From a virus: DNA of 36,235 nucleotides. The notes beneath the pieces were generated by a model that ran no database searches, was not told the origin of the DNA, and saw only the letters and a program-made list of their open reading frames with translations. The stretch spans positions 1 through 36,235 of IMG/VR virus record IMGVR_UViG_3300005841_000059; one strand, given 5' to 3'. The position numbers and the translations under genes were made by a program. Shown here piece by piece: positions 1 through 36,235 of this stretch. Every line of letters begins with the position of its first letter. Position 1 is the first letter of the stretch.

Positions 1-337
1 CTACGAAGGCCAGCTAACCAACCCTGCGCACGTTGCCGTGGCGGTTGGCTATGACTGTTTCATCGGGCGCACATGCTGCATGCATTCCGTGATTCCGCAG
101 CCGCAAGCACTGTCACGAAAAATCGTGCGCGCATCCTTCGCGTATCCCTTCGACGTGTGCGGCTGCATGGCAGTGCTCGCGCTGGTGGATAGCCCTAACG
201 CACGTTCGCTTAGCTTGGTGCAGCGGCTAGGGTTCAAAGAGGTTTGCCGTATCCCGCACGGCGGCATTGAAGGCGATCTAGTCGTTATGCAAATGCTGCG
301 CGATGAATGCCCGTGGATACGGCGCACGTTGCACTAA
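1..337 (+). CDS. GNAT-family acetyltransferase, 3' portion (gene wraps the circle)
   Basis: The frame is open from base 2, so the window cuts the gene. Its 5' end is the GTG at 36210 at the other end of the window; joined, it gives about 120 residues. The C-terminal half has a GNAT-like pattern, SPNARSLSLVQRLGFKEV, where N and the RLGF stretch match the acetyl-CoA-binding end of the fold. GNAT enzymes transfer acetyl from acetyl-CoA to amines or protein N-termini; the substrate here is unknown. It lies between the tail protein ending at 36213 and the S74-domain protein starting at 350, inside the virion operon. The GTG at 38 is an in-frame internal codon rather than the likely start. Family fairly sure, substrate unknown. 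Confidence 0.75.
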   Translation, partial: YEGQLTNPAHVAVAVGYDCFIGRTCCMHSVIPQPQALSRKIVRASFAYPFDVCGCMAVLALVDSPNARSLSLVQRLGFKEVCRIPHGGIEGDLVVMQMLRDECPWIRRTLH

Positions 338-349
338 AGGGGAAAGCAC

Positions 350-1597
350 ATGGGCAAGAAAAGCGGTCCACCCCCGCCCGACTACACCGGGGCAGCGGAA
401 GCCACGTCGGAGAGCAACCGGGAAGCCTTGACTTCGCAAACGTGGGCTAACCGCGCGTCGCAAAGCAGCCCGTGGGGCGCCGAAACGTGGGAAGCCGGAA
501 TCGGTACGGACCCGGCCACGGGCCAGCAAGTCACAACGTGGAACCAAAAGACCACGCTAGACCCGCGCTTGCAGGCGACACTAGACACGCAACTCGACGT
601 GCAGGGGCAGCGCTCGCGCATGGCGCAGGGTTTGCTCGGACGCGCAGAGCAAGAAGTTAACACGCCGATTGATTACAGCGGCCTGAGCGATTGGGCGCGC
701 GCGCCTGGCACGGGCGGCATACAAACGGGCTTGGATTTCGGCGGCGTGCAAGGCGTGGAAGGCGCGCAGCAAGCGCGCCAGCGCGCGGAAGACGCCATGT
801 ACCAATCGGCCACGTCCCGCCTTGATCCGCAGTGGGACAAGAAACAACGCCAAATGGAAGCGCAGCTAGCGAACAGCGGAATCAGCCGCAACAGCGCCGC
901 GTACAAAAGCGCCATGGATGATCTACAAAAGGGACGCACCGACGCATACCAACAAGCGCAGTTGGCATCGTTTGCGGGCGGCGGCGCCGAAGCGCAGCGC
1001 CAGCAAGGCATGGACCTAGCGTTGCGCGGCGCGCAAGTGGGCGAAATCGGCCAACAAGGCGCCTTCGCCAATCAGGCGCAAGGGCTGCAATTCGGACAGG
1101 GCTTGCAGGCGGCAACTTTTGGCAACCAGCAGCGCCAGCAACAGCTAGCCGAAATGCTCAGCCAGCGCGGCTATTCGCTCAATGAAATTACGGCTTTGAT
1201 GAATGGGCAACAAGTCAACATGCCCAATTTCAGCAGCTACGGCCAATCCGGCAACGCGGGCGGCACCGACTACAGCGGCGCAGCTAGTAACGCATACGGT
1301 GCGCAGATGAGCCAGCAAAACGCACAGAACGCGGCAACAGGGCAGGCAGTGGCGGGGATAGGCTCAGCGGCTGCAATAGCAGCAATGGCGTTTTCCGACC
1401 GGGCTACCAAAGTTGTTTTGCGCCGCATCGCGCGCGATCCGCGCGGCTTCGGCATTTGGCTATTCCGCTACATCGGCGAAAGCGCGCCGCGTGTTGGCGT
1501 GGTTGCGCAGGAAGTGCGCCGCTATGTGCCCGCTGCCGTGCATGACGTGCGCGGTGTGCTGCGGGTGGACTATGCAATGTTGGCAAATGGAGGTTGA
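350..1597 (+). CDS. Virion-associated protein with C-terminal mini S74 chaperone domain
   Basis: 415 residues; start set by a strong AAAGGGGAAAG ribosome site just upstream. The first ~330 residues are Gln/Ala/Gly-rich, with a PPPPDYTGAAEA start seen in podoviral internal or tail-associated proteins. The last ~67 residues resemble the S74 intramolecular chaperone: FSDRATK (Ser349, Lys354, the Ser+5 Lys spacing of the endosialidase dyad), then VGVVAQEVRRYVP and VDYAML. S74 domains help trimeric fibres fold and then cut themselves off. This copy is much shorter than usual. It sits between the GNAT gene and further virion genes. Either a tail-tip/fibre-anchor protein or an internal virion protein; cleavage is an inference. 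Confidence 0.7.
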   Translation: MGKKSGPPPPDYTGAAEATSESNREALTSQTWANRASQSSPWGAETWEAGIGTDPATGQQVTTWNQKTTLDPRLQATLDTQLDVQGQRSRMAQGLLGRAEQEVNTPIDYSGLSDWARAPGTGGIQTGLDFGGVQGVEGAQQARQRAEDAMYQSATSRLDPQWDKKQRQMEAQLANSGISRNSAAYKSAMDDLQKGRTDAYQQAQLASFAGGGAEAQRQQGMDLALRGAQVGEIGQQGAFANQAQGLQFGQGLQAATFGNQQRQQQLAEMLSQRGYSLNEITALMNGQQVNMPNFSSYGQSGNAGGTDYSGAASNAYGAQMSQQNAQNAATGQAVAGIGSAAAIAAMAFSDRATKVVLRRIARDPRGFGIWLFRYIGESAPRVGVVAQEVRRYVPAAVHDVRGVLRVDYAMLANGG

Positions 1598-1600
1598 GCC

Positions 1601-2047
1601 ATGTCTAGTTTGATGCCCCCCCAACCCATGGACCCGCAAACAGCGGCACTTATGCAGCAAGGCGGGGGCGTGGGCCCGCTGCCCGTGGACCCGCAAACTC
1701 AAGCGGCGATGCAGCAAGGCGCCCCGGTGGGGCCCAGCGTGCCCGGTGTCCCGGGCCAGCTAGACCCCGCGTTGATTAAGCAAATGTTGTTGCTCAACGC
1801 GCAGGGGCCCAAAGCCGAACAAGCAAAGCGGCAACTGGCACTAGCGGACAAGTTGCGCGCCGATGCAACGGGCATGGGCAAGAGCCAAAGCCCGATCAAC
1901 ACGCCGAATTGGGCGGGCACGCTCGCGGGCGTGCTATCGAACTACGCTGCTGGAAAAATGGACAAAGAAGCGCAGGCAACCAACGCGGGACTAGCGCAAG
2001 AGCGCATGGACCGTTACGGCGATTTTTTCCAAGGGCTAGGCAACTAG
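1601..2047 (+). CDS. Small Pro/Gln-rich virion-operon protein, function unknown
   Basis: 148 residues, with a clear GGAGG ribosome site and only 3 bases after the preceding stop, so co-translated with it. The N-terminal half is low complexity and carries a repeated motif: MDPQTAALMQQGGGVGPLP then VDPQTQAAMQQGAPVGPS. The C-terminal half is helical and ends FFQGLG. No enzymatic motif is seen. The location between the S74-domain protein and a putative ejection protein suggests a minor structural or internal virion protein. Confidence 0.6.
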   Translation: MSSLMPPQPMDPQTAALMQQGGGVGPLPVDPQTQAAMQQGAPVGPSVPGVPGQLDPALIKQMLLLNAQGPKAEQAKRQLALADKLRADATGMGKSQSPINTPNWAGTLAGVLSNYAAGKMDKEAQATNAGLAQERMDRYGDFFQGLGN

Positions 2048-2054
2048 CGGCGCC

Positions 2055-3143
2055 ATGGCTGGTTACGCGTTCCCCCTCACACTCGGCGCCGCGCAGCCCG
2101 CAGCGGCTGCTATGCCCGCGTCCGCCCCTGGGGACTATGTAGACCCCTACGCGGCCCAATTGGCGGCGCTGCAAGCCCGTATCGCGCAGCCTGGCGCCCC
2201 CATGTATTCCGAAGAGGAAGTAGCCCAGCGCAAGGGCGCCAACGCGCGCGACTATCAGCTAGGGCTGTTGGGGCTACTCAGCGGCGACCAAAACCTAGGG
2301 GCTGTGGGCGGGCAAGTGTTCAAGCAAGCGCTAGCCGCGCGCCAACCGCACGTCACGGAAAAAGGCGTGGCCGATCCGCTAACCGGGCAATTCAACTACA
2401 ACCCCGCGTATCAGCGCGAACGCGACGAAACGCAGCTAGACCAACTGCAACGCTACAGCGCGCAGTCACGCGCGCAGTACGACGAAAACCGCCGCAAGGC
2501 GGGCGAAGCCGCAGAGCTTGCACGCCAGCGCAGCGAAGATCAACGCATCTTGCGCGGGATGATGGCGGGCAACACGGCAGGGCGGAATGCGGACGTGCAG
2601 CAATCGCGCTTGTGGACGGTGGAAGACCGCATGGCCGATGATTTCCGCAAAGAGACTAGCAAGGATCAAGGCGTTATCGGTGCATTCCATGGCCTGCGCG
2701 CTACCGCTGCCAAGGGGGACGCGGCAAGCGATATGGGCATGATTTTCCAATTCATGAAAACGCTGGACCCAAGCAGCACGGTGCGCGAAGGCGAATTTGC
2801 TACGGCGCAAAACGCGGCGGGCATCCCCGCGCGAGTGATGAACCAATACAACCGGGCGCTAACGGGAAACTTCCTGAACAAGCAACAGCGCGCCGAAATG
2901 CTGGGGGTGGCTGAACGCTTGGCGCAGCAAGCCGAAGCGAACGTGAACGACACCGCCAAGCGTTACCGCGCCACGGGCAAGCGCCGCCCCGGCCTGGACC
3001 TAGACACCATCACTAGCGGCTATGGCGCCGACGATGCAGCGCCAGCGCCAGCGGCAGCGCCGAAGCCGCCCGGCAAAGCCGCAGCGCTCAGCGCGCAGGA
3101 AGCCTCAGAGCTTGAGCAACTACGCCAGCGGTTCAAGAAGTAG
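2055..3143 (+). CDS. Putative internal virion / ejection protein (first)
   Basis: 362 residues, charged and helix-rich with long Arg/Glu/Gln stretches around residues 110-180 that look like coiled coil. The segment MIFQFMKTLDPSSTVREGEF followed by an ATAQNAAGIP stretch (about residues 228-260) is a pattern I associate with podoviral internal proteins. The C-terminus has an Ala/Pro linker then a helical tail ending in QRFKK. By family knowledge such proteins ride in the head and leave with the DNA to span the cell envelope. The position directly before a second, larger candidate supports this. No catalytic motif seen. Confidence 0.6.
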   Translation: MAGYAFPLTLGAAQPAAAAMPASAPGDYVDPYAAQLAALQARIAQPGAPMYSEEEVAQRKGANARDYQLGLLGLLSGDQNLGAVGGQVFKQALAARQPHVTEKGVADPLTGQFNYNPAYQRERDETQLDQLQRYSAQSRAQYDENRRKAGEAAELARQRSEDQRILRGMMAGNTAGRNADVQQSRLWTVEDRMADDFRKETSKDQGVIGAFHGLRATAAKGDAASDMGMIFQFMKTLDPSSTVREGEFATAQNAAGIPARVMNQYNRALTGNFLNKQQRAEMLGVAERLAQQAEANVNDTAKRYRATGKRRPGLDLDTITSGYGADDAAPAPAAAPKPPGKAAALSAQEASELEQLRQRFKK

Positions 3144-3154
3144 AGGCACACGCC

Positions 3155-5056
3155 ATGGACCCACGCGAAGAATTGCAAGCGCTGCGCCGAATGGCGGAAC
3201 TGGAAGCCAAGGCGCACGGCGCCAGCGCGCCCGCGCCGAAGGCACCCGCGCAAGCACTCGCGCCAATGAACGTGGACCCTACCGAAGGCATGAGCTATGG
3301 GTCGCGGCTGGCCGCTAGCGCGGGCGCTGGCATGGAAGACCTATGGCTAGGCGGAAAGCAGCGCCTGTATGACGCCATCGGCACCAAGCAGCAACAAGCC
3401 AACGTGCAAGAGGAAGTGGAAGAAAAGCGCGCGCGCGATAAGTTGCTGATTGACAAGACAGCCGGGGGCGGCATCGCGCAAGCCATCGGCCAATCCGCGC
3501 CCCTGTTGTTGCTGCCGGGCGGGCAAGGCATGGCCGCGCGCACGATGATCGGCGCCGCAACGGGCGCCGCTGCCGGGGCTTTGCAGCCTACTGTGGGCGA
3601 TGAAAGCGCCATGCGCAACACGCTGGCAGGCGGTGCCCTGGGCGGTGCGTTCCCGCTGGCAATGGGCGCCATCAAAGGCGGCTACAACATAGCGCGCGGC
3701 TTCACCAAGGCCGGGGCACAGGAACGTGCAGCGCAAGACCTTGTGCAAGACCTTGTGGCTAAGGGCACCGCGCCAGCGGACGCGGCCAAGGCTGCGCATG
3801 CCATGGCGGACCAACTGGAGCAAACCGCAGCGGCGCATGCAGCGGCGGGGCCTGGCGGCATCCCGCTAAGCGCGGCTGCGGCAACCGGGAACCGGGAGCT
3901 AGCGCAAGCGGAGCGGGTTTCGCGCATGCGCAACCCGGCAGCGTGGGCCGACCTTGACGAGCAAACCGCGCGCGCGATGGCGAACAAGGTGAAGACGGGC
4001 ACCAGCGCCGCCACGGAAATCGGCCCGCGCAAGGCAGCGCGAAACACGGCTTACGAAGCCTTGAAGCAGGACGCCTTGCAATCGGTAGACCATGACGCCT
4101 TCGCCACGATGCGAACCGGCCTGCGCGAAGGGCTGGAAGCCGCCAAGCGTTCGCCCGAAGCGATTAATGATGACGTGTCGTCCGCGCTGAACAAGCTGGC
4201 AAAGCAAATGGACGAACACGGGGACGCGTTCTCGCCCGAACACCTAATGGAAGTGCGCAAGAATTTGTCCGCTGGCGCCTACGATAAGTTTGGCAAATCA
4301 TCCGACCCGTACAAGACAGCACCGCGCAGCGCCAAATCAATCATTGCGCTAAAGGACAGCATTGACGGCATATTGGATGCAGCCACGGGGGACAAGTGGT
4401 CCCCTGTGAATGCGTCTTACCGTGCGTTGTCTGGTGACGTGGACAAGGCCAAAGCAGCGCAGGCGGTGCGCAATGTGTTTTTTGATCCCGAAACAGGCGT
4501 AGCCCGCCGCTTCGCAGTGGATGCCGCAGGCGAAGTGCCGCGCATGACGGAAGGCGGCTTGGCGCGGGCCACGGAAGCGGCGCGCGGGCGCGCGGGCGCT
4601 AGTCTGCTGGACGACGAAGGCAAGCAAGCGCTAGCGCAAACAATGGAAGCGATCCGCAAGCAGAACCACTTGCAAACGCTCAACCGTGCAGCCACGGGCG
4701 GCGGCGGGTCCGCCACTGCCCCTAACCTGATTGCGCTGGCGCAGGACCACGCCTTGACCCAAGCACTAGACGCGGCAACAAAACATGGCGTTGTGATGTC
4801 AACGCTTGTTGGTGCTGGCAGGACAGCCCAAAACATCGCGCGCGCGAAATCGCAAGGCGTGGTGGATGCTGGCTTGCAAGACCCCGCTACTATGGCCGCA
4901 TTGCTGCGCGCTGGCGTGCAAAAGGCGGGCAGTGCGGCGCCTGGCACAAAAGCGGACATGGTGAAGGCTGCATTGTTGGCGCGCGCACTGAACACGGGGG
5001 CAAGCGGTGCGCCCGTGCAGTGGTTCTCCCGCCCACACGAAGCGCAAGACAACTAG
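3155..5056 (+). CDS. Putative large ejection / internal virion protein (second)
   Basis: 633 residues; start has GAGG 9 bases upstream. Residues about 100-180 are a Gly/Ala-rich hydrophobic stretch (LLLLPGG, IGAATGAAAGAL, GGALGGAFPLAMGAI) able to insert in membranes. The rest is Ala/Lys/Glu-rich and helical. This mix of a membrane-active Gly/Ala segment with long helices is typical of phage DNA-ejection proteins. No lysozyme or transglycosylase motif was recognised, so it does not clearly supply a wall-cutting activity. It comes directly before the tail fibre. Function is inferred from composition and position. Confidence 0.6.
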   Translation: MDPREELQALRRMAELEAKAHGASAPAPKAPAQALAPMNVDPTEGMSYGSRLAASAGAGMEDLWLGGKQRLYDAIGTKQQQANVQEEVEEKRARDKLLIDKTAGGGIAQAIGQSAPLLLLPGGQGMAARTMIGAATGAAAGALQPTVGDESAMRNTLAGGALGGAFPLAMGAIKGGYNIARGFTKAGAQERAAQDLVQDLVAKGTAPADAAKAAHAMADQLEQTAAAHAAAGPGGIPLSAAAATGNRELAQAERVSRMRNPAAWADLDEQTARAMANKVKTGTSAATEIGPRKAARNTAYEALKQDALQSVDHDAFATMRTGLREGLEAAKRSPEAINDDVSSALNKLAKQMDEHGDAFSPEHLMEVRKNLSAGAYDKFGKSSDPYKTAPRSAKSIIALKDSIDGILDAATGDKWSPVNASYRALSGDVDKAKAAQAVRNVFFDPETGVARRFAVDAAGEVPRMTEGGLARATEAARGRAGASLLDDEGKQALAQTMEAIRKQNHLQTLNRAATGGGGSATAPNLIALAQDHALTQALDAATKHGVVMSTLVGAGRTAQNIARAKSQGVVDAGLQDPATMAALLRAGVQKAGSAAPGTKADMVKAALLARALNTGASGAPVQWFSRPHEAQDN

Positions 5057-5067
5057 GAGCACTCAAC

Positions 5068-7065
5068 ATGCCGCGCAACTCTTCGGGTGTCTACACGCTG
5101 CCGGACAGTAACCCGGTAGTGCCTGACACGTTCATTGAAACGGATTGGGCAAACCCAACGCTAGCCGACATCGCGCAAGCGCTGTCCGATAGCCTGGACC
5201 GCAACGGGCGGGGCAACATGCTGGCCCCGTTCAAGTTCACGGACGGCAGCGAAGCGGCCCCTTCTATCTCATTCGGCAGCGAACCCACCAGCGGTTTCTA
5301 TCGGCCAGCTAACCGGGTTGTTGCCGTGGCTATCTCAGGCGCGGAAGTGGCGCGCTGGACCGACACGGCCTACACGCTGCAAACACCCGTGCTCCTGCCC
5401 GATGGCACGCTAGCCGCGCCTGCACTGGCGTTTGAAGCCCAAATGAACACGGGGCTATATCGCCCGGGGCCGAATGAACTAGGCGTGGCTGTGGCGGGTG
5501 TCGAAAGTGCGCGCTTCACTGTGGCGGGTTCAAGGCTAGCCCTGCAAGACGGAACCGCCGCCGCGCCATCGCTCGCGTTTCAAAACGAACTGTCCACCGG
5601 CATCTACCGCCCCGGCGCAGGCATGATGGCGCTAACGGTGCTTGGTGTGAATGCCGCGCATGTGGACAGCGGGGGCCTACGCATCGGGAACGGCAGCGCA
5701 GCGGCGCCGATGTTTTCCTTTGCCGCTGAACCTACAACCGGCCTGTTTCGCGGTTCTCCGGGAATCATGAGCGTAGCGGTGCAGGGGACGGAAGTGATCC
5801 GCTTCCAACCCGCTGTTGTCTACATGCTAAAAAATGCGGTCATGAACACGCCTAACCCCGTCTTTGTTATGACCAAAGGGGCATCCGGGGAGTCAGTGAC
5901 TATCTACGGGTCCACGGGCGGAATCGGGCGCTGGGGCCTGTTGCTTGGCGATACTGCGGGCGAAACAGGCGCCAACGCGGGCAGCAACTTCGCCTTGCAG
6001 CGCATCGCCGATGGCGGGGCGCCCATTGATAACCCCATCGCCGTTACCCGCGCGGATGGCCGGGTACTAATGAACCTGCTATCCGTTGCTGGCGGCAGTG
6101 CAGCCGCCCCCGCATACACCTTTCTCGGCAACTACAACACCGGCTTGTTTTTGCCTTCGGCGGGCGTGGTTGGCATTGCGGCGGCTGGTGTGGAAGCGGT
6201 GCGGTTCTCGACAGCTAGCGTATTTAACGTGCCCATCTACGTTGCTGGTGGCGCTCCCGAAATCCACTTGGACCGGCCCGTGTTCACCACGGAAGCCAAC
6301 GTGTTTGGCTCTCTCAATGGTGTCAACCGCTGGCGCATGACCTTTGGCGATTCCGCTACCGAAACCGGCGCCAATGCGGGCAGCAATTTTTCTATCGTGC
6401 GCTTCAACGATGCAGGCGCCATCCTGGGGGTTCCCTTTGCGATCAACCGCGCCACTGGCGATTCCAGTTTCACCGGCAGCGTAGCTGTAAGCGGCAACGT
6501 GCGGGCTGTGGCTGGCTTGTACGTTGGAAACGATTTCAGTTTCGGACTTTTCACGCAGGGGGCATTCCGTGTGCTGGGCTTCGCTGGTGCCTGGGCCCTG
6601 AAGTGGGACTCCGCGCAGGGCAACTTGACGTACCGCAACAACTCCGATGCCATCCTCTACGGCTTGCAGGCTGACGGAAATTTCACTGTCAACCTTGGCG
6701 CGGGCTACCAGCCTGGCGGCGGTGCCTGGGGAACCCTGAGCGATGCGCGTATCAAGCGGGACGTGGTGGACTACACGCAGGGCCTTGCCCAAGTGCTGGC
6801 GCTTCGCCCGCGCCGCTTCCACTACAACGAAGCATCCGGCTACAACACGGAAAAGGAATACGTGGGCCTTGTCGCGCAGGAAGTGCAGCCCGTGATGCCC
6901 GAAATGATTAGCGAGCAAGAGGGCAACGGGCAGGGCCCGCGCACGGTGCTGGCAATGAACACCACAGCGCTAACCTATGCGCTGGTGAATTCAGTAAAGG
7001 AACTGGCAACGCTGGTGGAAGCGCTGGACTTTCGCCTAACCAACATTGAAGGGGCGCTACATTGA
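5068..7065 (+). CDS. Tail fibre with internal repeats and autoproteolytic S74 chaperone
   Basis: 665 residues. Start chosen at the ATG at 5068 because AGGAG lies 9 bases upstream; an earlier in-frame GTG at 5020 would lie inside the preceding gene. The shaft carries five copies of a ~40-residue module beginning near residues 59, 112, 161, 209 and 343, with the pattern DGSxAAPxxxF....TGxYRP...ExxRF. Two longer inserts share GD..(G/T)ETGANAGSNF. The C-terminus is a full S74 domain: LSDARIKRDV with Ser558 and Lys563, then YVGLVAQEVQPVMPEM. By family knowledge the chaperone trimerises the fibre and cuts itself off before the Ser. It decides host receptor binding. Confidence 0.88.
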   Translation: MPRNSSGVYTLPDSNPVVPDTFIETDWANPTLADIAQALSDSLDRNGRGNMLAPFKFTDGSEAAPSISFGSEPTSGFYRPANRVVAVAISGAEVARWTDTAYTLQTPVLLPDGTLAAPALAFEAQMNTGLYRPGPNELGVAVAGVESARFTVAGSRLALQDGTAAAPSLAFQNELSTGIYRPGAGMMALTVLGVNAAHVDSGGLRIGNGSAAAPMFSFAAEPTTGLFRGSPGIMSVAVQGTEVIRFQPAVVYMLKNAVMNTPNPVFVMTKGASGESVTIYGSTGGIGRWGLLLGDTAGETGANAGSNFALQRIADGGAPIDNPIAVTRADGRVLMNLLSVAGGSAAAPAYTFLGNYNTGLFLPSAGVVGIAAAGVEAVRFSTASVFNVPIYVAGGAPEIHLDRPVFTTEANVFGSLNGVNRWRMTFGDSATETGANAGSNFSIVRFNDAGAILGVPFAINRATGDSSFTGSVAVSGNVRAVAGLYVGNDFSFGLFTQGAFRVLGFAGAWALKWDSAQGNLTYRNNSDAILYGLQADGNFTVNLGAGYQPGGGAWGTLSDARIKRDVVDYTQGLAQVLALRPRRFHYNEASGYNTEKEYVGLVAQEVQPVMPEMISEQEGNGQGPRTVLAMNTTALTYALVNSVKELATLVEALDFRLTNIEGALH

Positions 7066-7277
7066 GCGATCAACTTTTGCACCTGTCCCTAACACCGCAG
7101 CGGCTGGATTACATCGCGCAAGTGTTGGCGCAACGTCCATGGGCCGAAGCGGACCCGGTGTTGCAGGACATCCGACAGCAAGTGGCACGGCAACAGGCCC
7201 AGCAGCCCGCGCCTGCCCCGACCATTGCGGCCAACGGACACGACCCTGTGTCCGCGCCGCACTTCGCGGCGCAGTAG
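7062..7277 (+). CDS. Small conserved-type phage protein after the tail fibre, unknown
   Basis: 71 residues from a TTG start that overlaps the tail-fibre stop (TTGA), with GAAGGGGCG upstream as ribosome site; translational coupling is likely. Sequence starts MSDQLLHLSLTPQRLDYIAQ; the first ~45 residues are helical, followed by a Gln/Ala/Pro-rich tail. I recognise the style (LTPxxLDYIxxxLxxRPW) from small ORFs between tail and lysis genes in phages but know no function. No membrane segment. Confidence 0.6.
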   Translation: MSDQLLHLSLTPQRLDYIAQVLAQRPWAEADPVLQDIRQQVARQQAQQPAPAPTIAANGHDPVSAPHFAAQ

Positions 7278-7293
7278 CGCAAAGGGGGTTCCC

Positions 7294-7431
7294 ATGCTGG
7301 CAATTGCTTTCCTGATTGCGGCGCTAATTCTTTTCATCTTGGCCGCTATCGCGGTGCCGGTGCCGCGCATCAACCTAGTGGCTGCGGGGCTGGCGTGCTG
7401 GGTCGCATCGTCGCTTGTTGGGCATCTGTAG
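7294..7431 (+). CDS. 45-residue membrane protein, candidate holin-like
   Basis: Start ATG at 7294 follows AAAGGGGG. The product is almost all hydrophobic: MLAIAFLIAALILFILAAIA forms one membrane segment, then a short VPVPRIN turn, then a second segment NLVAAGLACWVASSLVGHL. Two short segments, small size and position after the fibre gene fit a holin or a small membrane partner in lysis. Such tiny proteins are common and rarely tested, so holin is only a suggestion. Its 3' end overlaps the lipoprotein gene starting at 7395 in another frame. Confidence 0.5.
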   Translation: MLAIAFLIAALILFILAAIAVPVPRINLVAAGLACWVASSLVGHL

Positions 7432-7568
7432 CCCTTGCGGGCTGTGCCTACATTTCCGGGCCGTGCGAAGTCAGCACGGCCCCGGAGCGGCGCGCGGTGT
7501 GCGAAGTGGGCGGGGTGCTGGTGCTCATGCCTGCATCGGTGCTGGAAGCGCTGCGCCCGGCGCCATGA
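7395..7568 (+). CDS. 57-residue lipoprotein overlapping the upstream gene (Rz1-like position)
   Basis: GTG start at 7395, inside the 45-residue membrane gene and in a different frame; stop TGA at 7566-7568. Residues 1-16 form a lipoprotein signal (MLGRIVACWASVALAG) ending in a lipobox, ALAG followed by Cys17. The mature part is about 41 residues, with two further Cys in SGPCEVSTAPERRAVCEV. A small outer-membrane lipoprotein starting inside an inner-membrane gene is the classical arrangement of Rz/Rz1 spanin genes, but the upstream partner lacks the long periplasmic coiled coil of Rz, and this product is not proline-rich. Lipoprotein prediction is good; spanin role is weak. Confidence 0.55.
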   Translation: MLGRIVACWASVALAGCAYISGPCEVSTAPERRAVCEVGGVLVLMPASVLEALRPAP

Positions 7569-7590
7569 AAAAAGCCCCCATGCGGGGCTT
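7568..7590 (-). terminator. Intrinsic terminator for the - strand membrane gene
   Basis: Stem AAGCCCC (7572-7578) pairs with GGGGCTT (7584-7590). The A-run at 7568-7573 becomes a U-run at the 3' end of a - strand transcript, so it ends transcription coming from the gene at 7611-7829. Confidence 0.7.
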
Positions 7591-7610
7591 GCAGGGGGTC
7601 AGCCGGGGGC

Positions 7611-7829
7611 TTAGGGCTTCGGGTCGCGCATGACCAGCCCACTTACAGCGAAGCCGCCTAGCACGCCTGCCACGATGCCCCACCCGGGGCCCATGGTCAG
7701 CGCTAGCGCAAGCTCGACCACAGCAAGCAGGACAGCCACACCCCACACACCGGGAACGCCCGTGGTGCAGCCCTTGTGCAAGTCATAGCCAGCGATCAGG
7801 ATGAACGCGGCCCAAAGAACGATAGTCAT
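7611..7829 (-). CDS. 72-residue membrane protein with lysogenic-type promoter (moron candidate)
   Basis: Isolated - strand gene between the late operon and the integrase, with its own promoter and terminator. Three hydrophobic stretches: IVLWAAFILIAGY (residues 3-15), VPGVWGVAVLLAVVELALAL (about 25-44) and WGIVAGVLGGFAVSGLVM (about 49-66). The ATG lacks a ribosome site but lies exactly where transcription should begin (see promoter entry). A single-gene unit next to the integrase is where prophage-expressed extras (superinfection exclusion or surface change) often sit. Holin is possible but less likely on this strand. Function unknown. Confidence 0.6.
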   Translation of the reverse strand: MTIVLWAAFILIAGYDLHKGCTTGVPGVWGVAVLLAVVELALALTMGPGWGIVAGVLGGFAVSGLVMRDPKP

Positions 7830-7835
7830 GCACGC

Positions 7836-7864
7836 AGCATACGCGCGCCGTGCGAAGGCTTCAA
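7836..7864 (-). promoter_or_regulatory. Sigma70 promoter of the membrane gene, predicted leaderless
   Basis: On the - strand: TTGAAG (7864-7859), a 17-base spacer, then TATGCT (7841-7836). Six bases follow before the ATG at 7829, so the expected start of transcription falls at or next to the A of ATG and no leader or ribosome site is present. Confidence 0.6.
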
Positions 7865-7994
7865 CCGACTAGGATATTGGGTCATCCCGTGGTGTCACGT
7901 TGTGCGTGCACGGCGGGTCCAACAGTCCTAGTTGTGGACTATTTAACAGTAACCCTGCCGGTAAGCGTTCCAGCCGATGAGCGGCAAACCCTTA

Positions 7995-8009
7995 TGAATC
8001 AAGCACTTA
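7995..8009 (+). repeat. 15-base direct repeat, copy 1 (candidate integrase/Xis arm site)
   Basis: TGAATCAAGCACTTA, identical to 8084-8098, 89 bases apart. The reverse complement of 13 of these bases also occurs at 20788-20800. Confidence 0.7.
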
Positions 8010-8083
8010 GGGTGCGGGTTGCGATTGAAGCCCGGAAGCGAATGCATGCCCGTAGTGTACGCGCATACGTGCGGATTCCCTTC

Positions 8084-8098
8084 TGAATCAAGCACTTA
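8084..8098 (+). repeat. 15-base direct repeat, copy 2
   Basis: Exact second copy of TGAATCAAGCACTTA, upstream of the integrase. Followed by a T-run (CGTTTTTTGCC). Confidence 0.7.
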
Positions 8099-8226
8099 CG
8101 TTTTTTGCCTACCGTGTCTGAGCGGGTAAAACGCGCATGCGGGCGGGTAAATGCACCCCCCTTTCCAGTAGCTTTGCCAGTAACTACATTCCGTCTTGTA
8201 CTCACTTTTTCAGACAGGAAACGGAC

Positions 8227-9693
8227 ATGGCAAAGGCAAAAATCGTTGGTGAAAAGCTCATCGCATCGGACCTGGCGGTGCGCAACTTCTTGGACGCGAA
8301 CGCCAAGGACCGCGCGGCGGCGCTGGCGCAAGGCACCAAGGTGCCCAAGGTGGCCCGCCTGCCTGACGGCAACGGCCTAACGCTGGTGGACATCCTGGGC
8401 AATAAGCCCGTGTGGCGCTTTGAGTACCGCATGCCCTGCGCCGACACCGGGCGCATGTTGGACAAGGGCTTGTCCCTGGGCACCTACCCGGCTGTGCTGC
8501 TGGCCGTGGCCCGCGTGAAAGTGCAGCCGCTGCGCGATGCCGTGGCGCTGGGCAACGACCCATCCGACGAACGCAAAGCCAAGCGCGAAGCCGCTAAGGC
8601 AGCGGACGCACACGCGCGCACGAACCAACAGCGCATTGCCGATGGCTTGGCGCCGCTGGCCCCCGCTGGCAGTCTGGAAGACGTGGCGGTTAGCCTGCAC
8701 AAGAAGGAAACGGACGCGGGCAATTGGGGCGTGCAGCACGGCGAATACGTGTTGGACGTGGTGCGCCGCAACTACGAAGCGATCAAGCACAAGCACATGG
8801 CCGCGATTACCGAAGAAGACTTGAAGGCGTGCATTGACCCGTATGTGACGGTGGGCAAGCTGATTACCGCAAAGGACATGCTCGATTTTGCAAAGAAAAT
8901 CTTTGTCCACGCGCGGCTGCAAAAGGTTTGCAAGCACAACATTGCCGCCGACCTTGACGGCTACGTCAAGCGCCCCGCGTCCAAGAATCACCCGCAGCTA
9001 AAGGACCAATCCCGCTTGGGGGAGTTGGTGTGCGCGGCGCGCGATAGCACCCGCACCATTGCCGCCGCAGCACTGCAAATGCAAATCATGCTGTTCCAGC
9101 GCCCCGCGAACACTTGCGGCATGCGCTGGGCTGATATTGACTTTGCCGCGCGTGTCTGGCGCATCCCCGCCGAACAAATGAAGCTGAAGCCCGCGCAGCG
9201 CGCGCGCTTTGATTTCCATATCGTGCCGCTGCCTAAGCAAGCGCTGCGCTTGCTGCTTACCCTGCGCGAAATCACGGGCCACCTTGAGCACGTCTTTGTT
9301 GCCCGCACGGATGGCCGTGACGAACCTATCGCAACGGCTACCCTTCTGTACGCACTGCGTGACTGCGGTTTTACCGAAGAGGAAATCAACAGCCACGGCA
9401 CGCGCGGCACCGCGTCCACTGCGATCCGCGACCATATCCCGGGCCAATGGGATGACGAAATCGAAGCCAATTTGGCCCACGTCTACGGCGGCGCACAGGG
9501 CGCCACCTACAACAAAGCCGCCTATGTGGAAAAGCGCCGCCCCATGCTGCAAGCCTACGCGGACCACTTGGACGCGGTAGCCGCTGGCACTTGGCAAGCC
9601 GAACAGCAAGAAAAGGCGGAACAGTCGCTGCGCGATCTGCAAGCCGAATTCGGGATTGCCGCTAACGTGGTGCCGATGCGCAAAGCAGCCTGA
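8227..9693 (+). CDS. int: P4-type tyrosine integrase
   Basis: Start taken at ATG 8227 (AGGAAAC ribosome site 8216-8222); an in-frame ATG at 8137 would run through probable control DNA. 488 residues. The N-terminal ~120 residues match the P4-integrase arm-binding domain (LPDGNGLTL, WRFEY, LSLGTYP). Catalytic domain: Arg292 in FQRPANTCGMRW, His390-x-x-Arg393 in NSHGTRGTAST, His418 in NLAHVYGG, and nucleophile Tyr428 in ATYNKAAYVEKRR. It joins attP and attB by strand exchange through a 3'-phosphotyrosine. No CTAG occurs in the gene, whereas structural genes are rich in it, so it may have a separate origin. Followed by a strong terminator. Confidence 0.93.
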   Translation: MAKAKIVGEKLIASDLAVRNFLDANAKDRAAALAQGTKVPKVARLPDGNGLTLVDILGNKPVWRFEYRMPCADTGRMLDKGLSLGTYPAVLLAVARVKVQPLRDAVALGNDPSDERKAKREAAKAADAHARTNQQRIADGLAPLAPAGSLEDVAVSLHKKETDAGNWGVQHGEYVLDVVRRNYEAIKHKHMAAITEEDLKACIDPYVTVGKLITAKDMLDFAKKIFVHARLQKVCKHNIAADLDGYVKRPASKNHPQLKDQSRLGELVCAARDSTRTIAAAALQMQIMLFQRPANTCGMRWADIDFAARVWRIPAEQMKLKPAQRARFDFHIVPLPKQALRLLLTLREITGHLEHVFVARTDGRDEPIATATLLYALRDCGFTEEEINSHGTRGTASTAIRDHIPGQWDDEIEANLAHVYGGAQGATYNKAAYVEKRRPMLQAYADHLDAVAAGTWQAEQQEKAEQSLRDLQAEFGIAANVVPMRKAA

Positions 9694-9940
9694 TAAGCGC
9701 GCGGGGGGAAACCCCCCACGGCAAGGCCAGAAATGCCCCGTACGGGGCATTTTCTTTTTGTGCCGGGGGTAGGGCAGCTAGCAACGCGATGTCGCGGCTA
9801 CGGGCGATTTGCGCCAGCGCGAACGCCAAACAGGCCGGGTCGTCTTCCCGCAGGGCATCGGCGAGGTACACCAGCACCGGGCGCGCATCGCGCCCCAAGT
9901 GCGCACAGGAGGCGTCCAGCCGCAAAATTTCCCGTGTCAT
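9662..9940 (-). CDS. 92-residue protein, last gene of the - strand operon, unknown
   Basis: Start chosen at 9940, where the ATG overlaps the stop of the upstream AlpA-like gene and GGGGGG lies 7-8 bases upstream; a longer reading of the frame would run into that gene. Residues 1-60 look like a helical regulator or structural protein (RPVLVYLADALREDDPACLA), but nothing is recognised. The 3' third runs through the integrase terminator and overlaps the end of int by 32 bases, so the true protein may be affected by that convergent arrangement. Confidence 0.5.
   Translation of the reverse strand: MTREILRLDASCAHLGRDARPVLVYLADALREDDPACLAFALAQIARSRDIALLAALPPAQKENAPYGAFLALPWGVSPRALIRLLCASAPR
9731..9759 (+). 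terminator. Intrinsic terminator after the integrase
   Basis: Perfect 22-base palindrome 9731-9752 (stem AAATGCCCC, loop GTA/C) followed by TTCTTTTT on the + strand. A second GC hairpin, GGGGGG AAA CCCCCC, lies upstream at 9703-9717. It also lies inside the 3' end of the convergent ORF at 9662-9940. Confidence 0.85.
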
Positions 9941-10176
9941 GGTGTGCCCCCCGCAGCCTGGCGAAGCCGAAGCCACTCCATGACATCCCCCGCGCGCCAG
10001 CGGGTCAGCTTGCGCCCGTAGCGCTTTGGCTTGGGGAAGCCGTCGCGCGCTTCCTGGGCCCACTCCCACACGGTGCGGGGCTTGACCCCCACGATTTGCG
10101 CGACAGTCTCCACTGTCAACAACGCATCCGGTATCAGCGCGGCTTCTACCGATTGCGCATTAGCCTTCGTTCCCAT
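9937..10176 (-). CDS. AlpA-like / excisionase-like HTH protein
   Basis: 79 residues. The core reads LLTVETVAQIVGVKPRTVWEW then FPKPKRYGRKLTRW and DVMEWL, the winged-helix HTH of AlpA/excisionase proteins: HTH near residues 20-42, wing with KP.RYGR..TRW at 50-62. Such proteins bend att-site DNA and direct the integrase towards excision, or activate integrase. Its place next to the convergent integrase fits an Xis role. The ATG is abutted by a hairpin with the ribosome site in its loop (10177-10194). Role inferred from family and context. Confidence 0.78.
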   Translation of the reverse strand: MGTKANAQSVEAALIPDALLTVETVAQIVGVKPRTVWEWAQEARDGFPKPKRYGRKLTRWRAGDVMEWLRLRQAAGGTP

Positions 10177-10194
10177 GGCGGACCCCTGTCCGCC
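10177..10194 (-). promoter_or_regulatory. Hairpin holding the ribosome site of the AlpA/Xis-like gene
   Basis: On the - strand transcript GGCGGAC, loop AGGG, then GUCCGCC pair perfectly and end exactly at the AUG (10176). The AGGGG ribosome site lies in the loop and the first base of the stem, so folding should limit initiation. Confidence 0.5.
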
Positions 10195-10203
10195 CCGCCT
10201 TGT

Positions 10204-10572
10204 CTATTCCGATGAATGGGGTGCAGTGCTTGGGCCGTCATGCTGTGCAGCCTTGAGCGATTGCAACACCCGCTTGTGCAACGTGCGCGCTTGTTCAAGC
10301 GTGCCGGTGCGCCCCGCTACATGCATTGTCCCGTCGCGCCATACCTCGGTTTCAAACACCAGCGGGCGCAGCGCTTCGCGCACCCCTAGATTGATGCCTA
10401 GAAACACGGTTGACACTTCCGCGTCCCCGCACACGTCCAGCGCCACGCGCATGCGTTCGCGGTTCTTTGTTACCCACGCTGCCCAATGCAACAAGCCTTC
10501 CCGGTCGGACGGGCGCGAACACAAAAGACGCGGCTTGCCGTCATCGTCTAGGACGTAAAGGCCAAAGCTCAT
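10204..10572 (-). CDS. 122-residue unknown early protein
   Basis: Start set at 10572, where ATG overlaps the TAA of the upstream gene (TAATG); the frame is open further upstream but only as an overlap. Begins MSFGLYVLDDDGKPRLLCSR; contains a mixed alpha/beta pattern (VALDVCGDAEVSTVFLGINLG, LVFETEVWRDGTMHVAGRTG) resembling a small globular domain with two beta hairpins. No known motif. One of a chain of short, tightly packed genes. Confidence 0.6.
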   Translation of the reverse strand: MSFGLYVLDDDGKPRLLCSRPSDREGLLHWAAWVTKNRERMRVALDVCGDAEVSTVFLGINLGVREALRPLVFETEVWRDGTMHVAGRTGTLEQARTLHKRVLQSLKAAQHDGPSTAPHSSE

Positions 10573-10802
10573 TACGGCCCCACTATCCACGGCGCACGGC
10601 CCACATATTCCATTTCTTCCCACTTGGCGCGGTAATAGGCTTGCATGCCGCCGCCTTGCCTTGTGCCAAGGTCTTGCACATAGCCTTGTGCGCCCCATGG
10701 TTTGGGGTCCGTAACGATCATGAAACAGCACATAAATGCAGGGTTCGCAACGTGGGGCGAAAGTTGCACCACGTCCCCTATTTCTAACTCGCGTTCTTTC
10801 AT
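10572..10802 (-). CDS. 76-residue conserved-type phage protein, beta-rich, unknown
   Basis: ATG at 10802 overlaps the TGA of the preceding gene (ATGA). Starts MKERELEIGDVVQLSPHVAN; the pattern IGDVVQL..., CFMIVTDPKPWGAQGY, YYRAKWEEMEYVG looks like a small SH3-like beta barrel. I recall similar ORFs in phages of proteobacteria without any assigned function. Confidence 0.65.
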   Translation of the reverse strand: MKERELEIGDVVQLSPHVANPAFMCCFMIVTDPKPWGAQGYVQDLGTRQGGGMQAYYRAKWEEMEYVGRAPWIVGP

Positions 10803-11014
10803 TTGCGCGCACCTGGCGGGGCTGGCTTGTGGACCCAATCCACATAGGTGCCGGTTTCGTCAACCTGCATCGTGTCTTCGCCTTCGTATTTGCACTCTAT
10901 CTTTTCCCCGCGCTGTGCCTCTTTGTCGGGGTCGCCTGATGCCCAATCGAAAAAAGACGAGGTACAGCAGCGCATCAAACCGCCATGGCGCAGGGTCAAG
11001 TCTTTTCGTTTCAT
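10799..11014 (-). CDS. 71-residue early protein, unknown
   Basis: ATG at 11014 overlaps the stop of the membrane-protein gene upstream, with GGGGGAG 4-10 bases before. Sequence MKRKDLTLRHGGLMRCCTSS, then a Glu/Asp/Lys-rich middle (KEAQRGEKIECKYEGEDTMQ) and a WVHKPAPPG end. Two adjacent Cys (15, 16) plus Cys in IECKY could bind metal, but nothing is certain. Confidence 0.6.
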   Translation of the reverse strand: MKRKDLTLRHGGLMRCCTSSFFDWASGDPDKEAQRGEKIECKYEGEDTMQVDETGTYVDWVHKPAPPGARK

Positions 11015-11358
11015 GGTGCTCCCCCGAAGTGCTCGCGCATGCTGGCAATCCAGCGGCGCAGCCGCCACGCGGCCAACACTAGCGCTGTCCACTCGACCAG
11101 CACGCCCGCCAGCCGCCACGAAACCGCCACTACCGAAACCGCATTGAGGCAAGCGAGAAACAAAAACATTTCCGCGTCCCGGTGTTGCCACACCGAATAG
11201 CACCACACAACCCCCGCGCCGCCTGCCAGCGCCAGCAGCACGCCCGACAGCACTAGCCGCCAGCGTTGCAAGACTTCGGCCACCAGCGCGCCGCGCAGCC
11301 CCGCTAGCTGTTGCTCGGCCTGGTCAATGAAATACGCGGCTTGTTCGCTGTCGGTCAT
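11011..11358 (-). CDS. 115-residue membrane protein of the early operon
   Basis: Start chosen at 11358 (ATGA overlap with the upstream stop); an alternative GTG at 11364 adds two residues. After a charged helix (residues 1-30) come two strongly hydrophobic spans, LVLSGVLLALAGGAGVVWCY and FLFLACLNAVSVVAVSW, then a third weaker one, LVEWTALVLAAW, and a basic C-terminus. It sits in an otherwise soluble early operon. Could be a superinfection-exclusion protein, inner-membrane anti-defence protein or misplaced holin; none is supported by motif. Confidence 0.6.
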   Translation of the reverse strand: MTDSEQAAYFIDQAEQQLAGLRGALVAEVLQRWRLVLSGVLLALAGGAGVVWCYSVWQHRDAEMFLFLACLNAVSVVAVSWRLAGVLVEWTALVLAAWRLRRWIASMREHFGGAP

Positions 11359-11585
11359 ATCCACGTTTCCACAATGGCGGGGGCATCATCGGGTTCGCGC
11401 GGCCCTAGCAAGGTAAGGCCCATGCCCCGCAGCATTTCCCGCAAGTCTTGCAAATCAAGTGCAGTGACCGCGTAGCCTGACGCTACGCTGCCCGTTGGGC
11501 CTACGTCATGGCGCCGCGCAATCCACCAGCCGGGAAAATCCGTGGGGTGGTCGTAGATCGTCCACAGTTGCAAAGCGTCAGTCAT
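11355..11585 (-). CDS. 76-residue early protein, unknown
   Basis: Starts MTDALQLWTIYDHPTDFPGW; the pattern IYDHPTDFPGWWIARR, then a helical LDLQDLREMLRGMGL, is familiar from small hypothetical proteins of proteobacterial phages and plasmids. Overlaps the next gene upstream by 8 bases and the next downstream by ATGA, so it is part of one transcript. Confidence 0.65.
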   Translation of the reverse strand: MTDALQLWTIYDHPTDFPGWWIARRHDVGPTGSVASGYAVTALDLQDLREMLRGMGLTLLGPREPDDAPAIVETWI

Positions 11586-11811
11586 TGTCGGCGTGCATGG
11601 CCGCGTCCAGCGCTTCGCGGATAGTGCGTTTCCATTGGTGCGGTTCCACTAGTGCCACGATGTCCACCGTTTCCCTAAAGCCGCCCGGCTGCGGAATGGG
11701 CTGCACGCCGCAGTCGCTAACAGCCCAGCGCCCCGCATCATCGGATACAAGGTTGCTTCCGCATTGCTTGCCCATCCAGTCAAGCCGTTGTGTGTCGGTG
11801 TAGGTTCTCAT
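11578..11811 (-). CDS. 77-residue early protein, unknown
   Basis: Starts MRTYTDTQRLDWMGKQCGSN; central segment reads RWAVSDCGVQPIPQPGGFRE, then a helical C-terminus (WKRTIREALDAAMHADND). The TDTQRLDWM start is typical of small phage ORFs without known function. Two bases separate it from the upstream gene stop. Confidence 0.65.
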   Translation of the reverse strand: MRTYTDTQRLDWMGKQCGSNLVSDDAGRWAVSDCGVQPIPQPGGFRETVDIVALVEPHQWKRTIREALDAAMHADND

Positions 11812-11813
11812 TG

Positions 11814-12443
11814 CTACCCCTCGCGCGGTGCGTATGCGTTCACAACGGATTGCGGAAAGCCTTCGCCTTTCAGGATCGGGACCACAACGTGCGCGATGCG
11901 TTCGCGTAGCTGTTGCGTGTGCCCGTACTCTTTGGCAATCGCAGTCAAGGCGTTGACGGTTTGCGCTATCTGATGGTCTTGCAGCGGTGGTTCAAGCGCG
12001 GCCCGGCGCTTGTACTCTGACAGTGAGTGCGGCCCCTTGACCAATTCCAGCACCCGGCGCCGCAGCGATCCCCACGGCTCAGTGCATACGCCTGCACCAT
12101 CATCCTTGCCGTCCAGAATGTCTTGCAGAGCGACCATCAACCCCCGGTCGTCTTCAGCCGCGCCCCTGTCTATCAAGGCTTGCGCTTCGGACGAAACGGC
12201 CGGGTCTAGCGCAATCTGCACGTTAGCTGCAATGACCCGCTTTAGCACTTCGCGCGGCGTGCCGTCTTCCGACAAAAACAAACAAGAGGCTTCATCAATC
12301 ACAGCATCGCGCCACGGGTCTACCTCTTGAATGAACCGCCGCAGCGTTTCGCGCGCGCCGTGCGCGTCAACGCCTACCGTCATGCGGGCGAAATCATCCA
12401 AGTCATCTAGCGCGGTCAACGCGGCTTCGCGTGTCACGGTCAT
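11814..12443 (-). CDS. 209-residue early protein, helical, unknown
   Basis: Start at 12443 has AGGGAAC upstream; the frame is open for 25 more codons but only into the upstream gene. All-helical protein with repeated acidic/hydrophobic pattern: LTALDDLDDFARMTVG, ETLRRFIQEVD, EVLKRVIAANVQIALD, ALQDILDGKDDG. No catalytic motif. It could be a scaffold-type or inhibitor protein; the operon of short accessory genes around it favours a host-interaction role. Confidence 0.6.
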   Translation of the reverse strand: MTVTREAALTALDDLDDFARMTVGVDAHGARETLRRFIQEVDPWRDAVIDEASCLFLSEDGTPREVLKRVIAANVQIALDPAVSSEAQALIDRGAAEDDRGLMVALQDILDGKDDGAGVCTEPWGSLRRRVLELVKGPHSLSEYKRRAALEPPLQDHQIAQTVNALTAIAKEYGHTQQLRERIAHVVVPILKGEGFPQSVVNAYAPREG

Positions 12444-12453
12444 GACGTGTTCC

Positions 12454-13035
12454 CTATTGCAGCGGGGGCCCATCGGGGGCGGGCTTGGTGTCTTCGTGCT
12501 TGGCCTTGGCAATGGCAACGCCGATGGCTTCCAGCAAGGCCCTAAAGCATTCGTCTACGCCTTCGTCTTCAAGAAAATCGACAGCCACGGACGCAACCTG
12601 CGGCGTTTGCCCCGGCATGGCGTGTTGCCCGTCCATGGCAACCACATAGGCCACAGCGTTTGGCCCTTCGTGCACTACCGCCAAGGTGAATTCGCCCAAC
12701 CCGCTGGGGCTGCTGTCGTTGGCGGCGGGGTGCTGCGCGGCAAGGGGCATGGTGGCGTTGCCTTCCACCTTGACCGCTATGGCGCGCAGCCCATCGGCCA
12801 AGCCGCCTTCGCGCTGCGCTGCGACAAAGGCCATGGCTTGCGCGATATGCACCGCCAGTTGCCCGAACTCTCCCCCTAGCCCGTCCATGTCCGCGAAGTG
12901 CGCAGGCATGGACAGCACGGTAACCCCCTCTTGCTGGGGCAGCATGGCAACACCTACCATGGCTTCCCCGCGCTTTTCAATGCACAGCGCCACGCGGCGC
13001 AGCACCACGTCCCGTTCGTCTTCGCTTTCAGTCAT
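12454..13035 (-). CDS. 193-residue early protein, unknown
   Basis: ATG at 13035 overlaps the stop of the AlpA-like gene (ATGA). Acidic N-terminus MTESEDERDVVLRRVALCIE; the middle has alternating strands and turns (GVAMLPQQEGVTVLSMPAHF, AVKVEGNATMPLA, TLAVVHEGPNAVAYVVAMDG) suggesting an alpha/beta fold; a Lys/Glu/Pro tail ends it. No known family recognised. Confidence 0.6.
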   Translation of the reverse strand: MTESEDERDVVLRRVALCIEKRGEAMVGVAMLPQQEGVTVLSMPAHFADMDGLGGEFGQLAVHIAQAMAFVAAQREGGLADGLRAIAVKVEGNATMPLAAQHPAANDSSPSGLGEFTLAVVHEGPNAVAYVVAMDGQHAMPGQTPQVASVAVDFLEDEGVDECFRALLEAIGVAIAKAKHEDTKPAPDGPPLQ

Positions 13036-13340
13036 ATATCACCATCTTCCTTTTGCGCCTTGGCGTCCATGTCGTCGAGTACGACCTTGGCGCGTTGGCC
13101 GCGTTCGCGCTTGATTAACTCCACCAGCGCATGCACTTGCTCTTTACTCGCGTTGCCAATCAGCAGGGCTTGCATGCGGTCAAACTCGCTTGCCAACATG
13201 CCCGATACACCTTGTGCCTTCGCAATGGGGGGCCACATGCCCCGCTTGACTCTTGCGTACAGCGGTTGCCTAGTGCACCGCAACAACCCCGCTATTTCCT
13301 TTACTCGCAAAAATTTGTCGTTGGTACCGCCATTTGCCAT
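13032..13340 (-). CDS. AlpA/MerR-like HTH DNA-binding protein
   Basis: 102 residues. FLRVKEIAGLLRCTRQPLYA followed by RVKRGMWPPIAKAQG matches the helix-turn-helix and wing of AlpA-type regulators (residues about 10-45). The C-terminal ~45 residues are a helix (ASKEQVHALVELIKRERGQR), perhaps for dimerisation. It heads a run of overlapping small genes and so may regulate them or the early promoters. It differs from the second AlpA-like protein at 9937-10176, so the phage carries two. DNA binding fairly sure; target unknown. Confidence 0.7.
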   Translation of the reverse strand: MANGGTNDKFLRVKEIAGLLRCTRQPLYARVKRGMWPPIAKAQGVSGMLASEFDRMQALLIGNASKEQVHALVELIKRERGQRAKVVLDDMDAKAQKEDGDI

Positions 13341-13394
13341 AGGTCGTTATCTCAAGTTTCATTGGTTGGGAGGCTTGCGAGGCGTCCCGGACAG

Positions 13395-14027
13395 CTACTG
13401 CTTTTTTTTCTTTGCTTTCAACAACATTGCGGGCAAGCTGCCTTGTTCAAAGACTGCAAGCGCCGCTGAAACAATCACTTCCGCCCTCACAGGAATCCAA
13501 TTCAACACGCGGTGCCCCGGGTGCTTTTGCGTGTCGCATTCGCCCGGGTCGCTGACAACAAAATGGCGGCGGCATGCGCTGGGCCGGTGTTCATACACGC
13601 GGCACGCGTTGTCATCGCTCAAGAACACACAGCGCTGATCGGCAAACGGCTGCGTGTGCCACACAGCCGGGCCAGCGAACTGCGCCTGGCGCTTCACGCG
13701 TGCCCAATCCAAGGGGATTTTTTCCTCTCGCACCAGCGCCACCAGCAGCGCGGCTTCCGGGTAGGTGGCGGACACGTTCAAGTGGCAGCAATGCGCGCAC
13801 CCCTTGCGGCAGGAAATCTGCCCCGCGTGGGCATCGTCTTGCATGTCGTGCACTATCTCCGCGTCCACCAGCCCGTGCACTGTGGCAGCGATGCGCGGGG
13901 GAGCGGCTTTGCGTTGGCTGGAAAATTCGCGTTCGTAATGGCTGTGCATGGCCGCGATGTATTCGCGCAAGCCGTCATGCATGCGCGGCCAAATGCCCGC
14001 CAACCCGGGCGAGAAAACGCGCAGCAC
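13395..14027 (-). CDS. YkgJ-family cysteine-cluster protein
   Basis: About 210 residues. The Cys signature is clear: SCRKGCAHCC, then CVFLSDDNACRVYEHRPSAC, then GECD, the metal-binding (Zn/Fe) pattern of YkgJ/Fe-S cluster-like proteins, whose biochemical role is not well established. Start uncertain: GTG at 14027 (AGGCGAGAG upstream) is chosen; ATG at 13982 would give 195 residues and keep all Cys. Ends in a Lys run (LLKAKKKKQ). It follows the 474-residue protein in the same transcript. Confidence 0.75.
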   Translation of the reverse strand: MLRVFSPGLAGIWPRMHDGLREYIAAMHSHYEREFSSQRKAAPPRIAATVHGLVDAEIVHDMQDDAHAGQISCRKGCAHCCHLNVSATYPEAALLVALVREEKIPLDWARVKRQAQFAGPAVWHTQPFADQRCVFLSDDNACRVYEHRPSACRRHFVVSDPGECDTQKHPGHRVLNWIPVRAEVIVSAALAVFEQGSLPAMLLKAKKKKQ

Positions 14028-14058
14028 CGCCGCGCGGCTCTCGCCTGGTTCGCTGGCT

Positions 14059-15483
14059 TTAGTGCGTGACAGGGACACCGCCGCTCGCCTTTTGCACCAT
14101 GTCCCGCACGGCAGCAATCACCGATTGCGCGGCGCCGTTGACCTTGACGAAATTGCAGCGCTGGCTCTCGATACGCTGGGTTGCCTTGTGGCTGATGAAT
14201 TTGCGCACCGCTACGACATTGCTGCGGAAGTTGGCCTGATGGGCTTGGCTGGGTTCCATGAACCGCAAATCCAGTTGCGGCAAATCGGCCAGCGCTTCGG
14301 ACACCACGCGCACCGGGTCCCCTGTCAGGCCCACCACGTCCACGGCGAAGCGCCGGGGGCGCTCGGCTTGCTGGGGCGCGATGTCGATAGGCTCAGCGGG
14401 CCCATGCCCGTTCAGCGCTGCGGGCGCAGCCGGTGCCATGACGGGCCCCAACTCGCTTTCCATCAACATATGCACCACGCGCGCCAAATTGGTTTGGATG
14501 TCTCCGGCCACACGCGCCGACACCGACGCGGCGAGCGTCTCGCCCATGGCCTGCATGCGGGCATCCATGCGGCTTTCCACTTCGGCCACGATAGCGCGCG
14601 TGTGCTGGTTCAAAAGATCATCCACGGCATAGGCCATGGACGTTGCGAACGCCAGCGCGGCGGGGGATACCTTGGGCACGTCCGTGCGCCCCGCGTTGGG
14701 GTCGCTAGGGGCCTGCGCGGCGGCTTCAACAACGGGTGCAGACTCAGCCACCACGGCGGCGGGCAAATCGGGCGTTGTTGCAGCCTCAGCGGCTACGGCG
14801 CGGTCATAGGCCCATGCCTCTTGCAAGAACGCAGGCGGCACCTTGGACAGGATTTCTGCCATGCGCGGAGCGATGTCTTGCAAGTGCAGTTTGAGGCGGT
14901 GCGGCTTGTCGTAATACTCTTTCTTCAAGCCTTCGATTGCGCGACGGCGCAACAGCGGCAACACGTTGTCCTGCGCTTCCATGATGCAGCGCATTTCCGT
15001 GTTGTATGCCTTGGCGTCCATAAGCCGTTTTGTCTCCCGCGCGATCAACGCGTATTCAAACTCACACCACTTCGCAGACCCCCGGTAAGCCGCACGGCGC
15101 TTCTTCACCTCTGGCGTGTCACCTGGCATGCGCGCAATGCGCCCCGGTGCCAGCAACTTGCCCAACATCTCAGGCGTGACAGGCGCGGGCTGCACCGCTG
15201 GGCGCTTGGGCTTGGGCAGCAACTGCACCCGCTCCCCCTCACTTAGCGCCTTGACCTTTTGTAGTGCCCGCTGAAATGGCAACACGCGGCTAACTACCGC
15301 GTTATGGATGCCTGAATATTTGCGCAGCCGATTTCGTGCAAGCACCCGGCTTTGCACCTTTGCAATCGCGTGCTCTAGGTCCATCTTTTCTTCCTGCGCA
15401 ACTGGCATTGCCGCTGCCAGCAAGCTTGCCCATTCGTCTTCATTCCACCGGGTACGGGATTCGCCGCTACGCTCTTTTGCCAT
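14059..15483 (-). CDS. 474-residue unknown early protein with own promoter
   Basis: Start at 15483 chosen from AAAGGGGA 6 bases upstream; the frame is open for ~100 more codons upstream but across promoter DNA. Layout: a helical N-terminal domain with RWNEDEWASLLAAAM (residues ~12-26) and an Arg/Lys-rich stretch; a Pro/Ala linker around 230-270; a helical middle (LLNQHTRAIVAEVESRMDAR); and a C-terminal alpha/beta domain RRFAVDVVGLTGDPVRVVSE ... LDLRFMEP ... FISHKA. The last part weakly resembles DUF2325-type domains. Possibly a DNA-binding regulator; no function is established. Confidence 0.65.
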   Translation of the reverse strand: MAKERSGESRTRWNEDEWASLLAAAMPVAQEEKMDLEHAIAKVQSRVLARNRLRKYSGIHNAVVSRVLPFQRALQKVKALSEGERVQLLPKPKRPAVQPAPVTPEMLGKLLAPGRIARMPGDTPEVKKRRAAYRGSAKWCEFEYALIARETKRLMDAKAYNTEMRCIMEAQDNVLPLLRRRAIEGLKKEYYDKPHRLKLHLQDIAPRMAEILSKVPPAFLQEAWAYDRAVAAEAATTPDLPAAVVAESAPVVEAAAQAPSDPNAGRTDVPKVSPAALAFATSMAYAVDDLLNQHTRAIVAEVESRMDARMQAMGETLAASVSARVAGDIQTNLARVVHMLMESELGPVMAPAAPAALNGHGPAEPIDIAPQQAERPRRFAVDVVGLTGDPVRVVSEALADLPQLDLRFMEPSQAHQANFRSNVVAVRKFISHKATQRIESQRCNFVKVNGAAQSVIAAVRDMVQKASGGVPVTH

Positions 15484-15539
15484 GTCATTCCCCTTTAACA
15501 GTTGGTTGCAGGTAAGGCCCACAAACTGGCGCCTTCGCC

Positions 15540-15589
15540 TATCTAGAGGGTAGCCCGGGGCCGTGTCAATAGTTGCAATGTCATAGTTG
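15540..15589 (-). promoter_or_regulatory. Promoter with overlapping repeat operator for the 474-residue gene
   Basis: On the - strand TTGACA (15569-15564, perfect -35), 18-base spacer, then TAGATA (15545-15540). On the + strand two near-direct repeats, TGTCAATAGTTG (15564-15575) and TGTCATAGTTG (15579-15589), overlap the -35, a fitting place for a repressor. The rest of the 321-base gap 15484-15804 contains a second TTGACA on the + strand (15630-15635) without a good -10, and no gene I can support. Confidence 0.5.
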
Positions 15590-15804
15590 ACGCGGCGCCC
15601 GTGCTCAGCAATACGGGGCTTTACGCAATTTGACAGGGGGTGCCTAGTGGATAGCTGTGCACCGATAGGGAAACCACTTAGATACGCAATGCGGCGGCAT
15701 GCGCCCCTATGCGGTGCAACGTGTGACAAATCGAAAAGGCGCCGTGCGGACCGATAGCAGGAGCGGGGCAGTCTCTGTTTGTAAACCCACACGGCACAGC
15801 AAAG

Positions 15805-16056
15805 CTATTCGTGCTCGTCCCCGTTGGGGGTGTAGCGCTCGACTTTCACGCCACCGGCCAACATTTCTTCCATGTCTTCTTGGGTTGCCAAGCGCACGTC
15901 AAAATAGTTTCGCGCCACATGCGACAGCGCCAGCGCCTTGGCGGGCGCGCGCACCAGCCGCAGGGCCACGATGCCCGCATCCGGGTAGTTGGGATTGCCT
16001 TTGACGCGATACACGCGTGTGCGCGGCGGCTTGGTCGTCAGAGCGGAACGGGTCAT
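15805..16056 (-). CDS. 83-residue protein after the annealing protein, unknown
   Basis: ATG at 16056 overlaps the stop of the upstream gene (ATGA). Basic N-terminus MTRSALTTKPPRTRVYRVKG, then GIVALRLVRAPAKALALSHV and ATQEDMEEMLAGGVKVERYT. The end looks like a small alpha/beta domain. Coupling to the recombination genes suggests a minor partner, without direct evidence. Confidence 0.65.
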   Translation of the reverse strand: MTRSALTTKPPRTRVYRVKGNPNYPDAGIVALRLVRAPAKALALSHVARNYFDVRLATQEDMEEMLAGGVKVERYTPNGDEHE

Positions 16057-17258
16057 GGGTTGTCCCCTTGTCGTTGGTGGTCGTCTTCGTCGTTGATGGG
16101 AGTGCGCGCGCCTAGCAGCGCTTGCCGGTGCATAAGGGCTTCGGTCAATAGCGCCCGGTCGGCGGGGTCGGGGACTTCCCCGATCCATTCATCTTTGCCG
16201 TCCAAGTCAGCGAGCGTTTGCGCGGCATGGATGCGCTTGAGCATGTCGTCAACGACAAAGCGTTGCTCTTGCATGTCTTCGGCGGTGGGCTGCGCGGCAA
16301 GCGGCGCTGTGCGCCTGGCGGCGCGGCGCACACTAGGAGCAACCTGCGGGGGTTCATCGGATGGCGGGCCACTCGCACTGGCTTGGGCTGCGGGCGTTGC
16401 ACCCGCCAAGCCAGCACGAACCGCCGCCAATGAACCGCCCGCAGGCGCACCAACGCTTTGCCCGTCGCCATCGGCGGCGGGTGTATCGAACCACTGCCCG
16501 GGCTGGCTCATGCCGTCGCGCAGGGACAGCCAAATGCGTTTGAGCGACAGCACCTGTGCAGGCGAAATGGATTCCAAGTTGCGTTGAATGCGCGCGGCGA
16601 TCTGTGCGCCTGTGACGCCAAACTGCGCGAACGCATCCACCATCTTTTTTAGCGCTTCGGGGGACGTGTCCGCCTTCGCGCGTAGCGTTGTCTCCGCTTG
16701 CTCCATGGCGTCATCCACCACGTCCCCCGGGATAACAGCGAGGATGCAAGCGCGCTTGCGGCGCGCAGCCATGTTGGCAACCAATTCATAGACTTCGCGG
16801 TCATCGGTCAGTTTGTAGCCGCCCCCACGCGTTGCGCGCCAGTGGCGCACATTGAATGACACTTCGCAGCGGTTGCGCCCCTGGTAGTCCACGGCCCACA
16901 CTTTGACTTCGGACACCTTGACGCCTTGTGCGTCCTGCCATTCATTCGCCACTGCGTAGCCGTGGCCCACGTTTTCCCAATACTGCGCGAGCGCTTCGGC
17001 GGCGCGAATGGATGGCCCCTTTACTTCGGTGCCGCCCTTGGCGTATTCATAGCAAGCGTTTTCGGCCAAGCGTGGGCGGGCGAAGGCGTTTTGAATGGCG
17101 GCGCGTGCTTGCAAGACGTTGCGCGGAAACCGTGCGGCCATGGTGTAAAGCGCCAGCGATTCACCAGACTCGCGCGCAGCCATGCCATAACCGGCAGCAC
17201 TCAATTCCCCACGCGGTGCGGGCACGGGCAACATGCCGCCTTCGTCGTCATTCGTCAC
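16053..17258 (-). CDS. Putative phage recombinase (RecT-like single-strand annealing protein)
   Basis: 401 residues from GTG 17258, chosen because GAGGG lies 8-12 bases upstream; an ATG at 17273 has no ribosome site. The core GPSIRAAEALAQYWENVG ... VWAVDYQGRNRCEVSFNVRH ... REVYELVANMAARRKRACIL ... AVIPGDVVDDAM is a conserved pattern I know from phage proteins encoded next to RecE-like exonucleases; it is not a textbook RecT. C-terminal ~130 residues are Pro/Ala-rich and then helical. It directly follows the exonuclease gene with an 11-base overlap. Annealing role inferred from this pairing. Confidence 0.65.
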   Translation of the reverse strand: MTNDDEGGMLPVPAPRGELSAAGYGMAARESGESLALYTMAARFPRNVLQARAAIQNAFARPRLAENACYEYAKGGTEVKGPSIRAAEALAQYWENVGHGYAVANEWQDAQGVKVSEVKVWAVDYQGRNRCEVSFNVRHWRATRGGGYKLTDDREVYELVANMAARRKRACILAVIPGDVVDDAMEQAETTLRAKADTSPEALKKMVDAFAQFGVTGAQIAARIQRNLESISPAQVLSLKRIWLSLRDGMSQPGQWFDTPAADGDGQSVGAPAGGSLAAVRAGLAGATPAAQASASGPPSDEPPQVAPSVRRAARRTAPLAAQPTAEDMQEQRFVVDDMLKRIHAAQTLADLDGKDEWIGEVPDPADRALLTEALMHRQALLGARTPINDEDDHQRQGDNP

Positions 17259-18123
17259 GGTCGAATCCCTCATCGTTGTCCATGTGGGCCCATGCGGGCA
17301 GGCGCAGCGGCTTTGCCAGCCCATCGGGGTAGCCCGGCCATGTGTCGGTTTCCACGCACTGCGCCAAGTGCGCAAGGCGTTCATTGCACAGTGCGTTGGC
17401 TTGGGCTAGGTCGTCTTCGTGCAGCATGTAGGCAGCGGCTGCATACGGATATTCACTCTCGACCACGCCGAACACGAAGCCCGCCACGCTGTCCCCTGTA
17501 GCTGCCCGCCAGCCTCTGGAATACCAAGCGGCTTGGACGTGATAGGCAAAGGTTGCGGCGGCACGGGCGAAGCCCCGGCGCGATGCGTCAGCGGCTGTCT
17601 TGGCGTCAAAGAGGATGACACCGGCAGGCGTGGACACCACGCGGTCAGGACGGGCCTTGCACGCTAGGCCGGTGGCCTGGTCATGCCAGAAAATGGAAAC
17701 TTCGTTGACTCCTTCACGCGCGAACAACTGGCCCACTTCGGGCACGTCCAGCAGGCTGCGCGCCTGGGCGCTAGCCACCTTGTGTTGCAGCGGGGAAATG
17801 GGAGTGACTTCGCCGCTTAGGTGCTGGGCCCAATCTTTCCATTCGCGGGTGTTGCGCGCTGCATCGGGCCCCACCGGATGGCGATAGGCGAAGTGCTGCG
17901 GCTCCAACAAGGCGCAATGCAAGATGGTGCCTGCCAACATGGCGGGCGTGCCCGCTTTGGGTTCGTGCTCTAGCTCGGGGTCGGCCAGCATGCGGAAATG
18001 CCACGGCGATTTGCGCAGGGCCTTAAAGCCACCGGAAGACACCGCAGGCACGGCCAAGTAATCGGCGTGCGGCATGTCGTCCACGCGGCCCAAGTGGGCC
18101 AAGGTGTGAAGCGTGAACGTCAT
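17248..18123 (-). CDS. RecE-like PD-(D/E)XK exonuclease
   Basis: 291 residues. Family features in order: H69 in AGTILHCALLEP, D160 in ACKARPDRVV, D173-x-K175 in VILFDAKTAADA, and Q197 in YHVQAAWYSRGW. This is the RecB/ExoVIII nuclease core; such enzymes resect one strand of double-stranded ends to feed an annealing protein. The N-terminal SSGGFKALRKSPWHFR is also typical of the phage exonuclease VIII-like family. Paired with the putative annealing protein at 16053-17258, it forms a phage Red-type recombination module. Confidence 0.85.
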   Translation of the reverse strand: MTFTLHTLAHLGRVDDMPHADYLAVPAVSSGGFKALRKSPWHFRMLADPELEHEPKAGTPAMLAGTILHCALLEPQHFAYRHPVGPDAARNTREWKDWAQHLSGEVTPISPLQHKVASAQARSLLDVPEVGQLFAREGVNEVSIFWHDQATGLACKARPDRVVSTPAGVILFDAKTAADASRRGFARAAATFAYHVQAAWYSRGWRAATGDSVAGFVFGVVESEYPYAAAAYMLHEDDLAQANALCNERLAHLAQCVETDTWPGYPDGLAKPLRLPAWAHMDNDEGFDRDE

Positions 18124-18500
18124 GCGGCGGTGTCATCCGTGGCGTACTTGTCGCGCAGCGCCTGCCAATGCCGGGCGGCGTGCTCGGAGGCCAGCCAATC
18201 CAACATGCGCAAGCCGCTTTCATGTTGCGACAGGGAGCGCACCACAGCGCACAACATGGCCGCACCGCGTGGGCCGTTGAAATCCCGCAGCAACAGTTCA
18301 GCGATTGACACGGGTTGTCCGTCTTGGTCAGCGGGGCACTGGACCGCTAGTTGCGCATCCACGATGGCCCCGGCCATCCAATCGGCTTTGAGGCGGTTAT
18401 AGGCTTTGCGTCCTGCTTCGTCGTCATAGCTGGGCATCGTCCAAGCGGCCACGCTGGACATGCGCGCGGTGTCTTCGCTGGTGTCGGGTTCGTCGTGCAT
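18120..18500 (-). CDS. First gene of the - strand early operon, unknown
   Basis: Stop overlaps the exonuclease start by 4 bases (ATGA). Start uncertain: ATG 18500 gives 126 residues but lacks a clear ribosome site; ATG 18557 is the other option. Middle reads AGRKAYNRLKADWMAGAIVD, then AELLLRDFNGPRGAAMLCAV and GLRMLDWLASEHAARHWQAL. Fully helical. Role unknown; being coupled to Exo it may load or inhibit a host nuclease, which is speculation. Confidence 0.6.
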   Translation of the reverse strand: MHDEPDTSEDTARMSSVAAWTMPSYDDEAGRKAYNRLKADWMAGAIVDAQLAVQCPADQDGQPVSIAELLLRDFNGPRGAAMLCAVVRSLSQHESGLRMLDWLASEHAARHWQALRDKYATDDTAA

Positions 18501-18903
18501 GGCGTGGTGCTGTGTGGCGTCAAGTTGGAAGCGGCGAACGATAGGCGCGCAGTGCATGAGACACAAGGTCCGTGCACACAACGAAACCAAAAAGTTAGCC
18601 CGCAATGGCCCGCATCCGCACGAATGTGCAAGCGGCACAAGCACTTGCCGACACCACTAGAAATTGAGCAACACCACAACGTGAAGACACGCGGTGCGTG
18701 CATGGCGTGACACCACGCGGTGCGCAACATGAAAGAGATTGAAAACGGGCATGACGCGCAGTAACGCGCATGGACGCGGCGCTACGCAGCAAGACGAAGC
18801 AAGACAAAACCACGGGTTTGCAATGCAGCCTGGCAGGGACTACAACCGTTGTCCGCACCACACGCGGGCATGGCGGGGCGCAAAACCAAGGGGACAGCGC
18901 ACC
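18501..18903. promoter_or_regulatory. 403-base divergent early control region
   Basis: The - and + early operons diverge from here, so both early promoters and operators must lie in it. It contains two exact copies of CACGCGGTGCG (18688-18698 and 18714-18724) and CGTGACACCAC (18706-18716), whose reverse complement occurs at 7889-7899 near the integrase. A weak + strand promoter candidate is TTGAAA (18739-18744), 17 bases, TAACGC. No gene was supported in the stretch. Confidence 0.5.
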
Positions 18904-19230
18904 ATGCACATAGATTCACAGGCACAAGCGGCACTAGAAGAATTAGACCCCGCGCTAGCCGCGCGCATCGCACGCAATGACCGACAGCTAGGCAAGAGGA
19001 AACCCAAGCGCCCCACGGACGGCGAACCCGTCATGACCAAGGCGCAAGCCATCGAAGCCCTGGGCGGCACGCAAGCCGCCGCTAGCGAAGCCGTGGGCAT
19101 CACACAGCAAGCCGTCAGCCGCTGGCCGCTGGTGCTGTCGGATAAGTTGCGCGACCGCGTACAAGCCGTGCTCTATCGGCAGTGGCGCGATGACTTGCGC
19201 CGCAAGATCAACCAACAAGACAGCGAGTAG
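18904..19230 (+). CDS. YdaS/Cro-like helix-turn-helix regulator
   Basis: 108 residues from ATG 18904 (AAGGGGAC upstream). The C-terminal half reads MTKAQAIEALGGTQAAASEA then VGITQQAVSRWPLVLSDKLR, a Cro/YdaS-type HTH: helix 2 GGTQAAASEAVG, recognition helix TQQAVSRW. The N-terminal ~40 residues are an extra basic helix. As first gene of the + early operon it corresponds to Cro in lambdoid layout and should repress early transcription from the adjacent divergent region. HTH call firm; Cro function inferred. Confidence 0.82.
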   Translation: MHIDSQAQAALEELDPALAARIARNDRQLGKRKPKRPTDGEPVMTKAQAIEALGGTQAAASEAVGITQQAVSRWPLVLSDKLRDRVQAVLYRQWRDDLRRKINQQDSE

Positions 19231-19239
19231 GCACCCGCT

Positions 19240-20328
19240 GTGAATTGGTATCGCTTCCACATTGGTGACTTCTACCGCGATGCCCACGGGCTAACACCCG
19301 CTGAGCACGGCATCTATCGCATGCTGATAGATGCGTACTACCTGCATGAAAGCCCAATTGAAGATGATGCGAAATGTATAAAGCGTGTCAGTAACTGCCG
19401 CACCATCTCGGAGCGACATGCAACCGCAAGGGTACTTGAGCGCTTTTTTGAACTGAAAGACGGCTTTTGGCACCACGCGCGCATTGATCGGGACTTAGCA
19501 GGATATGCAGAAAAAGCGCCCGCGCGTGAATTCAAAAGGGAAGACGCAAAAGAACGCAAAGCCCGCCACCATCAGCGCCGCCGCATCCTCTTTGACGCAC
19601 TGCGCGCCGCTAGCGCTCCCGTGCGCTGGAATGCGCCAGTGCGCGAACTGCGCGAACTAGCACAGCGCCTAGGGCTAACCGAAGCACTGCGCCGCGACAG
19701 CGAACTAGAACGCACTAGGAACACTGTTCTAAGTGGAACCACGGACGCACATAGAACGCACGTTCTAGGCGAACAAATACCAGCTATCAACGGCTATGCG
19801 CGTTCACCCGCAAACATTTCTAAAGGTACGGATGGGCAGAAAACCGGCGACGCAGAACGCGATATCCCCAGTACCCATTACCCATTAACCAATAGAACAC
19901 ACAGTGTTCTAGGTGACGCGTCCGAGGTCGCTGAAGCGCCCGCGAACGGCGCCCCGCAGCCCGTGTGTGTGCCGGTTGAAAGCGAACCCGGGAACCGGAC
20001 AGCCGAAGCCATCGCAGCCGCAGCGGGCGCCATCGGCATTGCCTACGGGAACCCACGGGATGCGCTGTTGCTGGCCCTGGTGCAGCGGGGCGCCGTGCTT
20101 GGAGACTTTGAAACCGCCGCAACGGAAGCCGTGGCGCGCGGCAAAGGATGGGCTTACATGCTCGGCATTGTCCGTACCCGATTGGACGACAGCACCCGCA
20201 ACGCAGAAAGGGCCCGGGAAGGCCCCAAATCGGGCCGTGAAGGCGTCAAAACGGTTTCGGTGGACGAAGCCATAGCGGCGGGGCGTGAACTGGCTGCACG
20301 GGCTGCGGCGATGGGAACCAAGCCATGA
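19240..20328 (+). CDS. DUF1376 replication initiation-type protein
   Basis: 362 residues from a GTG 10 bases after the Cro-like gene. The N-terminal ~85 residues start MNWYRFHIGDFYRDAHGLTP and continue EHGIYRMLIDAYY, the DUF1376 domain found in phage replication genes. Then a basic linker, and a helical C-terminal domain (EAIAAAAGAIGIAYGNPRDA, GWAYMLGIVRTRLDD). Like lambda O, the coding region itself contains inverted-repeat iterons (19706-19911) that may be the origin. Role as initiator is inferred from domain, place and iterons. Confidence 0.8.
   Translation: MNWYRFHIGDFYRDAHGLTPAEHGIYRMLIDAYYLHESPIEDDAKCIKRVSNCRTISERHATARVLERFFELKDGFWHHARIDRDLAGYAEKAPAREFKREDAKERKARHHQRRRILFDALRAASAPVRWNAPVRELRELAQRLGLTEALRRDSELERTRNTVLSGTTDAHRTHVLGEQIPAINGYARSPANISKGTDGQKTGDAERDIPSTHYPLTNRTHSVLGDASEVAEAPANGAPQPVCVPVESEPGNRTAEAIAAAAGAIGIAYGNPRDALLLALVQRGAVLGDFETAATEAVARGKGWAYMLGIVRTRLDDSTRNAERAREGPKSGREGVKTVSVDEAIAAGRELAARAAAMGTKP
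19706..19911. repeat. Inverted-repeat iterons inside the replication gene, candidate origin
   Basis: Hexamer TAGAAC and its complement GTTCTA recur as palindromes: TAGAAC (19706), TAGGAAC/GTTCTA (19716-19731), TAGAAC GCAC GTTCTA (19752-19767), and TAGAACAC ACA GTGTTCTA (19893-19911). Just before the last lies an AT-richer stretch with two CCCATTA copies (about 19874-19887), a possible unwinding site. Confidence 0.6.
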
Positions 20329-20753
20329 CTACCGATGAGCTATTGCAGGCACTGCGCGAACACTACGGACCCGCGTTCAATGCGGGTGAAGGCGACAGCG
20401 CGCGAGTGTTCGCGGAATGGGACGATGCCCGAAGGCACATGGTCCCTGCGTCGGTGCATGCCGCCTTGGCGAACCTGCCCCCGACCCCGGTTAACCCGTG
20501 GGGCTTTCGGGCGCTGGGCGCGATGCACGCGCGCAGCGTGCCGCAGCCTGGCGACGGGCCGACACCGCGCCAGCAAGGCGGATTGACAAGCGAACGGCTG
20601 CTGGCGTTAGATCGCTTGCGCGGGGCGCAGCGCGCCGCGTCCCGCGATCCGCTGGCATGGGCAAGGCGGCTGCGCGAACGCGAGCAAAGCGGGGAGCGGC
20701 TAACCCCGTTCATTGCCAGCCTATGGCGCGACGTGTTGAAGGGGGAAGCATGA
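20325..20753 (+). CDS. 142-residue protein in the lambda-P position, unknown
   Basis: ATG at 20325 overlaps the upstream stop (ATGA). The sequence MTTDELLQALREHYGPAFNA is helical, followed by a Pro-rich centre (NLPPTPVNPWGFRALG) and a basic helical C-terminus. Its place right after the initiator gene is where helicase loaders sit, but no Walker motif or loader signature is visible. Function unknown. Confidence 0.6.
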   Translation: MTTDELLQALREHYGPAFNAGEGDSARVFAEWDDARRHMVPASVHAALANLPPTPVNPWGFRALGAMHARSVPQPGDGPTPRQQGGLTSERLLALDRLRGAQRAASRDPLAWARRLREREQSGERLTPFIASLWRDVLKGEA

Positions 20754-21100
20754 ATCGCATTCCACAGTGGACCCGCAACGCGCGGGCTAAGTGCTTGATT
20801 TCAAAGGCGTTCGCGTTGAATGCCTGTCGCCTTACCGGCAGAGTTACCCCCACAGCGGCAATTCCGGTTGGGGGTAACAGCGCGATCCGGCTACGGCAAT
20901 CGGGCAGGCTATCGCCGCGCATCCTGTGTGCTGTGCCAAGGCTTGACGTGCTGCGGTGTGCGCATGCCTGCCGCTCCTACGCCTGGGCCATGGGCCGTGG
21001 CGCTGGCCGGGCGTTTGACCCCCCCGGGGGGGGTGCTTCTGCCATGGGGGGTGCGCGTGAAAAAAGGAATCCCTCCCCCGCCCCCAATTTCAACGCGTAG
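20750..21100 (+). CDS. Doubtful 116-residue ORF with Cys-rich middle
   Basis: ATG at 20750 overlaps the previous stop (ATGA), and begins MNRIPQWTRNARAKCLISKA, which looks like real protein. Further on it becomes Gly/Pro/Arg-rich and crosses a perfect 10-base hairpin, a C7/G7+ palindrome near 21019-21034 and poly-G/C runs. Another frame (20820-21137) is also open, so a frameshift or short true gene plus noncoding DNA is possible. The 13-base repeat shared with the attP region lies within it (20788-20800). Confidence 0.3.
   Translation: MNRIPQWTRNARAKCLISKAFALNACRLTGRVTPTAAIPVGGNSAIRLRQSGRLSPRILCAVPRLDVLRCAHACRSYAWAMGRGAGRAFDPPGGGASAMGGAREKRNPSPAPNFNA
20843..20878. repeat. Perfect 10-base hairpin
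   Basis: GTTACCCCCA (20843-20852) pairs perfectly with TGGGGGTAAC (20869-20878) around a 16-base loop. The outer GTTAC/GTAAC arms match the ends of the GTTACGCGTAAC palindromes found elsewhere in the window. Confidence 0.7.
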
Positions 21101-21136
21101 CCCCACAACCGATGTTTATCTGCACGCATTCGCATA

Positions 21137-21169
21137 GCGTCCGAGGTGCGTCCGAGGTGCGTCCGAGGT
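21137..21169 (+). repeat. Three tandem 11-base repeats
   Basis: GCGTCCGAGGT repeated three times without gap (21137, 21148, 21159), then TTCGCGTTCC and pyrimidine-rich CTGTTTTTCTTTTTCACC. Eleven bases is about one helical turn, so a protein could bind all copies on one face. Downstream of the doubtful ORF and upstream of the 66-residue gene. Confidence 0.75.
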
Positions 21170-21219
21170 TTCGCGTTCCTGTTTTTCTTTTTCACCATGT
21201 CAGTGCACAACCTAGGTTT

Positions 21220-21420
21220 ATGAACTGGATTGAACGACCCACGGCGCCGGGGTACTACTGGGCGCGGCATATCTCAACCGGAGTGACGGTGCCGGTGCGT
21301 GTTGACGCCACGCGGGACGGTTTGCGGGTGCGCGAATTCGGAGTGCCTGAAGCTCTGCCGCTGGATTTCCCGGAATGGCGGCAAGCCCGTTGGCTGGCGC
21401 TGGTGCCGCCTGGTGCGTGA
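21220..21420 (+). CDS. 66-residue conserved-type phage protein, unknown
   Basis: Start at ATG 21220; ribosome site weak (AGG close by). MNWIERPTAPGYYWARHIST, then VPVRVDATRDGLRVREFG and WRQARWLALVPPGA. The W.ERP..PGYYW start is typical of small phage ORFs that resemble a beta-sheet domain with conserved Trp/Tyr. Overlaps the resolvase start (TGATG). Confidence 0.65.
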   Translation: MNWIERPTAPGYYWARHISTGVTVPVRVDATRDGLRVREFGVPEALPLDFPEWRQARWLALVPPGA

Positions 21421-21926
21421 TGGCCTGTGCCACTGAAGCCGACTGCACCCGCGTGCCTTGGTGCCGCATAGCGGGCAAGTGCTGTGCGGTTACGCGTAAC
21501 CCCCGGATTCGGTTCACTGTGTACGGGCAGGCGGCGAGCAAGGCGAATTCTCGGCAATTGGTATTGCTGCGTGGCAAGCCTGCATCAATCAAGAGTGAAG
21601 CGGCACTGATGTTTGAAGCCGATATGTTGCGCCAGATACCGCCCAAGTTACGCGTAATGCTCACTGGGGATTGTGCGGTGCGCATGCGGATTTTTTACAG
21701 GGACCGGCGCAGCGATTTGGATGAATCTATCGTGTTGGATTGTTTGCAGTCGCAGTACAAAAACATAACGGACCCGCGTGGCGTGACGAGCAAGGTATTG
21801 CTGCGCCGCGGGGTGGTTATTAATGATCGGCAGTTCAAGGCCAAGCACATTTACCACGGCATTGATAAACAAAATCCACGCATTGAATTGGTTGTGTGGC
21901 AGATGAAAGGCAGCGGCGATGACTGA
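21420..21926 (+). CDS. rusA: RusA-like Holliday junction resolvase
   Basis: 168 residues. FTVYGQAASKANSRQLVLLR matches the RusA N-terminal strand; RRSDLDESIVLDCLQ (D99, D101, D107) and GVVINDRQF (D136) place the acidic residues that bind metal in RusA. The N usually after DLD is E here and the conserved Lys of the active site is not evident, so activity may differ. An extra Cys-rich N-terminus (MACATEADCTRVPWCRIAGK) precedes the domain. RusA cuts four-way junctions from replication/recombination, fitting the phage's Exo/annealing module. Confidence 0.72.
   Translation: MACATEADCTRVPWCRIAGKCCAVTRNPRIRFTVYGQAASKANSRQLVLLRGKPASIKSEAALMFEADMLRQIPPKLRVMLTGDCAVRMRIFYRDRRSDLDESIVLDCLQSQYKNITDPRGVTSKVLLRRGVVINDRQFKAKHIYHGIDKQNPRIELVVWQMKGSGDD
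21489..21500. promoter_or_regulatory. GTTACGCGTAAC palindrome inside rusA
   Basis: Perfect 12-base palindrome, identical to those at 25140 and 25190, here inside the resolvase coding region near its start; likely binding site of the same regulator. Confidence 0.5.
21648..21657. promoter_or_regulatory. TTACGCGTAA palindrome inside rusA
   Basis: The 10-base core of the same palindrome, 159 bases further along; outer bases differ (A before, T after). Confidence 0.4.
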
Positions 21927-22161
21927 CGAAGAAATCCTAGCGGTACGCGATAGCGTGTTGCCTGCGCAGGGCCAAGAGTTGGATTGCGTGTTGTTTGCGC
22001 GCGCGATTCTTGCGGCGGCACGGGGCGAACCGGATTTGCCCCCGCAGTGGCTGGACAACTTGCGCGACGCTGCGCGGTATCTTTTTCAAGAGGGCCAGAC
22101 CAAACAAGGCATTGCGGTGCAAGCGTGCATCACCATGCTAGAAGACGATAGCGAAGACTAG
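21919..22161 (+). CDS. 80-residue early protein, unknown
   Basis: Overlaps the resolvase end by 8 bases. MTDEEILAVRDSVLPAQGQE then DCVLFARAILAAARGEPDLP, WLDNLRDAARYLFQEGQ and an acidic tail LEDDSED. Typical of short phage early proteins with a helical layout; no function known. Confidence 0.65.
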   Translation: MTDEEILAVRDSVLPAQGQELDCVLFARAILAAARGEPDLPPQWLDNLRDAARYLFQEGQTKQGIAVQACITMLEDDSED

Positions 22162-22215
22162 TTGTGTTGAATTAGCAGGCGGGCGGGGCTTTTCATTCAC
22201 TTTGAAAGGTTCCAA

Positions 22216-22821
22216 ATGGGCAACGAAACGGACAACCGTGTAGAGCGCATGTCGCAAGCGGACGCGGCGCGGCAAATGGAAATGCTGCATGCGGCGAAAG
22301 AGCGGCAACTGGAATGCGTCAAGGCGCGCAACGCTGAACCGGACTACAGCGACAAGCAGTGGCAACCCGTGGGCGCGGACAAGGTGGCCTGCGCGCCAAG
22401 CGCGGGGGCCATCGGTGGTGCGGGCCTGGTCATGGGCCGTGCGATCCCTGCGGGCGGCGGTGTGATTTCAGCCGGGCCGATGACGTTCCACAACCCGCAA
22501 GCGGTGCCCGCCCCGTGGGTCACGCCTAGCGGCGGCATGAATCTGCCCGCAGGCGAAGCCTTCACCCGGCAAACTTGCATTGCGCTGGCCCACCAATGGG
22601 CGGGGCACTGCATGCAGCAAGACCGCTTGCACCGGCCTGCGGACGGCTGGATACAGCGGCGCGCGGCGGTGGAGTTGTTTGACTCACTGCTGTGGGACGT
22701 GCTGCATGCGCAAAACGTGCCCAAGGACGCAGCCGCCGAAATCCGCAAAACGCTGGCCCGGCTGCTGGACGCGTGGGGCGATGGGCAAGCCGTGGGCACG
22801 GCCTATTCGCGCGGGGACTAG
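22216..22821 (+). CDS. 201-residue unknown early protein
   Basis: Ribosome site AAAGG 5-9 bases upstream. The N-terminal 40 residues are a charged helix (MSQADAARQMEMLHAAKERQ), the middle is Gly/Pro-rich (AIGGAGLVMGRAIPAGGGVI), and the C-terminal ~90 residues are helical and end GTAYSRGD. Two domains tied by a flexible linker. No recognised motif. Confidence 0.6.
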   Translation: MGNETDNRVERMSQADAARQMEMLHAAKERQLECVKARNAEPDYSDKQWQPVGADKVACAPSAGAIGGAGLVMGRAIPAGGGVISAGPMTFHNPQAVPAPWVTPSGGMNLPAGEAFTRQTCIALAHQWAGHCMQQDRLHRPADGWIQRRAAVELFDSLLWDVLHAQNVPKDAAAEIRKTLARLLDAWGDGQAVGTAYSRGD

Positions 22822-22823
22822 CC

Positions 22824-23327
22824 ATGTTGGACCCTGACGAAATGCTAGCGCGCTGCGTGCTGGCGGTGGCTGGTAACGCCTTGCTGCATGTCTCAAGCGC
22901 TACGCATGGCCTGCCTGACGAAGCCTTGTGCGGGCGGGCAACCGCGCTGGCGGTGCAGTATGCAAATTGCCTTGTGCAAGCCACTGTGCCGCTGGCGGCT
23001 GCGCTGCCTGGCGATGCCGCGCCCATCGCACCGCCTGCGCCGGCGCCCGTGCCCAAGAAATGGCAAACGCTGCAAGAGTATTGCAGCACGCAGTTGCAGT
23101 TTGCCGCCTCGCGCTCTAGCCTGTATTCGCTGGTCAAGCTGCTACGGCCCACGCTGGTGCAACGCGGGGTGCTCTTGAAGCGCGGGCGCAGTTGGTACGT
23201 CGAGCGCGAACACTTCGCCGCAACGCTGCGCGAGTTGGTGCCCCATGCGGTGGGCCCGCATGACTACATCCAACAGGTAACGGGCTACCCGGGGGGCGGC
23301 AATTCCCACGACACCATAGGCCACTGA
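22824..23327 (+). CDS. 167-residue protein with possible C-terminal winged helix
   Basis: Starts 2 bases after the previous stop. N-terminal half is helical, then a Pro/Ala linker (APIAPPAPAPVPKKW), then KKWQTLQEYCSTQLQFAASR, LYSLVKLLRPTLVQRGVLL and KRGRSWYVEREHFA, which could fold as a winged helix with the GRSWYV hairpin as wing. Possibly DNA-binding; not certain. Placed just before the methyltransferase. Confidence 0.55.
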   Translation: MLDPDEMLARCVLAVAGNALLHVSSATHGLPDEALCGRATALAVQYANCLVQATVPLAAALPGDAAPIAPPAPAPVPKKWQTLQEYCSTQLQFAASRSSLYSLVKLLRPTLVQRGVLLKRGRSWYVEREHFAATLRELVPHAVGPHDYIQQVTGYPGGGNSHDTIGH

Positions 23328-23328
23328 C

Positions 23329-24252
23329 ATGCGGTTTTTGTCGGTGTGCGCGGGAATCGAAACCGCGTCTTTGGCTTGGGCTGCGTTGGGCTGGCGCGCA
23401 TTGGCGTTCGCGGAAATAGACCGCTTCGCTTGTGCGCTGCTGACCCAGCGCTGGCCCAGCGTGCCCAATTGGGGCGATATGCGTTTGTGGGAGCAATGGA
23501 GCGATGCAACTTTCGATCTTCTCGCAGGCGGCACCCCCTGCCAATCCTTTAGCAACTCGGGAGGCAGACGCGGAATGGCTGATGCGCGTGGCAACCTCTC
23601 GCTTGTCTTTTGTGCCATTGCTGCACGGTATCGTCCCCGTTGGCTGGTTTGGGAAAACGTGCCCGGTGTTTTATCCAGCGACGGCGGACGCGCCTTTGGC
23701 GCAGTCCTGCACGCCTTGGGGCAATGCGGGTACGGGTTCGCATGGCGGGTGCTGGACGCTCAATATTTCGGAGTGCCACAGCGACGGCGGCGCGTCTTTC
23801 TTGTCGGACATCTTGGAGACTGGCACCCCGCCTGCGCGGTACTTTTTGACCGACAAAGCACACAAGGGCATGCAGCACCGGGCGGCGGCGCGCAACAAGA
23901 AACTAGCCCGCCATTGCTTGCCGCAGGACACAGCAACAACCCCATAGACGAACCGCTAGCGCTGTGCGGGCAACGCCTGCGCCGTCTGACCCCGCGCGAG
24001 TGGGAACGCCTGCAAGGCATCCCCGATGACTACACCGCGATAACGTACCGGGGCAAGCCCGCGTCAGACCGGGTGCGCTATCGCGCCATCGGCAACGCCT
24101 GGGCGGTGCCCGTGCCCGCCTGGATCGGCGCGCGTATTGCGCAAGTGCACCCGCTGGTGCAAAGTGCGCAGCCCGCGCACCTGGCGAGCGCACAAGGCCC
24201 CGTGTTCGCGCTGGCGCCGCGCCCCGTCCCTGTCACTCCTGATCTGTTTTAG
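23329..24252 (+). CDS. C5-cytosine DNA methyltransferase
   Basis: 307 residues. Motif I FLSVCAGIETASLAW (3-17), motif IV GGTPCQSFS with catalytic Cys71, motif VI ENVPG (Glu109), motif VIII QRRRRVF (151-157), motif X YRAIGNAWAVPVPA near the C-terminus. The specificity region between VIII and the C-terminus is short (~60 residues). It methylates cytosine C5 from S-adenosylmethionine. No matching endonuclease is in the window, so it is an orphan, useful against host restriction or in regulation. Lies in the early + operon. Confidence 0.92.
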   Translation: MRFLSVCAGIETASLAWAALGWRALAFAEIDRFACALLTQRWPSVPNWGDMRLWEQWSDATFDLLAGGTPCQSFSNSGGRRGMADARGNLSLVFCAIAARYRPRWLVWENVPGVLSSDGGRAFGAVLHALGQCGYGFAWRVLDAQYFGVPQRRRRVFLVGHLGDWHPACAVLFDRQSTQGHAAPGGGAQQETSPPLLAAGHSNNPIDEPLALCGQRLRRLTPREWERLQGIPDDYTAITYRGKPASDRVRYRAIGNAWAVPVPAWIGARIAQVHPLVQSAQPAHLASAQGPVFALAPRPVPVTPDLF

Positions 24253-24269
24253 TCAAAGGACGACAAACC

Positions 24270-24689
24270 ATGTCAATGCATGTCCCCAACCAATACCGCA
24301 TGCGCGCCGGGCGCCTTGCCTCCACCAACGCGGCGGGCAACAACGGTGCTTTTTTCATCCCGAACAAATGCGTGCACGAAACAATGCGGGACATGCCGCT
24401 GCGTGCCATCGCATCGGACGGCTTGGAGTGGGAACACGTCAGCGTGTCCCTTCCCTACCGCACACCATCATGGGAAGAAATGGCCTATATCAAGGATTTG
24501 TTTTGGGACACGCAAGACGCTGTGATGCAGCTACACCCGCCGCACTCCCAATACGTCAACAACCATCCCCACACGCTGCACCTGTGGCGCCCGATGGCCG
24601 CACAGATTCCGCTGCCCGCGTCTATCTTGGTTGGCATTGTGGGCATGGGCCCTGACGAAGCGCGCGCACTGGCAGCCAACGCACCATGA
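24270..24689 (+). CDS. DUF7694-like phage protein
   Basis: 139 residues with AAAGGA upstream. The region WEHVSVSLPYRTPSWEEMAY then IKDLFWDTQDAVMQLHPPHS, YVNNHPHTLHLWRP and IPLPASILVG is a pattern I know as DUF7694, common in phage early operons and of unknown function. It ends the early + operon; a strong terminator follows 6 bases after the stop. Confidence 0.75.
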   Translation: MSMHVPNQYRMRAGRLASTNAAGNNGAFFIPNKCVHETMRDMPLRAIASDGLEWEHVSVSLPYRTPSWEEMAYIKDLFWDTQDAVMQLHPPHSQYVNNHPHTLHLWRPMAAQIPLPASILVGIVGMGPDEARALAANAP

Positions 24690-24695
24690 ATGACT

Positions 24696-24719
24696 AAGGG
24701 CCCCGAAGGGCCCTTTTTT
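24696..24719 (+). terminator. Intrinsic terminator of the early + operon
   Basis: Stem AAGGGCCC (24696-24703), loop CGAA, GGGCCCTT (24708-24715) followed by a run of T to 24719. Its end coincides with the stop codon of the convergent gene at 24719. Confidence 0.85.
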
Positions 24720-25093
24720 CATTCTGCTTTCTTGTACCAGCGCGATTCGTGCTCCGGGTCCGCGCCCCCGTTCCACGCCTTCAGCGCCCGTGCCCGCGCC
24801 CCCTTGAAATACTTTTCAACAGCCTCTAGGCGCGCTTCGTTGTTGGTGAAATATTGGGTGCGCTGCGATGCGCCATATCCCTTGCCTGCGCGCAGCGCTC
24901 TCGGGTAGAACGCGAAGTAGGTGCCCGGTTCGCGCTTCCACTGGAGGCCCCTGTAACCCTCTTCGATGGCTTCAAACGTGACGCGGGAAAACAGCACCTG
25001 CGCGCCAATGCGCCGCCCTTGCTTGTCAGTCACGCCAAAATCGGCGGTTTCGCGCCCTTGTTCGATTTCTTCAACTTGCTTGCAGTAGGTCAT
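24719..25093 (-). CDS. 124-residue protein divergent from the late operon, unknown
   Basis: Start at 25093 with GGAAAC upstream. MTYCKQVEEIEQGRETADFG then VTDKQGRRIGAQVLFSRVTF, AFYPRALRAGKGYGASQRTQ and a basic helical end. Beta-strand pattern in the middle suggests a small alpha/beta domain. It is a single gene on the - strand under a promoter next to the GTTACGCGTAAC sites, so it may be the regulator acting there, but it has no clear HTH. Confidence 0.65.
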   Translation of the reverse strand: MTYCKQVEEIEQGRETADFGVTDKQGRRIGAQVLFSRVTFEAIEEGYRGLQWKREPGTYFAFYPRALRAGKGYGASQRTQYFTNNEARLEAVEKYFKGARARALKAWNGGADPEHESRWYKKAE

Positions 25094-25139
25094 GCGTGTT
25101 TCCGTTCGTGTTTCGTGTTGCGATGACGAATAGTCTCAC

Positions 25140-25151
25140 GTTACGCGTAAC
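25140..25151. promoter_or_regulatory. Operator palindrome GTTACGCGTAAC (1)
   Basis: Perfect 12-base palindrome, just upstream of a possible - strand -10 (TATTCG, 25132-25127) of the gene at 25093. Its centre is 50 bases from that of the second copy at 25190, about five helical turns. Confidence 0.6.
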
Positions 25152-25189
25152 GGACGCAAGGGGTCAGCCGACGAACGGTAGTAGTGGGC

Positions 25190-25212
25190 GTTACGCGTAA
25201 CTGTGCTATGAT
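25190..25212 (+). promoter_or_regulatory. Operator GTTACGCGTAAC (2) inside a + strand promoter
   Basis: Palindrome at 25190-25201 lies in the spacer of a promoter whose extended -10 is TGC TATGAT (25204-25212); the -35 is poor. A protein bound here would block or assist polymerase for the + genes from 25243. Confidence 0.6.
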
Positions 25213-25242
25213 TCGTCCATCACAACGCAACCGGAACACGAA

Positions 25243-25437
25243 ATGACCGAAGCCCAAACCCAAGCCGTGCAAACCCTGCAAGCCGCAGGCTACCAATGCG
25301 AAGCCGACGCCAACCCGGTTGCCGTCATCGTGCAAGACCCGGTGTCCTGCCAAAGCGGCGCCCGCACTTGGGTAGAGCAAAAGGCCCGCACGGTGTACCT
25401 GTGGGAAGTGGCTAGCTTTCTGAACACCCGCAGCTAA
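25243..25437 (+). CDS. 64-residue small protein, first + gene of the divergent pair
   Basis: GGAA 9 bases upstream. MTEAQTQAVQTLQAAGYQCE, then VAVIVQDPVSCQSGARTWVE and TVYLWEVASFLNTRS. One small alpha/beta domain with a Cys in each half; no match known. Under the palindrome-controlled promoter and coupled to the next gene (1 base apart). Confidence 0.65.
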   Translation: MTEAQTQAVQTLQAAGYQCEADANPVAVIVQDPVSCQSGARTWVEQKARTVYLWEVASFLNTRS

Positions 25438-25438
25438 C

Positions 25439-25900
25439 ATGACCAAGCCTTTTCTTGTCAACGTCGAATGGCTGGACTACGCGCACGGCAGTGCAGCCGA
25501 AGAGGGCCAGCCCCTTGCGGTGGACCTTATGGCCCTAGCGGAAGGTGCCACGGTGCGCGCGGGGTCCGTGCCCATCCCTGTGGACCGCTTTGACCTTGTG
25601 CGCGAAATCGTCAGCGTGGCCGAGCTTTACACCAGCGATAGCGCCGTGCAGGATGACGACCGCATGTGGTTTCGCATGTACCCGGCAAAGCTCATTGCGC
25701 GCGCCCGCGTATGGCTTGCGCTGCACCAACCTACCGCCCCCGTCCCCATGACCAACGCGCAGCGCCAAGCCGCCTTCCGCGTCAGGCAAGCCATGCTCAA
25801 GGGCGCCTGCGAAGTGCGCGGCATTTGGCTAGAACCCCGCCTGCACGAACAGCTAAAGGCGTACGCGGCCAAACTTGCCAAGCAAGCACCCGCCGCCTAG
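25439..25900 (+). CDS. 153-residue protein with possible ribbon-helix-helix end
   Basis: MTKPFLVNVEWLDYAHGSAA; the central part is a beta/alpha domain. The last ~50 residues, MTNAQRQAAFRVRQAMLKGA then CEVRGIWLEPRLHEQLKAYA, resemble a ribbon-helix-helix: a basic N-terminal helix, a strand (VRGIWL) and helices, as in small Arc/CopG-like regulators. It could be the protein that binds the nearby palindromes. Followed by a terminator. Confidence 0.6.
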   Translation: MTKPFLVNVEWLDYAHGSAAEEGQPLAVDLMALAEGATVRAGSVPIPVDRFDLVREIVSVAELYTSDSAVQDDDRMWFRMYPAKLIARARVWLALHQPTAPVPMTNAQRQAAFRVRQAMLKGACEVRGIWLEPRLHEQLKAYAAKLAKQAPAA

Positions 25901-25948
25901 ACTGCACGCGCACCCCGCACCCGCGCTTCGCTACCCACTACCCGCAAG

Positions 25949-25976
25949 GCCCGCCAATCGGCGGGCTTTGTCGTTT
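25949..25976 (+). terminator. Intrinsic terminator before the terminase genes
   Basis: GCCCGCC (25949-25955), loop AATC, GGCGGGC (25960-25966), then TTTGTCGTTT. Separates the divergent small genes from the packaging operon. Confidence 0.75.
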
Positions 25977-25977
25977 C

Positions 25978-25991
25978 ACAAGCAAGCTTGT
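25978..25991. repeat. 14-base palindrome upstream of small terminase
   Basis: ACAAGC AA GCTTGT; 37 bases before the small terminase start. Position fits a packaging (pac or cos) element or operator, without proof. Confidence 0.4.
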
Positions 25992-26028
25992 TTGACGTGC
26001 AGCCCGTGCACGCTGCATGCTCGCGGCC

Positions 26029-26427
26029 ATGGCACGGCCCCCCGGCAGCACACAGCCGCCGACCCTGCCCGTACAGCAGGGGCGTAAACCCCGGGGCCCA
26101 AATCAGGACAACCTAGATTTAGTGCAGATGGGCATGGAAGCCCTGCGCCGCGCGGGTGGCGTGGATTTCCTAGAGGAACAAGCGCGCAAGCGCCCGAAAG
26201 ACTTTCTAGCCTTCCTGTGCCGCCTGGCGCCGCTGCAAATCCGCGCGGACATCGCCAACCTTGAAGTAGTGGTGCACGCACTGGCTGTGAACCCGCAGCC
26301 AACCCCGGGCGTTTTGTCATCCCCCATCGCTGGCAACGTGGTTGCCTTCGTGCGCGCCAATGCGCCCGAAGCCGCCCGCTACGCGCAGCGCCAGCTACTG
26401 GAAGACGATGGCACGCCGAATCATTGA
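26029..26427 (+). CDS. terS: Small terminase subunit (putative)
   Basis: 132 residues from ATG 26029; an in-frame ATG at 26017 exists and neither has a clear ribosome site. The N-terminus is basic (MARPPGSTQPPTLPVQQGRK), and the middle GGVDFLEEQARKRPKDFLAF then LCRLAPLQIRADI follows the pattern of phage small terminases or terminase-associated proteins (G.D.L..QA...P..F...L....P). It overlaps the large terminase by 20 bases. By family knowledge it recognises phage DNA and starts packaging. Confidence 0.75.
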   Translation: MARPPGSTQPPTLPVQQGRKPRGPNQDNLDLVQMGMEALRRAGGVDFLEEQARKRPKDFLAFLCRLAPLQIRADIANLEVVVHALAVNPQPTPGVLSSPIAGNVVAFVRANAPEAARYAQRQLLEDDGTPNH

Positions 26428-27769
26428 GGTAGATGGCGGCTTTTCCCCGCGCACCTATCAACTGCCCTACATGCTTGCCATGGACGGCGGCTGTAAGTTT
26501 GCCGTGTGGGTTTGCCATCGGCGTGCGGGCAAGGACCGCACCGCGCTGGCCCAAGCCGCGCGCATGGCAATGCAACGCGTGGGCCTGTATTGGCATTGCC
26601 TGCCCACCTTGAAGCAAGCCCGCCGCGTGGTGTGGGACGGCATCACGCATGACGGGCGCAACCTTATCAAAGCCACGTTCCCGCGCGAAATCGTCAAGAA
26701 GGTAAACGAAGACGAAATGAAATTAACCCTAGTGAATGATTCCATCATTCAACTAGTGGGCGCGGATAACTTCGATAGCCTGGTCGGGGCCAACCCGGTG
26801 TCCGTGGTGTTCTCCGAATGGTCCCTGACCGACCCGCGCGCCTATGACTTCGTGCGCCCCATCTTGCGGGAAAACAAAGGGTCCGTTGCTTTCATCTACA
26901 CCCCGCGCGGCTACAACCACGGCTGGACGATTTTGCAAACCGCAAAGAAAGTGCCGGGCGCTTTCGTCGCGGTCATGTCCATTGAGGATACGGGCGTGCT
27001 CACTGCCGAAGACATGGCAATGGAACGCGCGTTGGGCATGCCTGAAGACTTGATCCAGCAAGAGTACTACGTCGATTTTTCAACCGCCAACGTGGGCGCC
27101 ATCGTGGGCAAGTGGATTGCCACAGCGGAGCGTGAAGGGCGCGTGAACGAAGACGCCAACTTGTCCGCTGGTTCTCGCATCATCGTGTCTTCCGACATCG
27201 GCTACAGGGACACCGCTTCGTGGTGGTGGTGGCAATTGAAGTTGGGCGGCTTCGATTTGATCCACTACGAAGAAGGCAGCGGCCTGGACGCACAGGATTG
27301 GATACAGCGGCTAAAGGAAGTGGGCTTGCCAATCGACAAGCTGTATTTGCCGCATGACGCCAAGGCCAAAACCATGGCTTCCCGCCATACGGTTATCGAA
27401 CAAATGGCGCTGGCCTTTGATTGCGAAATCGTGCCGCAAGCGCGCATCCAAGACCGGATCAACGCGGCGCGCATGGTGCTGCCGCGCTGCACGTTCCACG
27501 TCGAGCGGTGCGCCCGTGGCCTGGAAGCCCTGCGCGCTTGGTCATTCCGCTTTGACGATGAACGCAAGATGTTTTCCCGCGAACCTGAACACAACTGGGC
27601 TAGCCACGGATCGGACGCGTTCAGCTACGGCGCCCAAGTGGTGCAAGAAGTTATCGCGCCCGCCGACGAACGTCCGCCCATGCTCAACCTAGGGCCCGCG
27701 TCCTACGCCTTCAACCTAGACGATTTGCACGCCGACCGCCAGCGCAAGCGCCGCGCTTCGCGTTGGTAA
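26408..27769 (+). CDS. terL: Large terminase subunit (packaging ATPase/nuclease)
   Basis: 453 residues; ATG 26408 sits in the overlap with terS, and the longer frame upstream is just that overlap. ATPase: Walker A CHRRAGKD (36-43), Walker B VSVVFSEWS (131-139) with Glu137, and coupling TPRGYNHGW (165-173). Nuclease: SSDIGYRD (D263, D268), with PHDAK later. It cuts concatemeric DNA and pumps it into the procapsid through the portal encoded next. Homology of motifs is clear. Confidence 0.93.
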   Translation: MARRIIEVDGGFSPRTYQLPYMLAMDGGCKFAVWVCHRRAGKDRTALAQAARMAMQRVGLYWHCLPTLKQARRVVWDGITHDGRNLIKATFPREIVKKVNEDEMKLTLVNDSIIQLVGADNFDSLVGANPVSVVFSEWSLTDPRAYDFVRPILRENKGSVAFIYTPRGYNHGWTILQTAKKVPGAFVAVMSIEDTGVLTAEDMAMERALGMPEDLIQQEYYVDFSTANVGAIVGKWIATAEREGRVNEDANLSAGSRIIVSSDIGYRDTASWWWWQLKLGGFDLIHYEEGSGLDAQDWIQRLKEVGLPIDKLYLPHDAKAKTMASRHTVIEQMALAFDCEIVPQARIQDRINAARMVLPRCTFHVERCARGLEALRAWSFRFDDERKMFSREPEHNWASHGSDAFSYGAQVVQEVIAPADERPPMLNLGPASYAFNLDDLHADRQRKRRASRW

Positions 27770-27783
27770 AGGGGAATGCCGCC

Positions 27784-29835
27784 ATGGCCGAATACCTAGC
27801 CCCCGACAAAACCGATGACGCGCGCGCCACGGACGACGAAGACAAGCCCGAAAAAAGCGGGGCGCAGGAACGAACCGTGCGCCTGGCGGCCAAGTGGACG
27901 CAAGAGCTAGCGGCTAGCAAAAAGTGGATGCAGAAATTCGGCGAACGCGCGCGCCGCTGCGAACGCGCCTACATTGACGAAGGCGACGGCGGCGCCGCGC
28001 TGGGCAGTGCGAGCGGCAACCGCTCGCGCGTCAACTTGTTTTGGTCAAACGTGGAAGTCACCTTGGCCGCGATCTATGGCCGCTTGCCCAAGGCAACAGT
28101 AGATCGCCGCTTCAAGGACCCGGCTGATGATGTCGCGCGCGTGGCGGCAATGATGCTGGAGCGCATCTTGAACGCGGACATAGAACGCGAATACGACGAT
28201 ACGTCCGCCGCCATGCGGGACGCTGTGCAGGACCGCTTCGTGTCGGGCCTGGGCCAGTGCTGGTGCCGCTATGACGTGGAAATAGAAGACTACGAAGCCC
28301 CGCAGCTAGACGTCTTCGGCCAGCCCACGGGCGCCACTGCGCCCGCGCAGCGCATCGTGGACGAAGACGCACTAACGGACTATGTCTATTGGGAAGACTT
28401 CCGTTATTCCCCGTGCCGCCGCTGGCGTGAATGCCGCTGGGTAGCACGCGCGGTGCTGATGAATGAAAAGCGGCTGCGCAATCGCTTCAAGCTGACCGAC
28501 GCGCAAGTAGCCATGGTCCCCATGCACACGCGTAACCCCAACGGCGGCGGCAATGATGACGTGCTGAAGGCCACGCCTTTCAAACAAGCACGCGTGTGGG
28601 AGATTTGGGACCGCGAAACATTCCAAGTCATTTGGTATGCCGAGGGATGCAGTTACGTCCTAGACGTGCAAGCGGACATCCTGGGGCTAGATGACTTCTT
28701 CCCCTGCCCGCAACCCATCGTAGCCACCACGCTAACGCGCGCCTTCCTGCCAAAGCCTGACTACATCATGGCGCAAGACTTGTACGACGAACTAGACGAA
28801 GTCAACAGCCGCATGGCGGGGCTAGAGCGTGCTGTCAAAGCCGTGGGGGTGCGCGACAAGAATGCCAAGGGGCTAGAACGCATGCTGCAAGAGGGCTGCG
28901 AAAACGAAATGTTGCCGGTGGAAAATTGGAGTGCCTTCGTGGAAAAAGGCGGGCTGCGCGGCTCAACCGATTGGATGCCCATTGACCAATTCGTCAACGC
29001 CATCTCCCAACTCAACCAGCGCAAGCAACAGCTACAGCACGACCTGTACGACCTGCTAGGGATTTCGGACATCATGCGCGGCTCTAGCGTTGCCAGCGAA
29101 ACCGCGACGGCCCAGCAACTGAAAGTTGCCTATGGAGGCGCCCGCCTGGGCAAGCTGCAAAACGATGTCGCGCGCTTCGTGTCGGACATCATGCGCATAC
29201 GGGCAAACATCGTCACCAACCATTTCCAGCCCGAAACCATCAAGCGCCGCAGCCTGGTAGCCCGCACACCGGACGCAGCGCTAGCGGACCCGGCTTGCGC
29301 GTTGCTCAAACAAGAAGGCTTGGCGGAACACGCGATCAAGGTGGACGCGGACGCACTGGCCGCGCCCGATTGGGAAATGGAAAAGCGGGTGCGCACGGAA
29401 TTTATGGGCGCGGTGTCCAACTACATCATGGCCGCTGCCCCCATGGCCGCGCAGAACCCGACAGCGGGTGTATTCCTGATGAAACTTTTGCAGTGGGGTA
29501 CCGCTGGCTTCAAGGGCGCCGCTTCCATTGAAGGCGTGATAGATCAAGCCGTAGCGCAAATGGAGCAACAAGCCAACAAGCCCCCGGCGCCGCCGCAGCC
29601 GACCCCGGAGGATCAAAAGAACCTGGCGACGGCGGAAAAGAACAAGGCGGACGCTGTGAAGACGGGCGAAGAAGCGAAAGCCCTGAACCTGCAAAACCGC
29701 GCGGTGGCGTCCGTGGTGCCGGAACTGGCACCCCCGGGCCCGCGTCCCGCTGGCGGCATGCCGGGGTTTCCGCACGGCATGCCGCCGGGGGCGAACCCGC
29801 TGCCGCTCGCGCCCATGCAACCCCCGGTGCAATAG
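27784..29835 (+). CDS. Portal protein, P22 gp1-type
   Basis: 683 residues from ATG 27784 with AAAGGGG upstream; the earlier GTG at 27763 overlaps terL. Acidic N-terminus, then SRVNLFWSNVEVTLAAIYGR typical of podoviral portals, a beta-rich wing with VYWEDFRYSPCRRW and VWEIWDRETFQVIW, a stem/crown region with AQDLYDELDEVNSRMAGLER and a long helical part around 330-450 (GISDIMRGSSVASETATAQQ). C-terminus is Pro/Gly-rich. Forms the dodecameric ring at one vertex through which DNA enters. Confidence 0.9.
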   Translation: MAEYLAPDKTDDARATDDEDKPEKSGAQERTVRLAAKWTQELAASKKWMQKFGERARRCERAYIDEGDGGAALGSASGNRSRVNLFWSNVEVTLAAIYGRLPKATVDRRFKDPADDVARVAAMMLERILNADIEREYDDTSAAMRDAVQDRFVSGLGQCWCRYDVEIEDYEAPQLDVFGQPTGATAPAQRIVDEDALTDYVYWEDFRYSPCRRWRECRWVARAVLMNEKRLRNRFKLTDAQVAMVPMHTRNPNGGGNDDVLKATPFKQARVWEIWDRETFQVIWYAEGCSYVLDVQADILGLDDFFPCPQPIVATTLTRAFLPKPDYIMAQDLYDELDEVNSRMAGLERAVKAVGVRDKNAKGLERMLQEGCENEMLPVENWSAFVEKGGLRGSTDWMPIDQFVNAISQLNQRKQQLQHDLYDLLGISDIMRGSSVASETATAQQLKVAYGGARLGKLQNDVARFVSDIMRIRANIVTNHFQPETIKRRSLVARTPDAALADPACALLKQEGLAEHAIKVDADALAAPDWEMEKRVRTEFMGAVSNYIMAAAPMAAQNPTAGVFLMKLLQWGTAGFKGAASIEGVIDQAVAQMEQQANKPPAPPQPTPEDQKNLATAEKNKADAVKTGEEAKALNLQNRAVASVVPELAPPGPRPAGGMPGFPHGMPPGANPLPLAPMQPPVQ

Positions 29836-29838
29836 GCC

Positions 29839-30036
29839 ATGGCCGATCCCCTCGCCATCGCCCAAGCCCGCGCCAACGTGCGCGCGGCACGGCACGCCTT
29901 GTATGCGCTGGCCCAGCAGCGCCGGGACTTGCTGCTACGCGACCGCGACGTAGGTGCCTTGCTGGCGGGCATCGTTGCTGCGCGCGCGGCGCTGCGCGCA
30001 GCACACCACAGCTTGCACGATGCACGCACAGCCTAG
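29839..30036 (+). CDS. 65-residue helical protein between portal and zinc ribbon, unknown
   Basis: Starts 3 bases after the portal stop. Almost entirely one helix rich in Ala/Arg: MADPLAIAQARANVRAARHA, LLLRDRDVGALLAGIVAARA. May form a coiled coil and could be a minor head protein or scaffold helper. No known family. Confidence 0.55.
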   Translation: MADPLAIAQARANVRAARHALYALAQQRRDLLLRDRDVGALLAGIVAARAALRAAHHSLHDARTA

Positions 30037-30059
30037 CTTGTTGTTTCCCGTGGAACGCT

Positions 30060-30440
30060 ATGCCCACCTATAGCTATCGCTGCGCGACCTGTGACGGGGC
30101 ACGGGATGTCTTCCAAGGCATCCGCGCGTATTCGCTTGCACCGGACGTGCCGCAGTGCTGCGGCCAAGCGATGGCACGCCATCTTGTGCCTGGTAGCGCC
30201 CCGGTGTTTGTGGGAGAGGCCCACTATGCGGGCATGCGCGCCAGCGATGGCACCGACATTTCAAGCCGGGCGAAACACCGCGCGTATATGCGCGAACACA
30301 ACCTAACAACAATGGATGACTTTAACGGGCAGTGGCAACGGCAAGCGCGAGAAAGACAAGAACGCCTGCAAGGCGACGACACAACGCGCAGGGCCGACAT
30401 AGCCGCAGCCGTCGAGCAATTGCAAGCGCGGGGCAAATAG
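30060..30440 (+). CDS. Zinc-ribbon (FmdB-like) protein of the head operon
   Basis: 126 residues. Residues 1-45 make a zinc ribbon: MPTYSYRCATCDGARDVFQG with C8-x2-C11, then CC (34-35) in DVPQCCGQAMARHLVPGS, as in the FmdB/regulatory zinc-ribbon family. The rest is helical and basic. Proteins of this kind appear between portal and scaffold in podoviruses; their task is not settled. A structural or assembly role is inferred. Confidence 0.75.
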   Translation: MPTYSYRCATCDGARDVFQGIRAYSLAPDVPQCCGQAMARHLVPGSAPVFVGEAHYAGMRASDGTDISSRAKHRAYMREHNLTTMDDFNGQWQRQARERQERLQGDDTTRRADIAAAVEQLQARGK

Positions 30441-30450
30441 GACACACACC

Positions 30451-31584
30451 ATGGCAACGGAAAACCCCGCCCCCCTGCCCAGCGATGACGCGCCCCCGGC
30501 GCCGGAACCGTCGCTGCGCGATACGCTAGAACAAGCCTTTGACGATGCGCACGACAGCGCCGCCGCGCCCGCCGATGCGCCCGCGCCTGCCGCGCCGCTG
30601 GACGCGGACGGCAACGCGCCAAGCCGCGACGATAGGGGCCGTTTTGCGCCCAAGGCGGGCGCTGCCCCGGCTGAACCAGCCGCACCCGTGCTGGACGCGC
30701 AGCGCCCCGCCGCGCCCGCGCAGCCTGGCACGCCGATGCCGCCCGCGCCAACACCCGAACTGCGCCCCCCGGTTAGCTGGAAGCCGCAGGCGCGCGAAAA
30801 GTGGGCCACGGTGGATGCGGAAATCAAAGCCGAAGTGGTGCGCCGCGAAGCCGAACACCAGCACACCTTGCAGCAATCGGCGCAAGCGCGCCAGTTTCAG
30901 GACGCCTTTGAACGCGTGGTGCGCCCGTACGAAGTATTCATCCGCGCGGAGAATTCGACACCGCTGGACGCGGTGGACAATTTGATGCGCATGGCGGCGG
31001 TTATGCGCACTGGTTCGCCATCGGACAAAGTCAACGTGGTGGCAAACATCATTCGGCAGTGGTCGATTGATCTGCCTATGTTGGATGGCGTCATGGCCGC
31101 GCACGTCAGCGGCCAGCCCGCGCCGCAGTTTGCCCAACAGCAAGCCTTCCGCGATCCGCGTCTAGACCAACTGCTAGCCGCGCAGCACCAGCAATTGCAG
31201 CAAGCGCAGCGCGACACGGAAGCGGGCTTGACCCACGATATCGCCACGTTTGAAGCCAACCCAAAAAACGAATTCTTCCATGACGTGCGCCCCGTCATGG
31301 CGGACCTGATTCACGTTGCGGCGATGCGCGGCCAAGCCATGACGCTAGACGATGCCTACGCGAAGGCTTGCCAACTTGACGATAACGTGTCTAAGATACT
31401 TGCGCAGCGTGCAAGCGCCCGCCAAGCGGGCACGAACACCAATGCGGCCCTTCGCGCACGGCGCGCGGCGGCAAGCGTTCGCGGCGACACGACCCTAAGC
31501 GATGGGGCCACGGTGCCGAGGGACGAATCCGTACGCGCAAGCCTAGAAGCCGCCTTTGAAGAATCGGAACGGCGCACCCGCTAG
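30451..31584 (+). CDS. Scaffolding protein (putative)
   Basis: 377 residues. Pro/Ala-rich N-terminal third (about residues 1-110) with DDRGRFAPKAG, the common flexible scaffold start, then long helical Gln/Glu/Arg-rich region (AEHQHTLQQSAQARQFQDAF; QQAQRDTEAGLTHDIATF) and a basic end (SERRTR). Located directly before the major capsid gene, as scaffold genes are. Helps capsid subunits assemble and then leaves or is cleaved. No protease motif seen. Confidence 0.75.
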   Translation: MATENPAPLPSDDAPPAPEPSLRDTLEQAFDDAHDSAAAPADAPAPAAPLDADGNAPSRDDRGRFAPKAGAAPAEPAAPVLDAQRPAAPAQPGTPMPPAPTPELRPPVSWKPQAREKWATVDAEIKAEVVRREAEHQHTLQQSAQARQFQDAFERVVRPYEVFIRAENSTPLDAVDNLMRMAAVMRTGSPSDKVNVVANIIRQWSIDLPMLDGVMAAHVSGQPAPQFAQQQAFRDPRLDQLLAAQHQQLQQAQRDTEAGLTHDIATFEANPKNEFFHDVRPVMADLIHVAAMRGQAMTLDDAYAKACQLDDNVSKILAQRASARQAGTNTNAALRARRAAASVRGDTTLSDGATVPRDESVRASLEAAFEESERRTR

Positions 31585-31689
31585 TTACCGACCATCTTCC
31601 CCAAACGCGCTAACACGACCAGCGCACAGGGAACCCCGCTAGGGGCCATCCATGGAAACGGTCCGGTGTCTTTTCACTGGAGTTTCGCC

Positions 31690-32661
31690 ATGGCTTTTGC
31701 CAACCCATCGGTTAGCGACATTGTCGCAACCACGATTGAAAACCGTTCGCGCAAACTCGCGGACAACACCACGAAGAACAACGCACTACTGCGGCGCCTA
31801 GAGCAACGCGGCAACGTGCGCACAGTCTCGGGTGGTTCCATCATCCTCGAAGAAATCATGTTTGCGGAAAACGCGAACGCGGGCTGGTACTCGGGTTATG
31901 ACCTGTTGCCCGTGGCCGCACAGGACATGATTTCAGCGGCGCAATTCGACTTGAAGCAAGCGGCTTGCCCCGTGGTGTGGTCCGGCCTGGACATGCTGCG
32001 CAACGCTGGCAAAGAACAAATGATTGATCTTCTAGAAGGTCGGATCAAGGCCAGCGAAGCAACCATGATGAACCTGATTGCGCAGGGCATCTATTCGGAT
32101 GGCCTGGGCGCAGGCGGCAAGCAAATTATCGGGCTGCAAGCAGCGGTGCCGGTGTCGGGCTTGACCGGGGTCTATGGCGGCATTGACCGGGGCACCTGGG
32201 CATTCTGGCGCCCGCAGTCGTCCACTGCCGCCGCAGCGTTGACCCCTGCAACCGTGCAAGCGGAATTCAACAACAAATGGGCATCGCTTGTTCGCGGATC
32301 GGATCGGCCCGACTTGATCGTAGTGGACAACTTTATGTGGGGCATCTACGTCGCATCGCTGCAAGCGCTGCAACGCTTCACCAACCCCGACACCGCAAAG
32401 CTAGGGTTCCCGTCGCTGCTCTACATGGATGCCGATATCGTGCTAGACGGCGGGATAGGTGGCTACGCGGTGGCGAAGACTGCGTATTTCCTGAACACCA
32501 AGTATTTGCATTGGCGTCCGCATGCGGAACGCAACATGGTGCCGCTGAACCCCACCAAGCGTTACGCCATCAACCAAGACGCGGAAGTGCAAATCCTCGC
32601 GTTCGCGGGCGCGCTGACGTGCTCGGGGCAGATGTTCCAAGGGCGCTTGACCAGCCCGTAA
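31690..32661 (+). CDS. Major capsid protein
   Basis: 323 residues from ATG 31690 (GGAG upstream). Typical coat layout: short helical N-arm (MAFANPSVSDIVATTIENRS), EEIMFAENANAGWYSGYDLL near residues 54-73, a long spine helix, then QRFTNPDTAKLGFPSLLYMD and KTAYFLNTKYLHWRPH before a GALTCSGQMFQGRLTSP end. Matches the podoviral/P22-like coat style by pattern. Flanked by scaffold and by two strong hairpins downstream, so its message level is likely set separately. Confidence 0.85.
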   Translation: MAFANPSVSDIVATTIENRSRKLADNTTKNNALLRRLEQRGNVRTVSGGSIILEEIMFAENANAGWYSGYDLLPVAAQDMISAAQFDLKQAACPVVWSGLDMLRNAGKEQMIDLLEGRIKASEATMMNLIAQGIYSDGLGAGGKQIIGLQAAVPVSGLTGVYGGIDRGTWAFWRPQSSTAAAALTPATVQAEFNNKWASLVRGSDRPDLIVVDNFMWGIYVASLQALQRFTNPDTAKLGFPSLLYMDADIVLDGGIGGYAVAKTAYFLNTKYLHWRPHAERNMVPLNPTKRYAINQDAEVQILAFAGALTCSGQMFQGRLTSP

Positions 32662-32674
32662 CCCATTGGCCGCA

Positions 32675-32737
32675 GCGCGGGCCACAAGCCCGCGCCTTAG
32701 CCGTTGCCTTGCGGGGCCCGCAAAGCCCCGCCTTTTT
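32675..32737 (+). terminator. Double hairpin terminator after the capsid gene
   Basis: First hairpin GCGCGGGC (32675-32682), loop CACAA, GCCCGCGC (32688-32695). Second, GCGGGGC (32711-32717), loop CCGCAAA, GCCCCGC (32725-32731), followed by CTTTTT. Likely reduces transcription into the following minor genes. Confidence 0.75.
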
Positions 32738-32751
32738 GGGAGTTGCTACTT

Positions 32752-32952
32752 ATGGCCATCACTTCCCCCAAGCCGCGCGAGGAACCGCTCCCGACCGAAG
32801 CGCCCACCCCCCCGCCGTCCCCTGCACCCGCGCCCACGCAAGCGCCTGTGGTGCCCCCTGCGGGCGGCTATCCGCTAGGCGAAGGGTCCGAACCCAACCC
32901 GGGCGATCCCGCGCACGAAAACCCGCTGGAGCATTTGAAAGACGTTAAGTAA
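32752..32952 (+). CDS. 66-residue Pro-rich protein after capsid, unknown
   Basis: GGGAG upstream. MAITSPKPREEPLPTEAPTP, then Pro/Ala/Val-rich disordered sequence and an acidic end ENPLEHLKDVK. No fold expected. Possibly a minor head component or junk small ORF; the good ribosome site supports translation. Confidence 0.5.
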   Translation: MAITSPKPREEPLPTEAPTPPPSPAPAPTQAPVVPPAGGYPLGEGSEPNPGDPAHENPLEHLKDVK

Positions 32953-32975
32953 CCCAAGCACAGGAGGGCCTAACC

Positions 32976-33179
32976 ATGGCTGTAACTTTTGGCAGCGCTG
33001 TGTCAGTCAACGCACCCGCTGTCTATGACGCAACGCTAGCGCCAACCACTGGCGCGGCCACGTCAGGCATTGGCCTAAAGGGCGCGGACGGTGCCGCTGT
33101 GCCTGGTGCCATGGCGCTTGGCAACCCTGTTGCCGTGGTCCTGAAATTCGACACCGACGCAAGCACGGCTACACCATGA
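32976..33179 (+). CDS. 67-residue protein with strong ribosome site, capsid-associated candidate
   Basis: AGGAGG at the ideal distance, the best ribosome site in this region. MAVTFGSAVSVNAPAVYDAT then LAPTTGAATSGIGLKGADGA and NPVAVVLKFDTDAS: an all-beta, Ala/Gly/Thr-rich small protein like head decoration or cement proteins. High predicted translation right after the coat gene supports a virion part in many copies; that is an inference. Confidence 0.55.
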   Translation: MAVTFGSAVSVNAPAVYDATLAPTTGAATSGIGLKGADGAAVPGAMALGNPVAVVLKFDTDASTATP

Positions 33180-33778
33180 TGACTTACCCCGCAACGGCGC
33201 TGGCAGGCGTTCCCGACCCCGACGATTTCAAAGCGGGCGCGGGTGACGACAAACTGTTAGTAATTTTCTATCGGGACATCCTGCAAGACGAAGGCAAGAC
33301 CCTGGAAGCAGGGCGCCCCATCTACCGGGACACGGACTATGTGCGCGTACACATTCCGGGCGATCCAACGAACGTGGTTGTGCGCCCGGCCATGGACATG
33401 GACAAAAAGCGCTTCGCGCTGCAATGGGCGCGCTACCAACAGGGCTTGAAAGAGGAAGACCAAATCACGGGCACCCCGCTGCGGGAATGGCCCATGGTGG
33501 GCCGTGCCCAAGTAGAGGAATTGCGCTACTTCCAAATCCACACGGTGGAGCACCTGGCGGACGTAAACGATGCCGTAAAAATCAAAGTGCCGGGCCTGAA
33601 CAAGCTATCGCAGCAAGCGAAAATCTGGCTAGAGAAAGCCAGCCACACGGCGCAAGCGGCGATGCATCAACAAGTCATCGACCGACAGGCGAATGATATT
33701 GAAGTGCTCAAGCGCACGGTAAAGCAGCTAGTGGACGAGAAAGACAAGCTAGCGGAACAAGCGGGCGTGTCCGCGTGA
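33176..33778 (+). CDS. 200-residue structural-operon protein with C-terminal coiled coil
   Basis: Begins in the overlap with the previous stop (ATGATG); the second ATG at 33179 is an alternative. Residues 20-100 are alpha/beta (DKLLVIFYRDILQDEGKTLE, VRVHIPGDPTNVVV); the last 50 residues, DIEVLKRTVKQLVDEKDKLA, form a heptad coiled coil. Conserved style in podoviruses between coat and adaptor, probably an assembly or head protein. Confidence 0.6.
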   Translation: MMTYPATALAGVPDPDDFKAGAGDDKLLVIFYRDILQDEGKTLEAGRPIYRDTDYVRVHIPGDPTNVVVRPAMDMDKKRFALQWARYQQGLKEEDQITGTPLREWPMVGRAQVEELRYFQIHTVEHLADVNDAVKIKVPGLNKLSQQAKIWLEKASHTAQAAMHQQVIDRQANDIEVLKRTVKQLVDEKDKLAEQAGVSA

Positions 33779-33788
33779 AGGGCGCAAG

Positions 33789-34547
33789 GTGGCTAACTTC
33801 AACCGGCAGCTAACGGGCAATGACATCGTGCGCGCGGTGTGCGCGCAAATGGGCTTGCCCATGCCGATCAGTGCCACGGGAGAGCCAAACAACCGCACCG
33901 CCGCGCAAATGTGGGCGCTGTTGAATTCCGAAGGGATACGGCTACTCAAGCCCGCCAGCGGCTACCGCTGGCAAGTGCTCAACCGCACTTGGAACCTAAC
34001 CACGGTGCCGGGCCAAGCAGCCTACGATTTGCCAGACGATTGGGATTCATTCATTGACCAAACCGGCTGGAGCAAATCCATGGCGCAACCCATGGGCCCG
34101 CTTTCGCCGCAAGGCTGGGCGGTGCTGTCGGCGCACATGCTGTCTACAACGCTGGCGGTGTACTACCGCATGCGCGGGGGCAAGTTTGAACTCTTCAACG
34201 TGCCCGACACGGCGCAAGATTTGTTCATTGACTACACGTCCCGCGCGTGGGTACAAGCCAGCGGCACAGCCGGTGCCTTCAAGGATCATTTAACCGAAGA
34301 CAGCGACCTGTGTTTGTATGACGCGGAGTTGATCTGCGCAGCGCTCAAGTTGCGGTGGCTGACGGAAAAGGGCTTTGACACTTCGGTGGCGCAAAACGCC
34401 TTTGACTTGCTGCTGGAACTCGCCATCAACACCGACACGGAAGCGCCCGTGATTTCCGCCGATGGCGGCGGCTCGCGCGGCGCGCGCGGCCATGGCAGCT
34501 ATGTAGCCCTTGGGGATGGCCTGGCGGGGCCTATTGGCGTTGCTTGA
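33789..34547 (+). CDS. Head-to-tail adaptor protein (putative)
   Basis: 252 residues from GTG 33789 with AAGGG upstream. MANFNRQLTGNDIVRAVCAQ starts a helical domain; then WQVLNRTWNLTTVPGQAAYD and LPDDWDSFIDQTGW, followed by FELFNVPDTAQDLFIDYTSR and EDSDLCLYDAELICAALKLR. The TVPGQ..YDLP..WD stretch is typical of gp4/gp11-like podoviral adaptors that bind below the portal ring. The tail is Gly/Ser-rich. Function inferred from pattern and gene order. Confidence 0.65.
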   Translation: MANFNRQLTGNDIVRAVCAQMGLPMPISATGEPNNRTAAQMWALLNSEGIRLLKPASGYRWQVLNRTWNLTTVPGQAAYDLPDDWDSFIDQTGWSKSMAQPMGPLSPQGWAVLSAHMLSTTLAVYYRMRGGKFELFNVPDTAQDLFIDYTSRAWVQASGTAGAFKDHLTEDSDLCLYDAELICAALKLRWLTEKGFDTSVAQNAFDLLLELAINTDTEAPVISADGGGSRGARGHGSYVALGDGLAGPIGVA

Positions 34548-34551
34548 GGCC

Positions 34552-36213
34552 ATGCGCACGTCATCCCTGTCCAAGCCCATGCGCAAGCCGCAAGGGAAAA
34601 GCCACGTCATCCAGACCAAGGCGCCGCCCGTGGGCGGGCTGGACTCTATCAACCCGCTGGCGTTGATGCCCGAAACAAACGCGGTGGAACTGGATAACTT
34701 TATCAGCGCGGACAACGGGCTAGCGGTGCGTGAAGGATGGTACGAATACGTTATTGGCCTAGGCGCCCCGGTGCGAACGGTCATGAGCTACGAAGACGCA
34801 CCCGCGAACGCCATGATTTCGCCCGCGTCCGAAAGCGAACTGTTCGCCGCAACCGATGAAGGGATATGGCTGATTGAAGGCGGCGGCGGCGATATGTCGG
34901 CGGAACCGTTCGATATTGCGCTAACGGGCCAAGCCTTCGCGGGCTGCTTGAACTGCACGCAATACACCACGAACGGCGGAAACTTCCTCATCGCGTGCAG
35001 CGAAACGGACGGGGCTTTTCTGTATGACGGCGCCGCCTGGTTGAAATACACCGAAGACGTAACCCCGGGCCCCGGTGTTGTGCAAGGCGCCGACCCCACA
35101 CGCTGGGTTCAAGTGGTGGCGTTCAAGCACCGGCTAGGCTTCGTGCAGCGGGAATCAACCGTGGCGTGGTTCCTGCCGCTGGACAGCGTAGGGGGCGAAG
35201 CGAAAAAGTTTGACTTCGGCCCGGTGTTCCAAAACGGCGGCGGCTTGCTAGCCATGGTCAATTGGACGCAGGACGCGGGCCTAGGCATTGATGACAGGCT
35301 GTGCGTGCTCAGCACTGCGGGCGATCTAGCCGTCTATCAGGGCACCGACCCCACCGACGCGACAGCCTTTGCGCTGGTGGGCGTGTGGTTCATTGGACAG
35401 CCTCCGGTGGGCCGTAGGTGCTTCACCACGTCAGGCGGGAACGTCTATGTGCTGACGGAACAAGGCTTGGTGCCCATTAGCCAAATTGTCAGCGGCGGAC
35501 TAGACAACCTGTTGACGGCAGGCACGGACATGCTGCAAAAGTTGCGGCTGTTGCAGGACCAACTGTCGCGCGATTTCGCGTCGTTGCTCTACACACCCGG
35601 GTGGGAGCTAATCAACGCACCCGCAAAATCAGTGTTCATTGTGAATCGCCCCCGCGTCACCAGCGGCAGCAAAACGATGTATGTCTTCAACCGCCATACA
35701 AACGCATGGGCGCGCTTGCTGGACATCCCAAGCGATACCGTGACGGTGCGGCTCAATGAAGTATTCGCGGGTACCAATGACGGACGCGTGTTGCGCATCC
35801 TTGACGGCTTCAGCGACAAGCGCGCGCTAGACGGCAGCGGCGGGCAGCACATACGTTCCCGCGTAACGCCTGCCTTCAGTTACTTCGGTGCGCCTGACGT
35901 GGTCAAGCAAGCGGAGATGTTGCGCGCTGTGTTCCTGTCGCGTGGTGCGATGAGCTACGAAGTGCGAATGAACGCGGATTATTTCATCGCGCCCGCCAGC
36001 CTGACGCCTATTGAACAAGAGCCAAGCGGGGCGCTGTGGGATCACGCGCAGTGGAACCATGCGCGCTGGGCCACGGCAATGACAAGTTTGTTTGAGTGGC
36101 GCGGCGTGGAAGGCTTGGGCTATGCGCTAGCGCCTACCTTGTTCGTTAGCTCGAAAGGGCGCACAGTCCTAACCGCCATTGAATACATGATGAAAGCCGG
36201 GGGCCCGTTGTGA
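34552..36213 (+). CDS. Tail hub / packaged DNA stabilisation protein, P22 gp10-like candidate
   Basis: 553 residues from ATG 34552 with GAGG upstream. PVGGLDSINPLALMPETNAV opens a large beta-rich protein with repeated blade-like segments (TTSGGNVYVLTEQGLVPISQ, VFAGTNDGRVLRI), consistent with a beta-propeller. P22 gp10 is such a hexameric tail-base protein of about 470 residues, so this is somewhat longer. Its TGA overlaps the GTG of the GNAT gene (GTGA). Assignment from pattern and order only. Confidence 0.55.
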   Translation: MRTSSLSKPMRKPQGKSHVIQTKAPPVGGLDSINPLALMPETNAVELDNFISADNGLAVREGWYEYVIGLGAPVRTVMSYEDAPANAMISPASESELFAATDEGIWLIEGGGGDMSAEPFDIALTGQAFAGCLNCTQYTTNGGNFLIACSETDGAFLYDGAAWLKYTEDVTPGPGVVQGADPTRWVQVVAFKHRLGFVQRESTVAWFLPLDSVGGEAKKFDFGPVFQNGGGLLAMVNWTQDAGLGIDDRLCVLSTAGDLAVYQGTDPTDATAFALVGVWFIGQPPVGRRCFTTSGGNVYVLTEQGLVPISQIVSGGLDNLLTAGTDMLQKLRLLQDQLSRDFASLLYTPGWELINAPAKSVFIVNRPRVTSGSKTMYVFNRHTNAWARLLDIPSDTVTVRLNEVFAGTNDGRVLRILDGFSDKRALDGSGGQHIRSRVTPAFSYFGAPDVVKQAEMLRAVFLSRGAMSYEVRMNADYFIAPASLTPIEQEPSGALWDHAQWNHARWATAMTSLFEWRGVEGLGYALAPTLFVSSKGRTVLTAIEYMMKAGGPL

Positions 36214-36235
36214 TTGAGTGCAGCGCGCGCGATGC
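36210..36235 (+). CDS. 5' end of the GNAT acetyltransferase gene (continues at base 1)
   Basis: GTG at 36210 overlaps the TGA of the preceding gene and encodes MIECSARD plus two bases of the next codon. Adding base 1 completes GCC, and the frame then reads on without a stop to 337, so this and the entry at 1-337 are one gene broken only by the linear cut. Confidence 0.75.

Follow-up and report, generated by a model that had tools for sequence, protein, structure and literature searches.

The palindromic 12-mer GTTACGCGTAAC, which stands in a divergent promoter region of a phage, is in our reading (with a probability of roughly 80%) the operator of a RepF/UrfF-like repressor of about 50 residues that is encoded in the very operon it controls, an autorepressed operon with variable cargo genes and a layout resembling that of acr-aca operons. 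This reading draws on the excess of the palindrome, its placement in promoters, its co-occurrence with one protein family, and the remote similarity of that family to RepF. The whole stretch of DNA analysed, hereafter called the window, is an IMG/VR virus record of 36.2 kb, and a second contig (3300026088_000119), which shows a single mismatch to it in 11,457 bp, represents the same phage. In addition to the features collected in Table 1, the window carries a DUF1376 replication gene, rusA and a gene for a C5 DNA methylase; the divergent cassette occupies 24.7–25.9 kb, and the terminase genes follow from ~26.0 kb on.

An exact search located the core palindrome TTACGCGTAA exactly four times in the window, at 21490, 21648, 25141 and 25191, just as a first-pass annotation of this DNA had reported, and no fifth match was found in the window with one mismatch allowed. 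Markov models of orders 1–4 predicted 0.005–0.019 copies, in agreement with the earlier estimate of far fewer than one, and in the same comparison TTACGCGTAA was by far the strongest palindromic 10-mer of the window. The complete 12-mer was likewise confirmed at three of the four sites (starting at 21489, 25140 and 25190), while GTTACGCGTAAT is found at 21647 instead. Among the papers listed by a literature search for the palindrome, none dealt with an operator of such a sequence.

Two of the four copies lie in the divergent promoter region, as had been annotated, and one of them was rightly assigned to a promoter spacer. The other, described as sitting next to a −10, turned out to be in the equivalent position, given that the copies at 25140 and 25190 both precede an extended −10 and occupy the spacer. 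Relative to the −10, the 25190 palindrome is placed as in 12 independent other loci (see below); the −35 of this rightward promoter is poor. Since a generic promoter consensus scan of the window listed neither the rightward nor the leftward promoter, both were read by eye, and their support comes from comparing the other loci. DNA looping across the 50 bp between the two sites, which the first-pass annotation had suggested, is not supported: a lone palindrome is the rule at the other loci, and the spacing needs no more than two back-to-back promoters, each with a site in its spacer.

Table 1. Coordinates of the predicted regulatory sites and of selected genes in the window.
Feature	Position	Strand	Basis or remark
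Predicted operator GTTACGCGTAAC, spacer of rightward promoter	25190..25201	+	exact palindrome
Extended −10 (TGC TATGAT), rightward promoter	25204..25212	+	read from sequence
Predicted operator GTTACGCGTAAC, spacer of leftward promoter	25140..25151	-	exact palindrome
Leftward promoter	25130..25159	-	TTGCGT 25159-25154, 18-bp spacer, extended −10 TGA GACTAT 25138-25130
Element TACCGTTCGTCGG between the two operators	25168..25180	-	common to L039, L045, L051 and L067, beside like promoters
First gene of rightward operon, 64 aa, putative variable cargo	25243..25437	+	ORF
Gene for 153-aa protein, residues ~101-153 = predicted ~50-aa regulator domain	25439..25900	+	
Gene of leftward promoter, 124 aa, hypothetical	24719..25093	-	
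Operator-like GTTACGCGTAAC inside rusA	21489..21500		exact palindrome, codes VTRN
Operator-like GTTACGCGTAAT inside rusA	21647..21658		core palindrome; rare TTA and GTA codons used
Integrase gene	8137-9693		
AlpA-like gene	9937		among recognisable DNA-binding genes
Gene 13032	13032		among recognisable DNA-binding genes
Cro-like gene	18904		among recognisable DNA-binding genes

At five loci, an element of the form YACCGTTYGTCGG lies at a distance of 8–21 bp from the operator; the 683 kb compared contain one further copy, in L067, close to a second sequence of the GTTA type. Its positions are 25168–25180 in the window, 606 in L039, 3430 in L045, 4219 in L051, and 97 and 1604 in L067; it was seen only near operator promoters, in either orientation. 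Turning to the genes of the cassette, the product of 25243 matched no family, and that of 25439 has the regulator domain fused to a different N-terminal part, the predicted structure of the whole protein being of low confidence. Caulobacter phage TMCBR3 encodes a hypothetical protein with 42% identity to the 24719 product, and there too (L032, ~2773–2923) the homologous gene is located at a divergent promoter region, in which the repeat CCGATTGGAAC occurs twice. Apart from this match, searches of viral contigs, named phages and plasmids for close relatives of 24719 and 25439 led back only to the same phage, and the genome contigs searched contained no relative of 24719.

The same promoter arrangement was found in other phages. 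Scanning viral contigs for GTTACGCGTAAC with a nearby TATNAT returned 17 stretches; not counting this phage, they represent 12 independent loci. The query that picked these loci required a −10 after the palindrome and included no −35; at least four of the six positions of TTGACA were present beside the palindrome in 10 of the 12 loci, and exact TTGAC in seven. The carrier contigs range from 38 to 65% in GC content, and several of them encode large terminases of different families. Phages with a ~50–70% identical terminase, on the other hand, were devoid of the palindrome, also when one mismatch was allowed, and of the genes 24719, 25243 and 25439 of the divergent cassette, and several of these palindrome-free relatives retain the cro, DUF1376 and rusA genes. 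The palindrome is therefore not lineage-specific. The first-pass annotation had treated a lack of conservation in relatives as one point against its proposal; taken alone, the absence from terminase relatives speaks in that direction, but the 12-mer is kept in unrelated phages that have the same small regulator gene. In L038, L040, L043 and L050, different small genes are preceded by a shared leader, GTTTAGAAATTMTCTAAAC, which follows the operator promoter.

The regulator gene in question emerged from an all-against-all comparison of open reading frames, which identified a protein of ~50 aa common to the palindrome loci (consensus KT.AERQAAFR.RKA....EVRGI.A....H..IK). Its gene comes after one or two small genes, which differ between loci, and several of the loci show an overlap between its start and the stop codon of the gene before it. 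The family was clearly present downstream at eight of the 12 loci and weakly at two, L036 and L037 having no clear member and a weak one in the right place; of the others, L043 is cut by the contig end, and L044 is without both the ~50-aa protein and a −35. In the window, the C-terminus of the 25439 product is 51–53% identical over 45 aa to the free-standing ~50-aa proteins, and an HMM of the family, of which the window sequence itself is part, recognised this domain with E=1e-21. Of the four binding candidates proposed initially, 25439 is thus the one whose C-terminal domain is the likely regulator, and the other three are not favoured.

Sampling in the reverse direction, by the ~50-aa protein, gave nine loci, five of which were new, including one that starts at the contig edge. 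All four new loci with upstream DNA had a GTTAC..GTAAC-type palindrome in the promoter (TTGACGTTACGCGTAACGGTGCTATAGT in L066, TTGCGTTACGGTGTAACGGTGATACAAT in L067, TTGCGTTATCGTGTAACGGTGTTATAAT in L068 and GTTACGCGCAAC in L071, after TTGACA), so that the association between palindrome and protein holds both ways. Together, promoter placement and the partner family support the core of the first-pass annotation, namely that the palindromes are predicted operators of a phage regulator. In the window and in L040, L041, L066 and L068, the operon lies within ~1.5 kb upstream of the large-terminase gene. The ~50-aa protein was not found among named phages and plasmids by tblastn, a search that low-complexity filtering may have hurt, and 369 genomes gave one weak partial match only. 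The domain was modelled (pLDDT 87) as helix-strand-helix, for which no solved structure in the PDB provided a match, by sequence or fold; compared with the RHH fold, its elements, a single short strand and two helices, are arranged in a different order in the monomer model.

Could the palindrome instead be the operator of another phage regulator, used across the early region? The recognisable DNA-binding genes of the window are the Cro-like, AlpA-like and 13032 genes, and such use would account for the sites in rusA too. We nevertheless consider it unlikely that one of them is the binder, as relatives with a similar Cro are without the palindrome and the protein common to unrelated loci is the ~50-aa one. 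Cro in particular was rejected, because the palindrome is absent from its own region, which has different repeats. Two 19-nt direct repeats (CGTGA..ACACGCGGTGCG type) lie at 18680–18724, upstream of the Cro-like gene, and are likely its own operators. We further noted that the window has an integrase gene, yet no CI-type repressor was recognised beside cro; in the relative L017, a CI-type repressor gene appears, as judged by eye, to be divergent from cro.

The occurrence of the motif in phages of differing GC content and lineage would also fit a conserved host regulator whose site many phages have adopted in their promoters. A tight two-way link with one phage-encoded protein family is not what one would expect of a host regulator, however, and the stringent form of the promoter was found in no chromosome among 369 genomes, sampled from the class to which a Pseudomonas genome belongs, which makes this explanation very improbable. 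A third possibility is that the palindromes have no function and arose by chance or as coding repeats. Palindrome pairs in sequence collections are in fact mostly tandem or coding repeats, and some contigs with such pairs (L005, L011, L013 and L014) look like this. For the window, this possibility is hardly credible in light of the excess of the palindrome, its placement in promoters and its association, in both directions, with a single protein family; the copies in the promoters are intergenic, and their chance origin is very unlikely. As a separate observation, L005, L014 and L035 (Pseudomonas) contain tandem 52–53-bp repeats, each containing GTTACGCGTAAC followed by a AATAATAAC-like sequence, and these are unrelated to the phage promoters.

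The remaining two palindromes do fall within the rusA coding region, the annotated coordinates being correct. With the encoded proteins and the codon usage taken into account, the coding sequences of the window should together hold 0.006 copies, and rusA has two; TTA, which one of them uses, represents only 1.6% of the Leu codons in the window. The rusA copies are therefore improbable by chance. No promoter was recognised at either of them, and they are not conserved in relatives; they might act as decoys or roadblocks, or possibly arose by chance after all. Elsewhere in this region, the 11-mer GCGTCCGAGGT is present in three tandem copies at 21137–21169, and CGTCCGAGGT once more at ~19919 inside the DUF1376 gene, possibly as iterons. 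Inverted AGAAC...GTTCT repeats read from the sequence of the same replication gene (19700–19920) are possible origin repeats.

For the ~50-aa repressor acting on its own operon, the best-supported mechanism would be autorepression by occlusion of the promoter spacer. The repressor of the window would be the C-terminal domain of the 25439–25900 product, and a dimer of it, seated on the palindrome, would block access of RNA polymerase by covering the stretch from −35 to −10 that forms the spacer. Transcription of the operon would then start once phage DNA has entered a repressor-free cell and would cease as repressor accumulates. With two such promoters back to back, a single regulator would control both directions, that is, 25243–25900 rightward and 24719–25093 leftward. 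The genes ahead of the regulator would then be exchangeable cargo. Scans of cargo proteins gave no match to a family with a known function, nor to any known Acr family in the libraries used; by analogy, our guess is that they are anti-defence genes.

Taken further, and only tentatively, these loci may belong to an undescribed class of phage accessory operons, scattered among tailed phages that are not related to one another and frequently situated directly before the terminase genes; a non-HTH autorepressor of ~50 aa would in each case control small anti-defence genes that change from one operon to the next. Were this true, the promoter signature of the class would be a bait for new counter-defence proteins. 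The short signature TTGAC-GTTACGCGTAAC-N4-TATAAT picks out accessory operons in uncultured phages, and if their cargo consists of anti-defence genes, as the acr-aca-like layout suggests, it would offer a new way of finding them. An orphan palindrome is in this manner tied to a concrete small regulator, and the data suggest a possible link between the plasmid replication repressor RepF and the control of phage accessory genes.

RepF has been reported to bind P4, with feedback control of the repF-repA-repC operon (PMC6201506). In an IncQ plasmid, the P4 region, which contains TGAGTACTCA, is followed by a 70-aa gene and then urfF, and the phage operons resemble the P4 E-F-repA-repC operon of RSF1010 (IncQ) in their order of promoter, short first gene and small repressor gene, as well as in having a palindrome in the promoter region. 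The palindromes themselves differ, the P4 operator being TGAGTACTCA-like and that of the phages GTTACGCGTAAC, and RepF, unlike the phage regulators, controls plasmid replication genes. The NCBIfam model of UrfF (plasmid repression protein F, NF041430) matched the window domain with 14.3 bits (E=0.03), the L036-locus protein with 29.6 bits (E=1e-8) and the L038-locus protein with E=5e-4, and the best of these scores stays below the curated cut-off of 100 bits, which no family protein reached. An hhalign comparison of the ~50-aa family with RepF aligned 42 columns at a probability of 43%. The similarity is thus detectable through the L036-locus protein, weak outside that locus and marginal in the pairwise comparison of RepF with the window domain. 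Because the operator sequences differ and the curated cut-off is never reached, the ~50-aa family is, as judged from sequence, a remote relative of RepF/UrfF rather than a member.

Two further systems invite comparison. The IncP-1 KorA operator is GTTTAGCTAAAC, and it is similar to the site predicted here in being a 12-bp palindrome that serves in promoters as a repressor site; its sequence is different, and no KorA-like protein was found here. The regulators Aca1-10 are helix-turn-helix proteins, whereas the ~50-aa family matches no HTH model. As in acr-aca operons, where one inverted repeat is always in the core promoter (PMC9410906), variable small genes are followed by a conserved small regulator gene, and the inverted repeat lies inside the core promoter of the regulator's own operon.
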